This document shows positions 1-58,889 of a stretch of 58,889 nt of DNA, one piece after another. Source of the DNA: an uncultured Erysipelotrichaceae bacterium (GTDB lineage: Bacteria; Bacillota_I; Bacilli_A; Erysipelotrichales; Erysipelotrichaceae). Every line of letters begins with the position of its first letter. Within the stretch, counting starts at the first letter, position 1. The stretch lies in NCBI GenBank assembly GCA_900315225.1, contig OMYM01000134.1, positions 1-58,889 of the forward strand. The letters are read 5' to 3'. The translations under genes and the position numbers were made by a program. The notes below the pieces were generated by a model. It was given only the letters and a program-made list of their open reading frames with translations. It did not search any database and was not told the DNA's origin.

Positions 1-2
1 AA

Positions 3-1706
3 ATGAGCATTATTCTTGGCATTGACTTAGGTACATCTACAACAGAGTGTGCAATTTACAAAGACGACAAACCAGTCATGATCCCCAACGAAGACGAAAA
101 GATCATCATTCCTTCCGCCGTTGGCGTGGATGACTTTGGCAATTGGGTTATTGGCGAAAGGGCTGCCTCGCAGTTCCTGCTTTCCCCGGAAAGAACAGCC
201 ATTGAAATCAAGCGAAAGATCGGAACAAACGAGCCTATCGTAATCGATGGAAAGAAATACACGGCGGTGGAGCTATCCACCAAGATATTGGAATATGTAA
301 AGGCGTATGCCGAAGAATATGTCGGCGAGGAAATCGACAGGGCTGTTATTTCCGTGCCGGCGTATTTCAACGACATTCAAAGAAACGAGGTCATCAAGGC
401 GGGCATGGGCGCTGGATTGGACGTTAAGAGAATCCTCAACGAGCCTACCGCTGCCGCATTGAGCTATGGGCTTGACCATATGGAAGAAGAAAGCCATATC
501 CTTGTATACGACCTAGGCGGCGGAACGTTTGATGTAACGCTTTTGGAAATGTTCGAAGGCGTGCTTGACGTCAAGGCCAGCAGCGGCGACAACCAGCTTG
601 GCGGCAAGGATTTCGATGAAAAGCTCATGAATCATATGGCGCAAGCCTTCAAAAAGAAGCATAACGTTGATCTTCTTGCTAACAAATTTGCGCTTGTCAA
701 GCTCAAGACAGAGGCAGAAGCATGCAAGAAGTCATTGTCCAGCGAGACTTCATACCGTGTCATGATCCCCGCAATCATCGAGAAAAACGGCGAACCGCTT
801 GCCTTGGACATGACGATTACCCGTGAAGAATTCGAGGAGCTGTCCAAAGACTTGATCCAACGTACGCATCATCCAATCGATGTCGTATTGAAGGACTCGC
901 AATTGTCCCCGACCGATATCGACCGTGTCATTCTCGTTGGCGGTTCCACGCGCATGCCGCTGGTATTCAACGATATCGTAGAATACCTGGACATTGAGCC
1001 AGGCAAGTCGGTGAACCCTGACTACGCCGTTGCGGAAGGCGCAGCGATCATGGCGGGAATCATCAACAACGACATTTCACATGAAACCGGGCTGATCATT
1101 ACCGATGTCAACCCATATACCCTTGGCATCCGTTCCATCAACGGGTTCGACATTGACCACATGTCAGTGCTGATCAAGCGCAATGTAACGATTCCAACAA
1201 CAAAATCGGATATCTTCTATACGGCGCACGATTACCAGACAAACGCCATCATCGAGGTGTACCAGGGAGAAAGCAAGGTCGCTTCAAACAACCATTTCCT
1301 TGGCAAGTTCGAGATTGGCGACATTCCTCCAAAATACGCTGGAATGGAAGCCATCGACGTGCAGTTCTCGTATAACCTTAACGGCATTCTTGAAGTACAG
1401 GCTAAGATTGTCAGCACTGGCAACCAGGCATCCATCAACATTGACTTGATGGGCAACAACAGCGTGGAAGACGATGAGCCAGGCATCGACCTTGAAGCAT
1501 GGAAGGATGCCGAGGCTGCTTCCGACTACAGAGCCTTGATCCGCCGCGCCGAAAGATCGCTTAAGAAAGGGACAATGGACTCACAGACAAGAAAGAAGCT
1601 GGAAGATGCATTGAATCGCCTGAAGAGAGGAATCATCGAAGAGGATGATGATCTCATGGACGAGGCTGAAAAAGACGTCAAGGATAATCTGTCGCAGGGA
1701 GAGTAA
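3..1706 (+). CDS. Hsp70 family chaperone (HscC/DnaK-like paralogue)
   Basis: ATP-dependent cytosolic Hsp70 chaperone of 567 residues. The N-terminal ATPase domain shows the phosphate-binding motif GIDLGTSTTE near residue 6, the connect-1 region (ISVPAYFND), VYDLGGGTFDVT and the adenosine motif ILVGGSTRMP. A substrate-binding region begins around residue 365 (DVNPYTLGIR), followed by a charged helical tail. It is shorter than housekeeping DnaK (about 610 residues) and lacks the long disordered end. The next gene, 3 bases on, is a J-domain protein and not GrpE or full DnaJ, so I read it as a specialised HscC-like Hsp70 with its own co-chaperone. The ATG lies at the window edge, so upstream signals cannot be seen; the N-terminus looks natural. 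Confidence 0.88.
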   Translation: MSIILGIDLGTSTTECAIYKDDKPVMIPNEDEKIIIPSAVGVDDFGNWVIGERAASQFLLSPERTAIEIKRKIGTNEPIVIDGKKYTAVELSTKILEYVKAYAEEYVGEEIDRAVISVPAYFNDIQRNEVIKAGMGAGLDVKRILNEPTAAALSYGLDHMEEESHILVYDLGGGTFDVTLLEMFEGVLDVKASSGDNQLGGKDFDEKLMNHMAQAFKKKHNVDLLANKFALVKLKTEAEACKKSLSSETSYRVMIPAIIEKNGEPLALDMTITREEFEELSKDLIQRTHHPIDVVLKDSQLSPTDIDRVILVGGSTRMPLVFNDIVEYLDIEPGKSVNPDYAVAEGAAIMAGIINNDISHETGLIITDVNPYTLGIRSINGFDIDHMSVLIKRNVTIPTTKSDIFYTAHDYQTNAIIEVYQGESKVASNNHFLGKFEIGDIPPKYAGMEAIDVQFSYNLNGILEVQAKIVSTGNQASINIDLMGNNSVEDDEPGIDLEAWKDAEAASDYRALIRRAERSLKKGTMDSQTRKKLEDALNRLKRGIIEEDDDLMDEAEKDVKDNLSQGE

Positions 1707-1709
1707 GGC

Positions 1710-2618
1710 ATGAGCTGCCCCTATGAGGTGTTGGGCATTGCCCCTGGTGCCTCGCAATCGGAAATCAAGAAGGCTTATTCCAGGCTACTGCGAACACATG
1801 CGCCTGAGTCCAGCCCAGAAGAGTTCATCCGAATCCGGGAGGCCTATGACCAACTGAAAAAGGGCAGGTATAACGAAGACAAGCCTGTATTTTCCCCCTT
1901 GTGCAATGAAAGAGCAAGGGGCATGCAGATTGAGATCGAGACCCTTGCCAGGAAAAAAGACTGGTCGAGCATTATCAGACTATGTGAAAAATGTATTGAT
2001 GCTTTTCCAGGAGAGATGTTCTTTCTCTACCATTTGGTTTGCGCCTTGAGATATACAGGCAGCCATGGAAAAGCCCTCAATGCGGCGCGCCGATTGGCGA
2101 AGGAAAACCCTGGCAATCGCTGGGCTATGCGTGAACTAGGCTTTTGTTGCATAGAGCGAGGCTTCCTAAAGCAAGCCGTAAAGGCAATGCTGGAGGCCTA
2201 TGCGCTTGGCGCTAGGGACTATGTTTTCCTTGAGGCTCTGCTGAAGCTTCTTAATAAAGACGGCAAACGCAAAAAGATGCTGGAAATCCTAAAGGACATG
2301 CATCTGGACAACGCTTTCTGGCAAAAAGAAAACCTTGCGCATGCGTTTTTCTTCTACGAAACATACATCGACATTGCGCAGAAAGAAAGCATCCATGTCC
2401 AAGATGCCGTCCAATCGCTGTGTGGTTTTCTGGAAGATCATCTCTTGGAGCTTGAATCGCAGCGAGATAATGCTGAAAAGATCATTGGCAAAGCCCAGGA
2501 TCTTTTAGGAGAATGCCCATCCAACCGCATCCTTCTTGAAAGGCTAGGGAAGATCGCCCGTATCTTGCGCGAAGAAGATCCAGAGCAAAAACTTCTGTAC
2601 TTGATCGGGATAAAATAA
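1710..2618 (+). CDS. J-domain protein with helical repeat C-terminus, Hsp70 partner
   Basis: A 302-residue co-chaperone, probably the partner of the preceding Hsp70 (3-base gap, same operon). Residues 1-50 form a J-domain (YEVLGIAPGASQSEIKKAY, then EFIRIREAYDQL), but the loop that normally reads HPD reads His30-Ala31-Pro32-Glu33. The rest, about residues 65-300, is alpha-helical and looks like TPR/SEL1-type repeats (for example WAMRELGFCCIERGFLKQAV), likely for substrate or partner binding. There are no zinc-finger cysteines of a classical DnaJ. A terminator follows directly. Family assignment is firm for the J-domain; the role of the repeats is inferred. Confidence 0.8.
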   Translation: MSCPYEVLGIAPGASQSEIKKAYSRLLRTHAPESSPEEFIRIREAYDQLKKGRYNEDKPVFSPLCNERARGMQIEIETLARKKDWSSIIRLCEKCIDAFPGEMFFLYHLVCALRYTGSHGKALNAARRLAKENPGNRWAMRELGFCCIERGFLKQAVKAMLEAYALGARDYVFLEALLKLLNKDGKRKKMLEILKDMHLDNAFWQKENLAHAFFFYETYIDIAQKESIHVQDAVQSLCGFLEDHLLELESQRDNAEKIIGKAQDLLGECPSNRILLERLGKIARILREEDPEQKLLYLIGIK

Positions 2619-2634
2619 AGCTTGTGCGATCATG

Positions 2635-2668
2635 AAAAGAACCACGTTTTCAAACGGGGTTCTTTTTT
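2635..2668 (+). terminator. Rho-independent terminator after the Hsp70/J-protein pair
   Basis: AAAAGAACC at 2635-2643 pairs with GGTTCTTTT at 2658-2666, with a second internal CGTTT/AAACG pairing and a T-run. It separates the chaperone pair from the helicase gene downstream. Confidence 0.8.
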
Positions 2669-2803
2669 GGTGTGTCGGGCATGACACAGGCCCAGCTGCT
2701 GAAAAGCATTGAGTGCATATACGCGAAACGTATGAAGCAATGAAAAAGGTAGGGCAAGACACCTCTTTTACCCTATTGTGTCATGATTGCCTGTGTTTTC
2801 TTC

Positions 2804-2833
2804 TTTTCCCTTGTTGCCATGTGGTGGTACAAT
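2804..2833 (+). promoter_or_regulatory. Promoter of the helicase gene (extended -10)
   Basis: TGGTACAAT (TACAAT at 2828-2833) is an extended -10 element; TTTTCC at 2804-2809 is a weak -35 with an 18-base spacer. A strong ribosome binding site (AAGGAGGAG, 2850-2858) lies just before the ATG at 2862. The rest of the 2619-2861 gap holds only the terminator described above; I see no convincing gene in it. Confidence 0.5.
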
Positions 2834-2861
2834 GTTGTAAAAAGATACAAAAGGAGGAGCC

Positions 2862-5800
2862 ATGGAGCATCGAGGGAAAGTGGTACAGCTTTTAAGATAT
2901 TTGGCTGAATATAATTCATCTTCTCAAAGGGTCATGCAATCCATTGACGAGCAGCTGTGGTTTCTGCCGCTAGATGGCTTGTCTTCCTATGCGGATGGCT
3001 ACGTTACGATTGGGTCGCGCGATTCAACCAACATGGACGAAGAGCCAGAAGAGGAAGACTTCATATTGCTTGAAGTCAAAAAACCAGAGCATACGGCGTT
3101 TGACGATGCGCCAAGAGCTTCGTTTGCGCAATTCGTTGACTTTGACTGGCGTGACTATGCGCAAACACCTGTATTCAAGGAAGGCATGGGCAAGATTGCC
3201 AATGTTGAATCCAAGGATTGGCTCAAGGAATGGAAAGCCTGGGCAAAAGGACAGCAAAAAATCGAAAACACACGGAAGCTATACCTTGAGCTTTACAACC
3301 AATACGCGCAACTGCGGCTGAATGGCGAAAATATGGAAATTCTTGCGGCGAACGGGTTTGTGCGCAGCTCATTGAACCCGAGCCTCAACCATCCCGTCAT
3401 CATGAAACGCGTCAATGTCGACTATGATGCAGACAAAGATATTGTCTCGATCCGCGATACATCCGCAAGAACGGAGTTGTATACGCTATGCCTTGCTTCG
3501 TTGAACGCCCTGGAAGACGACTTGGTTTCGCAAAACGCGCTTGGCTCTTTTGCCCGTGAAGCAGATGATGAATTCTATCATCCTTTTGACACCGTTAAGA
3601 CCTATGCTTTCCTCGAAAAATTCATTCAGCTCCTAAACCCTGCCGGAAAGGTTGTCCCTTATGGGAAATCATTGGGGGAGGAGGAGATCCTGGCGCTTAG
3701 CTTTCTACCTGTTTTCTTTATGCGCCGAAAGCCATCCGATGCCATAGGATTTATCAACGAGGCAATCCACCAGGTCAATATCGGTTATCCGCTTCCCCAA
3801 TCGCTATGCGACATCACTGGGCATTATGTCCACCTTCCCAAGGAAAGCGTGCAGAAAACCATCAGTGAAAGCCTTGCAGAAGCCTCTGGCGAAGATCCAT
3901 CCATCTTTTTCCCGCTTGTCGCAAACCGTGAGCAACTGGAAATAGCCCGACGCATTGAGCGTTATGATTCTGTACTCGTGCAAGGTCCTCCTGGAACAGG
4001 AAAGACGCATACCATTGCGAACCTAATTGGTCATTTTCTTTCCAAAGGCAAACGTGTCTTGGTTACCAGCCACACAAAAAAGGCATTGTCGGTCTTGAAG
4101 TCAATGGTTCCAGAAGGGCTAAGAAGCCTGTGCGTCTCCTTGCTGGACGATGATAACAGCGACATGGAAAAATCCGTGGGCAATATCATCGAATACATGT
4201 CTTCCTATCGTTCCGATGAACTCAAGAGCAAAGTCGAGACCTATCGGCACAGGAGACAGGAGATCCTAGCGGAAATGAACCAGATCCGCTCGCAGATCTA
4301 CAATATCAAAAGCAATGAATACCTACATGTCACCTATGACGGCGTGGAATATTCCCTGTCCGACATGGCAAAATATGTACATGCAAACAACATCTATGGA
4401 TCCATCATCCCTGGCAAAGTCAACGAAAGTGAAAACATACCCTTGGACAGCGAAGAATTGACTGAGCTTTATGCGACCAACGGGATTCTTTCGGCAAGCG
4501 ATGAGATTGAATTCGAAATTGGGCTTCCCGATACAACGGGGTTGATGAGTCCGGATGAATTCGACCGCTTGCGCCACGACATGGTTCTTGCGGAAAAAAC
4601 GATCAATGATTCCGCATCTCGGCTTGGCTATGTGACCGTGAATGACAACGATGGATTGTGCCTGAAATCGGAAAACGGTACGATCAAGCTATCCGAGACT
4701 ACGGAAGAATCGTTGGATGCCATGGAACACGAATTGGAAAGCTACGTGCAGTCGGGCGAGCCATGGGTTGTTTCGGTCGCCGCTGATGGCAAGACAGGCG
4801 GCGTTAGGATGAATGCCTGGCAACAACTGTTGACGGCATTGAAACGGACGGAGCAATTGAGCATTGCATCATATGAGGAATTGCTTGGCAAGAATGTAGT
4901 CTTGCCAGAAAACGCCGACACGGATGAGCTGTTAGGCGCCTTGGAGCGCGTTGAACAGCTTTATATCAAGAAAGCCAGGCTGAATGGCATTACCCGCATG
5001 ATGAACGGCAAGGACATTGCCTTGGTCGAGGATGGCATAAAAATCAACGGGAAGAGGATAGCTTCACAAGATGATTGCCAGATTGTCATGCGCCAAGTAG
5101 AGATCAATCTATCCCGCGAAGACGCAAGGCAGAAATGGAATGCCCTGATGGGCAAAAGCGGCGCCCGCTTGTTTGATGACATGGATCCGCGCTTCCCTGA
5201 GCATGATGCGGTTCTCTATGTGCCTTTGATAGAGCGATACCTTGCCTGGTTTAACAATGAGTATCCGACATTGCGGGATCACTTGCGCACTTGCGGCATC
5301 GACCCTGACGACTTATTCATGACTTCTCCCCTGGACTCCGATGCCATGGTCATGCGCGCGTATTTCGAGGTAATCCGTTTCGAATTACCGTTGTTATTGA
5401 AAATACAAAGGGAAATACTGAAGTACAACGAGCTTTTGGCGCATTACGACGAGCTAAAGCAAATTGTCGATGCATATCCTGCTTCTTCTGCCTTATGCCG
5501 CAAGCTAAGGGATGCCGTGGCATCTTTCCACGCGCAGCACTATGGCGATGCCTACAATACATTGACCGCGCTTCATGGCAAGTATGAAGCAGTAGAGACA
5601 AGGGCAAGGCTATTGGCGAAGCTGCGCAATGGCGCGCGTGATTGGGCCAACGCAATCAAGGGAAGGAAAGGAATCCATGGCAAGCCAAGCGTCCCGGAAC
5701 ATATTGGCGATGTTTGGAAATGGAAACAGTTCTACCAGGTATTGCGCCATAACAACGAAGTATCCTTCAACGGGCTGCAGGAAAAAAACTCTGCCTTGTC

Positions 5801-7367
5801 CCATGAATACCGCAGGATCACAGAGTTGTACACACAATACAGCGCATGGCTCGAACTAATCAAGAAGTGCGAGAATGATCGTGAGATACAGCAGGCACTC
5901 AATGGCTGGAGATTGATCACAAAACGCATTGGCAAGGGTACGGGAAAAAATGCGCCAAAGTATCGCAGGCAGGCAAGGGAACTCATGAAGAAGTGCCAAG
6001 AATCGGTTCCTGTATGGATCATGACGGTCGGGCAAATCTATGAGAACCTGACCCCTGGCAGCAATGTTTACGATGTGTTGATCGTTGATGAAGCAAGCCA
6101 ATGCGACATTACCTCCCTTAGCATCATGATGCTGGCGAAAAAAGTCATTATCGTTGGCGACGACAGTCAGGTAAGCCCGCTAGGCATTGGCGTCGATGCT
6201 TCTCGCATCGATGGGTTGCTCAACAGCTATATCAAAGACATCATCCCCAACTACGTCTTGTATACGGCGCGCACTTCACTCTATGATATCGTTTCCCAGA
6301 CTTTCCACCCTTTGATGTTGAAGGAACACTTCCGTTGCGTCCCTGACATTATCGGTTTTTCAAACATGTTGTCGTATGACTACAAGATCCATCCATTGCG
6401 CGATTCCAGTTCTACCAACCTGCATCCCGCAGTGATTCCCTATCCTGTCGCAGGGCAAAGGAATATCCGCAAGCGTGTCAATGAAATCGAAGCGGACGCT
6501 GTAACGCTGTTGATCGATAGATGCCTGTCCGACCCAGCCTATGAGGACAAGACATTTGGCGTCATCTCCATGATGGGGGATGAACAGGCGCGCTTGATTC
6601 GTTCCAAGGTCGGCATGGAGCCAAGCGTCATGGAGCGCCACCAACTGTTGTTTGGCACGCCAGCGCAATTCCAAGGAGACGAAAGGGATGTCATCATTCT
6701 TTCCCTTGTCGATTCCCCAAGCGACTCATCGCGCAGAAGAACCGTTCATAAGAGCGGCCAGGGCGTTGACAATAGCTATAAGAAACGTTTCAACGTCGCT
6801 GCCAGCCGCGCCAAAGACCAGGTTTGGATCATTCATTCCCTTGATATGGAGAAAGACCTCAAAGATGGAGATATCCGCAAATCTTTGTTGGCATACGCCG
6901 CAAATCCCATGGCATTCCTCCCCGAAGAGTCACGCAATGAGCCAGTGATGAAGTCGCCGCTTGAAGAAGCGGTCTCACGCAGCCTGGAAGGGCATGGGTA
7001 TGAGATCCGCGACCATTGGCGCGCAGGCTCTTATTTCATCGACATCGTTGTCATTGACGGAAACAATAAAGTCGCCGTTGAATGCGATGGGGAACGATGG
7101 GACAGTCGTGAAGACAAAGTGTTCGAAGACATGGAGAGGCAGACAATCCTGGAAAGGGTAGGCTGGCGATTTGTCAGAGTTCGTGGCTCTGAATACTACG
7201 CCGAGCCATCCTTGACAATGGAACGCCTGTTTTCCGAGCTTGGCAGGCTAGGCATTCACCCAAATTCCACCGGGTCGCCATTGAACAATGACCTAGTCTC
7301 GGTCATAAAGGCAGATGTCGATGCGCGCCTAATGGACTTGCACGGCAAAGAAAAGGATTCCAAATGA
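2862..7367 (+). CDS. Large SF1 (Upf1-like) helicase with C-terminal Vsr/DUF559-like nuclease domain
   Basis: A 1501-residue cytosolic protein of the COG1112 helicase type. An N-terminal region of about 370 residues has no motif I recognise. Walker A (VQGPPGTGKTHT) lies near residue 375, and motif II (LIVDEAS) near 1073-1079. The roughly 700 residues between them include long charged, probably coiled-coil helices. Helicase C-terminal motifs follow (EHFRCVPDII, QFQGDERDVIILS, FNVAASRAKDQVWI). The last 120 residues resemble the MTES_1575/DUF559/Vsr nuclease fold, with FIDIVV near 1392 and the VAVECDGERWD core near 1405. It has its own promoter and terminator. This superfamily occurs in nucleic-acid surveillance and in several antiphage systems; a defence role here is inference only. 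Confidence 0.85.
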   Translation: MEHRGKVVQLLRYLAEYNSSSQRVMQSIDEQLWFLPLDGLSSYADGYVTIGSRDSTNMDEEPEEEDFILLEVKKPEHTAFDDAPRASFAQFVDFDWRDYAQTPVFKEGMGKIANVESKDWLKEWKAWAKGQQKIENTRKLYLELYNQYAQLRLNGENMEILAANGFVRSSLNPSLNHPVIMKRVNVDYDADKDIVSIRDTSARTELYTLCLASLNALEDDLVSQNALGSFAREADDEFYHPFDTVKTYAFLEKFIQLLNPAGKVVPYGKSLGEEEILALSFLPVFFMRRKPSDAIGFINEAIHQVNIGYPLPQSLCDITGHYVHLPKESVQKTISESLAEASGEDPSIFFPLVANREQLEIARRIERYDSVLVQGPPGTGKTHTIANLIGHFLSKGKRVLVTSHTKKALSVLKSMVPEGLRSLCVSLLDDDNSDMEKSVGNIIEYMSSYRSDELKSKVETYRHRRQEILAEMNQIRSQIYNIKSNEYLHVTYDGVEYSLSDMAKYVHANNIYGSIIPGKVNESENIPLDSEELTELYATNGILSASDEIEFEIGLPDTTGLMSPDEFDRLRHDMVLAEKTINDSASRLGYVTVNDNDGLCLKSENGTIKLSETTEESLDAMEHELESYVQSGEPWVVSVAADGKTGGVRMNAWQQLLTALKRTEQLSIASYEELLGKNVVLPENADTDELLGALERVEQLYIKKARLNGITRMMNGKDIALVEDGIKINGKRIASQDDCQIVMRQVEINLSREDARQKWNALMGKSGARLFDDMDPRFPEHDAVLYVPLIERYLAWFNNEYPTLRDHLRTCGIDPDDLFMTSPLDSDAMVMRAYFEVIRFELPLLLKIQREILKYNELLAHYDELKQIVDAYPASSALCRKLRDAVASFHAQHYGDAYNTLTALHGKYEAVETRARLLAKLRNGARDWANAIKGRKGIHGKPSVPEHIGDVWKWKQFYQVLRHNNEVSFNGLQEKNSALSHEYRRITELYTQYSAWLELIKKCENDREIQQALNGWRLITKRIGKGTGKNAPKYRRQARELMKKCQESVPVWIMTVGQIYENLTPGSNVYDVLIVDEASQCDITSLSIMMLAKKVIIVGDDSQVSPLGIGVDASRIDGLLNSYIKDIIPNYVLYTARTSLYDIVSQTFHPLMLKEHFRCVPDIIGFSNMLSYDYKIHPLRDSSSTNLHPAVIPYPVAGQRNIRKRVNEIEADAVTLLIDRCLSDPAYEDKTFGVISMMGDEQARLIRSKVGMEPSVMERHQLLFGTPAQFQGDERDVIILSLVDSPSDSSRRRTVHKSGQGVDNSYKKRFNVAASRAKDQVWIIHSLDMEKDLKDGDIRKSLLAYAANPMAFLPEESRNEPVMKSPLEEAVSRSLEGHGYEIRDHWRAGSYFIDIVVIDGNNKVAVECDGERWDSREDKVFEDMERQTILERVGWRFVRVRGSEYYAEPSLTMERLFSELGRLGIHPNSTGSPLNNDLVSVIKADVDARLMDLHGKEKDSK

Positions 7368-7384
7368 CTGGAATCCTTTTTTTT
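7351..7384. terminator. Bidirectional terminator between helicase and esterase genes
   Basis: AAAAGGATTCC (7351-7361) pairs with GGAATCCTTTT (7370-7380) and has a T-run on both strands. The helicase stop codon (7365-7367) lies in the loop, and the convergent esterase gene ends at 7387. Confidence 0.85.
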
Positions 7385-7386
7385 GC

Positions 7387-8175
7387 CTATTCTCCTTGGA
7401 ATAATTCTGGATACAAATAGCGCAAGAAGACTGGAACGATGGTCTCCCAGCTTGCCTCGCTATGTGTTCCATTGACGACAAGATTGGGATACGTATTGCA
7501 CCCTTTTTCGCCAAAAAGATGACTGAAGCCAAGCATCGTGTCAACCAATGCAACAACGTCTTTTTTTGCCTTGCGCTCTTCGGAGCCAAAATCCATGTAG
7601 ATGCGCGTAGCCGCAAACTCCGTGCTTGCGATCAAACGCTCCATTTCCTTTCGGCAATAATATATCGCAGGAGAAACGCACGCTGCTTTCGAGAACACAT
7701 CGTTATGCGCCGCGATCATATAGCAAGCCATCAAGCCTCCCATGGATGAACCTGCGATGCCTATGTGCTTGCGGGTCTTGTAGACACGGTATCTCTTTTC
7801 GCATTCTTTCTTCAAGACATTGACAAACCATTCAGCAGTCTCAATGCCCTGGGGAGTGATCTTTTCATTGTTCCACTCCGCATTCGCATCATCCAGCATT
7901 GGACAGTACTCATCCATTCTCCTGTTCCCCTTGTGGTTGCAGTCCTCCCCAACAACGACAAGATCGATATGATTCGCGTCAAGGTAATCCTTCATGCCCC
8001 AGCTTTTGCCATAGGTCGCGACCTCGTCAAAGAACAGATTGTGTCCATCGAACATATAGAGAACATCATATCTCTTTTTCGTGTGGTCATAGCTATCTGG
8101 AAGATACACCCATATTTTCCGGGGATCCTCGTCAAGCGGCGCGATTGAAAGCTCAAATTCTTCTATCCTAGACAT
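7387..8175 (-). CDS. Alpha/beta-hydrolase, esterase D / enterochelin esterase-like
   Basis: A 262-residue predicted cytosolic esterase (COG2819-like). It has the nucleophile elbow GSSMG with Ser144, an N-terminal strand region typical of these esterases (RKIWVYLPDSY, VLYMFDGHNLF) and a C-terminal NGTHSEASW block that supplies the likely catalytic His238. No signal peptide is visible. The start at 8175 has an excellent ribosome binding site (AGGAGG, 6 bases upstream on the minus strand). It stands alone between convergent and divergent + strand genes. The substrate is unknown; related enzymes cleave acyl esters, siderophore esters or S-formylglutathione. Confidence 0.78.
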   Translation of the reverse strand: MSRIEEFELSIAPLDEDPRKIWVYLPDSYDHTKKRYDVLYMFDGHNLFFDEVATYGKSWGMKDYLDANHIDLVVVGEDCNHKGNRRMDEYCPMLDDANAEWNNEKITPQGIETAEWFVNVLKKECEKRYRVYKTRKHIGIAGSSMGGLMACYMIAAHNDVFSKAACVSPAIYYCRKEMERLIASTEFAATRIYMDFGSEERKAKKDVVALVDTMLGFSHLFGEKGCNTYPNLVVNGTHSEASWETIVPVFLRYLYPELFQGE

Positions 8176-8353
8176 ATTGCCTCCTAACTTTCTATGATTT
8201 TCAAAGCAAGCGTTTGGTTAAACTATCGCCTGCCGATTGTCATGCGGAAAAAACCGCAAGGGATATTCTAGCACAAACAGCGATGGACAAACCATACCTC
8301 TCTCTTCATGACAAAGACCTGTTTGAAACGTTGCGGTATCGAGGATGATTTTT

Positions 8354-8362
8354 TGTTATAAT
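8354..8362 (+). promoter_or_regulatory. Extended -10 promoter of parE-parC
   Basis: TGTTATAAT (TATAAT at 8357-8362) is an extended -10. TTGCGG at 8331-8336 is a possible but too distant -35 (20 bases). The site is 23 bases before the parE ATG, which has the ribosome binding site CAGGAGGA. The rest of the 8176-8385 gap holds the esterase upstream region and a 5-bp stem (TGCGG/CCGCA, 8243-8258) of unclear role. Confidence 0.6.
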
Positions 8363-8385
8363 ATGTGCTTGATACAGGAGGATGA

Positions 8386-10305
8386 ATGGAACGAGAGTAT
8401 ACTGAACAAAATATCCAGATCCTGGAAGGATTGGAAGCAGTCAGGAAAAGGCCGGGAATGTACATTGGCTCCACCGATGAACTTGGCCTTCATCATCTGA
8501 TCTGGGAAATGGTGGACAACGCCGTGGACGAAGCGCTGAACGGCTATGGAAAAAAGATAACCGTCACATTGGAAAAGGATGGGAGCTGCACGGTGGCGGA
8601 TGAAGGCAGAGGCATGCCTTCTGGCATGCATGCCAGCGGAATGAACACGCTACAGGTAATCTTCACTGTCCTCCATGCCGGAGGAAAGTTTACATCCGAG
8701 GGGGGATACAAGACGGCAGGCGGACTGCATGGCGTTGGTGCCTCGGTTGTCAATGCCCTTAGCGAATGGCTGACCGTGGAATCAGCATACGGTGGCGAAA
8801 TCGTGCGCATGGAATTCACCGATGGAGGCTCAAAGGCATCGCAGCCCAAGATTATCGGTGCAACAAGAAAAACCGGCACAACGGTGCGTTTCAAGCCCGA
8901 TGCGTCAATTTTCAAGACAGTGAATTTCAACTATGAGACCATCTGTGACAGAATGCGTGAAGAAGCATTCCTTTTGTCAGGCATTACGATTATTGTCAAT
9001 GACAAGAGAAAAGAAAAGGAAGCGAGCGAGACGTATTTCTTTTCCGATGGCATGATGGCATTCATCGATTATCTTAATGAAGGGAAAAGCGTCCTGTCCA
9101 AGCCGGTGAAGATCAGCGGAGACTATGAGGGAATCCATGTCGACGTGGCTTTTCAGTTCACGGGCGATGGGAACTATTCCGAAAGCATATACAGTTTTGT
9201 CAACCTGGTCAGGACAAGGGATGGCGGCACCCATGAATCAGGGTTCAAGGGAGCCTTTACGGCGGCGTTCAACGAATACGCCAGGAAGATCGGCAAGCTC
9301 AAGGCAAAAGAAAAGCTTGACGGCAGCGATGTGCGCGAAGGATTGACGGCGGTTTTATCATTGACTGTGCCGGAAAACATTCTTCAGTTTGAAGGACAGA
9401 CCAAGGGAAAGCTTGGAACACCGCAAGGCAAGCCGGCGGTCGACAATGTCATTTCCGAAAAGCTTGCTGCATGGCTGGAGGAAAACCGCGAACAAAGCGA
9501 TGCCTTGATCGACCGCATGTTGTTGGCAAGGCAAGCGCGTGAAGCAGGGAAAAAAGCCCGAGAAGAAGTGCGCAAGGGAAAGAAATCTGCGCGTCAGGAA
9601 AGAGTTCTTTCCGATAAGCTTTCGCCGGCAAATTCCAAGGATTCCAGCATCAAGGAGCTGTTTTTGGTTGAGGGCGACTCAGCCGGCGGCTCGGCGAAAC
9701 AGGGCAGGGATTCCCGTTTCCAGGCAATCCTTCCGTTGCGGGGCAAGGTTCTTAACACAGAAAAATGCACAATGCGCGATATCGAGAAGAATGAAGAACT
9801 CAATACACTGATCTATACGATCGGCGCCGGGGTTGGATCGGATTTCGACTATAGCGACAGTCACTACAACAAGATCATCATCATGACCGATGCGGACGAT
9901 GATGGATCGCATATCCAGATACTGCTATTGACGTTCTTCTACCGCTATATGCGACCGCTGCTGGAACATGGCATGGTGTATATCGCATTGCCTCCGTTGT
10001 ACAAGGTTTCCAAGGGAAAGACAGTGGAATACTGCTATGACGATGAAGAACTTGCCCAGGCACGCAAGCGCCTAGGCAAGGCAACGATTTCCCGCTACAA
10101 GGGACTAGGCGAAATGTCCGCCCAGCAACTTTGGGAAACGACAATGAACCCTGCCAGCAGAACTTTGTTGAAGGTGGGGATTGAAGATGGCATGAAGGCG
10201 GAGAGAAGGGTGGCTGTCCTGATGGGGGACAAGGCGGAACTGCGTCGGAAATGGATCGAGGAAAACGTTTCTTTCACCCTTGAGGATAGCTTTAAGGTGG
10301 AATAG
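8386..10305 (+). CDS. parE: DNA topoisomerase IV subunit B
   Basis: ATPase subunit of topoisomerase IV, which decatenates sister chromosomes; 639 residues, full length for ParE/GyrB. The GHKL ATPase domain comes first (MVDNAVDEALNG, DEGRGMP, TAGGLHGVGASVVNALS), then the transducer, then the TOPRIM domain (LFLVEGDSAGGSAKQGRD and the metal-binding MTDADDDGSHI), and a short C-terminal ParE tail. It is followed 2 bases later by parC. The pairing with a ParC-type partner, and not recF/gyrA, argues for ParE over GyrB. Confidence 0.93.
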   Translation: MEREYTEQNIQILEGLEAVRKRPGMYIGSTDELGLHHLIWEMVDNAVDEALNGYGKKITVTLEKDGSCTVADEGRGMPSGMHASGMNTLQVIFTVLHAGGKFTSEGGYKTAGGLHGVGASVVNALSEWLTVESAYGGEIVRMEFTDGGSKASQPKIIGATRKTGTTVRFKPDASIFKTVNFNYETICDRMREEAFLLSGITIIVNDKRKEKEASETYFFSDGMMAFIDYLNEGKSVLSKPVKISGDYEGIHVDVAFQFTGDGNYSESIYSFVNLVRTRDGGTHESGFKGAFTAAFNEYARKIGKLKAKEKLDGSDVREGLTAVLSLTVPENILQFEGQTKGKLGTPQGKPAVDNVISEKLAAWLEENREQSDALIDRMLLARQAREAGKKAREEVRKGKKSARQERVLSDKLSPANSKDSSIKELFLVEGDSAGGSAKQGRDSRFQAILPLRGKVLNTEKCTMRDIEKNEELNTLIYTIGAGVGSDFDYSDSHYNKIIIMTDADDDGSHIQILLLTFFYRYMRPLLEHGMVYIALPPLYKVSKGKTVEYCYDDEELAQARKRLGKATISRYKGLGEMSAQQLWETTMNPASRTLLKVGIEDGMKAERRVAVLMGDKAELRRKWIEENVSFTLEDSFKVE

Positions 10306-10307
10306 AC

Positions 10308-12800
10308 ATGGCAAAAAAGAAAGATTTCATTGACAACACCAAGTATGTGCCGCAACTTCTAGAGGATATCATGGGGGCGGGTTTTGGCCGCTACGCCAAG
10401 CATATCATCCAGGAAAGGGCGCTGCCTGATGCACGCGATGGACTGAAGCCAGTCCAGCGCCGCATCCTTTATGGCATGTACGAGGAAGGAAATACGCACG
10501 ACCACCCTTATCGCAAGAGCGCCAAGACCGTTGGATCCGTCATGGGAAACTACCATCCTCATGGCGATTCATCCATATACGACGCAATGGTCCGTATGTC
10601 GCAAGACTGGAAAATGCGCATCCCTCTGATCGATATGCAGGGAAACAATGGATCGATCGACGATGATCCTGCTGCCGCAATGCGCTACACCGAAGCACGC
10701 TTGGCACAGGTGACAGAGGTCATGGTAGATGACCTCGGCATGAACACTGTGGAAATGGCGCCAAACTTCGACGACACTGCCCAAGAGCCTACCGTCTTGC
10801 CGGTTCCGTTCCCCGTCATGCTTGTCAATGGCGCCACGGGAATCGCCGCAGGATATGCTACAAACATGCCTCCCCACAACCTCGGGGAAGTCATTGATGC
10901 AACAATTTGCCGTATTCGCAACCCATTATGCACGCTAGACGATATCCTTGCCATCATGCCGGGTCCCGATTTCCCAACGGGGGGCATTGTGCAAGGAGAA
11001 AAAGGTGTCAGAGACGCGTATTCAACAGGCAAGGGACGCATCGTTGTCCGCAGCAAATGCCAGATTGTTCCCGACAAGAAATTCAACACCATTATCATCA
11101 GCGAAATCCCATACGAAGTCGTCAAGCAACAGCTTGTCAAGAAAATGGATGAAATCAGGGTCTCCAAGGAAATCGATGGCATCATCGATGTCCGCGATGA
11201 ATCCGACAGACAAGGCATGCGCATTGTCATTGAAGTGAACAAAGATGCCGATGCCCAGATGATCCTGAACTATTTCTATAAAAACACAGATCTTCAGGTT
11301 TACTATAGCTACAACAATGTAGCGATCATCAACCGATCCCCCGTGCAGGTCGGAGTGCTCAGCCTGTTGGATGCGTTTATCGATTTCCGCCGCGAAGTCG
11401 TCCTTCGCCGTGCCCGATACAATATCGACAAGTGGGAAGAGGACAGGCACAAGACAGCGGGACTGATCAAGGCTGTGTCCATTCTTGATGAAGTCATCCG
11501 CATTATCCGCGCTTCCAAGGACAAGGCCGATTCAAAGAAAAACCTGATGGCGGAATTTGGCTTCGATGAACCGCAGGCAGAAGCCATTGTGACAATGCAG
11601 CTGTACAGGCTTTCCAATACAGACATTGTTGAGCTTCAGAAAAAATATGGCACATTGACTGCCTTGATCACCGACGAACAGGCGGTGATCGACAGCCCTG
11701 ATGTGTTGAATTCACGGATTATAAACAAGCTGCGGGAAATCAAGGAGAAATACAACACCCCTAGGCGCACTCGTATTGAAAAGGAAGTCTCGGAAATCAT
11801 CATCGACAAGGCACAGATGATTACAAGCGAGCATGTCGTGGTCACCTTGACACGGGACGGCTACGTCAAACGCGTATCAATGCGCAGTTATGGCGCCGCT
11901 TCTTCGCAACCCACGGGAATGAAGACCGATGACATGCTTGTCGGCATCATTGAATGCGATACGACAGATACATTGCTTGTGTTTACCGATGCAGGCCACT
12001 ATATCAGCTTGCCGGTATGGCAGATCGACGATGCCAGGTGGAAAGACAACGGCATGCATTTGAACAAGGTTGTGCGCATTACTTCCGAAGACAAGGTCAT
12101 CAAGGCGATGGTGGTGAAAAACTTCAGCACATATGCATGGATCGTCACCCTCTCCGACCAAGGCCAAATCAAAAAGACACCCGTCTCTGCTTGGCAGGTA
12201 ACAAAGACGAACAAGGTGTACCCGGCAATGTCCATCGCTGCGGGAAGAAAGATCTTGCTTGCTTGCGCCGCTTATGAAAACGACCAGGTGGCCATCGTCT
12301 CCCGCGATGGATTTGCCTACCGTTTCCCCGTTTCCGACATTCCCTCCACTGGAGTAAAGTCAAAAGGCGTAAAGGCGATGAATCTGGCAAAGGGGGATGT
12401 TTGTGCCTGTGGGTGCATTCTCCGCAACAACGACGATGCATTGTGCCTTGTGACGGAATCCGGCATGATGAAGCGTGTAAGGATCGAGGAAATTCCCGAG
12501 GGAAACAGGCCGATGAAAGGTGTACAGGTCTGCCGAAAGCTAAAGATCAGTCCTTCCCGCCTTGCCTATGCCAAGGCGATCACCCCTGGGGAAGAAATTG
12601 TTTTCTGCGACCCCGAGGAAAAAACAGTCAAGGCGACAGACATCCCGTTGCGGCCGCGTGAGTCTGGCTTTGCGACAGTTGTGGCGCTGGCGGATGGCTG
12701 GAAGGTAAGGCATGGAATCGAGGAAATCAAGGTCATCGACATACCTGAAGGCAATAGCGATGAAGTCCACGACGACGTGGAGAAGATTGCGTTATTCTAA
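10308..12800 (+). CDS. parC: DNA topoisomerase IV subunit A
   Basis: The DNA breakage-reunion subunit of topoisomerase IV, 830 residues. ARDGLKPVQRRILYGM begins the winged-helix/tower region. The catalytic tyrosine is about Tyr127 in AAMRYTEARLA. The block PLIDMQGNNGSIDDDPAA is of ParC type; GyrA usually reads GQGNFGS. The quinolone-resistance region reads HPHGDSSIYDA, with a serine (about Ser88) at the common resistance position, so it looks wild type. A coiled coil and a C-terminal beta-propeller with degenerate GyrA-box-like repeats follow. Cotranscribed with parE. Confidence 0.93.
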   Translation: MAKKKDFIDNTKYVPQLLEDIMGAGFGRYAKHIIQERALPDARDGLKPVQRRILYGMYEEGNTHDHPYRKSAKTVGSVMGNYHPHGDSSIYDAMVRMSQDWKMRIPLIDMQGNNGSIDDDPAAAMRYTEARLAQVTEVMVDDLGMNTVEMAPNFDDTAQEPTVLPVPFPVMLVNGATGIAAGYATNMPPHNLGEVIDATICRIRNPLCTLDDILAIMPGPDFPTGGIVQGEKGVRDAYSTGKGRIVVRSKCQIVPDKKFNTIIISEIPYEVVKQQLVKKMDEIRVSKEIDGIIDVRDESDRQGMRIVIEVNKDADAQMILNYFYKNTDLQVYYSYNNVAIINRSPVQVGVLSLLDAFIDFRREVVLRRARYNIDKWEEDRHKTAGLIKAVSILDEVIRIIRASKDKADSKKNLMAEFGFDEPQAEAIVTMQLYRLSNTDIVELQKKYGTLTALITDEQAVIDSPDVLNSRIINKLREIKEKYNTPRRTRIEKEVSEIIIDKAQMITSEHVVVTLTRDGYVKRVSMRSYGAASSQPTGMKTDDMLVGIIECDTTDTLLVFTDAGHYISLPVWQIDDARWKDNGMHLNKVVRITSEDKVIKAMVVKNFSTYAWIVTLSDQGQIKKTPVSAWQVTKTNKVYPAMSIAAGRKILLACAAYENDQVAIVSRDGFAYRFPVSDIPSTGVKSKGVKAMNLAKGDVCACGCILRNNDDALCLVTESGMMKRVRIEEIPEGNRPMKGVQVCRKLKISPSRLAYAKAITPGEEIVFCDPEEKTVKATDIPLRPRESGFATVVALADGWKVRHGIEEIKVIDIPEGNSDEVHDDVEKIALF

Positions 12801-12810
12801 ACCACATATA

Positions 12811-12847
12811 AAAGCCTTGAAAATTCCTAGCTTGTTTTCAAGGCTTT
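12811..12847 (+). terminator. Rho-independent terminator of parE-parC
   Basis: AAAGCCTTGAAAA (12811-12823) pairs perfectly with TTTTCAAGGCTTT (12835-12847). The stem is 13 bp with an 11-nt loop. Confidence 0.85.
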
Positions 12848-12862
12848 CGCATATGACAATGT

Positions 12863-12896
12863 CCAGGACAAATGCCAGCATGTCGATTTGTCCTGG
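12863..12896. repeat. Inverted repeat upstream of yqeH
   Basis: CCAGGACAAAT (12863-12873) and ATTTGTCCTGG (12886-12896) are perfect 11-bp arms around a 12-base spacer. No T-run follows, so it is not a simple terminator. It ends 23 bases before the yqeH ATG, where it could be an operator or a 5'-UTR hairpin. Confidence 0.75.
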
Positions 12897-12919
12897 CAAG
12901 CATAACGATAGGAGACTAT

Positions 12920-13969
12920 ATGACAAAATGCAAAGGATGCGGCGCAACATTGCAGCACCAAGACAAGAATTTACCGGGATATTCGCCTAAAGAAAACAGT
13001 GAATATTGCCAGCGTTGTTTCCGATTGATACATTATGATGATTTAACGGTATCCATGAAAAAGGGAATCGATCCCGACATGGTTATCGACAGAATCGCGA
13101 CCATGGACGCGTTGGTCCTATGGATTGTGGATCTGTTTGACTTTGAGGCAAGCATGATACCAGGCATCAACCGCAAGCTGGCGGGCATGGATATCATCAT
13201 GGTCGCAAGCAAGCGGGACTTGTTCCCGGAAAGCGTAGGCTATGAAAAACTAGCGGCGTTTGTATTCTCACGGCTAAAGGAGCTTGGCGTAAAGATCAAG
13301 GAACTGATCCTGACCAGCCGCAATGATGATGACTCGCTCAACGATATCTTTGATGCTGTGGCCGAAAACGCCCGCGGAAGGGATGTTGTCGTCATGGGCA
13401 GGGCAAATGCGGGAAAGAGCACGCTTTTGAACAGGATGATGAGCGAAAAGACGCTTACCATGAGCAGATATCCTGGAACAACCCTTGATTTCAACGAGAT
13501 TGTCATCAATGGCCAGACCTATATCGATACGCCTGGCATTGAGATCGATAATTCCATGTTAATGCAGGTCGAGGAAGAAACGCTCAAGACGATTATCCCA
13601 CAAACGCGCGTCAAGCCAATTGTTTTCCAGCTCAAGGACGACCAATCGTTTGCTATCGGCGGCTTGGCTAGGCTGGATATCTACGATTGCCAAAAGGCAA
13701 CTTGCGTCTGGTATCTTTCCGATAGGCTTCAGATCCACCGCAGCAAGGCTGCCAACGCAGACGACCTGTGGAAGAAACACTATGGCAAAATGCTCTCTCC
13801 CGTTGCAACAACAAGCGAATTCACCGAATATTCGATTCATAAGAAACTAGATAAAATCGATGTCGTTGTGGATGGCCTTGGCTGGGCCTGCGTCAGTGGC
13901 AACGCTTCGACAATCAAAGTCCGTGTTCCAAAGGGAATCGGCGTTACATTTAGAAAGGCAATCATGTAA
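12920..13969 (+). CDS. yqeH: Ribosome biogenesis GTPase YqeH
   Basis: A circularly permuted GTPase needed for assembly of the 30S subunit; 349 residues. It starts with a zinc-finger (CKGCG near residue 4 and CQRC near 33). The permuted G-domain then runs G4 (SKRD) before G1 (GRANAGKSTLLN) and the switch region (RYPGTTLDF), with a C-terminal RNA-binding part. The start at 12920 is set by GGAG 8 bases upstream; longer reading starts overlap the inverted repeat. It heads the operon yqeH-yhbY-yqeK-rsfS. In Bacillus aroE lies after yqeH; here it is missing. Confidence 0.92.
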   Translation: MTKCKGCGATLQHQDKNLPGYSPKENSEYCQRCFRLIHYDDLTVSMKKGIDPDMVIDRIATMDALVLWIVDLFDFEASMIPGINRKLAGMDIIMVASKRDLFPESVGYEKLAAFVFSRLKELGVKIKELILTSRNDDDSLNDIFDAVAENARGRDVVVMGRANAGKSTLLNRMMSEKTLTMSRYPGTTLDFNEIVINGQTYIDTPGIEIDNSMLMQVEEETLKTIIPQTRVKPIVFQLKDDQSFAIGGLARLDIYDCQKATCVWYLSDRLQIHRSKAANADDLWKKHYGKMLSPVATTSEFTEYSIHKKLDKIDVVVDGLGWACVSGNASTIKVRVPKGIGVTFRKAIM

Positions 13970-13970
13970 T

Positions 13971-14258
13971 ATGTTGACAAGCAAACAAACAGCGTACCTT
14001 AGAGGACTTGCCATGACGGAAAAACCCCTCATGCAGGTTGGAAAAAACGGTATCAGCGACAATACAATCAAAAACATCAACGAGTTATTCAATACCCATG
14101 AACTGGTCAAGGTCTCCGTCATGAAGTCGGCAGCGGATGACATCAAGGAATTTGCGCTTGACTTGGCGAGACTCTCAAGAAGCGAACTCGTCCAAGTCAT
14201 TGGAAGGCAGATCGTTCTGTATCGCAGGTCGAAAGAGCCACAGATTATCCTTCCATGA
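13971..14258 (+). CDS. yhbY: RNA-binding protein YhbY/YqeI (CRM domain)
   Basis: A 95-residue single CRM-domain protein that associates with pre-50S ribosomal particles in other bacteria. LTSKQTAYLRGLA at the N-terminus and the GKNG loop (VGKNGIS) are family hallmarks; the last strand reads VIGRQIVLYR. The start at 13971 follows the yqeH stop by one base and has no strong ribosome binding site, which suggests translational coupling. Its stop overlaps the next start (ATGA at 14255). Confidence 0.9.
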   Translation: MLTSKQTAYLRGLAMTEKPLMQVGKNGISDNTIKNINELFNTHELVKVSVMKSAADDIKEFALDLARLSRSELVQVIGRQIVLYRRSKEPQIILP

Positions 14259-15052
14259 TTGTCGCGGGACGGTTTGACCCTATTTCGCAAAAAAGCCTGG
14301 AGAAGCTGAAAGAGATGATGCGCAGCCTGCATCCGCATGACCTGCATGTCACAATCAGCGGAGAAGGCGTGCTGGACAAAGGACAAAGACTGGCACTTTT
14401 GCGCAAGGCACTTGCGCCGTTCAGGCATCTCCATGCCGTGGATTGCCTTGAATACGACGTTTTGCTCACCGATGAAGATGAAGAAGCCAAAATCAGAAGC
14501 GGCAGCTATTATCTAGCGGCGGATGGAATCAGGTCGACGTTAGCAAGGGAAAGCCTTTATGATGTATGCGTTGCCGAGGCAATGTGTACTCCCAAAAGGT
14601 TTCGCCACAGCATATCCGTTGCTGAAACCAGCGCCAAATACGCCGCATGGCATGGGTTGGATGTTGCGTTGGCATACCGCATTGGCGTTCTGCACGATAT
14701 TACAAAGGCAATGGACAACCAAGCGCAAAAGGCACTTTTGGAACGCTACCGCCCTGAATGCCTGCAAGAAGATCCTGCCATTTGGCATAGCCGTACCGCA
14801 ATCATTATCCTTAAGCAACAACTCGGCATCTATGACCACAGGATTCTTTCGGCGATTGATGCACATACCGTTGGAACGGGGAAATCCGATTACGCCAGAA
14901 TTCTGTATATCGCTGATAAAACAGAGCCTTTGCGGGGTTATAATACAGATGAAGAAACAAGGCTTACGAAGATCAGCCTTGCAAAGGGCGCCGATAGAGT
15001 CCTTGAGAAATCCAAGCAATACATATTAGAAAAGGAGGGCAAGCATGTCTGA
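14255..15052 (+). CDS. YqeK-type HD hydrolase with truncated NadD-like N-terminus
   Basis: A 265-residue protein. Residues about 110-265 match YqeK, which in related bacteria hydrolyses diadenosine tetraphosphate: RFRHSISVAETSAKYA (His118), VLHDITK (His147-Asp148) and a later IDAHTVG. The first 110 residues look like a remnant of NadD (nicotinate mononucleotide adenylyltransferase), the gene that normally sits here. GRFDPI corresponds to GGTFDPxHxGH, but both histidines of HxGH are gone; the middle of the domain is missing; GIRSTLARE resembles the ISSTxIR motif. It overlaps yhbY by 4 bases and rsfS by 8. The HD activity is likely; adenylyltransferase activity is unlikely. Confidence 0.8.
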   Translation: MIVAGRFDPISQKSLEKLKEMMRSLHPHDLHVTISGEGVLDKGQRLALLRKALAPFRHLHAVDCLEYDVLLTDEDEEAKIRSGSYYLAADGIRSTLARESLYDVCVAEAMCTPKRFRHSISVAETSAKYAAWHGLDVALAYRIGVLHDITKAMDNQAQKALLERYRPECLQEDPAIWHSRTAIIILKQQLGIYDHRILSAIDAHTVGTGKSDYARILYIADKTEPLRGYNTDEETRLTKISLAKGADRVLEKSKQYILEKEGKHV

Positions 15053-15377
15053 TTTGTTGAATATCGTGACGAAGACGCTGGATGAAAAGCTGGCGGAAGA
15101 TATCGTTGTGATCGACATGAGGGCTGTCAATCCGTTTACCGACTATTTCGTCGTTTGCACGGCGAAGAATGTCCGTCATGCGCAGTCTTTGGCCGAATTC
15201 ACGGAACAGGAGGCCGCAAAGAACGGATACGATGTCAGAACGCGTGAAGGGGAAAAAGAAAGCTCATGGGTATTGATCGATCTCCATGATGTAATCGTCC
15301 ATATCTTCTTGAAGGAAGCGCGCGACCTGTATCGTCTTGAGTCGCTCTGGGCGGACCAGCCAACCCAAAGATTATAG
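15045..15377 (+). CDS. rsfS: Ribosomal silencing factor RsfS
   Basis: A 110-residue protein that binds ribosomal protein uL14 and blocks subunit joining in starvation. The core FTDYFVVCTAKNVRHAQSLAE and the C-terminal LIDLHDVIVHIF, then YRLESLW, are typical. The start at 15045 has AAGGAGGG 6 bases upstream and overlaps the previous gene by 8 bases. It is the last gene of the yqeH operon. Confidence 0.93.
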   Translation: MSDLLNIVTKTLDEKLAEDIVVIDMRAVNPFTDYFVVCTAKNVRHAQSLAEFTEQEAAKNGYDVRTREGEKESSWVLIDLHDVIVHIFLKEARDLYRLESLWADQPTQRL

Positions 15378-15378
15378 A

Positions 15379-15402
15379 GGGCACCAGGGTGTCCTTTTTT
15401 TC
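15379..15402 (+). terminator. Terminator of the yqeH-rsfS operon
   Basis: GGGCACC (15379-15385) pairs with GGTGTCC (15388-15394, one G-U pair), then an uninterrupted T-run to 15401. The hairpin starts 2 bases after the rsfS stop. Confidence 0.75.
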
Positions 15403-15421
15403 ATGAAAAAAACCGGAACCA

Positions 15422-15946
15422 TCATGGAACCGGTACTTCGACTTGCTGTGTATTGAATCCAGCTCCCAGGTTCAGACCGCAATCCACCAGCCATTTTTCA
15501 ATCGTCCCAGAGGACAGCAACGTATCGCCGTCTGATTCGAGCGTTGAAAAAACCCTGGGGATTTCGTCCAGCTGCACAGCCGCAAACGAAGGAACCGAAG
15601 ACACTTTCCATTTTTCCTGAAGCTTGTAAAGGTTGTCATCATGTTCAAGGTCACTGACATCGACGATATCAATGATCTTGAACACATCGGGATCGACTTC
15701 ACTGTCAACCGTGGCCAATACCGTATTCAGGACATACCTACAGTCTCGGCTATAGACGCTGTAGAAATACAGGTAATGCGTCGAGCCGCTGGGCTGTGAG
15801 CGAAAGTATTCATCCAGCGAGTCATAATATATATGGGAAACCGCGTCGCTTGACTCATAATGCGGCTCAAAGATGTGGTAGATGATGGTCACCGAGCTGT
15901 ACGTGACCAACATCGCCAAAAGGGTAAACAATATCTTTTTCAACAT
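15422..15946 (-). CDS. Membrane-anchored thioredoxin-fold-like protein with SxxC in place of CxxC
   Basis: A 174-residue protein with an N-terminal membrane anchor (residues 1-23, KKILFTLLAMLVTYSS...) and a predicted outward-facing domain. FYSVYSRDC (Ser66 to Cys69) aligns with the FWATWCPPC motif of TlpA-like thioredoxins, so the attacking cysteine is Ser and only the second remains. VSSVPSF resembles the cis-proline loop. A start further upstream (15988) is possible, but the promoter TTGAAT-17-TAGAAT lies across that segment and favours 15946. It diverges from dnaD. The fold call is by eye; function is unknown. Confidence 0.6.
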   Translation of the reverse strand: MLKKILFTLLAMLVTYSSVTIIYHIFEPHYESSDAVSHIYYDSLDEYFRSQPSGSTHYLYFYSVYSRDCRYVLNTVLATVDSEVDPDVFKIIDIVDVSDLEHDDNLYKLQEKWKVSSVPSFAAVQLDEIPRVFSTLESDGDTLLSSGTIEKWLVDCGLNLGAGFNTQQVEVPVP

Positions 15947-15972
15947 ATCCTGACTGCTTTCGTTACTTGAGT

Positions 15973-16001
15973 ATTCTACCAAAGACAAGAATCGAATTCA
16001 A
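15973..16001 (-). promoter_or_regulatory. Promoter of the thioredoxin-like gene (minus strand)
   Basis: Read on the minus strand: TTGAAT (15996-16001), a 17-base spacer, TAGAAT (15973-15978), also with an extended TGG. The predicted start of transcription is near 15966, about 20 bases before the ATG at 15946. Confidence 0.65.
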
Positions 16002-16009
16002 TTCATGCA

Positions 16010-16039
16010 TTGAAAAACACGCGCGATGCGTCCTATAAT
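16010..16039 (+). promoter_or_regulatory. Promoter of dnaD-nth
   Basis: TTGAAA (16010-16015), an 18-base spacer and TATAAT (16034-16039). It lies back to back with the minus-strand promoter, 8 bases between the two -35 boxes. It rules out the reading starts before 16046 for dnaD. Confidence 0.75.
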
Positions 16040-16060
16040 GTCAAGACAACGGTGATGCGT

Positions 16061-16594
16061 ATGAAATGGTATGAACAAAGGTATGTGAACAAAAGAGATT
16101 GGATGATTGAAAACGCTGCGGCGCTTGGGCTAAGCCCGCAGGAATTCATGGTCGTGACAATGATTGACTTCATGAACGACCACCATATGCCTGTGTCACT
16201 TGAGACAATCTCAAAAATGACGGGACTTGAAAAAGAACAGGTCAACGAAGTCTTCTCTACCCTTTGTTCTAAAAAATACATGGATATCAGAGCCTCCAAG
16301 AAAGATGTCCGCTTTAGCCTGGAGGGCATGTTCCAAAGCGAATTCCGCAAGGAAAAAAACGCCTTGGATAGTTCATTGATCGATGTGTTTGAATCAGAGT
16401 TTGGGCGCACCCTCAGCGGCACGGAAATGGCGAAGATCAGCGACCTAGGCAAGGTATACGACAAGAAACTAATACTTTACGCCCTGCAGAATGCCAGCGC
16501 CTATCGCAAGCAATCGGTTCAATACGTGGAATCAACCCTCGTTGCGTGGGCATCGCAAGGAGTCACCGCTGATACAATCGAAAACAAGAGGTAG
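16061..16594 (+). CDS. dnaD: DnaD-type replication initiation protein
   Basis: A 177-residue DnaD homologue, a primosome component that helps load the replicative helicase. The N-terminus forms a winged helix (LSPQEFMVVTMIDFMNDH, then PVSLETISKMTGL). The C-terminus, from about residue 105, is a DnaD/DnaB2 domain (LIDVFESEFGRTLSGTEM, then ESTLVAWASQGV), the ssDNA- and DnaA-binding part in Bacillus. The start is placed at 16061 (an ATG at 16055 is also possible) because the promoter covers earlier starts. The dnaD-nth pairing is conserved in Firmicutes. Confidence 0.85.
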   Translation: MKWYEQRYVNKRDWMIENAAALGLSPQEFMVVTMIDFMNDHHMPVSLETISKMTGLEKEQVNEVFSTLCSKKYMDIRASKKDVRFSLEGMFQSEFRKEKNALDSSLIDVFESEFGRTLSGTEMAKISDLGKVYDKKLILYALQNASAYRKQSVQYVESTLVAWASQGVTADTIENKR

Positions 16595-16597
16595 GCA

Positions 16598-17260
16598 ATG
16601 GAACAAATGTCAATCGATGAAATCCTGGCGTGCTTTGACAAGCTTTATCCCAACGCTAGGTGTGAACTGAACCACAAAAACGCGTATGAAATGGCTGTGG
16701 CGGTGATCCTGAGCGCCCAGACAACGGATGTTTCGGTCAATCGGGTCACGCCATCGTTGTTCGAGGCATATCCCGATGCACAATCATTGGCCGTTGCGAA
16801 TACGGAAGACATAGAGAAGCTTATCGCTTCCCTTGGGCTGTATCATAACAAAGCCCGCAGCATACAGGGCTTTGCCCGCGAGATATGCGATCGTTTCGAT
16901 GGGAACGTTCCCGCCGACATGAAAGACTTGGTTTCTCTTCCAGGGGTAGGCAGAAAGTGCGCCAATGTCATCATGGCGGAATGCCATGGCATCCCGGCGC
17001 TTGCTGTGGACACGCATGTCGCAAGGGTTGCCAGACGGCTAAGGCTTTGCTATGAGAAGGATACGGTGGATGCCATAGAAAAAAAACTATGCCGCAAGAT
17101 TCCCCGCGAAAAATGGATCAAGACCCATCACCAGATGATATTCTTCGGCAGATACCTATGCCATGCGCGCAATCCGGAATGCGTGCGCTGCCCGTTTGTG
17201 AAAATCTGTCGGGAAAAGGAAAAGAAACAGGGCATACGGGAAAAACCCGTGATTATCTAG
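16598..17260 (+). CDS. nth: Endonuclease III (DNA glycosylase/AP lyase)
   Basis: Base-excision repair enzyme that removes oxidised pyrimidines; 220 residues, full length. The helix-hairpin-helix LPGVGRKCANVIM carries the catalytic lysine. VDTHVARVARRL supplies the catalytic aspartate. The C-terminal CHARNPECVRCPFVKIC gives the C-x6-C-x2-C-x5-C ligands of the 4Fe-4S cluster. The ribosome binding site overlaps the dnaD stop, so the two are coupled. Confidence 0.94.
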   Translation: MEQMSIDEILACFDKLYPNARCELNHKNAYEMAVAVILSAQTTDVSVNRVTPSLFEAYPDAQSLAVANTEDIEKLIASLGLYHNKARSIQGFAREICDRFDGNVPADMKDLVSLPGVGRKCANVIMAECHGIPALAVDTHVARVARRLRLCYEKDTVDAIEKKLCRKIPREKWIKTHHQMIFFGRYLCHARNPECVRCPFVKICREKEKKQGIREKPVII

Positions 17261-17275
17261 GCGCAGGGAGTGGTT

Positions 17276-17887
17276 ATGGACATAAAGAACGATGAAATGG
17301 ATTCAATGCTTCGCGAGGCTGCCTATGATGAGTTTCTTGAGAAAGGCTATCGGGATGCCTCGATGCGCAACATATGCGCCAGGGCGGGATTGACCACCGG
17401 CGCCATGTACACACGCTACAAGAACAAGGATGAACTATTCCGCTCCTTATTTGAAAATGTGTCTTCCGACCTCAACAAGCTCTTTGAAAACGTAGGGCCG
17501 GCGTATTATCGCGCCGCAAGCGAAGGAGGGGCGCAGCTAATCGAGGTGGTGCAGATGGAGACATCCGCCATTGTCACATTGATCTATCGGCGGCTGAAGC
17601 TCTTTCGGCTATTGCTGCTAAACAGCGAGGGAAGTTCCATGGAATCCTTCTACGACGACATGGTCGACAAGAAAGTCGGGGAGATGGCGCTTTTTTTCAA
17701 AAAAGCGTGCAAAGGCGAATTCGATGAAACAGCGATCAAACTGTTGCTAAAGTCGCAGTTTGAGGCATACAGGATCATGATCAAGGACGGGATGAACAAA
17801 AAAGATGCGCTACAGACGTTGAAGTCAATGAATGTTTATTATTCCGCAGGCTGGAAAGCATTGCTTAACGTGAAGGAGGAAGGATGA
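17276..17887 (+). CDS. TetR/AcrR family transcriptional regulator
   Basis: A 203-residue regulator. The N-terminal helix-turn-helix reads EKGYRDASMRNICARAGLTTGAMYTRYKNKDELFRSLF, with the usual TetR Y-x-x-F/Y-x-x-K-x-x-L signature. The all-helical ligand domain that follows (about residues 60-203) is not assignable to a ligand. The start at 17276 has AGGGAG 5 bases upstream; a GTG at 17270 is less likely. It overlaps the next gene by 4 bases and so probably controls the operon it heads. No clear operator palindrome is visible in the 15-base gap before it. Confidence 0.85.
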   Translation: MDIKNDEMDSMLREAAYDEFLEKGYRDASMRNICARAGLTTGAMYTRYKNKDELFRSLFENVSSDLNKLFENVGPAYYRAASEGGAQLIEVVQMETSAIVTLIYRRLKLFRLLLLNSEGSSMESFYDDMVDKKVGEMALFFKKACKGEFDETAIKLLLKSQFEAYRIMIKDGMNKKDALQTLKSMNVYYSAGWKALLNVKEEG

Positions 17888-18591
17888 AAATCATCTGTCA
17901 CATGGCAGTATCGCTCGACTTGAAGATCACAGGGGCGTTTTTAAATCGCTTTCCAGAAGTTTCCCAACTGTATTATGAAATGCACAGGGAGTTCCGCAAC
18001 AATGGCTGCAAGGCTTTTTTGTGCGGCAGGGCGACGATGCAGTCGAGTTTCACAGGGGACGTTGCGGCGCCATTGGAAAAATACAAAGGGATCTCTTATC
18101 CACGTACCGATTGTTTCTTTGGGCACCATGGCTTTTATGCAGTAGCCATCGACACCCATGGAAAGTGTTTTTGGAAAGACGGCATCATACATGACGATGA
18201 CCCTGGATATGATAATTGCGGCGTCATCGAGGTTTTGTGCGAGGACATCGATGATGCTTTCATTGGCTATCTGCAAGAGCATAGGATATCCTACCTATTT
18301 GCAGGCAAGGAAAGGCTGGACATATGCTTGCTAAGGGAAAAGCTGGAAACGCTGCTTGGCATCCATACGCTATTGCTGGAGGGCGGCGGAGTGGTCAACG
18401 AAAGCTTCCGAAAGGCTGGTGCCATCGATGAACTTTCCCTGCCCATGGCGCTGGTCATCGAAGGAAATGGCCAAAAGGATTTGTTTCAAGGGACTTCACT
18501 GGACAAAGGCAACGAATGGGAGATGGAAGAAAACAGGATGGTCAAAGGATGTTTCTACCTGCGCCTTAGAAAGCGCGGTGAAAGGACATGA
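17884..18591 (+). CDS. RibD C-terminal/dihydrofolate-reductase-like protein
   Basis: A 235-residue cytosolic protein with the fold of the RibD reductase domain, an NADPH-dependent reductase family related to DHFR. The start MAVSLDLKITG resembles the family's MALSLDGKI, GCKAFLCGRATMQ is the dinucleotide-binding segment, and LLLEGGGVVNESF is the conserved C-terminal glycine loop. There is no deaminase domain and no riboflavin gene nearby. It overlaps the TetR gene by 4 bases and the next gene by 4 bases. The substrate is unknown; similar stand-alone proteins are annotated as pyrimidine reductases or DHFR-like proteins. Confidence 0.8.
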   Translation: MKIICHMAVSLDLKITGAFLNRFPEVSQLYYEMHREFRNNGCKAFLCGRATMQSSFTGDVAAPLEKYKGISYPRTDCFFGHHGFYAVAIDTHGKCFWKDGIIHDDDPGYDNCGVIEVLCEDIDDAFIGYLQEHRISYLFAGKERLDICLLREKLETLLGIHTLLLEGGGVVNESFRKAGAIDELSLPMALVIEGNGQKDLFQGTSLDKGNEWEMEENRMVKGCFYLRLRKRGERT

Positions 18592-19586
18592 TCGAGCTTT
18601 ACGGAACGCTTGGTCCCGCTTGCGCCGATAGAAGGACACTGGCGAAGATGTTTGAGGAGGGAATGAGCGGCATGCGGTTAAACCTGTCGCATGGTGGGCT
18701 AAGCCACTCGACCGGCATGTTACAGGAATTCGAGGCTGCCGCCAAGCCATGGCCTAGGCGCAGGCTCATGATCGATTTGCAAGGTCCAGAGCTACGGATT
18801 GGCGATGAATCATCGCCAATTCTTCTGGTGGACAAGGAAGAGTTCTTTTTCTCAAGCGAAACGTTTTCCCTTCCCGCCATCGTTTTGGAAGTGCTTGAGA
18901 AAGGAGATGAGCTGTTGCTGGATGATGGCAGGATCAGCTGCACGGTCACAGGCAAAGAGGTGAAAAAAACAAGGGTCATGGTTCGCACAGGGGGAATGTT
19001 GAAGGCGCGCAAAAACATCAAGGTTGTCGGGAAAGATGTCCATGGCGCTTCGCTAACCAGCCAAGACATAGAAAACATCAAGCTGGCAAAAAGCTTTCAT
19101 GTCAATGAGGTGATGTGTCCGTTTGTGACGACTGCGCGACAGTTGATCCAAACGCGAGCAGCCCTGGAGCAACATGGATGCGGCGACTTTCGAATATTCG
19201 CAAAGATCGAAAACAAGGAGGGAATGCGCCACCTGGAAGAAATCTTGTCGTTGGCAGATGTCATCGTTATTGCGCGCGGTGACCTAGGGAACGACATGCC
19301 CTTGTGGGAACTGCCTGCCGCGCAAAAGGAAATCGAAGAAAAATGCCTTGCGGCAGGCAAGGAATTTCTTGTCGTGACACAAATGCTTGCCTCCATGACC
19401 CAAAACCCTGTTCCAACCAGGGCTGAACTGTTAGACATATTCAATGCCGTGCTGGATGGCGCCAGCGCGTTGATGCTGACGAACGAGACCGCCGAGGGAA
19501 AATATCCCGATAAAGCAATGATGTACTTGCGCCGCACTGCGCAAGAAGCAAAGAAGTGGCAGAAAGGCGGTATCAACCATGATTGA
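18588..19586 (+). CDS. Short pyruvate-kinase-like protein lacking the C-terminal domain
   Basis: A 332-residue protein covering the A and B domains of pyruvate kinase; normal enzymes have about 470-590 residues. The C-terminal allosteric domain is absent. Catalytic motifs are present: MRLNLSHGG (Arg30, Asn32, Ser34), IENKEGM after Lys206, ARGDLG (Asp232), VTQMLASM (Thr264) and FNAVLDGASALMLTNETAEG. The metal segment reads IDLQGPELRIG where K+-dependent enzymes have LDTKGPEIRTG. It lies in a TetR-led operon next to a RibD-like reductase and not with pfkA, so it may act on another enol-phosphate or serve as a regulator. Glycolytic use is not excluded. Confidence 0.82.
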   Translation: MIELYGTLGPACADRRTLAKMFEEGMSGMRLNLSHGGLSHSTGMLQEFEAAAKPWPRRRLMIDLQGPELRIGDESSPILLVDKEEFFFSSETFSLPAIVLEVLEKGDELLLDDGRISCTVTGKEVKKTRVMVRTGGMLKARKNIKVVGKDVHGASLTSQDIENIKLAKSFHVNEVMCPFVTTARQLIQTRAALEQHGCGDFRIFAKIENKEGMRHLEEILSLADVIVIARGDLGNDMPLWELPAAQKEIEEKCLAAGKEFLVVTQMLASMTQNPVPTRAELLDIFNAVLDGASALMLTNETAEGKYPDKAMMYLRRTAQEAKKWQKGGINHD

Positions 19587-19755
19587 ATTGCCTGACAATT
19601 GGGATGAACTAAACGACAGGGAAAAGCTGACATGGTTTGCCATGTACTATCTCAGCTACGACAGAGAAGGGGAATTTGGCGCATTGCAATCATTTGCGCC
19701 AGAAGAAATCCGCCGTGAGTACGATTCTCTGATTAAAAAACTTAAAAAAACATAG
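19579..19755 (+). CDS. 58-residue acidic small protein, last gene of the TetR operon
   Basis: A small reading frame starting at an ATG that overlaps the end of the pyruvate-kinase-like gene by 8 bases. The protein begins MIELPDNWDELNDREKL and ends in a basic helix (YDSLIKKLKKT). It is soluble, helical, aromatic-rich (WFAMYYLSYD) and has no cysteines. The overlap matches the pattern of the genes before it, which supports a real gene. No ribosome binding site is obvious, so translation is probably coupled. Function unknown. Confidence 0.6.
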   Translation: MIELPDNWDELNDREKLTWFAMYYLSYDREGEFGALQSFAPEEIRREYDSLIKKLKKT

Positions 19756-19773
19756 ATTGCTTGCAGCAAACAT

Positions 19774-19782
19774 TGGTATAAT
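19774..19782 (+). promoter_or_regulatory. Extended -10 promoter of the L,D-transpeptidase gene
   Basis: TTGGTATAAT, with TATAAT at 19777-19782 and an upstream TGG. No good -35 lies at the standard distance (TTGCTT at 19758 is only about 14 bases away). The ribosome binding site ACAGGAGG precedes the ATG at 19806. Confidence 0.6.
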
Positions 19783-19805
19783 TCTTTACGGAAACAGGAG
19801 GTTGT

Positions 19806-21422
19806 ATGAGTTTTGAACGATGGAAGATTGCGGGACTGGTTATCCTTTTGTCTATGCCAGCAACAAGCCTGGCAGTTCTAGCGGAAGGGGAGGAGAATTC
19901 GCCTGTAGAAGAAATAGAAATTGCGCCAGAGGAAAAAGACGCTTCGGAAGAAGAAGCTATAACAGAAAAAACGGTTGAAGCTGAAGAATTCAATGAAGAA
20001 GCCAAGACACCTGATGCCTCCGATGAGACAGAAGAACCCGAGGCAGAACAACAAGAACAAGAAGAAGAGCAGGAAGAAGAGATCGATGTACCAGGCTATA
20101 CTGGATGGTATGAGGAAAATGGAAATCAGTATTGGTACGAGGATGGCATCCGCCAAGGAACGGTCGAAGACGACAAATGCATTGTGGTCGATAATACTGT
20201 CCGCGGGCGCGAAATCTATGATCCAGGCTCCGAAAAATGGTATTGGCTGGATGCAGAGAACAATGGCGCAAAGGCACGGAACAAGGAAGTTTGGATTCCC
20301 TACATATACAGCGATGAAGCAATGGGTTCGACTGATGGAAAGTGGGTCAGGTATGACAACGAAGGCCACATGGTGACGGGAAGCTATTCCAATGCGAAAG
20401 GCTACTATTACTATTCCACACAGACTGGTGCCATGATCAAGGGATACGATGTTGTCATTGATGGCAAGTATCTGGGAAGCTTCGATCCTAAGACAGGCGT
20501 TGCGTTATATCACTTGCGCTGGGTCGATGGCCGCTATTGGTATGAATGCGGCATTAGGCAAGGGTACGACATAAGCGACCCAAGCTATCGTGGCAAGGAA
20601 ATCTACGACCCAGGCTCCAACGCATGGTATTGGCTGGACAATAATGCGGCAGGAAAGAAAGCCGTGCTGAAGGATGTCTACCAGCCATATACGATCCATG
20701 GCGAGGATAATATAGGAAAATGGGTTCGCTACGATGCGGTTGGCCATATGATCAAGGGCTGGGATTCCGTAGGAACAAACGACTATAACCGCGTCTGGTA
20801 TTACTTTGACCAAAAGACCGGCGCCATGGCCCATGACTGGAAGAACATCGGCGGAACCAATGTATACTTCAACCATGATTCGGGTATCATGGAAAGCTCC
20901 AATAACACCCGCAACAGCATCTACCTATATCGCCTTGAGGTAAACAAGGTAAGCAATGTGGTGACTGTCTACATGCGCGATGATAATGGAAGATATACAA
21001 TTCCAATCAGGGCAATAACCATTTCCGCAGGCGAAGCAACGCCGGTAGGCAATTTCAATACCTATGGAAAGGCAAGGTATCGCTCCTTGATGGGAGGCGT
21101 ATGGGGACAATATGTGACGTATCTCACTGGCCCCTACTATTTCCACTCCGTGCCTAGCTGGGACGATACGCCAAATTCCTTGTATGTGTATGAATACAAC
21201 GCCTTGGGCAACTATAAGTCCCACGGATGCATCAGGATGGCAGTCAGGGATGCCAAGTGGCTATATGACAACTGCCCGGTAGGAACAAGCGTCACGGTCT
21301 ACAACGATGCCAACTTCCCAGGTCCATTGGGCAAGCCAACGACAATCTATGTTGATCCTGCGGATCCTAGATCCGTATGGGATCCAACCGATCCTGATCC
21401 AATGAATCCTTGGCTGAATTAA
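19806..21422 (+). CDS. Secreted L,D-transpeptidase with acidic linker and aromatic cell-wall repeats
   Basis: A 538-residue exported enzyme predicted to form 3-3 peptidoglycan cross-links or anchor proteins. A signal peptide (residues 1-27) is followed by an extremely acidic, Glu-rich stretch (28-96). Two long repeats follow, each with YWYEDGIRQG- or YWYECGIRQG-type, EIYDPGS..WYWLD and GKWVRYD elements (about 108-220 and 244-345), similar to choline-binding-type aromatic repeats. The YkuD catalytic domain is residues 372-500, with SHGCIRM (Cys475) and an upstream histidine in YYFHSVP. The C-terminus is Pro/Asp-rich. It converges on the PBP1A gene; both are cell-wall enzymes. Two terminators follow. 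Confidence 0.87.
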   Translation: MSFERWKIAGLVILLSMPATSLAVLAEGEENSPVEEIEIAPEEKDASEEEAITEKTVEAEEFNEEAKTPDASDETEEPEAEQQEQEEEQEEEIDVPGYTGWYEENGNQYWYEDGIRQGTVEDDKCIVVDNTVRGREIYDPGSEKWYWLDAENNGAKARNKEVWIPYIYSDEAMGSTDGKWVRYDNEGHMVTGSYSNAKGYYYYSTQTGAMIKGYDVVIDGKYLGSFDPKTGVALYHLRWVDGRYWYECGIRQGYDISDPSYRGKEIYDPGSNAWYWLDNNAAGKKAVLKDVYQPYTIHGEDNIGKWVRYDAVGHMIKGWDSVGTNDYNRVWYYFDQKTGAMAHDWKNIGGTNVYFNHDSGIMESSNNTRNSIYLYRLEVNKVSNVVTVYMRDDNGRYTIPIRAITISAGEATPVGNFNTYGKARYRSLMGGVWGQYVTYLTGPYYFHSVPSWDDTPNSLYVYEYNALGNYKSHGCIRMAVRDAKWLYDNCPVGTSVTVYNDANFPGPLGKPTTIYVDPADPRSVWDPTDPDPMNPWLN

Positions 21423-21428
21423 TTCAAC

Positions 21429-21458
21429 AAAGGAACAGGCAATTGCCTGTTCCTTTTC
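21429..21458 (+). terminator. Terminator of the L,D-transpeptidase gene
   Basis: AAAGGAACAGGCAATTGCCTGTTCCTTTT is a near-perfect palindrome followed by T residues. The perfect core GGAACAGGCAATTGCCTGTTCC can form a long stem. Confidence 0.8.
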
Positions 21459-21462
21459 AAAT

Positions 21463-21498
21463 GCAAAAAAAGCACCTTTGGAAAAGGTGCTTTTTTTG
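21463..21498. terminator. Bidirectional terminator between L,D-transpeptidase and PBP1A genes
   Basis: AAAAAAAGCACCTTT pairs with AAAGGTGCTTTTTTT, with T-runs on both strands. It lies 7 bases past the end of the minus-strand PBP gene and probably serves it; the preceding hairpin serves the + strand gene. Confidence 0.85.
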
Positions 21499-21504
21499 CA
21501 TTTA

Positions 21505-24219
21505 TCATTCTTCGCTCTTTGCGGCATAAGTGACGATATCAAGTATCGATCCTCTTTCTACCTGGGCACCAAATGCATTTGAACCATCGGCGAACAAAAG
21601 CTCGAATGTTCCAACAAGATCCGCATCAGGTGTCTCAACATGAGCATAATTCAAGTAGATTCCATTGGATGCCGCCCAGCTTGTAACAGTATCTAGCGAG
21701 GAGCCATATCCAGGCGCAGTAGCGTAGTCGCTCTGCTCTGGCTCGATAGGAACAACCGGCTCTTCAGGCTCAGGCGTACTAAATGTATTGGTTATAAAAC
21801 TGACGCATACCTCGTTGGAAGTGTCGCCCCTGTTTTGATATCCATAATAGCCGCATGCCTGCGTCATCGTCCCTTCCTGCAGTCCGTTCACATAGTTCGT
21901 GGAGACAGAGCCTTCGGAGGAAAACTCGCCCAAAGTAACATTATTCTGCATGACCCTGACTTTGTAGCGCACAGGTCCAGTGAGCCATGAAGAGTTAAAC
22001 GTAGTACCAGATACATATAGCTTCGATGCATCGGGATATCCTGCCCATTGGAACGTGATGCTGTTGTCGTTATTTGCAAATGCGTTGAACCATGACAAAT
22101 TTGCCAATGGGTCGATGCGAATCGTGTAGCTGACCAGTTTGTAGTATTCTGACTTGATCATGCCGCGGGAAATGAAATCGCTAGGCACGCCATCGGTCAC
22201 GGCTGCATACGGGAATATGCCGCGGATATGCGTGATGTCGCTGATACCTTCTGGTCTTTGCAAAGGCTCAGGGTAGTGGTCGCGGCTGACGACATCCAAG
22301 ACCGCAGAGCAAATCTTGCCACGCGTGTTCATGTCACGCTTATAGGCATCAAACCATGTTCCTTCGCCTTCAATCGCTTTTTCATATCCTACCCAAGTCA
22401 CAATCGTGTACTCAGAAGTTTCCGCAACCATCCAGTGGTCTTTTGCGGCGCCTCTTGGAATCCCATAGGAAAGCCCAGAGTCACCCCAGTCCGTTGTCCC
22501 CGTCTTGCCATAGACGACATATGCTCTCTCCAATACTTCCAGATAGTTCATGGCTGTCGATGTAACGGCTTTTTGCATCAACCACGCGCCCATGTATGCG
22601 GCTTGCGGGGAGATGATGCTTACAGGTTCATAGCTTGCCTCCCAATCTGGCAAAAGACCGTTTCGATAGACAATCTTGGATACCGTGTGCGGCTTGATAT
22701 AATTGCCGCCGTTCATCAAGATAGCGTGCGCCGCCATTAGCTCCTCGCATGAACAGTAGAAGTTGTTGCCTCCGATCGCAAAGCCGATGTCGAACAGGTC
22801 TTCCCTGAATTGGCTGAAACCAAGCCCCTTCAACATATTCATATAATAATCTGTACCCGCTTCATCGATGACACTTTGCATTGCCTGGATGGCCGTTGTG
22901 TTCAAAGACAATGCAACGGCTCTTTCTAGGCTTACATCGCCTAGATAAGATCCACTGGCGTTTTTGAATGTCCAGTTGCCATATGTTACAGGCTTGTCGG
23001 TCAAGATATGGGTTGTTGCCCAGCCAAGGGTGTCGAAGGCAGGCGCATAGTCAAGCCATGGCTTGACCGTGGAGCCTGGTTGCTTGTATTGCTCGGTTGC
23101 ATGGTTGAGCAACATGGAACCTCCCCTTGAATAGTTGCGCCCTCCGCCGATGCCAACGATGGCGCCAGTCTGGTTGTTTTCGGCGATAACCCCAATCTCC
23201 ATCAAATCATCGGCAAACTTGACGCTGGGGTTTTCCCCCGCCTGGATCTCTTCCATGGCAACCTGTACCACAGGATCCATTTCCGTGTATATCAGCATGG
23301 ATACGTTCAAGGGATCCATGCCGGTCAAATCGGCAGCTTCCTTGATCGACCTATCGATATACGCTTGGTAGCGGTATGCTTCTTCTTCATCGCTGCGGGA
23401 ATATGGATCATAAAGCTCGTCTTCAATCTTTACGGCAGAAGCCAACTCATATTGCTCACGCGTAAGATAGCCATGGGTGACCATCAGGCTCAATACCGTG
23501 TTGCGCCGCGTATAGGCATGGTCGAGATACAGATGCGGATCCCAGTAGTATGGGGAATTGACGACACCCGCGAGAATCACGCATTCATTGAGGTTGAGTT
23601 CGCTGACATTCTTGTGGAAATACTGTTGCGCCGCCTTTTGAACGCCCCTGATATTGCCAATGCCGCCAAAGTTCATCTTGTTGACGTACATTTCAAAGAT
23701 TGTCTTCTTGTTCGATTTTTTCTCAAGCTCAATGGCAAGGGCTATCTGCTGGATCTTGTACGCCAGGTCTTTTGTGCGGCTCGTCGAGGTCTCATCATCG
23801 GTGAAGTAGGTTAGCTTGACCAACTGCATTGTAAACGTCGAGCCTCCCTGCATGTTGCCATTCAAAATCGTTTCGATAATGGATTTCATGAAACGAGGGA
23901 TGTCAAAGCCATTGTGTTCGAAATAACGCGAGTCCTCAACGGCGAGAAATGCATCGATCAATGCATCGGGAACATCTTCATAGTTGATGTTCTCGCGCCT
24001 TTGGGTGCCAACGTCAGCGATCTCCGTGCCATTTCTGTCATAGATCAGCGTCGACTCCTGGGCGAAGAAATCGTTGATCATGATATCCTGCTTCCCTTCC
24101 AGGAATGTATTCAGCGCCACGATAGCAACGGTTCCAAAGACCAGCTCAAAGCCGACAAGTATCGCCATCAGCACAGTTATGAATCTAAAACCATGAAACC
24201 TTAAATGCGGTTTGCTCAT
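21505..24219 (-). CDS. ponA: Bifunctional penicillin-binding protein 1A
   Basis: A 904-residue class A PBP that polymerises and cross-links peptidoglycan. An N-terminal membrane segment (about residues 10-35) precedes the GT51 glycosyltransferase domain (EDSRYFEHNGFD, GGSTFTMQLVKLTYF, YVNKMNFGGIGNIRGVQKAAQQYF). The transpeptidase domain has STVK (Ser382), SLN and YGKTGTT (Lys572). The last 200 residues form an extracellular tail with Gly/Ser/aromatic strands and a Pro/Glu spacer (PEPEEPVVPIEPE) before a PASTA-like end. It is the second gene of a recU-ponA operon; its ribosome binding site (AGGAGG) overlaps the recU stop region. Confidence 0.93.
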   Translation of the reverse strand: MSKPHLRFHGFRFITVLMAILVGFELVFGTVAIVALNTFLEGKQDIMINDFFAQESTLIYDRNGTEIADVGTQRRENINYEDVPDALIDAFLAVEDSRYFEHNGFDIPRFMKSIIETILNGNMQGGSTFTMQLVKLTYFTDDETSTSRTKDLAYKIQQIALAIELEKKSNKKTIFEMYVNKMNFGGIGNIRGVQKAAQQYFHKNVSELNLNECVILAGVVNSPYYWDPHLYLDHAYTRRNTVLSLMVTHGYLTREQYELASAVKIEDELYDPYSRSDEEEAYRYQAYIDRSIKEAADLTGMDPLNVSMLIYTEMDPVVQVAMEEIQAGENPSVKFADDLMEIGVIAENNQTGAIVGIGGGRNYSRGGSMLLNHATEQYKQPGSTVKPWLDYAPAFDTLGWATTHILTDKPVTYGNWTFKNASGSYLGDVSLERAVALSLNTTAIQAMQSVIDEAGTDYYMNMLKGLGFSQFREDLFDIGFAIGGNNFYCSCEELMAAHAILMNGGNYIKPHTVSKIVYRNGLLPDWEASYEPVSIISPQAAYMGAWLMQKAVTSTAMNYLEVLERAYVVYGKTGTTDWGDSGLSYGIPRGAAKDHWMVAETSEYTIVTWVGYEKAIEGEGTWFDAYKRDMNTRGKICSAVLDVVSRDHYPEPLQRPEGISDITHIRGIFPYAAVTDGVPSDFISRGMIKSEYYKLVSYTIRIDPLANLSWFNAFANNDNSITFQWAGYPDASKLYVSGTTFNSSWLTGPVRYKVRVMQNNVTLGEFSSEGSVSTNYVNGLQEGTMTQACGYYGYQNRGDTSNEVCVSFITNTFSTPEPEEPVVPIEPEQSDYATAPGYGSSLDTVTSWAASNGIYLNYAHVETPDADLVGTFELLFADGSNAFGAQVERGSILDIVTYAAKSEE

Positions 24220-24230
24220 TGTATTTCCTC

Positions 24231-24800
24231 CTATTGCAAGTAAATCTTGTCCACCACCTTTAGATAGTCGACAGGCTTGGCATAGCTACCGTCAATGGGA
24301 TAGGCATGCTCAAGAAACCATGAATATGGGATGGAGGCACGACCGCCGTTTTCATTGAACAACGCGACTTTTTCTGCATCGGCGAGAAACGTCACCTCCA
24401 TTGATGTGAAGCGCACGACAAGGAACGCGATTCCCCCGTGGCGCACTACGCTTTTCAAATGCGTGATCTGATGCGCAAATAGCATCTTTAGTGGAAACGA
24501 TGTCTTTGCCTGGCATTCTTTGGCCTCAAAATCAATGTATCGTCCCTTGTAGATGCCGTTATAATCTGTTGTGCTTGGCACCTTGAAATAAGCTTCGGTG
24601 ATTTTCGCTGCTTCACGACGCGGGTAATCGACATGCACAATTTGCACTGGCGTAGGCTTCTTATGAATCACGGCGATGTCTTGGCCAAGATAATAGGCAT
24701 TGGTTGTATTCAGGTCTTTTTCCAGATTCATTCCCCGCTGGCTGGCAGAATGCAGCTTTGGTTGCCATACGTCTTTCTTTCCATTGGGATACTGTATCAT
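24231..24800 (-). CDS. recU: Holliday junction resolvase RecU
   Basis: Cleaves four-way DNA junctions in recombination and chromosome segregation; 189 residues. RGMNLEKDLNTTNAYYLGQ, IAVIHKKPTPVQIV and the catalytic STTDYNGIYKGRYIDFEAKE region are all intact. The start at 24800 gives MIQYPNGKK, like Bacillus RecU. An upstream in-frame ATG at 24845 lies between the -35 and -10 of the likely promoter, so it is rejected. It is followed by ponA in the same operon, as in many Firmicutes, and is divergent from gpsB. Confidence 0.92.
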   Translation of the reverse strand: MIQYPNGKKDVWQPKLHSASQRGMNLEKDLNTTNAYYLGQDIAVIHKKPTPVQIVHVDYPRREAAKITEAYFKVPSTTDYNGIYKGRYIDFEAKECQAKTSFPLKMLFAHQITHLKSVVRHGGIAFLVVRFTSMEVTFLADAEKVALFNENGGRASIPYSWFLEHAYPIDGSYAKPVDYLKVVDKIYLQ

Positions 24801-24836
24801 TTCACTCAGCTTCACCTTCTTTCGCTTTCCCGCATT

Positions 24837-24865
24837 ATTATACATTTGTTCCCATAAATAAGGAA
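24837..24865 (-). promoter_or_regulatory. Promoter of recU-ponA (minus strand)
   Basis: Read on the minus strand: TTCCTT (24860-24865), a 17-base spacer and a consensus TATAAT (24837-24842). The predicted mRNA starts near 24830, about 30 bases before the ATG at 24800. Confidence 0.55.
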
Positions 24866-24871
24866 GTTTTA

Positions 24872-24900
24872 TTGATTTTGATAATCAGGGATGAGATAAT
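24872..24900 (+). promoter_or_regulatory. Promoter of gpsB
   Basis: TTGATT (24872-24877), a 17-base spacer, GATAAT (24895-24900). Six bases separate it from the divergent recU -35 box, so the two promoters probably compete or are co-regulated. AAGGAGG follows at 24911-24917. Confidence 0.6.
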
Positions 24901-24922
24901 TACATGTGGCAAGGAGGTAGAC

Positions 24923-25261
24923 ATGGCATCACAACTGAATCTTAGCCCACAATCCATCGTGGACAAGGAGTTTGACATTGACTTCAAAGGGTACAATCCA
25001 GCGCAAGTAGACCAGATTCTCGACCTGGTCATTGCCGATTACCAAGCGTATGAGGAGATGCTTGGCGATCTGCGTGAAAAAGTCAGCGACCTGGAACGCG
25101 CAAACGCATCCCTTAGGGCCAAGGTGATGGAATTGGAAGGCAAGGCCAAAGCCGCCGAAAGCGCCGACCCAATCTACGTTGCTTCTTCAAATGTCGATAT
25201 CTTGAAGCGCCTTAGCAGACTGGAGAAACAAGTCTTCGAGGACAGTAAAAACAAGTATTAG
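24923..25261 (+). CDS. gpsB: Cell-cycle protein GpsB
   Basis: A 112-residue DivIVA-family adaptor that brings PBP1 and other wall enzymes to the division site. The N-terminal DivIVA-like motif (SIVDKEFDIDFKGYNPAQVDQILDLVIADYQAYEEML) is followed by a coiled coil (about residues 45-85) and a small C-terminal domain (SNVDILKRLSRLEKQVF) that trimerises. The start at 24923 has AAGGAGG 5 bases upstream. It lies next to recU-ponA, the source of its known partner. RNase P RNA begins just after its stop codon. Confidence 0.92.
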   Translation: MASQLNLSPQSIVDKEFDIDFKGYNPAQVDQILDLVIADYQAYEEMLGDLREKVSDLERANASLRAKVMELEGKAKAAESADPIYVASSNVDILKRLSRLEKQVFEDSKNKY

Positions 25262-25263
25262 CG

Positions 25264-25636
25264 AGATATGCGCATACGATACGGCCGCTGGTCTATTCAG
25301 CCAGAGGAAAGTCCATGCTCGCACTGCCTGCGATGGCAGTAGTGTTTGTGCTGATCCAATCAATAAGGTCAGGCATGCCCAATGGGCATGACGGCGGAGC
25401 CGAAACCTAAAGGCGAAAGTCCATGGTCAAGGTCCCTAAGGTGTCACAGTGACGCAGCCGGCAGGGAAACCCGTCGGGTGGAACGAGATAAACCCCTCAA
25501 GCGAGAAACCCAAATTTGGTAGGGGAACCAGCGAAAGCGAAGCGAAGCTTTCAACGGGCGCCTTTCAAAGGCGCAGATAAATGGCCGTAGCGCAGCAATG
25601 CGTAACAGAACATGGCTTATGACTATGCGCATATCT
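25264..25636 (+). ncRNA. rnpB: RNase P RNA (bacterial, B-type)
   Basis: The catalytic RNA of RNase P, which trims tRNA 5' ends; about 373 nt. The 13-nt P1 helix is perfect: AGATATGCGCATA at 25264-25276 pairs with TATGCGCATATCT at 25624-25636. Universally conserved segments are present: GAGGAAAGTCCATGCTC near 25304, CGAGAAACCCAAATTTGGTAGGGGAACC near 25500, and the 3' partner AACAGAACATGGCTTATGA near 25605. A position after gpsB is common in Firmicutes. End positions are set by P1 and may be off by a few bases. Confidence 0.95.
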
Positions 25637-25639
25637 TGG

Positions 25640-25668
25640 GAGAGGAGACACAATCTCCTCTCTTTATT
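25640..25668 (+). terminator. Terminator of rnpB
   Basis: GAGAGGAGA (25640-25648) pairs with TCTCCTCTC (25654-25662), then TTTATTTT. Confidence 0.85.
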
Positions 25669-25707
25669 TTGCGCGCAAACAATGAAGAGTCCGACCGCCG
25701 CGCGTTG

Positions 25708-25716
25708 TGATATACT
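25708..25716 (+). promoter_or_regulatory. Extended -10 promoter of the pgsA-like gene
   Basis: TGATATACT, with TATACT at 25711-25716; no clear -35. AAGGAGAGAG precedes the ATG at 25742. Confidence 0.5.
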
Positions 25717-25741
25717 TTAACGGCTGATGAAAGGAGAGAGT

Positions 25742-26335
25742 ATGAATCTTCCCAACAGATTGACGATATTCCGCATTGTATTGGTTCCGTTGATCATCTT
25801 GATCTATACGTTTCCGTATCCTTCGCTTGGCGTAGAGCCACAGTCATACAGGATTGGGACGGTGAACCTGTCGTCCATCAATATCGTGGTCCTTGCCCTC
25901 TATGCCCTGGCATCTTTGACCGGCATATTGAACGAATATATAGTGCGGAAACGGAATATGATCACTACTTTCGGCAAATTTGCCAAGCCAATCGCAGAAA
26001 AGCTTTTGACAATGTCGTTGTTTCTTCTTTTTGCGGCGAAAGGGATCGTCCCCATTGTCCCAGTCATTCTCATGATGGCTTCCGACATTGTCGTGGATGG
26101 TTGCACCCTTGCGGCTGCCGTCAATGGAAAGGCTCTTTTCCCTGGCTTCACCGGCAGATTGAGAAAGGTAATTCAGGCGCAGACGATCCTACTGGTTCTC
26201 GTGTGCAACCTTCCTTTCGAACTCTGGGGGTTGCCAGTGGCTGAAATATCGCTTTGGCTTGGGGCATTTGTCTCCATGTCCAGTTGCTTGCAGTATTACT
26301 CGCAAGCAAAAGAAGACATTACGGAAAGCAAATAA
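25742..26335 (+). CDS. PgsA-like membrane protein with a lost CDP-alcohol phosphotransferase motif
   Basis: A 197-residue polytopic membrane protein of the CDP-alcohol phosphatidyltransferase family, at the usual pgsA position before recA. The N-terminus (MNLPNRLTIFRIVLVP) is a textbook PgsA start. The catalytic motif D-x2-D-G-x2-A-R-x8-G-x3-D-x3-D here reads Gly61, Asn64, Glu65, Val68, Arg69, Gly78, Lys82, Glu86: spacing, Arg and last Gly are kept, but none of the four metal-binding aspartates. Phosphatidylglycerophosphate synthesis by this protein is therefore unlikely. Five or six hydrophobic segments remain. It may be a pseudoenzyme with a membrane role; a functional pgsA would be needed elsewhere. 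Confidence 0.75.
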   Translation: MNLPNRLTIFRIVLVPLIILIYTFPYPSLGVEPQSYRIGTVNLSSINIVVLALYALASLTGILNEYIVRKRNMITTFGKFAKPIAEKLLTMSLFLLFAAKGIVPIVPVILMMASDIVVDGCTLAAAVNGKALFPGFTGRLRKVIQAQTILLVLVCNLPFELWGLPVAEISLWLGAFVSMSSCLQYYSQAKEDITESK

Positions 26336-26404
26336 AGATTTTCAAGAAATAACGGGGGTTTGCCTACTTTGGGGGCAATAACAAAGGCAGGAGGCATATT
26401 ATTT

Positions 26405-27481
26405 ATGGCTAAAGAACGAAAGACTCAAACTGTCACAGACGACAAGAAGGATCAGCTTCTGAATGAAGCATTGAAGGCAATTGAAAAGGAATACGGAAAG
26501 GGCAGCATCATGCGCCTGGGGGATCGTGCCGATGTTTCGGTAGACGCAATCCCGTCTGGTTCCATTGCGCTTGACCAAGCGCTTGGCATTGGCGGCTACC
26601 CAAAGGGAAGAATCGTGGAGATTTTTGGACCGGAATCTTCCGGCAAGACCACACTTGCCTTGCATGCGATCGCCGAATGCCAAAGGCAGGGAGGGCGCTG
26701 TGCATTCATTGATGCAGAAAACGCAATCGATCCAGTCTACGCAAAGAACCTGGGCGTTGACATCGACGAATTGATTCTTTCACAACCTGATTCTGGCGAA
26801 CAGGCGCTGGAAATCACTGAGCTGTTGATCAAGAGCGGGGCTATCGACCTGGTGGTCATCGACTCTGTCGCTGCACTTGTTCCGCAGGCAGAGCTTGACG
26901 GCGAAATGTCGGATGCATCGGTTGGATTGCAGGCACGCCTGATGTCAAAGGCGATGCGCAAACTTGCAGGTGTCATGAATCGTTCCAGTACAACCGCGAT
27001 CTTCATCAACCAGCTGAGAGAAAAGGTCGGCATCATGTTCGGCAACCCTGAGACAACCCCAGGAGGAAGAGCGCTGAAGTTCTATGCGTCTGTGCGCCTT
27101 GACGTGCGCAAGGGGGAAGTCTTGAAGAGCGGAACCGATATCGTAGGAAACACTACGAAAATCAAGGTGGTAAAGAACAAGGTTGCGCCGCCTTTCAAGT
27201 CAGCGACCGTGAACATCATCTATGGCGAGGGAATCAGCCACGCAGATGAATTGATCAATCTCGCGATTGAAAACAACATCATCGACAAGGCAGGTGCGTG
27301 GTTCTCGTACAATGGCGAAAAAATCGGTCAGGGTTTCCAGTCTGTGCGCGATTACTTGAAGAACAATCCTGAATTCGATGCCCAGATTTCACGTCAGGTC
27401 AAGGAAAAGATTTTCCCCGCCGCGCAAGAAAAAGTCCAGCCAAGTGCAAGCCCGGCGCCAGAGCCGGCACCGGAGGCATAA
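26405..27481 (+). CDS. recA: Recombinase RecA
   Basis: Homologous recombination and SOS co-protease; 358 residues. Walker A reads [14 protein letters not shown], motif [14 protein letters not shown], loop L2 and the MAW-type block [17 protein letters not shown], and the P-loop-linked [15 protein letters not shown]. The C-terminus ends in a Pro/Ala/Glu tail ([13 protein letters not shown]). The start at 26405 has AGGAGG about 10 bases upstream. No intein is present. No LexA-type box could be recognised with confidence in the 69-base gap from the pgsA-like gene. Confidence 0.96.
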
Positions 27482-27483
27482 GA

Positions 27484-27509
27484 AAACAGGCATTGCCTGT
27501 TTTCTTTCG
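27484..27509 (+). terminator. Terminator of recA
   Basis: AAAACAGGCA pairs with TGCCTGTTTT, then CTTTC. The right part of this hairpin also holds the -35 of the next gene's possible promoter. Confidence 0.8.
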
Positions 27510-27520
27510 ACATGTACAAT
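27493..27520 (+). promoter_or_regulatory. Possible promoter of the PAP2 phosphatase gene, nested in the recA terminator
   Basis: TTGCCT (27493-27498) in the terminator stem, a 16-base spacer and TACAAT (27515-27520). If used, transcription begins near 27527, after the first in-frame ATG of the following gene. Confidence 0.45.
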
Positions 27521-28001
27521 GAAGGACTATAAATCTTTCTACAACTCTATGCGCGCGCACTTTGGCTCTGGGAAGGCGATAGCCATACTAGACACTTGTG
27601 CAACAAGCACGGTGGCTCTTTCTTACCTGGTTTTTCTATGCACTCAGGCCGCGCAAAGACCTCGCGACCTGCCAAAAGCAATGCTTGTCCCAGCGTGCGG
27701 ACTTGTTTTTGCGACAATTCTGCGGAAGACGATCAGTCGTCCGCGTCCATACGAAACACACGATATAAAGCCCTTGATCCGAAAAGAACAACGCGGCGAA
27801 TCATGTCCTTCGCGCCATGTCTTTTCGGCTGCCATCATTGCCTTTACAGTGCTTCACTATGTTCCCAAGGCAGGATTTGCAATGCTCGTGGCATCGCTAG
27901 CGGTAGCCTTTTCCAGGGTGGCGGGAGGCGTACACTATGTTTCTGATACAATCGCTTCATTCCTGCTTGCGGGCATATGGTCGCTTCTTTTATTCCTCTG
28001 A
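27519..28001 (+). CDS. PAP2-family membrane phosphatase
   Basis: A 160-residue integral membrane phosphatase. All three PAP2 motifs are present: KTISRPRP (K-x6-RP), CPSRH (PSGH-like) and SRVAGGVHYVSD (SR-x5-H-x3-D). Members dephosphorylate undecaprenyl pyrophosphate, phosphatidic acid or phosphatidylglycerophosphate; size and lack of other domains do not decide between them. Given the PgsA-like pseudoenzyme nearby, a lipid substrate is tempting but unproven. The start is uncertain: 27519 overlaps a possible -10 box and has no ribosome binding site; an ATG at 27549 is the alternative. Confidence 0.78.
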   Translation: MKDYKSFYNSMRAHFGSGKAIAILDTCATSTVALSYLVFLCTQAAQRPRDLPKAMLVPACGLVFATILRKTISRPRPYETHDIKPLIRKEQRGESCPSRHVFSAAIIAFTVLHYVPKAGFAMLVASLAVAFSRVAGGVHYVSDTIASFLLAGIWSLLLFL

Positions 28002-28004
28002 TGC

Positions 28005-28033
28005 TTGTGAAAAAACAGCGAAAACGATATAAT
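28005..28033 (+). promoter_or_regulatory. Promoter of rny
   Basis: TTGTGA (28005-28010), a 17-base spacer, TATAAT (28028-28033). It starts 4 bases after the preceding stop codon and 49 bases before rny. Confidence 0.75.
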
Positions 28034-28082
28034 GCTTCGCGAGAGTAATCTCAAACATTCTATTTGAAAATGGAGGAAGTAG

Positions 28083-29636
28083 ATGAGTTATGTATTAACC
28101 GCCATTTTCGCTGGAATTGTGGGAGTAGCGATCGGCATTGCCATCATGAAGGCTGTTGGAAAAGCCGGGCTTGACCAGGCGCTTGTCAGGGCGCAGGAGA
28201 TCCTCGACGAGGCCAACTCAAAGGCAGAGACCGCAGTCAGGCAGGCAAATCTGGACGGCAAGCAGCAAGTCTATGAAATGAAGCTACAGGCCGAAGAAGA
28301 ATTGAAGTCACAGAGGGACAAGCTCCAGTCCGAGGAGAATAAACTTGTAAGACGTGAAGACAATCTTAGTTTCCGCGAGCAAAACCTTGCTTCAAAGGAA
28401 AAGAAACTAGACGAAAAAGACAAACTCGCTGACGCAAAACTATCAAATCTCAGCAAAATGGAAGCCGAACTGAAGGAGAAGATTGACAGCCAGATGTCCG
28501 TATTGGAAAAGACTGCCAGCCTTACCCAGGAGGAGGCTAGAAAAGAACTCATGGAGATTGTGGAAAAAAAGACCGAAAAAGAGGTTGCATTGTATCTCCG
28601 TGAGCAACAAGAAGAAGCAGAGGCCAACGCCGCTGCAAACGCGCGCAATATCATCTCTCTTGCAATACAGCGGCTTGCACAAGAAGAAACGATCGAGCGC
28701 ACTGTTTCAACGGTGACTTTACCAAGTGAGGAAATGAAAGGGAGAATCATTGGGCGCGAAGGAAGAAACATCAAGGCTATCGAGCAAGCAACAGGCGTTG
28801 ATTTGATCATCGATGATACGCCAGACCTGATTACGGTTTCCTGCTTCGACCCTATTCGCCGCGAAATCGCACGCCAATCGCTTGAAATCCTGATTCGTGA
28901 TGGACGAATCCAGCCAGGAAGAATCGAGGAGGTTGTCGATAAAGTAACCAAGGAACTCGAGGAAACCTTGTACAACATTGGCAAGGATGCAATCTTCAAG
29001 CTGGGAATCGGGCGCATTAACAAGGAACTGATACGCTTGCTTGGAAGAATGCGCTTCCGCTACAGCTATGGCCAAAACGGTCTTGAGCATTCGATGGAAG
29101 TCGCCACCTTTGCTGGCATTATGGCAGCGGAACTAGGTCTTAACCAAAGCCTTGCCAAGCGCGCAGGACTTTTGCACGATATTGGCAAGGCGCTTGATTT
29201 CGAGCAAGAGGGATCGCATGTCGAGCTTGGCGTCAAGGTAGCGCGAAAGTATGGCGAAAGCGACATCATCATCAACTCTATTGAAAGCCACCATGGCGAC
29301 ACGGAACCTCAGGACATCATAGCGATTCTTGTATCTGCCGCAGACACTCTGTCTGCCGCGCGCCCTGGCGCACGGTATGAATCCATGGAAGGCTACATCA
29401 ACCGCCTTGAGATGCTCGAAAAGATTGCGACCGAATACGATGGCGTTGACAAGGCATATGCAATCCAGGCAGGGCGCGAAATCAGGGTAATGGTCAAACC
29501 CGACAAGATCGACGATATAGCAATGGTCAAGATAGCGCATGACCTGCGTGAACGCATCGAAAATGAATTGACGTATCCCGGACAGATCAAAGTGACGCTG
29601 ATCCGCGAGGTAAGAGTCCAGGAACTTGCAAAATAG
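28083..29636 (+). CDS. rny: Ribonuclease Y
   Basis: A membrane-anchored endoribonuclease that starts mRNA decay in Firmicutes; 517 residues. An N-terminal membrane helix (residues 3-22) precedes a long Glu/Lys-rich coiled coil (about 30-180), the KH domain (MKGRIIGREGRNIKAIEQATGVDLIIDD) and the HD domain with LLHDIGKALD (His365-Asp366). GGAGGAAG precedes the ATG. The gene order rny-ymdB-miaB is typical of Firmicutes. Confidence 0.95.
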   Translation: MSYVLTAIFAGIVGVAIGIAIMKAVGKAGLDQALVRAQEILDEANSKAETAVRQANLDGKQQVYEMKLQAEEELKSQRDKLQSEENKLVRREDNLSFREQNLASKEKKLDEKDKLADAKLSNLSKMEAELKEKIDSQMSVLEKTASLTQEEARKELMEIVEKKTEKEVALYLREQQEEAEANAAANARNIISLAIQRLAQEETIERTVSTVTLPSEEMKGRIIGREGRNIKAIEQATGVDLIIDDTPDLITVSCFDPIRREIARQSLEILIRDGRIQPGRIEEVVDKVTKELEETLYNIGKDAIFKLGIGRINKELIRLLGRMRFRYSYGQNGLEHSMEVATFAGIMAAELGLNQSLAKRAGLLHDIGKALDFEQEGSHVELGVKVARKYGESDIIINSIESHHGDTEPQDIIAILVSAADTLSAARPGARYESMEGYINRLEMLEKIATEYDGVDKAYAIQAGREIRVMVKPDKIDDIAMVKIAHDLRERIENELTYPGQIKVTLIREVRVQELAK

Positions 29637-29642
29637 CGATAA

Positions 29643-29677
29643 GAAAAAGCGTTTGAAACTATTAAACGCTTTTTTTC
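29643..29677 (+). terminator. Terminator of rny
   Basis: AAAAAGCGTTT pairs with AAACGCTTTTT around a 9-base loop, followed by a T-run. Confidence 0.85.
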
Positions 29678-29711
29678 ATGATGCGCCATTGGGGAGTTAG
29701 GGTTATTAAAC

Positions 29712-29741
29712 TTGCGTGTGCAATGAATTTATGTGTATGAT
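29712..29741 (+). promoter_or_regulatory. Promoter of ymdB
   Basis: TTGCGT (29712-29717), an 18-base spacer and TATGAT (29736-29741). Transcription would start near 29748, which leaves a leader of about 55 nt. Confidence 0.6.
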
Positions 29742-29763
29742 AGGGGACAGGTGGAGACACTTA

Positions 29764-29782
29764 GGCAAGGCAGAGCCTTGCC
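29764..29782 (+). promoter_or_regulatory. Stable hairpin in the ymdB leader
   Basis: GGCAAGGC (29764-29771), loop AGA, GCCTTGCC (29775-29782): a perfect GC-rich 8-bp stem in the 5' untranslated region, 20 bases before the ymdB ATG and followed by GGAAGG. No T-run follows. It might control ribosome access, but no ligand or partner is suggested. Confidence 0.65.
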
Positions 29783-29802
29783 GGAAGGGTTTATGAGATA
29801 CA

Positions 29803-30579
29803 ATGAGAATTCTCTTTCTAGGGGACGTGGTTGCAAAAAGCGGCCGCGAAGCAGTAATCCACAACATATATTCCATACAACAAGCTAATAAAATCGATTT
29901 TACAATTGTCAACGCTGAAAATTCTGCGCATGGAAAAGGAATCACGGAAAAAATATACATGAAGTTGATCGAGTCTGGCGTTGATATAGTTACATTGGGA
30001 AACCACGCTTTTTCAAAAAAAGAAATCGTAGAGGCATTGGACAGGTGTGAATTCATGACACGTCCCGCTAACCTCAACCCCTTGTCAGGTGGTTCTTCCA
30101 TGGTGATCCGGGAATGCATGGGCAAGCGAATTGCCGTGATCAACCTTCTCGGATGCGTCTTCATGCCCATGTCAACGGACGATCCGCTGAAGGTTATGAA
30201 TGAAATGCTTGAACATGAGATCGATGCCGACATCATTATCGTTGATCTTCATGGCGAGGCGACAAGCGAAAAGATTCTTTTCGCCGAATATTTTGCTAAA
30301 AGCCTTACGGCAGTGATTGGAACACATACCCATGTACAGACGGCAGATGAAAGAATCATCGATGGCTGCGCATTCATTACGGACGTAGGAATGTGCGGGC
30401 CATGGCGAAGCGTGCTTGGGCGAGACCTAGACGAAGTGATTGCCAATTATGTCGAAGGAGAGCCAACGCACTATGCGCCAGCAACTGGTCCCTCGGTGAT
30501 CTGCGGCTGCATCATCGAAACCGATGACCAGACAAATCGTGCGGTCAACATCAAAAGACTACAGATTAGACCAGATTAA
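29803..30579 (+). CDS. ymdB: YmdB family metallophosphoesterase (cyclic nucleotide phosphodiesterase)
   Basis: A 258-residue dinuclear metallophosphoesterase; Bacillus YmdB acts on 2',3'-cyclic nucleotides and affects biofilm and motility programmes. Metal ligands are all visible: FLGDVVAKSGREAV, NAENSAHGKGIT, TLGNHAFSKKE, VDLHGEATSEK and GTHTHVQTADERI. The C-terminus (ANYVEGEPTHYAPATGPSVICG) matches the family. It has its own promoter after the rny terminator and a leader hairpin; the ribosome binding site is weak and distant. Confidence 0.9.
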   Translation: MRILFLGDVVAKSGREAVIHNIYSIQQANKIDFTIVNAENSAHGKGITEKIYMKLIESGVDIVTLGNHAFSKKEIVEALDRCEFMTRPANLNPLSGGSSMVIRECMGKRIAVINLLGCVFMPMSTDDPLKVMNEMLEHEIDADIIIVDLHGEATSEKILFAEYFAKSLTAVIGTHTHVQTADERIIDGCAFITDVGMCGPWRSVLGRDLDEVIANYVEGEPTHYAPATGPSVICGCIIETDDQTNRAVNIKRLQIRPD

Positions 30580-30580
30580 G

Positions 30581-30609
30581 TTGTGCAACATTCCAGTTGG
30601 TGGTATAAT
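30581..30609 (+). promoter_or_regulatory. Promoter of the ferredoxin gene
   Basis: TTGTGC (30581-30586), a 17-base spacer and TATAAT (30604-30609) with an extended TGG. The ribosome binding site AAGGAGG precedes the ATG at 30629. Confidence 0.75.
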
Positions 30610-30628
30610 ACGTGCAAGGAGGTTGTAT

Positions 30629-30805
30629 ATGCCAGTAACAGTTGATAAGGATGCCTGCATCGGATGCGGTGCTTGCGTTGGAGTTTGCCCTGTTGAAGCA
30701 TTGTCGCTGGACGACGAGGGAAAGAGCGAGTGCAACGCTGATGTTTGCATCACATGTCTCTCTTGCACAGGCGCTTGCCCAGTGTCTGCAATCAGTGAAG
30801 CTTAG
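30629..30805 (+). CDS. 2[4Fe-4S] ferredoxin
   Basis: A 58-residue clostridial-type electron carrier. Two cluster motifs are complete: CIGCGACVGVCP at the N-terminus and CITCLSCTGACP at the C-terminus, with acidic surface residues between. It has its own promoter and terminator, so it is monocistronic. A likely electron donor for radical SAM enzymes such as the MiaB encoded next, or for anaerobic metabolism; the partner is inferred from position only. Confidence 0.92.
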   Translation: MPVTVDKDACIGCGACVGVCPVEALSLDDEGKSECNADVCITCLSCTGACPVSAISEA

Positions 30806-30816
30806 TAACAGCTAAG

Positions 30817-30843
30817 AAAACCAGCTCACGCTGGTTTTTTTCC
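30817..30843 (+). terminator. Terminator of the ferredoxin gene
   Basis: AAAACCAGC pairs with GCTGGTTTT around the loop TCAC, then a T-run. The miaB -10 box begins about 12 bases further on. Confidence 0.85.
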
Positions 30844-30852
30844 TTTTGTTTT

Positions 30853-30861
30853 TGGTATAAT
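30853..30861 (+). promoter_or_regulatory. Extended -10 promoter directly upstream of the miaB start codon
   Basis: TGGTATAAT, with TATAAT at 30856-30861. The ATG of miaB is at 30869, so predicted transcription starts at or within a base or two of the start codon. The -35 region falls in the preceding terminator and is poor. Confidence 0.65.
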
Positions 30862-30868
30862 TGCTTGC

Positions 30869-32311
30869 ATGGAAAAATCAGAGAAGAGTGTATACGTCCT
30901 GCCTGACCACAAGGCGGAGAGACAACGTACAAAGAGCGAGACATTGGCGAGCTACGATTTGTTCAAGCTTAGCGACAGTGCTGCCTCCATAGGGGCAGGC
31001 AAGAAATACTACATCCGGACGTATGGCTGCCAAGCAAACGTCAGGGACGGTGAATCCATGGCGGGCATGCTGGAACTCATGGGATTCCAAAGGACATTTG
31101 AAACAGACCAAGCTGATGTGCTTGTTTTCAATACATGCGCTGTTAGAAAAGCGGCGGAAGACCATGTGCTAGGCGAAATCGGCAGCCTCAAGCCTCTCAA
31201 GCGAAACCATCCAGAGAAACTGTTCTGCCTTTGCGGATGTATGGCGCAAGAAGAAACCGTTGTCAAAGAGATCTTGCGGAAATACGAAAACATCGATGTG
31301 ATCTTTGGGACGCACAACATCTATCGCCTGCCTGATCTCATCTATAAGGCGATGGCAACAGGAAAGCGGCAGGTCGAGGTCTTTTCCCAAGAGGGTCAGG
31401 TCATCGAAGGGTTGCCTGTGCGACGTACAAGCCCCGTCAAGGGATTTGTCAATATCATGTACGGATGCGATAAGTTCTGCACCTACTGCATTGTTCCATA
31501 TACCAGGGGCAGGCAGCGCTCGCGCAAAGCCAAGGACATTATTGCGGAAATCAACGCCTTGAAGGAGTCTGGCGCCAGGGAAGTTGTCCTTCTTGGCCAA
31601 AACGTCAATGCATATGGCAAGGACATTGGCATGGCTGATGGCTTTGCATCGTTGCTTGAGGAATGCGCTGGCACTGGCATTGAACGAATCCGTTTCTATA
31701 CATCGCACCCTCGCGACTACACGGTATCGACAATCGATGTCATGGCGCGCCATGAAAACATCATGAATTCCCTTCATCTTCCCGTCCAATCGGGGTCGGA
31801 TGAAATACTGCGAAGAATGGCAAGGGGGTATACGGCAGACCATTACCGCGAACTCGTCGACGAGATGCGCGCACGCATACCCGACATCACATTCACAACC
31901 GACCTAATCGTCGGCTTCCCTGGGGAAACCGACGAGCAATTCCAAGATACCTTGCGCCTAGTGGACGATTGTCGTTTTGACATGGCTTATTCTTTTGTCT
32001 ACTCCCCAAGAGAAGGCACGCCTGCCGCATCCATGCAAGACGAAGTAGATCCAAGGAAAAAGAAAGACCGCCTTCATATCCTTAACGAGCGCCTGGCATT
32101 TCATGCGGCAAAGAAAAACAGTTGCTATCTAGGCAAGACACTCAAGGTTCTCTGCGAAGGAAAAAGCAAGAAAAACCCCGATGCATACAGCGGATACAGC
32201 GAGGAGAACAAGCTTGTCAATTTTTCCTGCCCACACGACCCAACCGGCGAAATCCTAGATGTTACGATCACATCCACGCATAGTTTCTCTCTTGACGGTG
32301 AAGCGTTGTGA
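30869..32311 (+). CDS. miaB: tRNA-2-methylthio-N6-dimethylallyladenosine synthase MiaB
   Basis: A radical SAM methylthiotransferase that modifies A37 of tRNAs reading UNN codons; 480 residues. UPF0004 domain with three cluster cysteines (TYGCQANVRDGE, FNTCAVRKAAEDH, LCGCMAQEE), radical SAM motif CDKFCTYC followed by IVPYTRGRQRSR, and a C-terminal TRAM domain (about 410-480). The N-terminal 45-residue extension before YYIRTYGC is usual for Firmicutes. No ribosome binding site can be seen, because the -10 box lies 7 bases before the ATG. Confidence 0.95.
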   Translation: MEKSEKSVYVLPDHKAERQRTKSETLASYDLFKLSDSAASIGAGKKYYIRTYGCQANVRDGESMAGMLELMGFQRTFETDQADVLVFNTCAVRKAAEDHVLGEIGSLKPLKRNHPEKLFCLCGCMAQEETVVKEILRKYENIDVIFGTHNIYRLPDLIYKAMATGKRQVEVFSQEGQVIEGLPVRRTSPVKGFVNIMYGCDKFCTYCIVPYTRGRQRSRKAKDIIAEINALKESGAREVVLLGQNVNAYGKDIGMADGFASLLEECAGTGIERIRFYTSHPRDYTVSTIDVMARHENIMNSLHLPVQSGSDEILRRMARGYTADHYRELVDEMRARIPDITFTTDLIVGFPGETDEQFQDTLRLVDDCRFDMAYSFVYSPREGTPAASMQDEVDPRKKKDRLHILNERLAFHAAKKNSCYLGKTLKVLCEGKSKKNPDAYSGYSEENKLVNFSCPHDPTGEILDVTITSTHSFSLDGEAL

Positions 32312-32334
32312 ATCCACAGCATTTTGTTTATAAT
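32306..32334 (+). promoter_or_regulatory. Promoter of the RNase J-like gene
   Basis: TTGTGA (32306-32311, overlapping the miaB stop codon), a 17-base spacer, TATAAT (32329-32334). A ribosome binding site (GGAGG) precedes the ATG at 32368. Confidence 0.75.
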
Positions 32335-32367
32335 AGAAGCAACTATTAGAATTCGGAGGATAATTAT

Positions 32368-34035
32368 ATGAGTAAGGTTCGCATTTTTGCCCTTGGCGGC
32401 CTTGATGAGGACGGAAAAAACATGTATGTCGTTGAAAACAATGACGACATATTCATCATTGAATGTGGCTTGAAATATCCCGACATAGATCAGCTTGGCA
32501 TCGAAATGATTATTCCTGATTTCGCATACCTCAGAGAAAACCAAAGCAAAATCAAAGGTCTGTTCATTACCCATGGCCATGACGATGTCATGGCCGCATT
32601 GCCTGCCCTGTTGAAGGAAATGCCAAAGATTCCGGTATACATGGCGCCGCTCACAGCCCTTATGTTTGAAAGAAAGGCAAAGAAATACGGTCTTAGGGAC
32701 TTGAACATCCATCGTACGCGAAGAAACGCGACTTTCAAGGTTGGCAGGACCGAGATCCGTACATTTGGAACCACCCAGTCGATTGCGGATGGATTTGGTG
32801 TCGCCATCAAGACAGCGGACGGATTTGTCGTATACTCCAGCGAGTTTATCGTTGACTACGATACGTCCAACAGCGCGTTCCGCTTTGACATAACGAACAT
32901 CACCGACCTTGGCTCGGACGGGGTGCTCGCGCTGTTATGCGAATCGGTTGGCTCCACAAGGGAAGGGCACTCGTCGCCAAGGCATCGGATCACCGATGTC
33001 ATCGAGCAGTATTTCGACGATGCGGCTGGACGCTTGTTCATTACGCTTTACAACCAGAACATCTACCGTGTCATCGAAGTCATCGAGCTTGCCTACAAAT
33101 ACAATCGCAAGGTCGTGATCTACGATGAGGAATTGAAGGAATTGATGGGCGACATGGCAAAGCTAGGCTACTACCATATTCCAGCGGGTCTTGAGGTACC
33201 CATGTCCCAATTTAGCAATGAAATGGACAACATCATCGTCATTGTCTCGGGAACAGGTTCCACGATTTTCAAAAAGGTGCATCACATCGCGACAAAGGAA
33301 AACCCTGAAATATCATTCAAGACAAGCGATACCATTCTTATCGCCTCTCCTGCCGTGCCTGGCACGGAACGCGATGAAGCAAGCATGGAAGATGATCTCT
33401 ACAAGGAAAGCGGAAAGGTCATCAACATTGACTCAAAGCGTAATTTCACCATGCACGCTTCTATTGAAGACCTGAAGATGATGATCTATCTGATGCGTCC
33501 GAAATACTATATCCCAGTCAAGGGAGAATACCGCCAACTGATCGCAAACGCATCCATAGCGCTGAAAATGGGCTATGACGCAAATCGCATTGTTGTTCTT
33601 GACAACGGCATGGCGGTTGTGTTCAAGGATGGAGAAAGACAGCCCGATTTCGAAAAGATACCGGTAGATGAAATCATGGTCGATGGAAAAGACAACCTTG
33701 ATTCAGCGGGAATGATACTGAGGGATAGGGAGCTTTTGAGTACGGATGGCGCTATTATCGTCGGGATTGTCGTCAACCATGCGACGAAGGAAATCATCGG
33801 CGGGCCAGATGTGCAAAGCAGGGGGGTCATCTATCTAAAAGACGCAGACTATATCGTCAAGCAAATTGGAACGATCTTCGAAACAACCATCAACGATGCG
33901 GTCAAAGAAGGTCGCTATGACAACCTAGGCTGCCGTACAGAGGCACGCGACAAGATTTCCCGTTATGTCATGCGCGAAACAGGAAAGCGTCCGATGATCT
34001 TGCCTGCCATTGTTGAGATCAATACGGCAAGCTAA
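32368..34035 (+). CDS. rnjB: RNase J2-like protein with degenerate metallo-beta-lactamase site
   Basis: A 555-residue protein with the full RNase J domain order (metallo-beta-lactamase, beta-CASP, C-terminal domain), most like the RNase J2 subunit. The start ALGGLDEDGKNMYV is typical. The catalytic motif HxHxDH reads His69-Gly-His71-Asp-Asp73-Val74, so the last His is Val. Further expected ligands are replaced: the TTHSIPD-type His by Gln137, the YTGDF aspartate by Glu159, and the late HGEYR His by Lys (PVKGEYR). It is probably inactive or weak alone and may act as a partner of an RNase J1 encoded elsewhere, as J2 does in Bacillus and streptococci. Confidence 0.85.
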   Translation: MSKVRIFALGGLDEDGKNMYVVENNDDIFIIECGLKYPDIDQLGIEMIIPDFAYLRENQSKIKGLFITHGHDDVMAALPALLKEMPKIPVYMAPLTALMFERKAKKYGLRDLNIHRTRRNATFKVGRTEIRTFGTTQSIADGFGVAIKTADGFVVYSSEFIVDYDTSNSAFRFDITNITDLGSDGVLALLCESVGSTREGHSSPRHRITDVIEQYFDDAAGRLFITLYNQNIYRVIEVIELAYKYNRKVVIYDEELKELMGDMAKLGYYHIPAGLEVPMSQFSNEMDNIIVIVSGTGSTIFKKVHHIATKENPEISFKTSDTILIASPAVPGTERDEASMEDDLYKESGKVINIDSKRNFTMHASIEDLKMMIYLMRPKYYIPVKGEYRQLIANASIALKMGYDANRIVVLDNGMAVVFKDGERQPDFEKIPVDEIMVDGKDNLDSAGMILRDRELLSTDGAIIVGIVVNHATKEIIGGPDVQSRGVIYLKDADYIVKQIGTIFETTINDAVKEGRYDNLGCRTEARDKISRYVMRETGKRPMILPAIVEINTAS

Positions 34036-34050
34036 AAACCAGAGGTGTAA

Positions 34051-36525
34051 ATGGCAATACGAAAGAAAAAGAAAAACACTGAGCAACAGGATTCGCGGCG
34101 TTGGATCATCATATCGATTCTAATCATGCTGACGCTGAGTGTCCTGATGCAAGAAGGATGGCTCGGCAATTTATTGTACAATTTCCAGAGATATCTACTG
34201 GGAGATCTGTTCTGGCTAGTCAACATTGCGCTGATCGGCTGGATGGTCTTGAATATATACCTGAAGAAAATCAACTGGCCGGAAAAAAAGCTGCATGTCA
34301 TGTTAATACTGATCGCATGGTTTCTCCTGCTTGTGACAACATTCCAGGTTTCGTCCGATAGCGAGGATCCCTCCTCATTGCTGGAATACCTGCAAAAAAC
34401 ATTCGCCTATTTTACGAATGGTCCAGAAATATCGGCGGGAGGGGGATTGCTGGGAATGGTGCTGTACTCTACCGTTTCCTTTCTGTTTGGCAAGCAAGGT
34501 GCATATGTGTTCCTGGTTGTATTTGCGGTGATTTTCTTCGTGCTGCTTTTCACCTTTGAAGAATACAAAAAGATATTCACCAAGCTTTTCAAGCGCCCGA
34601 AAGACCTATTGGGGGACGAACCGACCGAGGCACCGAAGAAAAAGCCGCGCAAAAAGCAAAAACAAGCCCAGCCAACAGAGGAGTTGCCTCTTGTACAGCC
34701 AATCTTGTTGTCGAATGAAACCGGCACCGAAAATGACCAGGCGAAAAAAGGTTCCTTTTTTGACGATCTGTTAGGCAAAGGAAAAGGACTATACCATGAC
34801 CTTTTCAGTACTGAAGAGGAGACAACGCATTTTGGCGATGACGAAGACAAGCAGTTTCAGGAAGAGGCACCTCGTCTTGTACGCCACGCAGATACAAATA
34901 CATCTCTCCCGATGATTCCATCGGGAGAGGTTATCTCTGGAGGCAGCAGCCGGCTTTTCATCAATGCGGATGAAACAGAACACAAGGAGGCGGACACACA
35001 GGCGCTAGAACGCGTGCAGGCGCCATTCGCCTTGGATACGCCAGCTCCAAAAAACAACGGTAAATACAAACTGCCAAAAATTACTCTTCTCGACGCTTTG
35101 CCCCAGCCTAGCAAAACCGATGAAAACGAGATTGCAGCAGAGGAGAAGGGAAAGCTTTTGTTGAATATATTGGCGAATTTTGGCATTGAGTCGGAAATGC
35201 TGGACAAGCACATCGGACCATCGGTAACGCAATTTGAAATCCGCCCCGATGGCAATGTGAAAATCGCCAAAATCACTTCCCTTAGCGACAACATAAAGAT
35301 GCAGCTGGCGGCTCGCGACATTCGCATAGAGGCACCGATCCCAGGAAAAAACGCCGTTGGCATTGAAATTCCAAATGTAAAAAGCGTTCCGGTCAGGATG
35401 CGCGAGATGATTGCTTCTGCGCCAGACGATAAAGAGCCACTCTTGATTTGGCTGGGCAAGGATCTCTATGGCAAACCCGTCACATGTCGCATCGACCGCA
35501 CGCCGCATCTGTTGATCGCCGGCGCAACTGGCTCGGGAAAATCCGTATGCATGAACTCGATCATTACATCTCTTCTGTTCCGCACAAATCCAGACAATGT
35601 CAAGATGCTTTTGATCGATCCAAAAAAAGTTGAATTCACGCCATACCAGAGGGTGCCGCATTTGATTGGACCCGTCATTAGCGATCCGGACAAAGCGAAC
35701 AATGCCCTCAAGGTAATTGTACGCATCATGGACGACCGCTACACGGTATTCTCCAAGACCGGTGTCAGAAACGTCCAAAGCTACAACCGCATGGTGGAAG
35801 AACAAGAGCCATCAGTAGATGGAGCGCCTCCACTCAGAAAAATGCCTTACATCGTTGTTATCATTGATGAGCTTGCAGACTTGATGACCGTTGCTGGAAA
35901 AGAAGTCGAAAGTTCCATACAACGCATCACCCAGCTGGCGCGTGCGGCGGGAATCCATATGATCATTGCAACGCAGCGTCCTTCCGTTGATGTCATTACC
36001 GGCGTCATCAAGTCGAATATTCCTTCACGCATTGCGTTTGCCGTATCGTCCGGAGTCGATTCGCGCACGATTCTCGACCACCAAGGCGCCGAGCGCCTGC
36101 TTGGCAATGGCGACATGCTGTATATCCCGTATGGGCAGAATACACCTGTGCGTGTGCAAGGCGTGTATGTCACCGATGACGAAGTACGGCGCATAGCCGA
36201 GTTTTGCTCAAGCCAGGCAACGCCAATGTACGACGATTCGTTCGTTCTGCTGGAAGGCGTGGAAGGTAGCGAGGATGGCGCCGTGATCACAGTCAACGAA
36301 GACCCGCTCTACGAGGAAATCAAGGATTTCGTGATTCGCTGCCAAAAGGCTTCGACTTCCTTGCTACAGCGTAATTTCTCCATTGGCTATAACCGCGCAG
36401 CGCGCATGATCGATGCCTTGGAAACCAATGGGATCATTGGTCCGGTCAATGGCTCAAAGCCGCGAGAAGTCCTTGTCAAGCGCGAGGATGCCGATGACAT
36501 GACGGAAACGGGTGGAATGTATTGA
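34051..36525 (+). CDS. ftsK: DNA translocase FtsK/SpoIIIE
   Basis: A septal DNA pump that clears chromosome DNA from the division site; 824 residues. Four membrane segments lie in residues 15-170, then a charged low-complexity linker (about 185-330), then the motor: alpha domain (TQFEIRPDGNVKIAKITSL), Walker A (IAGATGSGKSVCMN), Walker B (YIVVIIDELADLM), and the gamma winged helix (QRNFSIGYNRAARMIDALE) that reads DNA polarity sequences. AGAGGTG is upstream of the ATG, 15 bases after the rnjB stop, so the two may be cotranscribed. Confidence 0.94.
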   Translation: MAIRKKKKNTEQQDSRRWIIISILIMLTLSVLMQEGWLGNLLYNFQRYLLGDLFWLVNIALIGWMVLNIYLKKINWPEKKLHVMLILIAWFLLLVTTFQVSSDSEDPSSLLEYLQKTFAYFTNGPEISAGGGLLGMVLYSTVSFLFGKQGAYVFLVVFAVIFFVLLFTFEEYKKIFTKLFKRPKDLLGDEPTEAPKKKPRKKQKQAQPTEELPLVQPILLSNETGTENDQAKKGSFFDDLLGKGKGLYHDLFSTEEETTHFGDDEDKQFQEEAPRLVRHADTNTSLPMIPSGEVISGGSSRLFINADETEHKEADTQALERVQAPFALDTPAPKNNGKYKLPKITLLDALPQPSKTDENEIAAEEKGKLLLNILANFGIESEMLDKHIGPSVTQFEIRPDGNVKIAKITSLSDNIKMQLAARDIRIEAPIPGKNAVGIEIPNVKSVPVRMREMIASAPDDKEPLLIWLGKDLYGKPVTCRIDRTPHLLIAGATGSGKSVCMNSIITSLLFRTNPDNVKMLLIDPKKVEFTPYQRVPHLIGPVISDPDKANNALKVIVRIMDDRYTVFSKTGVRNVQSYNRMVEEQEPSVDGAPPLRKMPYIVVIIDELADLMTVAGKEVESSIQRITQLARAAGIHMIIATQRPSVDVITGVIKSNIPSRIAFAVSSGVDSRTILDHQGAERLLGNGDMLYIPYGQNTPVRVQGVYVTDDEVRRIAEFCSSQATPMYDDSFVLLEGVEGSEDGAVITVNEDPLYEEIKDFVIRCQKASTSLLQRNFSIGYNRAARMIDALETNGIIGPVNGSKPREVLVKREDADDMTETGGMY

Positions 36526-36582
36526 AAACAAATCATTTGACAAACCGAATCATTTCGTTGAAGATACTGGCAGGAGGTGGCA

Positions 36583-36789
36583 ATGAATTTTTCTACCTTT
36601 GCAGTAGTGGCGGTTCTTGCGCTTATCGTCGTACTGGACATCAGGTATTTGCTAAAAAACGGACTGGATTCATGCGGTGGCGATTGCGAAAGATGCGGAT
36701 CTTCCTGCAAGTGGGTGCATGATATCCAAAAAGCGCAAAAACACATCAAATTCCAAAAAAAACTTAAAAAGATCTTCCGCGTCCAATGA
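36583..36789 (+). CDS. Small Cys-rich membrane-anchored protein (FeoB-associated/p12-like)
   Basis: A 68-residue protein: one membrane helix (residues 3-20), then the cysteine cluster SCGGDCERCGSSCKW and a basic helical tail. This layout matches the FeoB-associated Cys-rich family, but no feoA or feoB is in the window. The start at 36583 follows GGAGGTGG. The stop codon lies in the terminator hairpin. The cysteines could bind iron or zinc; this is inference. Confidence 0.7.
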   Translation: MNFSTFAVVAVLALIVVLDIRYLLKNGLDSCGGDCERCGSSCKWVHDIQKAQKHIKFQKKLKKIFRVQ

Positions 36790-36806
36790 CGCTGGAAGTC
36801 TTTTTA
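36769..36806 (+). terminator. Terminator spanning the stop codon of the Cys-rich gene
   Basis: AAGA-CTTCC-GCGT on the left (36769-36782, one bulge) pairs with ACGC-GGAAG-TCTT (36789-36802, one bulge), then TTTTATTT. Confidence 0.65.
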
Positions 36807-36846
36807 TTTCATGAAAATAATGGCGTATCAACGCAAGGAGGTTCTG

Positions 36847-37164
36847 ATGTTAAGTTTGTTTGTTCTTGTGGGGAAGGTAATCGAGATGCCACGCTACAAC
36901 CCAGACGCAAAAGGCGCAATGTGCGGGCATGTGGTGCTGGAAACAGACCATCCTTTCCAAAACGACGATGGCTCGGTAACGAAGGATCGCTTCAAGGTGT
37001 TTTTCTGGCGCGGCATTGCGGAGGAATGCTGCGACCACCTCAAGCCAGGGGACTGGATTGCCGTGAAAGGACGCATGCAATCGGACGTGCGAATGCAGGG
37101 GGAGAATAAGTTTTACAACCTGATGCTTGTGGCGGAAAAAGTCAGCTATCTGCAGATCAGGTGA
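36847..37164 (+). CDS. Single-stranded DNA-binding protein-like (OB fold), tail-less
   Basis: A 105-residue protein with a single OB fold of the SSB/PriB type: LVGKVIEMPRY at the start, DRFKVFFWRGIAEECCDHLKPGDWIAVKGRMQ in the centre and NLMLVAEKVSYL at the end. It lacks the Gly/Gln-rich linker and the acidic DDDIPF-like tip of the main SSB, so it is a paralogue. The start at 36847 has AAGGAGG 5 bases upstream. It lies alone between two terminator/promoter regions before ffh. Confidence 0.75.
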   Translation: MLSLFVLVGKVIEMPRYNPDAKGAMCGHVVLETDHPFQNDDGSVTKDRFKVFFWRGIAEECCDHLKPGDWIAVKGRMQSDVRMQGENKFYNLMLVAEKVSYLQIR

Positions 37165-37169
37165 TGCGT

Positions 37170-37197
37170 TTATTGTTTTGACAATTCATGCTAAAAT
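37170..37197 (+). promoter_or_regulatory. Likely promoter of ffh
   Basis: TTATTG (37170-37175), a 16-base spacer and TAAAAT (37192-37197). A perfect TTGACA at 37179 lies too close to this -10 to pair with it. Confidence 0.4.
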
Positions 37198-37227
37198 ATC
37201 TGTCGGTAAAAAAGTGAGGAAACAGCC

Positions 37228-38640
37228 ATGGCATTTGATTCATTAAGTGACAGATTAAATAAAACGGTGCGAAACGTCGTGGGCAAGGGCAAGCTGACCG
37301 ATGCCAACATGGAGGACATGTTAAAAGAGATCCGCCTCGCCTTGCTTGAAGCCGATGTCAACTACCGGATTGTAAAAAAATTCCTGGAGGATATCAGGGA
37401 AAAAGCGCGCGGCGAGGATGTCCTCAACAGCGTCGAGCCAGGACAAATGCTCGTCAAGATCGTGCATGACCAGATCATCGACTTGCTAGGCAACGACGAT
37501 GGCGAATTGCACTTCAAAGAAAGCGGCATTACCGTAATCATGCTGGTGGGTCTCCAAGGTACAGGCAAAACCACCAGCGTTGCAAAGATTGCGCGCATTT
37601 GCAAGCAAAAGCAAAACCGCAATCCGCTGTTGATTGCTGCAGATGTCATTCGTCCGGCCGCAATCGACCAATTGCGCACGCTAGGCGAAGCGATCGATAC
37701 CGAGGTTTTCTCCCTTGGCACCCAAAGGCCTGCAATCGATACCGTGCGCCAAGGCATGGATTATGCTAAGAAAAACGGCTTTGACACGGTGTTTATCGAT
37801 ACGGCGGGACGTCTCCACATCGATGAAGAGCTAATGGATGAATTGCGGCGCATTAACGCCTTGGTCCATCCGGACGAAATCTTGTTAACGGTCGACGCAA
37901 TGACTGGACAGGATATCGTCAATGTCGCCCAGGCATTTAACGAGGCATTGCCATTGACGGGTCTCGTTGTGACAAAGTTCGATGGCGACTCCAGGGGAGG
38001 CGGCGTCCTTTCTGTAAAAAAGATCACTGGCGTCCCGATTAAGTTTGTCGGTGAAGGCGAAAAAATCGATGAGATGGATATTTTCCATCCCGACCGCATG
38101 GCAGACCGCATTCTTGGCATGGGCGATATCGTCACGCTTGTTGAGCGCGCCCAGGAAAAGCTGGACACGGAAGAAAACGAAAAAATGGCGCAACGCATGT
38201 TGAACGGGCAGTTCACAATGGCAGACCTTTTGAAACAATTCGAGCAAATTGAAAAGCTCGGTCCGCTTGGCGGCATTATAAAAATGATGCCTGGAATGAA
38301 TCAGTTTGCCGATATGCTTGATGAACCAGAGGCAGGCAAAACCATGAAGCACATGAAAGCGATCATCCAGTCGATGACGCCTTATGAAAGAGCAAACCCA
38401 GCCAAGATCCGCAATACGATGAAAAAACGCATTGCAAAAGGATCTGGCACAACGGTAAACGATGTCACCAAGCTGATCAACATGTTCAACAAGACAAAGA
38501 AAATGATGGATCAAATTGGCGCAATGAACCGCAACGGGGCGTTTACCGAGGAAAACGTGCAACGAATGTTAGAAGCTACGCAACAGCGCGCCAACGCCAT
38601 GGGCAATCAATTCAACAACGCGCGCCAGAAGCGCCGCTGA
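37228..38640 (+). CDS. ffh: Signal recognition particle protein Ffh
   Basis: The SRP54 GTPase that targets nascent membrane proteins; 470 residues. N domain, then the G domain (VGLQGTGKTTSVAKIA, DTAGRLHIDEELM, TKFDGDSRGGGVLS), then the methionine-rich M domain with FTMADLLKQFEQIEKLGPLGG, several methionine clusters and a basic C-terminus. It precedes rpsP-khpA-rimM-trmD as in many Firmicutes, but a 140-base regulatory gap separates them. Confidence 0.96.
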   Translation: MAFDSLSDRLNKTVRNVVGKGKLTDANMEDMLKEIRLALLEADVNYRIVKKFLEDIREKARGEDVLNSVEPGQMLVKIVHDQIIDLLGNDDGELHFKESGITVIMLVGLQGTGKTTSVAKIARICKQKQNRNPLLIAADVIRPAAIDQLRTLGEAIDTEVFSLGTQRPAIDTVRQGMDYAKKNGFDTVFIDTAGRLHIDEELMDELRRINALVHPDEILLTVDAMTGQDIVNVAQAFNEALPLTGLVVTKFDGDSRGGGVLSVKKITGVPIKFVGEGEKIDEMDIFHPDRMADRILGMGDIVTLVERAQEKLDTEENEKMAQRMLNGQFTMADLLKQFEQIEKLGPLGGIIKMMPGMNQFADMLDEPEAGKTMKHMKAIIQSMTPYERANPAKIRNTMKKRIAKGSGTTVNDVTKLINMFNKTKKMMDQIGAMNRNGAFTEENVQRMLEATQQRANAMGNQFNNARQKRR

Positions 38641-38679
38641 GTGCCATAATACCTCGGGAAACAGTATTTTTTATCGTTT

Positions 38680-38703
38680 ATTTTCTTGGTTTCGAAAGAA
38701 AAT
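38680..38703. repeat. Inverted repeat in the ffh-rpsP gap
   Basis: ATTTTCTT (38680-38687) and AAGAAAAT (38696-38703) flank an 8-base spacer. It is AT-rich and lacks a T-run, so a weak hairpin or protein site. A second, weaker AATAC/GTATT stem with T-run near 38648-38671 may terminate ffh. Confidence 0.5.
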
Positions 38704-38709
38704 CACTCC

Positions 38710-38731
38710 TGTCAAGTATTTTTACTTGACA
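38710..38731. promoter_or_regulatory. Palindrome overlapping the rpsP -35 box
   Basis: TGTCAAGTA (38710-38718), TTTT, TACTTGACA (38723-38731): perfect 9-bp arms. The right arm contains the consensus -35 TTGACA of the rpsP promoter, which is the layout of a repressor site; it could also form a short hairpin in read-through RNA. Confidence 0.65.
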
Positions 38732-38754
38732 CATTCATTGACGCGCTATAAACT
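38726..38754 (+). promoter_or_regulatory. Promoter of rpsP-khpA
   Basis: TTGACA (38726-38731), a 17-base spacer, TAAACT (38749-38754); TATAAA at 38747 with a 15-base spacer is an alternative -10. TAGGAGG precedes the ATG at 38781. Confidence 0.6.
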
Positions 38755-38780
38755 AATCATCGCTATAGGAGGTTAGTTAA

Positions 38781-39065
38781 ATGGCAGTTAGACTTCGTTT
38801 GAAGAGAATGGGAGCCAAGAAGGCACCAAGATATCGTATTGTTGCAGCAGATGCACGCACACGCAGGGATGGTCGCGAGATTGAGATTATCGGATGGATC
38901 AATCCAACGACAGAACCAGCGACAATGCATGTCGATGCGGAAAAGGCTTTGAAGTGGCTCCATAATGGAGCGCAGCCTTCCGACACTGTTCGCAACATTC
39001 TGCAGAAGCAGGGCGTCATGAAAACGTTCCACGAACAAAAAGTTGCAGCCAAGGTAAAGAAATAG
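38781..39065 (+). CDS. rpsP: 30S ribosomal protein S16
   Basis: A 94-residue ribosomal protein bS16. [35 protein letters not shown] is diagnostic; the C-terminus is lysine-rich ([10 protein letters not shown]). It leads a two-gene unit with khpA, then a terminator. Confidence 0.97.
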
Positions 39066-39067
39066 TC

Positions 39068-39316
39068 ATGGCTGATCTTGAAGGTGTTCTCCTGGGCTTG
39101 ATCAAGCCGATTGTTCAGCATGATGATCGTCTTGAAGTTCGTGCAATGCCAACTGGCGATGAGGATGAGATTCTTCTTCATGTGTATGCGGACGATGAGG
39201 ATATTGCCCGCCTGATTGGAAGAAAAGGCAGCATGGCAAGCGCTTTACGCCAAGTCATGTCCGTTGCTTCGCACGCGGATAACAAGAAAGTTTCGATAAA
39301 GTTTGAGCAAATCTAG
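39068..39316 (+). CDS. khpA: KH-domain RNA-binding protein KhpA
   Basis: An 82-residue single KH-domain protein (YlqC). The nucleic-acid binding loop GRKG is in LIGRKGSMASALRQVMS. In other Firmicutes it pairs with KhpB/Jag and influences cell elongation and RNA metabolism. It starts 2 bases after the rpsP stop; the terminator begins at its own stop codon. Confidence 0.92.
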   Translation: MADLEGVLLGLIKPIVQHDDRLEVRAMPTGDEDEILLHVYADDEDIARLIGRKGSMASALRQVMSVASHADNKKVSIKFEQI

Positions 39317-39340
39317 GATGCTTCTGCGCATCCTTTTTTT
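39315..39340 (+). terminator. Terminator of rpsP-khpA
   Basis: AGGATGC (39315-39321) pairs with GCATCCT (39328-39334), then a T-run. The left arm overlaps the khpA stop codon. Confidence 0.8.
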
Positions 39341-39371
39341 GCGCAACATCGGTTTATCATGGTGATGTCAA

Positions 39372-39380
39372 TGGTACAAT
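39372..39380 (+). promoter_or_regulatory. Extended -10 promoter of rimM-trmD
   Basis: TGGTACAAT, with TACAAT at 39375-39380. TTATCA at 39354-39359 is a weak -35 (15 bases). The start codon at 39408 follows GGAGGTGAAC. Confidence 0.55.
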
Positions 39381-39407
39381 AGAAGCGCTGTTCTATCGGA
39401 GGTGAAC

Positions 39408-39917
39408 ATGGAATACATTGAAATTGGCACGATTGTGAATACGCATGGCATCAAGGGCGAATTGAAAATACAGAGCATCTCGGATTTTGATTCCGTCAGA
39501 TACAAGAAGGGGGCTATAGTGTACATTCTCCATGACGGAAAGCTTATTCCCATGAAAGCGCGTTCGTTTCGACGTCATAAAGGCATGAGCCTTGTTGCGT
39601 TTGAGGAAATCACGGATATTAATGCGGCAGAAGCATACAAAAACGACAAGGTGCTGATCGATGCGTCTACGCGCGCAGCATTGCCGGAAGGACAGTATTA
39701 TTTCTCTGACCTTGCAAACTTGGCGGTTGTCGATGAGGAGGGAAACCGAATCGGAACATGCATTCAGGTTGAAACAACCAATGGTGCGCAAAACAACTTG
39801 CGCATACGCATGGACAATGGCAAAGAAACGCTTGTCCCAAATGTTCCTCTTTTTGTGAAAAAAATCGACCTTGATACAGGAACAATCACGATTCATGTCA
39901 TTGAGGGATTGTTATGA
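39408..39917 (+). CDS. rimM: Ribosome maturation factor RimM
   Basis: A 169-residue 16S rRNA processing factor that binds S19 during 30S head assembly. The N-terminal RimM barrel begins IGTIVNTHGIKGELKI; the PRC barrel contains YYFSDLANLAVVDEEGNRIG and ends NVPLFVKKIDLDTGTITIHVIEGLL. The ATG at 39408 is preferred over an in-frame GTG at 39402, which lies in the ribosome binding site. It overlaps trmD by 4 bases. Confidence 0.93.
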   Translation: MEYIEIGTIVNTHGIKGELKIQSISDFDSVRYKKGAIVYILHDGKLIPMKARSFRRHKGMSLVAFEEITDINAAEAYKNDKVLIDASTRAALPEGQYYFSDLANLAVVDEEGNRIGTCIQVETTNGAQNNLRIRMDNGKETLVPNVPLFVKKIDLDTGTITIHVIEGLL

Positions 39918-40642
39918 GGATTACCGCGCTGACTTTGTTTCCAGAATTGTTCAGCGGCTTTACAACGACATCTGTGGTGGGAAGATCTATCATGCGCGGA
40001 CTGGTGTCCATAGACTTCGTACAAATTCGAGACTTTGCGCTGGACAACTATAAGCATGTGGATGATACGCCTTTTGGTGGAGGCGCAGGCATGGTCATGA
40101 AATGCCAGCCAGTCCTGGATGCCCTTAACTCGGTTCGTACGCCACAGAGCCATGTCATTGTCATGAGTGCGTCTGGCACGCCATATACACAGGCAAAAGC
40201 ACATGACCTTGCTTCAAAAGAACATCTTGTCATCATGTGCGGGCATTACGAGGGCATGGATGCACGTATTTTGGAATATGCGGATGAAGCATTGTCGATT
40301 GGCGATTATGTTCTAACGGGGGGCGAGCTTGGCTCCATGGTGATCATGGATTCCGTAATCCGCTTGCTTGATGGAGCCATAAGAAAAGAATCCGCCCAAG
40401 ACGAATCGTATGAAAACGGTCTTCTTGAGTATCCCCAGTATACAAAACCCGCAGTCTATGACGGCAAAGAAGTTCCTCCTGTGCTTGTCTCGGGAAACCA
40501 TGCGAAGATCAGGGAATGGCGAATAGCGCAATCTCTGCTTCTTACGCGCCGCCTAAGACCTGATTTGTTTGCATCGCATGTTTTTACCGAAGAAGAAAAA
40601 AAGATCCTAAAGAAATTGGAGAATACGGAAAATGGCGGCTAA
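39914..40642 (+). CDS. trmD: tRNA (guanine37-N1)-methyltransferase TrmD
   Basis: A SPOUT methyltransferase that modifies G37 next to the anticodon and prevents frameshifting; 242 residues. DTPFGGGAGMVMKCQPV, the knot motif MCGHYEGMDARI and SIGDYVLTGGELGSMVIMDSVIRL are conserved. Translationally coupled to rimM. The next gene starts inside its 3' end. Confidence 0.95.
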   Translation: MRITALTLFPELFSGFTTTSVVGRSIMRGLVSIDFVQIRDFALDNYKHVDDTPFGGGAGMVMKCQPVLDALNSVRTPQSHVIVMSASGTPYTQAKAHDLASKEHLVIMCGHYEGMDARILEYADEALSIGDYVLTGGELGSMVIMDSVIRLLDGAIRKESAQDESYENGLLEYPQYTKPAVYDGKEVPPVLVSGNHAKIREWRIAQSLLLTRRLRPDLFASHVFTEEEKKILKKLENTENGG

Positions 40643-41300
40643 GAATACGCAAAAGCCATCCTTCAAGTGGCATAACTTCTTAAAAACCGCGCTTCCCGTC
40701 ATGGCGGCTGCCGATGCATACATCCTTTGCTCTATTTTTGCCTACATCAGGAATTTGCCTATGACCTACGCCTTTCCATTGGTTGTGCCTTTTTTTAGCT
40801 TTCTTGGCATCAATGGAAACTTCTATGGCGAGCATGGAATTTTTGTTTCACTGATCGTCATATACCTTATCATTCGACTTGTCATTCTGGTTGTCGCGAC
40901 CCTTAAGCTTTCCAAGGATGAAAACGGATGTTGGACCGTGTGGGGAATCTTGCTTTTCATTGACATCGCCTTGGAAGCCCTCTTGGTATACGGCATGTAT
41001 GCCAACAGCAACGTCTTGCTAAAATACCTGGCGTTGACAAGGGACTGTTTCAATTACTACGGAATAGGCTTTTTTGCTTTATTCTTTGAAGACAAGGTGT
41101 TCTATCGAATGCGCGTCGTGATCCTGTTTTTCCTGTGCCTGCACTTGGCGGCTACAGCCGTCTACTACAATGACCGCTTTACAAAGCTGGTCCGCATCAA
41201 GGAAGCGGAATCAAACAAAAAAACCCATTGCCCATATTGCGGGCATGAGCTAAAAGAAATCAATGAACCATATTGCCCGCATTGCGGAAAAAAGCACTGA
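40632..41300 (+). CDS. Membrane protein with C-terminal zinc ribbon
   Basis: A 222-residue protein of unknown function. About five hydrophobic segments lie between residues 15 and 180 (for example VSLIVIYLIIRLVILVVATL and VVILFFLCLHLAATAVYY). The last 25 residues form a cytosolic rubredoxin-type knuckle pair, CPYCGHELKE..EPYCPHCGKKH. It overlaps trmD by 11 bases and takes the place where rplS normally follows. Similar zinc-ribbon membrane proteins are common and uncharacterised in Firmicutes. Confidence 0.75.
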   Translation: MAAKNTQKPSFKWHNFLKTALPVMAAADAYILCSIFAYIRNLPMTYAFPLVVPFFSFLGINGNFYGEHGIFVSLIVIYLIIRLVILVVATLKLSKDENGCWTVWGILLFIDIALEALLVYGMYANSNVLLKYLALTRDCFNYYGIGFFALFFEDKVFYRMRVVILFFLCLHLAATAVYYNDRFTKLVRIKEAESNKKTHCPYCGHELKEINEPYCPHCGKKH

Positions 41301-41302
41301 CA

Positions 41303-41330
41303 AAAACCCGGATCAATTTTCCGGGTTTTC
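41303..41330. terminator. Bidirectional terminator between zinc-ribbon and DUF1836 genes
   Basis: AAAACCCGG (41304-41312) pairs with CCGGGTTTT (41321-41329). The stop codon of the minus-strand DUF1836 gene (41313-41315) lies in the loop. Confidence 0.8.
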
Positions 41331-41810
41331 TTTTCGCGAAGCGAAATACTGTTCCAGGTACATCTTGTGCGCAATGGCAACTACCGTTGCCGACAACATG
41401 TCGGACGTTCCTTCGCCCTGGGCACCGATCGATATCTGCTTGTTTTCATACAAAGCGCCAAGCGTATCCTCCAGAACCTGCCTGAATTTCTCATAGGCTG
41501 ACTGAAAATCATCCTCGCTTGTGCGGATATCCTCTAAAAGCGTCTTGACATTCTGGATAGACAACACCGTCTTTGAAACATTGACAAGAATCAAGGATGC
41601 AATCTGGATGCGGCTGTATGTTTTCCTTGAAAGCTTGCCTATGAGCTTTTGCTTTGCGTAGTTAGATATCATTGAGGTTGTCACCAGCATGTCGGGATAA
41701 AGATCAAGGTATCCATTGATAAACTTTGCGGTCTGGTCAAGATATAGGCCTACGTCAGGTATTTCACTGTAGTGCGGCATTACCGCCGTCTTGTTTCTTT
41801 CTGTTTCCAT
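41313..41810 (-). CDS. DUF1836 family protein
   Basis: A 165-residue protein of the DUF1836 family, which has an N-terminal MerR/HTH-like region. The signature PHYSEIPDVGLYLDQTAKFINGYL is followed by TTSMISNYAKQKLI, which fits a helix-turn-helix. A C-terminal helical half (about 75-165) has no motif. The start at 41810 coincides with the predicted first base of the transcript from a strong promoter; an ATG at 41780 is the alternative. Function unknown, probably a DNA-binding regulator. Confidence 0.75.
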   Translation of the reverse strand: METERNKTAVMPHYSEIPDVGLYLDQTAKFINGYLDLYPDMLVTTSMISNYAKQKLIGKLSRKTYSRIQIASLILVNVSKTVLSIQNVKTLLEDIRTSEDDFQSAYEKFRQVLEDTLGALYENKQISIGAQGEGTSDMLSATVVAIAHKMYLEQYFASRKENPEN

Positions 41811-41816
41811 GTCTCC

Positions 41817-41845
41817 ATTGTATTTTATCTTTTGAATACCGTCAA
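41817..41845 (-). promoter_or_regulatory. Promoter of the DUF1836 gene (minus strand)
   Basis: Read on the minus strand: TTGACG (41840-41845), a 17-base spacer, TACAAT (41817-41822). The ATG at 41810 lies 6 bases past the -10 box. Confidence 0.75.
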
Positions 41846-41864
41846 ACAAATTTTCAATTTCTCG

Positions 41865-41893
41865 TTGACAAGTTTTTGAATATCCCATAATAT
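41865..41893 (+). promoter_or_regulatory. Promoter of the hemolysin III gene
   Basis: TTGACA (41865-41870), a 17-base spacer, TAATAT (41888-41893). A small stem (CGGTT/AACCG, about 41908-41923) lies in the leader before the ribosome binding site AAGGAGGA. Confidence 0.75.
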
Positions 41894-41957
41894 AGAGACA
41901 TGAACGGTTATTAGAAAACCGATGAAATGGTCTTTGTGATTTTGAAGGAGGATGTTT

Positions 41958-42638
41958 ATGACCACATACAATTTAGACAGTACTTCGATTCATTTCTATC
42001 CAAAGGACTTCTGGAGCGCAACAACGCATGCTGTTGGCTTTGTTTTGGCATTGAACGCCATGCCAGTGCTTTTGATCAAGGCTTCAGTGTACGGCGCCGG
42101 AATGAGGGAATTGACCGCATATGCCGTCTTTATGCTCAGTATGACGCTTCTCTATGGCGCTAGCGCGGCATATCACTCTTTCAATGTGAATGAAAGAGTG
42201 AACAAGGTTCTCAAGATCGTAGATCACTCCAGCATCTTTGTCTTGATCGCAGGTTCGTATATGCCTGTGTGCATTTGCGGGCTGGCAAGCCAAAAGGCAA
42301 TGATGCTTCTAGCGTTCATTTGGCTCTTTGCCTTGTCGGGAATCGCCTTTAAGATATTATGGGTGACCTGCCCAAGGTGGGTTTCTTCGCTCATCTACAC
42401 ATGCATGGGGTGGGCTTGCGTCATGGTCATACCAGATATGCTTAAGTCATTGCCACGTCCTGCGTTTGCCTGGCTTCTTGCTGGAGGCCTATTCTACACG
42501 GTAGGCGCGCTGATCTATGCCAGAAAAAAGGATCTTACCGGCATCAAAGGTTTCGGCAATCATGAAATCTTCCATTTGTTCGTGCTTGCTGGAAGCATAT
42601 GCCACTTCATTCAGGCGTTCTGCTTCTTATGCGTTTAA
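41958..42638 (+). CDS. Hemolysin III family membrane protein (YqfA/PAQR-like)
   Basis: A 226-residue protein with seven predicted membrane helices, of the Hly-III/PAQR superfamily. Conserved histidines and acidic residues of the proposed metal site are present: ATTHAVGF, SAAYHSFNV, DHSSIFVLIAGSYMP and GNHEIFHLFVLAGSICHF. Despite the name, a toxin role is doubtful; relatives affect membrane lipid homeostasis. The start at 41958 has AAGGAGGA at a standard distance; ATG 41952 is too close to it. Confidence 0.85.
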   Translation: MTTYNLDSTSIHFYPKDFWSATTHAVGFVLALNAMPVLLIKASVYGAGMRELTAYAVFMLSMTLLYGASAAYHSFNVNERVNKVLKIVDHSSIFVLIAGSYMPVCICGLASQKAMMLLAFIWLFALSGIAFKILWVTCPRWVSSLIYTCMGWACVMVIPDMLKSLPRPAFAWLLAGGLFYTVGALIYARKKDLTGIKGFGNHEIFHLFVLAGSICHFIQAFCFLCV

Positions 42639-42789
42639 CGCGGGAATTGTAAATCAATTGGTTCCATGCCATACTTTATGCAAGAAGATATGCTTTTTAT
42701 AAAGCTGGATGAAAGACTTCGCGCGCAATGCGGACGGTTTGTTTGACAAGATAATCATTAGGAAGATAGAAAGCAGAGGTATGGAAATC

Positions 42790-44118
42790 ATGAGATTTGT
42801 CGATTTAATTGAAAAAAAGGCGGATGGCATGCCGCTTTCAACGCAGGAAATCAAGGAAATGATCAACGGGTATGTCGCAAATGAAATACCCGACTATCAA
42901 ATGTCGGCCATGGCAATGGCCATATTGCAACGAGGCATGAACGACAGGGAGAGCGCCGACCTTACCATGGCGATGATGAATTCCGGCGATATCGCAGATT
43001 TGTCCGACCTTCCTGGCGTTAAGGTAGACAAACACAGCACAGGTGGCGTTGGAGACACAACGACATTGGCTGTTGCACCGCTAGTCGCGGCGTGCGGCGG
43101 AACTGTCGCAAAAATGAGCGGAAGGGGACTCGGACACACCGGAGGTACATTGGACAAGCTTGAAGCAATTCCTGGAACGAAGGTTGAAATTGGCTTAGAG
43201 GAATTCAAGAAAATCGTTCTTGCCAACGGCGTTTCAGTCATTGGACAAAGTGGAAATCTTGTCCCAGCAGACAAAAAGCTCTACGCTTTGCGCGATGTCA
43301 CAGCGACAGTGCGTTCCATTCCGCTGATCGCTTCATCGATCATGTCGAAAAAACTTGCGGCAGGGGCGGATGCAATTGTCTTGGACGTCAAGTCGGGAAA
43401 CGGTGCTTTCATGCGCACAGACGCGGAAGCAAGAGAGCTTGCAACGCTGATGGTGCGCATTGGAAAGCGCCTTGGCAGACGCGTCTCGGCGATTGTCACA
43501 GATATGAGCCAGCCACTTGGCAATGCCATTGGCAACGCTCTAGAAGTCAAGGAAGCGGTGGAACTGCTATCCGGCCTGATTCCTGAAAGCGACCCCTTGT
43601 ACAAGGTTTGCCTTCTTCTTGGCTCGCATATGCTTTGCATGTCCAATATCGCCAAGGATGCGGAAGAAGCACACGCAATGCTTGAAAAAGCGGTGAAGGA
43701 CGGCAGCGGGCTCGCCCGTTTACAGAAAATGATTTCCTTGCAATCGGGGGATAGCTCATTTCTATGCATGGAACGCATCGATGAACTCATTCACGTCAAA
43801 AAAACCATCGATATTCCAGTCCAAAGGGAAGGCTACATCTATTCCATTGATGCCCGCAAAATCGGCATTGCGGCGCAAATGCTAGGCGCTGGAAGAGAAA
43901 GAAAAGGGGATCCCATCGATTATTCCGTTGGTCTTGTCATGAAAGCAAGGAGAGGAGCTTTTATGCATATTGGCGCACCAATCTGCCGCATGTATGTCAA
44001 TGACGAAAGAAACCTGGAAGAGGCGCGCAATCTTATCTACCAAGCCGTTCAACTCAAAGATGAACAACCGCAAGAAACACCAATCGTTCATTTTACAATC
44101 ACTGACATGGATATATAA
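42790..44118 (+). CDS. pdp: Pyrimidine-nucleoside phosphorylase
   Basis: Splits uridine or thymidine with phosphate for nucleoside salvage; 442 residues, as Bacillus Pdp. VDLIEKKADGMPLSTQEIKEMINGYV, the phosphate loop KHSTGGVGDTTTL, SGRGLGHTGGTLDKLEAIPG and GQSGNLVPADKKLYALRDVTATV are intact. The start at 42790 matches the family N-terminus and the AGAGGT site; an ATG 9 bases earlier lies too close. Upstream, a TTGACA at 42741 lacks a good -10. No deoC or cdd is adjacent. Confidence 0.92.
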   Translation: MRFVDLIEKKADGMPLSTQEIKEMINGYVANEIPDYQMSAMAMAILQRGMNDRESADLTMAMMNSGDIADLSDLPGVKVDKHSTGGVGDTTTLAVAPLVAACGGTVAKMSGRGLGHTGGTLDKLEAIPGTKVEIGLEEFKKIVLANGVSVIGQSGNLVPADKKLYALRDVTATVRSIPLIASSIMSKKLAAGADAIVLDVKSGNGAFMRTDAEARELATLMVRIGKRLGRRVSAIVTDMSQPLGNAIGNALEVKEAVELLSGLIPESDPLYKVCLLLGSHMLCMSNIAKDAEEAHAMLEKAVKDGSGLARLQKMISLQSGDSSFLCMERIDELIHVKKTIDIPVQREGYIYSIDARKIGIAAQMLGAGRERKGDPIDYSVGLVMKARRGAFMHIGAPICRMYVNDERNLEEARNLIYQAVQLKDEQPQETPIVHFTITDMDI

Positions 44119-44143
44119 AAAAGCCTGCTACCAGGCTTTTTTA
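44117..44143. terminator. Terminator of pdp, probably bidirectional
   Basis: AAAAAAGCCTG pairs with CAGGCTTTTTT around CTAC. It lies between the pdp stop and the end of the convergent minus-strand gene at 44147. Confidence 0.85.
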
Positions 44144-44146
44144 GGA

Positions 44147-44620
44147 TTATTCAGCGCGGAAACGATTCACAATGCTACGTGCCTCACGTTCATCAAGCCA
44201 CTGTATCATATTGCTCTCATCGCGCTTCAATATGATTGCCACGCCGCGCGCCTCTGGATCACGATACGACAGAATGAGCAATCTGTCATCGTAGCGTTCC
44301 GAAGGCTCTTCCGCAGCGTTATAGATCAAGCGATATTCCTTGCCAAGCTCGTTGATTGTCAATTCAACCAAAGACCTGCGTCCAGTGTAGGAATCATCAA
44401 GCTGTTCGCGGAGAATCTTGTTTGTCTCATAGAAAATTGAGTCCAGCCACTGGTCGGAAGTATGGCGAATATCAACCTTGGTCTTTTCATCATCTTCGTA
44501 ATATGTACGCAACACAAGGTGCCCCTTGCATACAACAGGGTTGTTGCTCCCGTAGAATGCCACGGTACATACGTTGTGATAGAAGTGGTTGAACGGATAA
44601 TATAGCTTTACTGGAACCAT
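44147..44620 (-). CDS. Conserved-looking hypothetical protein, divergent from comB
   Basis: A 157-residue soluble protein that I do not recognise. It begins MVPVKLYYPFNHFYHNV, has alternating strand-like segments (VCKGHLVLRTYYEDDEKTKVD, SLVELTINELGKEYRLIYN) and a helical charged end (WLDEREARSIVNRFRAE). One cysteine pair is spread out; there is no signal peptide. A good ribosome binding site (AAGGAGAG) and a TTGCTA-17-TATGAT promoter support it. It shares its control region, with a palindrome, with comB. Confidence 0.65.
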   Translation of the reverse strand: MVPVKLYYPFNHFYHNVCTVAFYGSNNPVVCKGHLVLRTYYEDDEKTKVDIRHTSDQWLDSIFYETNKILREQLDDSYTGRRSLVELTINELGKEYRLIYNAAEEPSERYDDRLLILSYRDPEARGVAIILKRDESNMIQWLDEREARSIVNRFRAE

Positions 44621-44651
44621 GCGGCGCTCTCCTTTTTACTTAACGTTTATT

Positions 44652-44699
44652 ATCATATCCCCAAACTCTCGTTTTAGCAAGAAACGAGAATGATATAAT
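44652..44699. promoter_or_regulatory. Divergent promoters with a shared palindrome between the hypothetical gene and comB
   Basis: The palindrome TCTCGTTT (44667-44674), 7 bases, AAACGAGA (44682-44689) has perfect 8-bp arms. The minus-strand promoter is TTGCTA (44675-44680), 17 bases, TATGAT (44652-44657), so its -35 lies in the palindrome spacer. The + strand promoter has an extended TGATATAAT (TATAAT at 44694-44699), with its -35 region in the palindrome. The whole looks like a joint operator. Confidence 0.65.
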
Positions 44700-44729
44700 T
44701 ATCACAAAGGTTTTTTAGGGAGGCTTTTC

Positions 44730-45422
44730 ATGAAGATTCACATTCTCCACGGTTTACAAGGCGCAAGAAATGCTTGTGGCATTGCTGTCGTCATTGATGT
44801 TTTCCGGGCTTTTTCGCTCGAATGCTATATGTATGCAAGAAATGCAACGAAAATAATTCCCTGCGGCACGGTCGAAGAGGCGTTCTCCATGAAACTGCGC
44901 CACCCAGGCTATCTTTTGGCAGGAGAGAGAAACGGCGTAATGGTCGAAGGCTTTGATTACGGCAATTCTCCCTCTCAGTTTGAAGCCCTGGATTTAACAG
45001 GCAAAAGCATCATCCATACGACAAGCGCCGGAGTGCAGGGACTCGTTGCAGCTTCGCATGCGCAAGAAGTCGTTACGGGTGCATTGTGCAATGCATCGGC
45101 GGTAGCAAATTACATACTTTCGCAAAATCCAGAAAACGTATCCTTGGTTGCCATGGGATGGAACGGCGTCAAGCAAACCGAGGAAGACATTCTTTGCGCC
45201 AAATACATCCGTTCCATCATAGAGGGAAATCCTATGGCGGACATCCGCGAGAAAGCATTGGCGCTCCGCGAACAAGAAGGCAAGAAATTCTTTGATCCCT
45301 CCAGGCAAAGCGTATTCCCGGAAAGGGACTTCTGGCTCTGCACAAAAGTAGATGTCTTTGACCATGTCATACATATCGACTACAAGGACGAAGTGATTTC
45401 CACGCATTGGGCCAAGCATTGA
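44730..45422 (+). CDS. ComB-like 2-phosphosulfolactate phosphatase family protein
   Basis: A 230-residue protein of the ComB family, whose founding member removes phosphate from 2-phosphosulfolactate in coenzyme M synthesis. VVIDVFRAFSLECYMYARNATKIIPC corresponds to the family's VIDVLRAT start; LLAGERNGVMVEGFDYGNSP and KSIIHTTSAGVQGL are typical. No ComA or ComC gene is near, and coenzyme M is not expected in this group, so the true substrate is probably another phospho-acid. AGGGAGG precedes the ATG. Confidence 0.82.
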   Translation: MKIHILHGLQGARNACGIAVVIDVFRAFSLECYMYARNATKIIPCGTVEEAFSMKLRHPGYLLAGERNGVMVEGFDYGNSPSQFEALDLTGKSIIHTTSAGVQGLVAASHAQEVVTGALCNASAVANYILSQNPENVSLVAMGWNGVKQTEEDILCAKYIRSIIEGNPMADIREKALALREQEGKKFFDPSRQSVFPERDFWLCTKVDVFDHVIHIDYKDEVISTHWAKH

Positions 45423-45434
45423 ATCAAAAAGAAT

Positions 45435-45463
45435 TTGCACAACCAGCCAATGCGTGGTATTAT
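45435..45463 (+). promoter_or_regulatory. Promoter of rplS
   Basis: TTGCAC (45435-45440), a 17-base spacer and TATTAT (45458-45463) with extended TGG. It leaves a leader of about 78 nt before the rplS start. Confidence 0.75.
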
Positions 45464-45469
45464 TCTCAA

Positions 45470-45528
45470 GCGCTTTATGCGCGGCACTGTTCCGCTGGCA
45501 AGATGCGCATGAACAGGTAGCCCAATAG
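45470..45528 (+). promoter_or_regulatory. Candidate L19 (rplS) leader regulatory RNA
   Basis: The leader holds a GCGC-TTTAT-GCGC stem, then ACTGTTCCGCTGGC and a downstream GAACAGGTAGCCC; TGTTC pairs with GAACA. The CTGTTCCGC / GAACAGGTAGCC pairing resembles the known Firmicutes L19 leader, through which L19 is thought to repress itself. The comparison is from memory. Confidence 0.5.
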
Positions 45529-45547
45529 ATATATAAGGAGAAATAAT

Positions 45548-45898
45548 ATGGACTTTAGCTTAGTCAACAGAATTACCCAGGATCAGCTTCGCAGCGATAT
45601 TCCGCAATTCAAGCCTGGCGATACCCTCAAGGTACATGTAAGAATCAAAGAAGGCGAAAAGACACGTATCCAGATTTACGAAGGCGTTTGTGTCGACCGT
45701 TCCAATGGCAACGGTATCCGCGGCTCGTTCACGGTTCGCAAGATTTCCAATGGCGTTGGTGTCCAGAGGACTTTCCCGGTTCACTCGCCAATTCTCGAAA
45801 AGATCGAAGTCGTTCGTCGAGGCAAGGTGCGCAGAGCAAAGCTGTCATACCTCAAGGGATTGTCCGCAAAGAACGCACGCATCAAGGAAGATCGTTAG
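45548..45898 (+). CDS. rplS: 50S ribosomal protein L19
   Basis: A 116-residue ribosomal protein bL19 at the subunit interface. [28 protein letters not shown] and [33 protein letters not shown] are unmistakable. It has its own promoter and leader, and a terminator follows; trmD, its usual upstream partner, is 5 kb away. Confidence 0.97.
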
Positions 45899-45909
45899 TC
45901 CAAGACCAG

Positions 45910-45943
45910 AAAAAAAAGGGAAGCTTCGGGTTTTCCTTTTTTT
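45910..45943 (+). terminator. Terminator of rplS
   Basis: An A-rich left arm with GGGAA pairs with TTTTCC plus a T-run around a GCTTCGGG loop. Confidence 0.65.
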
Positions 45944-45984
45944 AACCTTGTGGTAATGTTGTAAAAACACGGAGGTTGTAGAGC

Positions 45985-46554
45985 ATGAGTGAAAAAAACA
46001 AGTCATTCTTTAAGGAAGTATGGTCCTTTTGCAAAGATTTTGTTGTATGCGCAGGCATTGTCCTCGTATGCACGCATTTCATTGCCAGACCAATCCAAGT
46101 AAAGGGCAGCTCCATGTATCCCACGCTTGAGGACAAGGAAATCGGCATTTCCAACATACTGGGAAAAAATCTTGGCTCGATTGATCGATTCGACATCGTC
46201 ATCGTGCATGTGGTGACCGAAACAAAAAACGAGTATCTTGTAAAGCGCGCCATCGGCCTGCCTGGTGAAACCATTTATTATGAAGACGACAAGCTGTATG
46301 TCAATGGCGAATATGTCGAGGAGCCTTTCCTAGACACTGAATTCGCAAATGACTACAGAAGTAGCCACAACGCCTCTTATACCGGCAATATTTCTCCGCT
46401 GACGCTAGGCGAGGATGAGTATTTCTGCCTTGGCGACAACCGTCCGGGATCCTCCGACTCCAGGGTATATGGACCTTTCAAGTACTCCAACATCCTAGGC
46501 AAAGGGGTCGTTGTCCTCTTTCCTTTCAACAAAGCCGGGGTTCACACATGGTAA
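45985..46554 (+). CDS. lepB: Signal peptidase I
   Basis: A membrane serine protease that removes signal peptides from exported proteins; 189 residues. One N-terminal membrane helix (about residues 15-33), catalytic GSSMYPT (Ser43), [12 protein letters not shown] (Lys87) and the [15 protein letters not shown] box. GGAGG precedes the ATG. It overlaps rbgA by 7 bases; together they start the lepB-rbgA-rnhB operon. Confidence 0.95.
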
Positions 46555-47399
46555 AGGTACAGTGGTATCCCGGCCATATGGAAAAAGCTCGCCGCGAGAT
46601 GACCGAGAAGCTCAAGGTGGTCGACATGATCATAGAGCTTAGGGATGCACGCATTCCAATGGCATCGGCGAACCCGCTTCTCAAGTCCATGGCGCAGGGA
46701 AAGCCACGTCTTGTCATCCTCGCAAAGCGCGACATGGCAGACCCTTCGCAGACAGCGGCGTTTGAAAAAGCGCTGGCCAAAGAATATGGCTCATGCATGT
46801 CGCTGGACCTCATGCATGACGCCAAGTGCAAGGGAAAGATTGTTCGTGCCTCCATTGCCTTGATGAAAGAAAAACGAGACAAACAATTATCTCGCGGAAT
46901 ACGTCCACGCGCTGTGCGTGCCATGGCAGTCGGCATACCAAACGTTGGTAAATCCACCATGATCAACCGCATTGCGGGAAAAAACACTTTGATTGCGCAA
47001 GATCGCCCGGGAGTCACTCGCAGCCTGACATGGTTGCGCGCAGACAGTGATCTCGAATTGCTGGATACCCCTGGTGTACTGTGGCCAAAGTTCGACGATG
47101 AGAAGACCGGTGCCTTGCTGGCGGCGTATGGCTCGATCAACGACGACATATTCGATGTCAAGATGGTTGCCATGGACGCAATCCACGAGATACAGGATCT
47201 ATATCCTGGCTTGTTGGAAGGCATGTTTGATGCAGATGGGGCAAATCCTAACCAAATGCTGAAAAAAATAGCGGAAAAACGTCTATTGATTGGTGCAAAT
47301 GGACAACCTGATGCAAAACGCGCAGCGGAAACTTTCTTGCATGACCTGCGCAAAGGCAGGATTGGAAGATTGACATTGGAGAGACCAAATGCCGCGTGA
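46548..47399 (+). CDS. rbgA: Ribosome biogenesis GTPase RbgA (YlqF)
   Basis: A circularly permuted GTPase for late 50S assembly; 283 residues. [13 protein letters not shown] at the N-terminus, G4-like LAKRDMAD, G1 [13 protein letters not shown], switch RPGVTRS and [10 protein letters not shown] are in the permuted order. The ANTAR-like C-terminus ([26 protein letters not shown]) binds RNA. It overlaps both neighbours. Confidence 0.95.
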
Positions 47400-48024
47400 G
47401 AAAAAGAACAAAATATGTTCCAATGAATATGAGCATGAACATTGGGCCAAGGATCGGCTGATCCTTGGCATTGACGAAGCCGGCAGGGGTCCCCTTGCCG
47501 GTCCGTTGACTGTAGCCGGCGTGGTTTTTCCCATCGGCTACGAAAATCCCGAAATCTACGATTCCAAGGCGCTAAGCGAAAAGAAAAGGGAACGTCTGTT
47601 CGAAGTGATTAAACAAGATGCTCTGTGGCACAAAATCGTCAATGTACCGCCAGCAGACATCGACCGCTACAACATATACCGTGCCGACCAGATGGCCATG
47701 GACGCGATGGCGCGCGAAAGCGATGCATTGATTGTGCTGACAGATGCCATGCCCTTGGAAATACCAGGCAAAACGATCATCCCTCTTGTCAAGGGAGACC
47801 AGAAATCAATATCTATTGCTGCCGCAAGCATTCTAGCCAAGGTTACGCGAGACAGGCTGATGAAGGAATACGACCTACAGTATCCGCAATATGGCTTTGC
47901 GAAGAACAAGGGATATCCAACCAAGCAACATATGACAGCCATCGAAGAATTCGGCGTCACACCGATCCATCGTCGAAGCTATGGACCGGTTGCCGTTGTC
48001 ATCCAAAAGCTCGATTTGTTTTAG
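47389..48024 (+). CDS. rnhB: Ribonuclease HII
   Basis: Removes ribonucleotides and RNA primers from DNA; 211 residues. [23 protein letters not shown] carries the catalytic Asp-Glu; [21 protein letters not shown] (second Asp) and [17 protein letters not shown] follow. It overlaps rbgA by 11 bases, a classic pairing in Firmicutes. Confidence 0.95.
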
Positions 48025-48070
48025 GGGATTGCCGTTTCCTTGGGCAATATATTGCCTGGAGGAAACAAAC

Positions 48071-48841
48071 ATGAAAGAAAGAGAATACTTGGCGCGCCTA
48101 TCCATCAAGCACGAAGGAAACTGGCATGCAATCAAAAAAGGGATAGAGCAGGAAGAAAACGTTGACAACATTTCCATTGAAGAACATTATATAACGCTGT
48201 TGGATCCCGGATATCCGATACAGTTGAAGGAATTGAGAAACCCGCCATGGGTTTTGTTCTACCAAGGCGATGTATCGCTTCTTTCAACGCCCATGGCAAC
48301 CATCGTGGGGTCAAGGAAAATCACCGCCTATGGACGCGATGTCACGCGGTTGGCAACAGACATCCTTTCCAGAAAGTTCACGATTGTATCTGGCCTAGCA
48401 AAAGGCGTCGATGCATGCGCGCATCAAGCCGCCATGCAAAGAGGGCATACGATTGGAGTCGTTGGCTGCGGACTTGCGACCCAATACCCACTGGAAAACA
48501 GCGATCTTTATCTTCATATGTCGGCTCGACACTTGATCATCAGCGAATACCCACGCCTTACGCCTATCAGGAAATACCATTTCCCATGGCGCAATCGAAT
48601 CTTGGCAGCCTTGGGACAGTGTATTGTCGTAACACAGGCAAGCACAAAGAGCGGAACGCTGCTGACGGTCAATGAGGCGCTAGACCTTGATAGAGACATT
48701 TATTGCTTTCCGTATTCTTTTTTTGACAACGAAGGCTTCGGTTGCAATCGGCTGATTGCGGAGGGAGCCATTATTATCTATGATAAAGAACAGCTTGAGG
48801 CAATCAACCCGCTTCGTTTCAAAGAGCAAAGGTTGCTTTAG
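48071..48841 (+). CDS. dprA: DNA processing protein DprA/Smf
   Basis: Binds single-stranded DNA and loads RecA during transformation; 256 residues. The Rossmann-like core has TIVGSRKITAYGRDV, IVSGLAKGVDACAHQAAM, IGVVGCGL and AKSGTLLTVNEALDLDRDI-type segments (the fifth reads STKSGTLLTVNEALDLDRD). It is shorter than Bacillus DprA and lacks a C-terminal winged helix. The start at 48071 has GGAGG 8 bases upstream. It precedes topA, as in many Firmicutes. Confidence 0.93.
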   Translation: MKEREYLARLSIKHEGNWHAIKKGIEQEENVDNISIEEHYITLLDPGYPIQLKELRNPPWVLFYQGDVSLLSTPMATIVGSRKITAYGRDVTRLATDILSRKFTIVSGLAKGVDACAHQAAMQRGHTIGVVGCGLATQYPLENSDLYLHMSARHLIISEYPRLTPIRKYHFPWRNRILAALGQCIVVTQASTKSGTLLTVNEALDLDRDIYCFPYSFFDNEGFGCNRLIAEGAIIIYDKEQLEAINPLRFKEQRLL

Positions 48842-48869
48842 GCATCAATATGTTTGGAGAATGATTGAT

Positions 48870-51077
48870 ATGAAAAACCTTGTAATTGTAGAGTCGCCTT
48901 CAAAATCAAAGACGATTGGCAAATACCTAGGAAATGACTATCTTGTTGTTTCAAGCAAGGGACACATCCGCGACCTTGCGATCAAGGGCAAGGATGGACT
49001 CGGTGTTGATGTGGAGAATGACTTCACGCCAACTTACATTGTATCCAAGGATAAAACCGACACTGTCAAGGAATTGAAGAAGTATGCACAGAACAGCAAC
49101 AATGTTTTCCTTGCTACCGACCCAGACCGCGAAGGAGAGGCGATTTCCTGGCATCTCGCACAAGAGCTAGGCCTGCCAGAAGACGCTGTGGATCGTGTCA
49201 CTTTCCATGAAATCACAAAAAACGCCGTAACCGCCGCCTTTCAGAATCCCCGCAAAATCGATATGGCCTTGGTTCATTCCCAGGAAACACGCCGCATCCT
49301 TGACCGTATCATCGGTTTCAAGCTGTCCAAGCTTTTGCATAACAAGATCCAGTCAAAGTCGGCAGGGAGGGTTCAATCGGTCGCATTGAAGCTCATTGTC
49401 GACCGCGAAAAAGAAATCAACGCATTTGTGCCCGATGAATACTGGACGCTGGATGCCCTGTTTGAAAAAGACAGCATAGAGTTCAATGCCTCGCTGGCAA
49501 AAATCAATGGAGAGAAGGCAGAGCTTCACAATGAAGAGGAAGCAATGGCAGCATACAACGCATGCCAGTCTGAATTCACCATCAGCGAGATCAAATCAGG
49601 AACAAGGAAAAGAGATCCCAAGCCTCCTTTTATCACCAGTACGCTTCAACAAGAAGCAGCCAACAAGCTTTCATTTAGTTCCAAGCGCACCATGAGCATT
49701 GCGCAGCGCCTGTATGAAGGAATCGACACGGGCAACGGAATGGAAGGCTTGATCACCTACATGAGGACAGACAGCACACGTCTTTCCAATGTTTTCATCA
49801 ATGGGGCACGCAATGCCATCCAAGAGGAATACGGAAAGGAGTACCTTGGCAGCTACAAGGTAAAGAACGATGAAAACGCTCAAGACGCACATGAAGCGAT
49901 CCGTCCGACTTCCTTGGATAATACGCCAGAAAAGCTCAAACCATATTTGACGGCAGAGCAATACCGTCTCTACAAGCTCATTTATGCCAGAGCGTTGTCT
50001 TCCTTGATGGCACCGGCGCGCTACAGCTCGCAAACCGTGACCCTGAGCCAGAATGGCTATGACTTCACCGCACAAGGAAGCGTGCTGGAATTCGATGGCT
50101 ACCTGAAGATCTACAAAGACTACGATTCCTCCAAGGACGTTGTCCTTCCTTCTTTGAAGGAAACCGAGCAGTTGCCTGCCAAGGACCTCAAGGCCAACCA
50201 ACACTTTACGGAAGCGCCCGCACGATACACCGAGGCACGCCTGATCAAGGCGCTTGAAGAAGATGGAATCGGACGCCCTTCCACCTATGCCATGATTATT
50301 GACACAATCCAGGCAAGAGGATATGTGACGCTAGACAAACCAGCCCCCACCAGCCGCACGCGAGTCTTCTTTCCAACGGAACAAGGAACATTGACCACGA
50401 ACAAGCTTGACGAGTATTTTTCCGATATCATCAATGTGACATATACTGCCTACATGGAAAAAAAGCTTGACTTGATTGCGGAAGGACATGCAAGCGAAAT
50501 CGAGACGCTGCGCAATTTCTATGATCGCTTTGTCCCTTTGCTCGACAAGGCATACGAACTCATGGAAAAGAAAGCATTGGAAAAGGTTGGGGCGCAATGT
50601 CCTGATTGCGGAGGCGATCTTGTATACCGCACGGGACGATACGGAAAATTCATTTCTTGCATTAATTTTCCAAAATGCCATTACACAAGCAAAGCAACAG
50701 ATGGCAAGGAAACGGAAAAAGCGGAGCCTACCGGAAAAATGTGTCCCGATTGCGGCCATGAGCTTCTAAAGAGAAAGTCCAGGTATGGAACATATTTCCT
50801 TGGCTGCTCAAATTTCCCGTCATGCACGTACATGGAGTCCTTGAACGGTGAAAAGATCGTTTCCAAGAAAACCAGCGTGGCAAAGAAGACAACTAAAGCC
50901 AAAAAGACAACAGCAAAAAAGACAACCACAAGAAAGAAAAAAGCAGAGTCTGAATCCGTTGCCTCTGCAGACCTTGCCGAGGCGCCAAAGAAGAAGCCCG
51001 CCGCAAGAAAGCGTACGACTGCCGCAACAACCAAAAAGACGACCACGAGAAAAAAGAAGCCGGAGGTCAGTGAATGA
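48870..51077 (+). CDS. topA: DNA topoisomerase I with a lysine/threonine-rich tail
   Basis: Relaxes negative supercoils; 735 residues. TOPRIM domain ([33 protein letters not shown]), active-site tyrosine in [14 protein letters not shown], and [13 protein letters not shown]. Two zinc ribbons follow ([21 protein letters not shown] and [22 protein letters not shown]). The last 70 residues are low complexity with [10 protein letters not shown] repeats, like a histone H1 tail. The start at 48870 gives [13 protein letters not shown]; the ATG 9 bases earlier is too close to the ribosome binding site. It overlaps trmFO by 4 bases. Confidence 0.95.
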
Positions 51078-52366
51078 ATGCATCAGTGATCGGTGCCGGA
51101 CTTGCGGGCTGCGAAGCAGCCTGGCAACTGGCGGAAAGAGGGGTTCATGTTACGCTTTATGAAATGAAGCCCCAAAAGAAAACACCCGCGCACCATAGCA
51201 ATGACTTTGCGGAACTCGTATGCTCGAATTCGCTGCGTTCCGATGCATTGACCAATGCCGTTGGTCTCTTGAAGGAAGAAATGCGACTCATTGGTTCTCT
51301 CATTATTTCCATCGCCGACAAGACCAAGGTTCCCGCTGGTTCAGCGCTAGCGGTTGACAGAGAACTTTTTGCCAAGGGCATCACTGAGAAAATCAAAAGC
51401 CACCCGATGATCGAAGTCATCGAAGCAGAAGTCGACCATATTCCCGATGAACCATGCGTCATTGCGACCGGTCCCTTGTCCTCCAATGCGATTGTTAAGG
51501 CAATTGGCGCTCTGATTGATGAAAAATACTGCTATTTCTTTGATGCTGCTGCGCCGATTGTCACGGCGGAGTCAATCGACATGACAAAGGCATACAGAAA
51601 GTCGCGCTATGACAAAGGGACGGCAGACTATATCAACTGTCCTATGACAAGGGAACAATTCGAGGAATTCTATCAGGCTGTAATCGCCGCCGAAACCGCC
51701 CAATTGCATTCCTTTGAAAAGGAAGTCTATTTTGAAGGATGCATGCCTTTCGAGGTCATGGCAAAAAGGGGACGCAATACTCTGCTGTTTGGACCGATGA
51801 AGCCGGTGGGGCTTGAGCATGAAGGCGTGCGCCCATATGCGGTCGTGCAGTTGCGCCAAGACAACGCCGAGGCAAGCCTGTATAACATCGTTGGCTTCCA
51901 AACACACCTGAAATGGGGCGAGCAGAAGAGGGTATTGCGCATGATCCCGGGGCTAGAGAATTGTGAAATCGTGCGCTATGGCGTCATGCACCAAAACACG
52001 TATATCAATTCTCCCATGTATATCCGCGAGACATACCAGTTCAAGGACAGGGACGACTTGTTTTTCGCTGGCCAAATGACGGGAGTAGAGGGATACGTTG
52101 AATCCGCTGCTTCCGGCATGCTGGCGGGGATCAACCTAGCGCATGTATTGCATGGCTCAGAGCCAATTGCGCCAGGACCCTTGACCATGATCGGAGCGAT
52201 GTCGCGCTACATCTCTAGCGCTAGTCCCGAAAACTTCCAGCCCATGAACGCCAATTTTGGCATCATGCACCTGAAGGAAAAAGTAAAGAAAAAAGAGCGC
52301 AAGGAAGCATATGCACCACAATCCCTTGCACTCCTAAAAGAATATAAGGAGCAAGGCTTGCTATGA
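51074..52366 (+). CDS. trmFO: Folate-dependent tRNA(uracil-54) methyltransferase TrmFO
   Basis: Uses methylenetetrahydrofolate and FAD to make ribothymidine 54 in tRNA; 430 residues. FAD-binding [19 protein letters not shown], catalytic-cysteine segments [23 protein letters not shown] and [15 protein letters not shown], and [18 protein letters not shown]. It is coupled to topA at 51074, and its stop overlaps the next start. Confidence 0.95.
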
Positions 52367-53031
52367 GCGAGATAAAACTTGAAAACGGGACGATCCTACA
52401 CTACGTAGCGCAAGGAGAGGGAAAGCCATTGCTTTTATTGCATGGAAATGGGGAAACGCATGAGATCTTCAATGCCGCAATTGCGCCATTGTCGAAACAA
52501 TACACATGCTACGCTATCGATAGCAGAGGACATGGGCTTTCTTCAATATGCACAAAGTATGACTACCGAGAGATGGCCGATGATATCCGCTTGTTCATCG
52601 AAGCGCTTGACCTCAGAAATATCGCCTTGTGCGGCTTTAGCGACGGGGGAATCATTGCGCTTCTTGTGGCAATGGGAAATCCTCGCATCCGCACCGCGAT
52701 TGCCTGCGGGGCAAATATCCGCCCAGATGGGCTTGTTCCCTGGCTTAGGCAGATGTTCTGGCTGATGGCAAAATGCAAGCCTAGCCCATTGCTAGATCTC
52801 ATGATGCATCAACCAGATATTACGCACGAGGAATTGAAGACCATCGCATGCCCGACACTGATATGCGTTGGGCAACATGATCTCATCAAGCTTTCGCACA
52901 CAAAGGAAATTGCCGACAACATCCCGCACTGTCAAATGCGAGTCCTGCCAGCTGAAAGCCATGGAAGCTATATCGTTGGAAGCACTAAAATCGCAGGCAT
53001 TGTCGCTGGGTACCTTTCTCGGATGGAATGA
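52363..53031 (+). CDS. Alpha/beta-hydrolase
   Basis: A 222-residue cytosolic hydrolase. Oxyanion [13 protein letters not shown], nucleophile elbow GFSDGG (Ser93), acid in ICVGQHDLI and catalytic His in PAESHGSY complete the triad. The cap is small. It overlaps trmFO by 4 bases and precedes the pyr promoter, so it is transcribed with topA-trmFO. Relatives include carboxylesterases and haloperoxidase-like enzymes; the substrate is unknown. Confidence 0.8.
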
Positions 53032-53039
53032 TTTTCCGC

Positions 53040-53067
53040 TTGCATTCTATGCGGCGTATGGTATCAT
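53040..53067 (+). promoter_or_regulatory. Promoter of the pyrBCKDFE operon
   Basis: TTGCAT (53040-53045), a 16-base spacer, TATCAT (53062-53067). The leader is only about 36 nt, with no PyrR-type antiterminator or terminator fold that I can see, so PyrR attenuation at this site is unlikely. GGAGG lies before the ATG at 53110. Confidence 0.6.
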
Positions 53068-53109
53068 TTTTCGGGACTGGTCAACAGTCGCTGGAAACGG
53101 AGGGACTTT

Positions 53110-54003
53110 ATGAACAAAAATTCTCTTCTCTCAATGCGAGATCTAGCTGAATCCGATATTTTCAGCATTCTTAACGATGCTTTATTGTTTGAAACCGAAT
53201 ACAAGGATTGGCAGTTACCTGTAAACCAGGCGATGGTTGCCAATCTTTTTTTTGAAGCATCGACCCGAACGCATTATTCTTTCGAGAGCGCTGAATATCA
53301 ACTCGGCTGCAAGGTCGCTGACATTGACACAAGCGTATCCTCCATCACCAAGGGAGAAACGCTATACGACACAATCAAGACGCTCGAAGTCATTGGGTAC
53401 GACGCCGTTGTCATTCGTCATCCCGAAGATGCCTATTATGCACGACTAGAAGGCGTAGAAATCCCGGTCATCAATGCGGGGGATGGCAAGGGAGAACATC
53501 CCACGCAATGCTTGCTTGATCTCTTGACGCTTTACAAGGAATTTGGAACTCTTAAATCGCTCAAGGTAGTGATCTGTGGCGATATTGCCCATAGCCGCGT
53601 TGCCGCCTCCAACAAGCACGCCTTGGAAATGCTAGGATCAAGCGTGGCGTTTTGTGGACCAAGCGAGTGGGAAAGGGAAGGCTTCCCGTTCGTGGATTTC
53701 GATGAAGCCATCAAGAGCGCCGATGCTGTGATGATGCTGAGGATCCAAAGGGAACGCGGCGCCAAGACAACGGGAACCGATGCCGAGTATCTCAATGCCT
53801 ATGGCATGAACAAGGATCGCTACAAAATGCTACAGGATCACGCAATCTTGATGCATCCCGCCCCGGTTAACCGCGGCGTGGAGATCGATGGCGACCTGAT
53901 CGAAGCGGAAAAAAGCAGGATCTTTCCCCAGATGGCCAATGGCGTTCTGGTGCGCAAGGCGGTAATCAAGCGTGCCTTTGGCATTAAGCCCTTCAAGGAG
54001 TAG
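53110..54003 (+). CDS. pyrB: Aspartate carbamoyltransferase catalytic chain
   Basis: Condenses carbamoyl phosphate with aspartate, the first committed step of UMP synthesis; 297 residues. Carbamoyl-phosphate loop FFEASTRTHYSFESAEYQLG, SITKGETLYDTIKTLE, HPTQCLLDLLTL and MHPAPVNRGVEI are intact. There is no pyrI regulatory chain, as usual in Firmicutes. It heads the operon. Confidence 0.95.
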   Translation: MNKNSLLSMRDLAESDIFSILNDALLFETEYKDWQLPVNQAMVANLFFEASTRTHYSFESAEYQLGCKVADIDTSVSSITKGETLYDTIKTLEVIGYDAVVIRHPEDAYYARLEGVEIPVINAGDGKGEHPTQCLLDLLTLYKEFGTLKSLKVVICGDIAHSRVAASNKHALEMLGSSVAFCGPSEWEREGFPFVDFDEAIKSADAVMMLRIQRERGAKTTGTDAEYLNAYGMNKDRYKMLQDHAILMHPAPVNRGVEIDGDLIEAEKSRIFPQMANGVLVRKAVIKRAFGIKPFKE

Positions 54004-54006
54004 GTT

Positions 54007-55287
54007 ATGAAAACTTTGTTAAAAAACGGAACCGTGGCATATGGCAACGATCTCGTTGCCACGGATGTGCTGTTCGATGAATCCGGAATATTGAAAATCG
54101 AGGAAAACATCGAAGATGAAGCAGACGATGTTTTGGATTGCACAAATCTCGCAGTTCTTCCCGGGCTGATCGATGTCCATGTCCACTTGAGAGAACCAGG
54201 CTTCGAAGCCAAAGAGACGATTGAAACCGGCTCAAAAGCTGCTGCCAGGGGAGGTTTTACAACCATCATGGCAATGCCCAATGTCAACCCATATCCCGAC
54301 AACAAGGAGACAATGGAAAAATATCTGACACGCATCGCGGAAAGCAGTGTGATAAATGTCATTCCCTATGGAACAATCACATGCATGGAAAAGGGAGAAG
54401 AAGTTTCCGCCATGAAAGACATGAAGGAACTTGGCGTGCGTTGGTTCTCAGACGATGGCGTTGGCGTTGCGAACGATGAAGTCATGGAAAAGGCGATGAG
54501 AGAGGCAGCAGCACTTGACGCCCTGATCGCTTCCCATACGGAAGACATGCGCTTCCGTATCCCTGGCGCAAGCGTCCATGAAGCGCAATACGCCTATGAA
54601 CATGGCTGGATCGGCATTCCGAGCGATTGCGAAAGCTCCCAGCTTACGCGCGATCTTGCCTTGGCTCTGAAGACACAAGCACGCTACCACGGATGCCATA
54701 TTTCGGCCATGGAGAGCGTCGAAGCCTTGCGCCGTTATAAAGTCCTTGGGGCAGACATTAGCGCCGAAGTGACGGCGCACCATTTATTGCTGGAAAACAC
54801 CGATGTCATGGGACCAAACTGGAAAATGAATCCGCCTTTGCGCTCGCACGCCGACCGCATGTCGCTAATTCATGCGCTCGAAAGCGGGGTAATCGATTTC
54901 ATCGCCAGTGACCATGCGCCACACACGTTCGAAGACAAGGACAAGCCAATGGCGCAAGCCGCTTTCGGGATCGTCTCCCTAGAGACAAGCTTTGCCTTGC
55001 TCTACAGTGAATTCGTCAAGCGCACCCACCGCTGGACATTGCCACAGCTTGTCTCATGGATGAGCGAAAAGCCTGCCAAACGCTTTGGCTTCAAGGACAT
55101 TGGCGTGCTGAAGCCTTCCTACAAAGCAGATATCGTTGTCATGGATCTCATTAGCGAACGTGTCATCCACGCATCACAATTCCAATCCAAGGGAAAAAAC
55201 ACGCCTTTTGATGGCTGGACGACATGGGCTACCGTCAAGCGCACCTATGTCAATGGCAAGCTCATATACAAAGAAGGTGAGGAATGA
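54007..55287 (+). CDS. pyrC: Dihydroorotase
   Basis: A zinc amidohydrolase that cyclises carbamoyl aspartate; 426 residues. Metal ligands DVHVHLREPG near residue 58, IASHTEDMRF, AEVTAHHLLLE and the general base in FIASDHAPHTFEDK. AMPNVNPYPDN is the substrate loop. It begins 3 bases after pyrB. Confidence 0.95.
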   Translation: MKTLLKNGTVAYGNDLVATDVLFDESGILKIEENIEDEADDVLDCTNLAVLPGLIDVHVHLREPGFEAKETIETGSKAAARGGFTTIMAMPNVNPYPDNKETMEKYLTRIAESSVINVIPYGTITCMEKGEEVSAMKDMKELGVRWFSDDGVGVANDEVMEKAMREAAALDALIASHTEDMRFRIPGASVHEAQYAYEHGWIGIPSDCESSQLTRDLALALKTQARYHGCHISAMESVEALRRYKVLGADISAEVTAHHLLLENTDVMGPNWKMNPPLRSHADRMSLIHALESGVIDFIASDHAPHTFEDKDKPMAQAAFGIVSLETSFALLYSEFVKRTHRWTLPQLVSWMSEKPAKRFGFKDIGVLKPSYKADIVVMDLISERVIHASQFQSKGKNTPFDGWTTWATVKRTYVNGKLIYKEGEE

Positions 55288-55290
55288 TGC

Positions 55291-57618
<2,328 letters not shown>

Positions 57619-57622
<4 letters not shown>

Positions 57623-58284
57623 TGCAAGAATACAAGAAAGAATTCACCGATTTCATGCTTTCATGCGAAGCATTGAAATTCGGCGACTTTACCCTGAAGA
57701 GCGGCAGGAAATCCCCGTTTTTCATGAATGCGGGAGCATATGTCAATGGCAGCCAGTTGCGCCGTCTCGCTGGCTTCTACGCCGAGGCAATCCACGATGC
57801 TTTTGGCGATGACATTGATGTTCTGTTTGGACCTGCCTACAAGGGAATCCCTCTTGCCGTGGCGACTGCCATGGCGTTCAGCGAGAAATACGGGGTCGAT
57901 GTTCGCTATTGTTCAAACCGCAAGGAGGCAAAAGACCATGGGGATGCCGGCATTCTGCTTGGTTCAAAGCTTAAGGATGGCGACCGTGTCGTCATGATCG
58001 AGGATGTCACGACATCCGGCAAATCCATGGAAGAAACCGTGCCGATCGTCAAGGCGCAGGCAAATGTGCAGATTGTCGGTCTGGTCGTATCGCTCAATCG
58101 CTGCGAAAAAGGAAAAGGGGGCAAAAGCGCGCTGAAAGAAGTCAGCGAAACATATGGCTTTCCAGCCATCGCCATCGTAGACATGCCTGAAGTCGTACAG
58201 ATCATGCAGGAAAAGAATCTCCTTGACGACAACATGCTTGCATCAATCCGCGCATATTACGAAAAATACGGCGCAAAAGAATAA
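57619..58284 (+). CDS. pyrE: Orotate phosphoribosyltransferase
   Basis: Adds phosphoribose to orotate; 221 residues. FGDFTLKSGRKSPFFMNAG, GPAYKGIPLAVATA, the flexible loop SNRKEAKDHGDAG and the PRPP motif VVMIEDVTTSGKSMEE. It is the last gene of the pyr operon; carAB and pyrR are not in the window. Confidence 0.95.
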
Positions 58285-58290
58285 AATCCA

Positions 58291-58319
58291 TTGAACTGCG
58301 CAAGCCGATGTGTTATGAT
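58291..58319 (+). promoter_or_regulatory. Promoter of rpsB, nested in the pyr terminator
   Basis: TTGAAC (58291-58296), a 17-base spacer, TATGAT (58314-58319). The -10 box is in the hairpin loop and left arm boundary. New transcripts would start near 58326, inside the right arm, so they could not form the terminator. Confidence 0.65.
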
Positions 58320-58334
58320 GCACATCGGCTTCTT
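58303..58334 (+). terminator. Terminator of the pyr operon
   Basis: AGCCGATGTG (58303-58312) pairs perfectly with CACATCGGCT (58321-58330) around an 8-base loop, then TCTTC. The T-run is poor. The loop contains the -10 box of the next promoter. Confidence 0.7.
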
Positions 58335-58388
58335 CATTGATGTCGTTTTATTCATGGAGAGCTAATACTCACACAGTGGATTCACTTT

Positions 58389-58423
58389 CCCGTGCATGTG
58401 TGCCGCAGACCCAGCGGCACGGG
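58389..58423 (+). promoter_or_regulatory. Structured leader element upstream of rpsB
   Basis: In the 150-nt rpsB leader, CCCGT (58389-58393) pairs with ACGGG (58419-58423) and GCCGC (58402-58406) with GCGGC (58414-58418), with an 8-base bulge on the 5' side. No T-run follows. It is a candidate autoregulatory site for S2. The rest of the 58285-58479 gap holds only the terminator/promoter described here and the ribosome binding region (GCGAGGT). Confidence 0.5.
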
Positions 58424-58479
58424 TGTTGATTGTGTTGGAAACTGTGGCGGAAAACAACGGAAAGCGAGGTAAATTGATA

Positions 58480-58889
58480 ATGGCTGTTGTTTCAATGAGA
58501 AAAATGTTGGAGAATGGTGTTCATTTCGGACATCAGACACGCAAATGGAATCCTAGGATGAAGCAGTTTATCTATACTGCCAAGAACGGTGTCTACATCA
58601 TCGACCTAGAGAAGACAAGGGAACAGCTTGAAAAGGCGTATGCCGAGATCAAGAAAATCACCGAGGACGGCGGAAAGATCCTCTTCGTCGGCACAAAGAA
58701 GCAGGCGCAGGCCACCATCCTTGAGGAAGCACTCCGTTCAGGTTGCTTCTATGTCAACCAGAGATGGCTCGGCGGAACATTGACAAACTTCCGTACAATC
58801 CAAAGATCCATCAAGAGACTTCTTGAAATCGAAGAGATGGAGACAAGCGGACAGATCAGCGTCTACACAAAGAAAGAACAAGCAAACCT
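58480..58889 (+). CDS. rpsB: 30S ribosomal protein S2, 3' end missing
   Basis: Ribosomal protein uS2, cut by the window edge after 136 of about 250 codons. [46 protein letters not shown] and [11 protein letters not shown], then [13 protein letters not shown], are diagnostic. The start at 58480 is preceded by GCGAGGT. Confidence 0.96.

Follow-up and report, generated by a model that had tools for sequence, protein, structure and literature searches.

A PgsA homologue at the recA locus of a rumen-type Erysipelotrichaceae bacterium lacks its catalytic residues and is probably retained as a membrane pseudoenzyme

In an uncultured Erysipelotrichaceae bacterium, the pgsA gene adjoining recA encodes a homologue of phosphatidylglycerophosphate (PGP) synthase that is without the catalytic residues of its family. 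The gene, referred to here as pgsA1, occupies positions 25742..26335 on the plus strand of contig OMYM01000134.1, a stretch of 58,889 nucleotides that was analysed as a whole and is called the window. Its 197-amino-acid product was characterized from its translation, profile matches, an alignment of orthologues and a predicted fold. Phosphatidylglycerol and cardiolipin derive from the product of PgsA, a normally essential enzyme. The explanation favored here, with a probability of roughly 70%, is that the ancestral PgsA lost catalysis once a second enzyme, PgsA2, had made it redundant, and that the protein was retained as a non-catalytic membrane pseudoenzyme.

The degenerate CDP-alcohol phosphotransferase motif spans codons 61-87 (25922..26002, plus strand) and was recognized by translation and orthologue alignment. 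Intact PgsA proteins carry D61, D64, G65, D82 and D86 within the motif DxxDGxxAR(x8)GxxxDxxxD, whereas the pgsA1 protein reads SLTG61ILN64E65YIVR69...TTFG78KFAK82PIAE86K, with Gly61, Asn64, Glu65, Lys82 and Glu86 replacing D1, D2, G1, D3 and D4, respectively. D86E is the sole conservative replacement among the four aspartates. A preliminary description of this DNA had reported these five replacements along with an intact motif frame (Arg69 and Gly78), and translation bears out every residue and coordinate. Its list of losses was incomplete, however, since A68V, R114S, R122T and K141R are also changed. The protein therefore departs from the motif at position 68 (Val) as well, and Ser114 and Thr122 stand where the basic residues of the acceptor pocket are expected, a role for R114 and R122 that is transferred from relatives. 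Membership of the CDP-alcohol phosphatidyltransferase family by homology is supported by a full-length match to Pfam CDP-OH_P_transf (PF01066) of 63.2 bits against a cut-off of 22, while the score with the NCBIfam pgsA equivalog model (TIGR00560), 105.4 bits, falls slightly below the cut-off of 109.1.

The four motif aspartates bind two metals that hold the phosphates of CDP-DAG, the last aspartate is the proposed catalytic base, and a cluster of arginines binds the acceptor phosphate in CDP-alcohol phosphotransferases (PMC6506517, PMC8633023). In one relative, mutating any motif residue strongly lowers or abolishes activity (PMC8633023). Judged from its sequence, the pgsA1 protein, in which Gly, Asn, Lys and Glu replace the aspartates and two arginines are missing, is very probably inactive and a poor binder of its former substrates; the loss of both the metal-binding and the acceptor-phosphate residues makes it doubtful that CDP-DAG or glycerol 3-phosphate is still bound.

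Genes and signals around pgsA1 are those of a conserved locus. Upstream of pgsA1 are a gpsB-like cell division gene (24926..25261, plus strand, start approximate) and rnpB, which encodes the class B RNase P RNA (25273..25624, plus strand; Rfam RF00011, 262.5 bits), and downstream is recA (26405..27481, plus strand); gpsB and recA are conserved neighbours within the genus and served as references for rates. The order gpsB, rnpB region, pgsA, recA is kept throughout the genus wherever the contig extends and the gene is recognizable. The ribosome binding site AAGGAGAG lies at 25731..25738 (plus strand), which agrees with a start at 25742, and similar purine-rich sites precede several orthologues. 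The earlier suggestion that pgsA1 is driven by its own promoter is plausible. A terminator-like hairpin 3' of rnpB ends upstream of pgsA1 (25638..25664, plus strand) and is followed by an extended -10 box, TGATATACT (25708..25716, plus strand), which was assigned by consensus match only and recurs upstream of the copies in G051 and G043 and of other orthologues in a comparison of upstream regions, but a two-hexamer promoter scan returned no site in front of pgsA1. Beyond recA, positions 27522-28001 of the window hold a gene for a PAP2-type phosphatase, which lies between recA and rny, also follows recA in several relatives and could be a PGP phosphatase.

A match to the pgsA1 protein was found in 69 of 70 genomes of the genus, and the 68 copies extracted from the recA locus, including that of the window's own genome (G000), align nearly without gaps. 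Among the other 67 full-length orthologues, D61, D64 and D86 are kept in 66 and D82 in all 67; R114 is likewise present in all 67 and R122 in 66, and Lys141 is invariant or nearly so. The motif is also intact in all 45 named relatives compared, Erysipelotrichaceae of the rumen and gut that include Solobacterium sp. MAGs and Lactimicrobium massiliense. Since 66 of the 67 orthologues and the named relatives are intact, loss of the active site is specific to the window's lineage among the genomes compared, which answers the question that the preliminary description had raised about conservation of these residues. With its orthologues intact and the gene nested in their tree, pgsA1 is by this comparison the descendant of an active enzyme.

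Other irregular PgsA copies were encountered along the way. The PgsA1 of G029 (L069:1001-1591) has Cys in place of the motif Gly78 and all aspartates intact; no PgsA2 was seen in that genome, which is 69% complete. A screen of 272 genomes across the family compared the number of CDP-OH_P matches with the number of intact DNA motifs among the matches listed. Genomes with an apparent motif deficit were candidates for a dead PgsA1, and those inspected yielded none, carrying PssA-like paralogues or split contigs instead, though chance pattern hits could mask cases in this screen. Four family members that are at least 95% complete (G135, G139, G183 and G190) gave zero CDP-OH_P matches in the search and have no visible PgsA. 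A PgsA homologue with a strong match in another genome (G177:C55:20-556) contains one in-frame TAA, which may reflect a pseudogene, an assembly error or recoding.

A second dead copy occurs within the genus. The recA-locus PgsA1 of genome G028, which adjoins that genome's own recA, has S61, G64, T65, A69, D82, E86, H122 and S141. Its sister in the gene tree, G027, has an intact motif, and the two genomes are 97.3% identical in RecA and 97.3% identical in GpsB versus 65.5% in PgsA1. E86 is the only motif replacement that the G028 and window copies share. These comparisons indicate that G028 lost its active site independently of the window lineage and with different replacements, and the idea of a new active site common to both dead copies was rejected because the replacements differ.

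The preliminary description had proposed that a second, intact pgsA be sought in the genome, and one is present in the window's assembly. PgsA2, encoded on contig C362, belongs to the same Pfam family as the pgsA1 protein (158 bits to CDP-OH_P) and differs from it in having a full D..DG..AR..G...D...D motif, in being only about 30% identical to it and in being encoded with glpK and plsY. Its gene is flanked by a DUF1667 gene and plsY within a glycerol-use operon, glpK - FAD dehydrogenase - FAD oxidoreductase - DUF1667 - pgsA2 - plsY (G000:C362, L072:8586-14429), an arrangement that recurs largely in other species with PgsA2 (related loci L073-L084). As named from a reading of the sequence, glpK would encode glycerol kinase, and the two FAD-dependent oxidoreductases would be of the glycerol 3-phosphate dehydrogenase type. 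Glycerol kinase produces glycerol 3-phosphate, on which both PgsA and PlsY act, and two lipid enzymes that use this compound are found inside a glycerol catabolic operon. The same assembly encodes a PssA-like protein next to a Psd-like one on C524. The tetranucleotide correlation of C362 to the window (r 0.869) falls inside the span seen for sampled contigs of the bin (0.60-0.90), though below that of the window's own slices; as the bin is large and has an estimated contamination of 9%, C362 might belong to another organism.

Relatives of PgsA2 are distributed patchily: 14 of the 70 genomes of the genus encode one, with identities of 76-89%. Dead PgsA1 copies occur in 2 of the 13 genomes that have both PgsA2 and an extracted pgsA1 versus none of the 55 without PgsA2 (Fisher p=0.034), an association that consists of two events. 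With the dead copies excluded, the rate of PgsA1 relative to GpsB is still higher in genomes with PgsA2 (p=7e-4, kinship ignored). The remaining 11 PgsA2 species with pgsA1 have kept the four aspartates, so PgsA2 permits loss of the active site without forcing it. The PgsA1 of one PgsA2 genome, G031 (L065:656-1246), carries R69K and evolves at a raised rate, which may mark an early step towards the same loss.

In the proposed sequence of events, pgsA1 would be the genus's ancestral PGP synthase gene, residing at the conserved gpsB-rnpB-pgsA-recA locus. Presence of the intact PgsA2 of the glycerol-use operon would have rendered the ancestral activity redundant, and the catalytic site would then have been lost. 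PGP synthesis would have moved to PgsA2, with the pgsA1 protein presumably making none and persisting as a non-catalytic membrane protein with six helices.

That pgsA1 is catalytically dead yet kept under selection, as the preliminary description had suggested, is supported by the intact second pgsA, the lineage-specific change and the dN/dS estimates. Alternatively, pgsA1 could be a redundant gene that has been decaying slowly since PgsA2 replaced it, with selection relaxed and the reading frame not yet broken. In the gene tree the two dead copies do sit on longer terminal branches than any other copy (1.33 and 1.03; the median is 0.09), PgsA1 evolves faster in PgsA2 genomes, and dead copies are few and each private to one species, all of which would be expected of decay. 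Several observations nevertheless make this explanation unlikely. Both dead frames are full length and free of stops and indels, and the ribosome binding site and extended -10 element are still present at the dead pgsA1. In addition, the changes cluster in the active site. Among positions that are invariant in intact orthologues (11 in the active site and 59 others), the window copy is changed at 9 of 11 versus 6 of 59 (p=3.5e-6), leaving 53 of the other 59 fixed, and the G028 copy at 7 of 11 versus 10 of 59 (p=0.003). Drift following release from selection would change both classes of position alike, and the difference argues for retention over free drift.

Estimates of selection point in the same direction. 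Pairwise dN/dS values against G000 were saturated for dS in several comparisons, and a purpose-written branch codon model was used instead, together with the site-concentration test. Omega was 0.15 for the G000 branch, where 0.2 fits nearly as well, 0.4 is worse by 2dL 7.0 and omega=1 is worse by 18.5, and 0.11 for the G028 branch, where omega=1 is worse by 2dL=41.9. These values (about 0.11-0.15) are rough because dS approaches saturation on the two branches, and each is a branch average that includes time before the loss. The dN/dS test that had been suggested for this gene thus gives about 0.15, and neutrality is rejected on both branches. Taken with the site-concentration result, this indicates, indirectly, that purifying selection acts on the rest of the pgsA1 protein after the loss.

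It is also conceivable that the pgsA1 protein is still an enzyme, with an active site rebuilt around N64, E65, K82 and E86 and perhaps a different substrate or use of metal. Adaptive remodelling could account for the clustering of changes in the active site, the Glu at position 86 common to both altered copies could bind metal, and the predicted fold is intact. The model of the pgsA1 protein (pLDDT 86, pTM 0.79) has the expected six helices and a TM score of 0.84 to S. aureus PgsA (7DRK), although it leans towards the fold of intact relatives because the alignment was made of them. Such an enzyme seems improbable, however, as the motif replacements of the two copies differ at every other position and form no common new constellation, the other metal ligands and the motif Gly have given way to ill-suited residues including Lys, and Arg114 and Arg122 are lost. 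An artefact (an assembly error, a chimeric contig or a mis-binned PgsA2) is more doubtful still: the bin is large (5.2 Mb in 591 contigs) with an estimated contamination of 9%, but pgsA1 keeps its conserved place, with rnpB on one side and recA on the other, on a 58.9-kb contig, some of its codons need several base changes, an omega of 0.15 is unlike sequencing error, the assembly has a single recA, and a like event is seen in a different genome, G028.

The preliminary description had put forward a lipid-binding or regulatory membrane protein. If pgsA1 encodes a pseudoenzyme, its job may be structural or that of a protein partner, for example a dimer-forming scaffold or a regulator in phospholipid synthesis. 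Since the sites for the metals of CDP-DAG and for the acceptor phosphate are gone, such a role is likelier than sensing of lipid or substrate, and it is the weakest step of the proposal. The structure of M. tuberculosis PgsA1 is a homodimer (PMC6506517), which makes self-association or pairing with a membrane protein a natural candidate.

Compared with S. aureus PgsA (7DRJ/7DRK; TIGR00560), the pgsA1 protein is homologous over its full length and shares the predicted six-helix fold; it also resembles PgsA in its conserved recA-side locus and in R69 and G78 of the motif, and differs in the absence of the four motif aspartates, the motif Gly, R114 and R122 and in scoring below the equivalog cut-off. 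Pseudoenzymes such as pseudokinases and iRhoms are cases in which an enzyme fold is selected after loss of catalytic residues and gene redundancy, and the pgsA1 protein is like them in this respect. A literature search that covered few subscription journals found no pseudoenzyme of PgsA or of the CDP-alcohol phosphotransferases. Pseudoenzymes are already known as a kind, and a PgsA pseudoenzyme that arose twice in one genus beside a paralogue in a glycerol operon was not found in the literature searched. As a more tentative generalization, at least twice in this genus a PgsA freed by PgsA2 might have become either a membrane protein devoted to a non-catalytic task, such as a partner regulating phosphatidylglycerol synthesis, or an enzyme whose active site was rebuilt.

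One practical consequence is that automatic annotation of the recA-locus gene as PgsA is wrong in some species. The pgsA2 case in turn points to a PgsA and PlsY pair integrated in a glycerol-use operon. The host would be a rumen-type bacterium that keeps a PgsA protein without its chemistry, and, together with relatives that have the active form and the intact paralogue, it amounts to a natural separation-of-function experiment. A lineage with a dead PgsA can reveal if the protein serves a structural or regulatory purpose beyond lipid synthesis.
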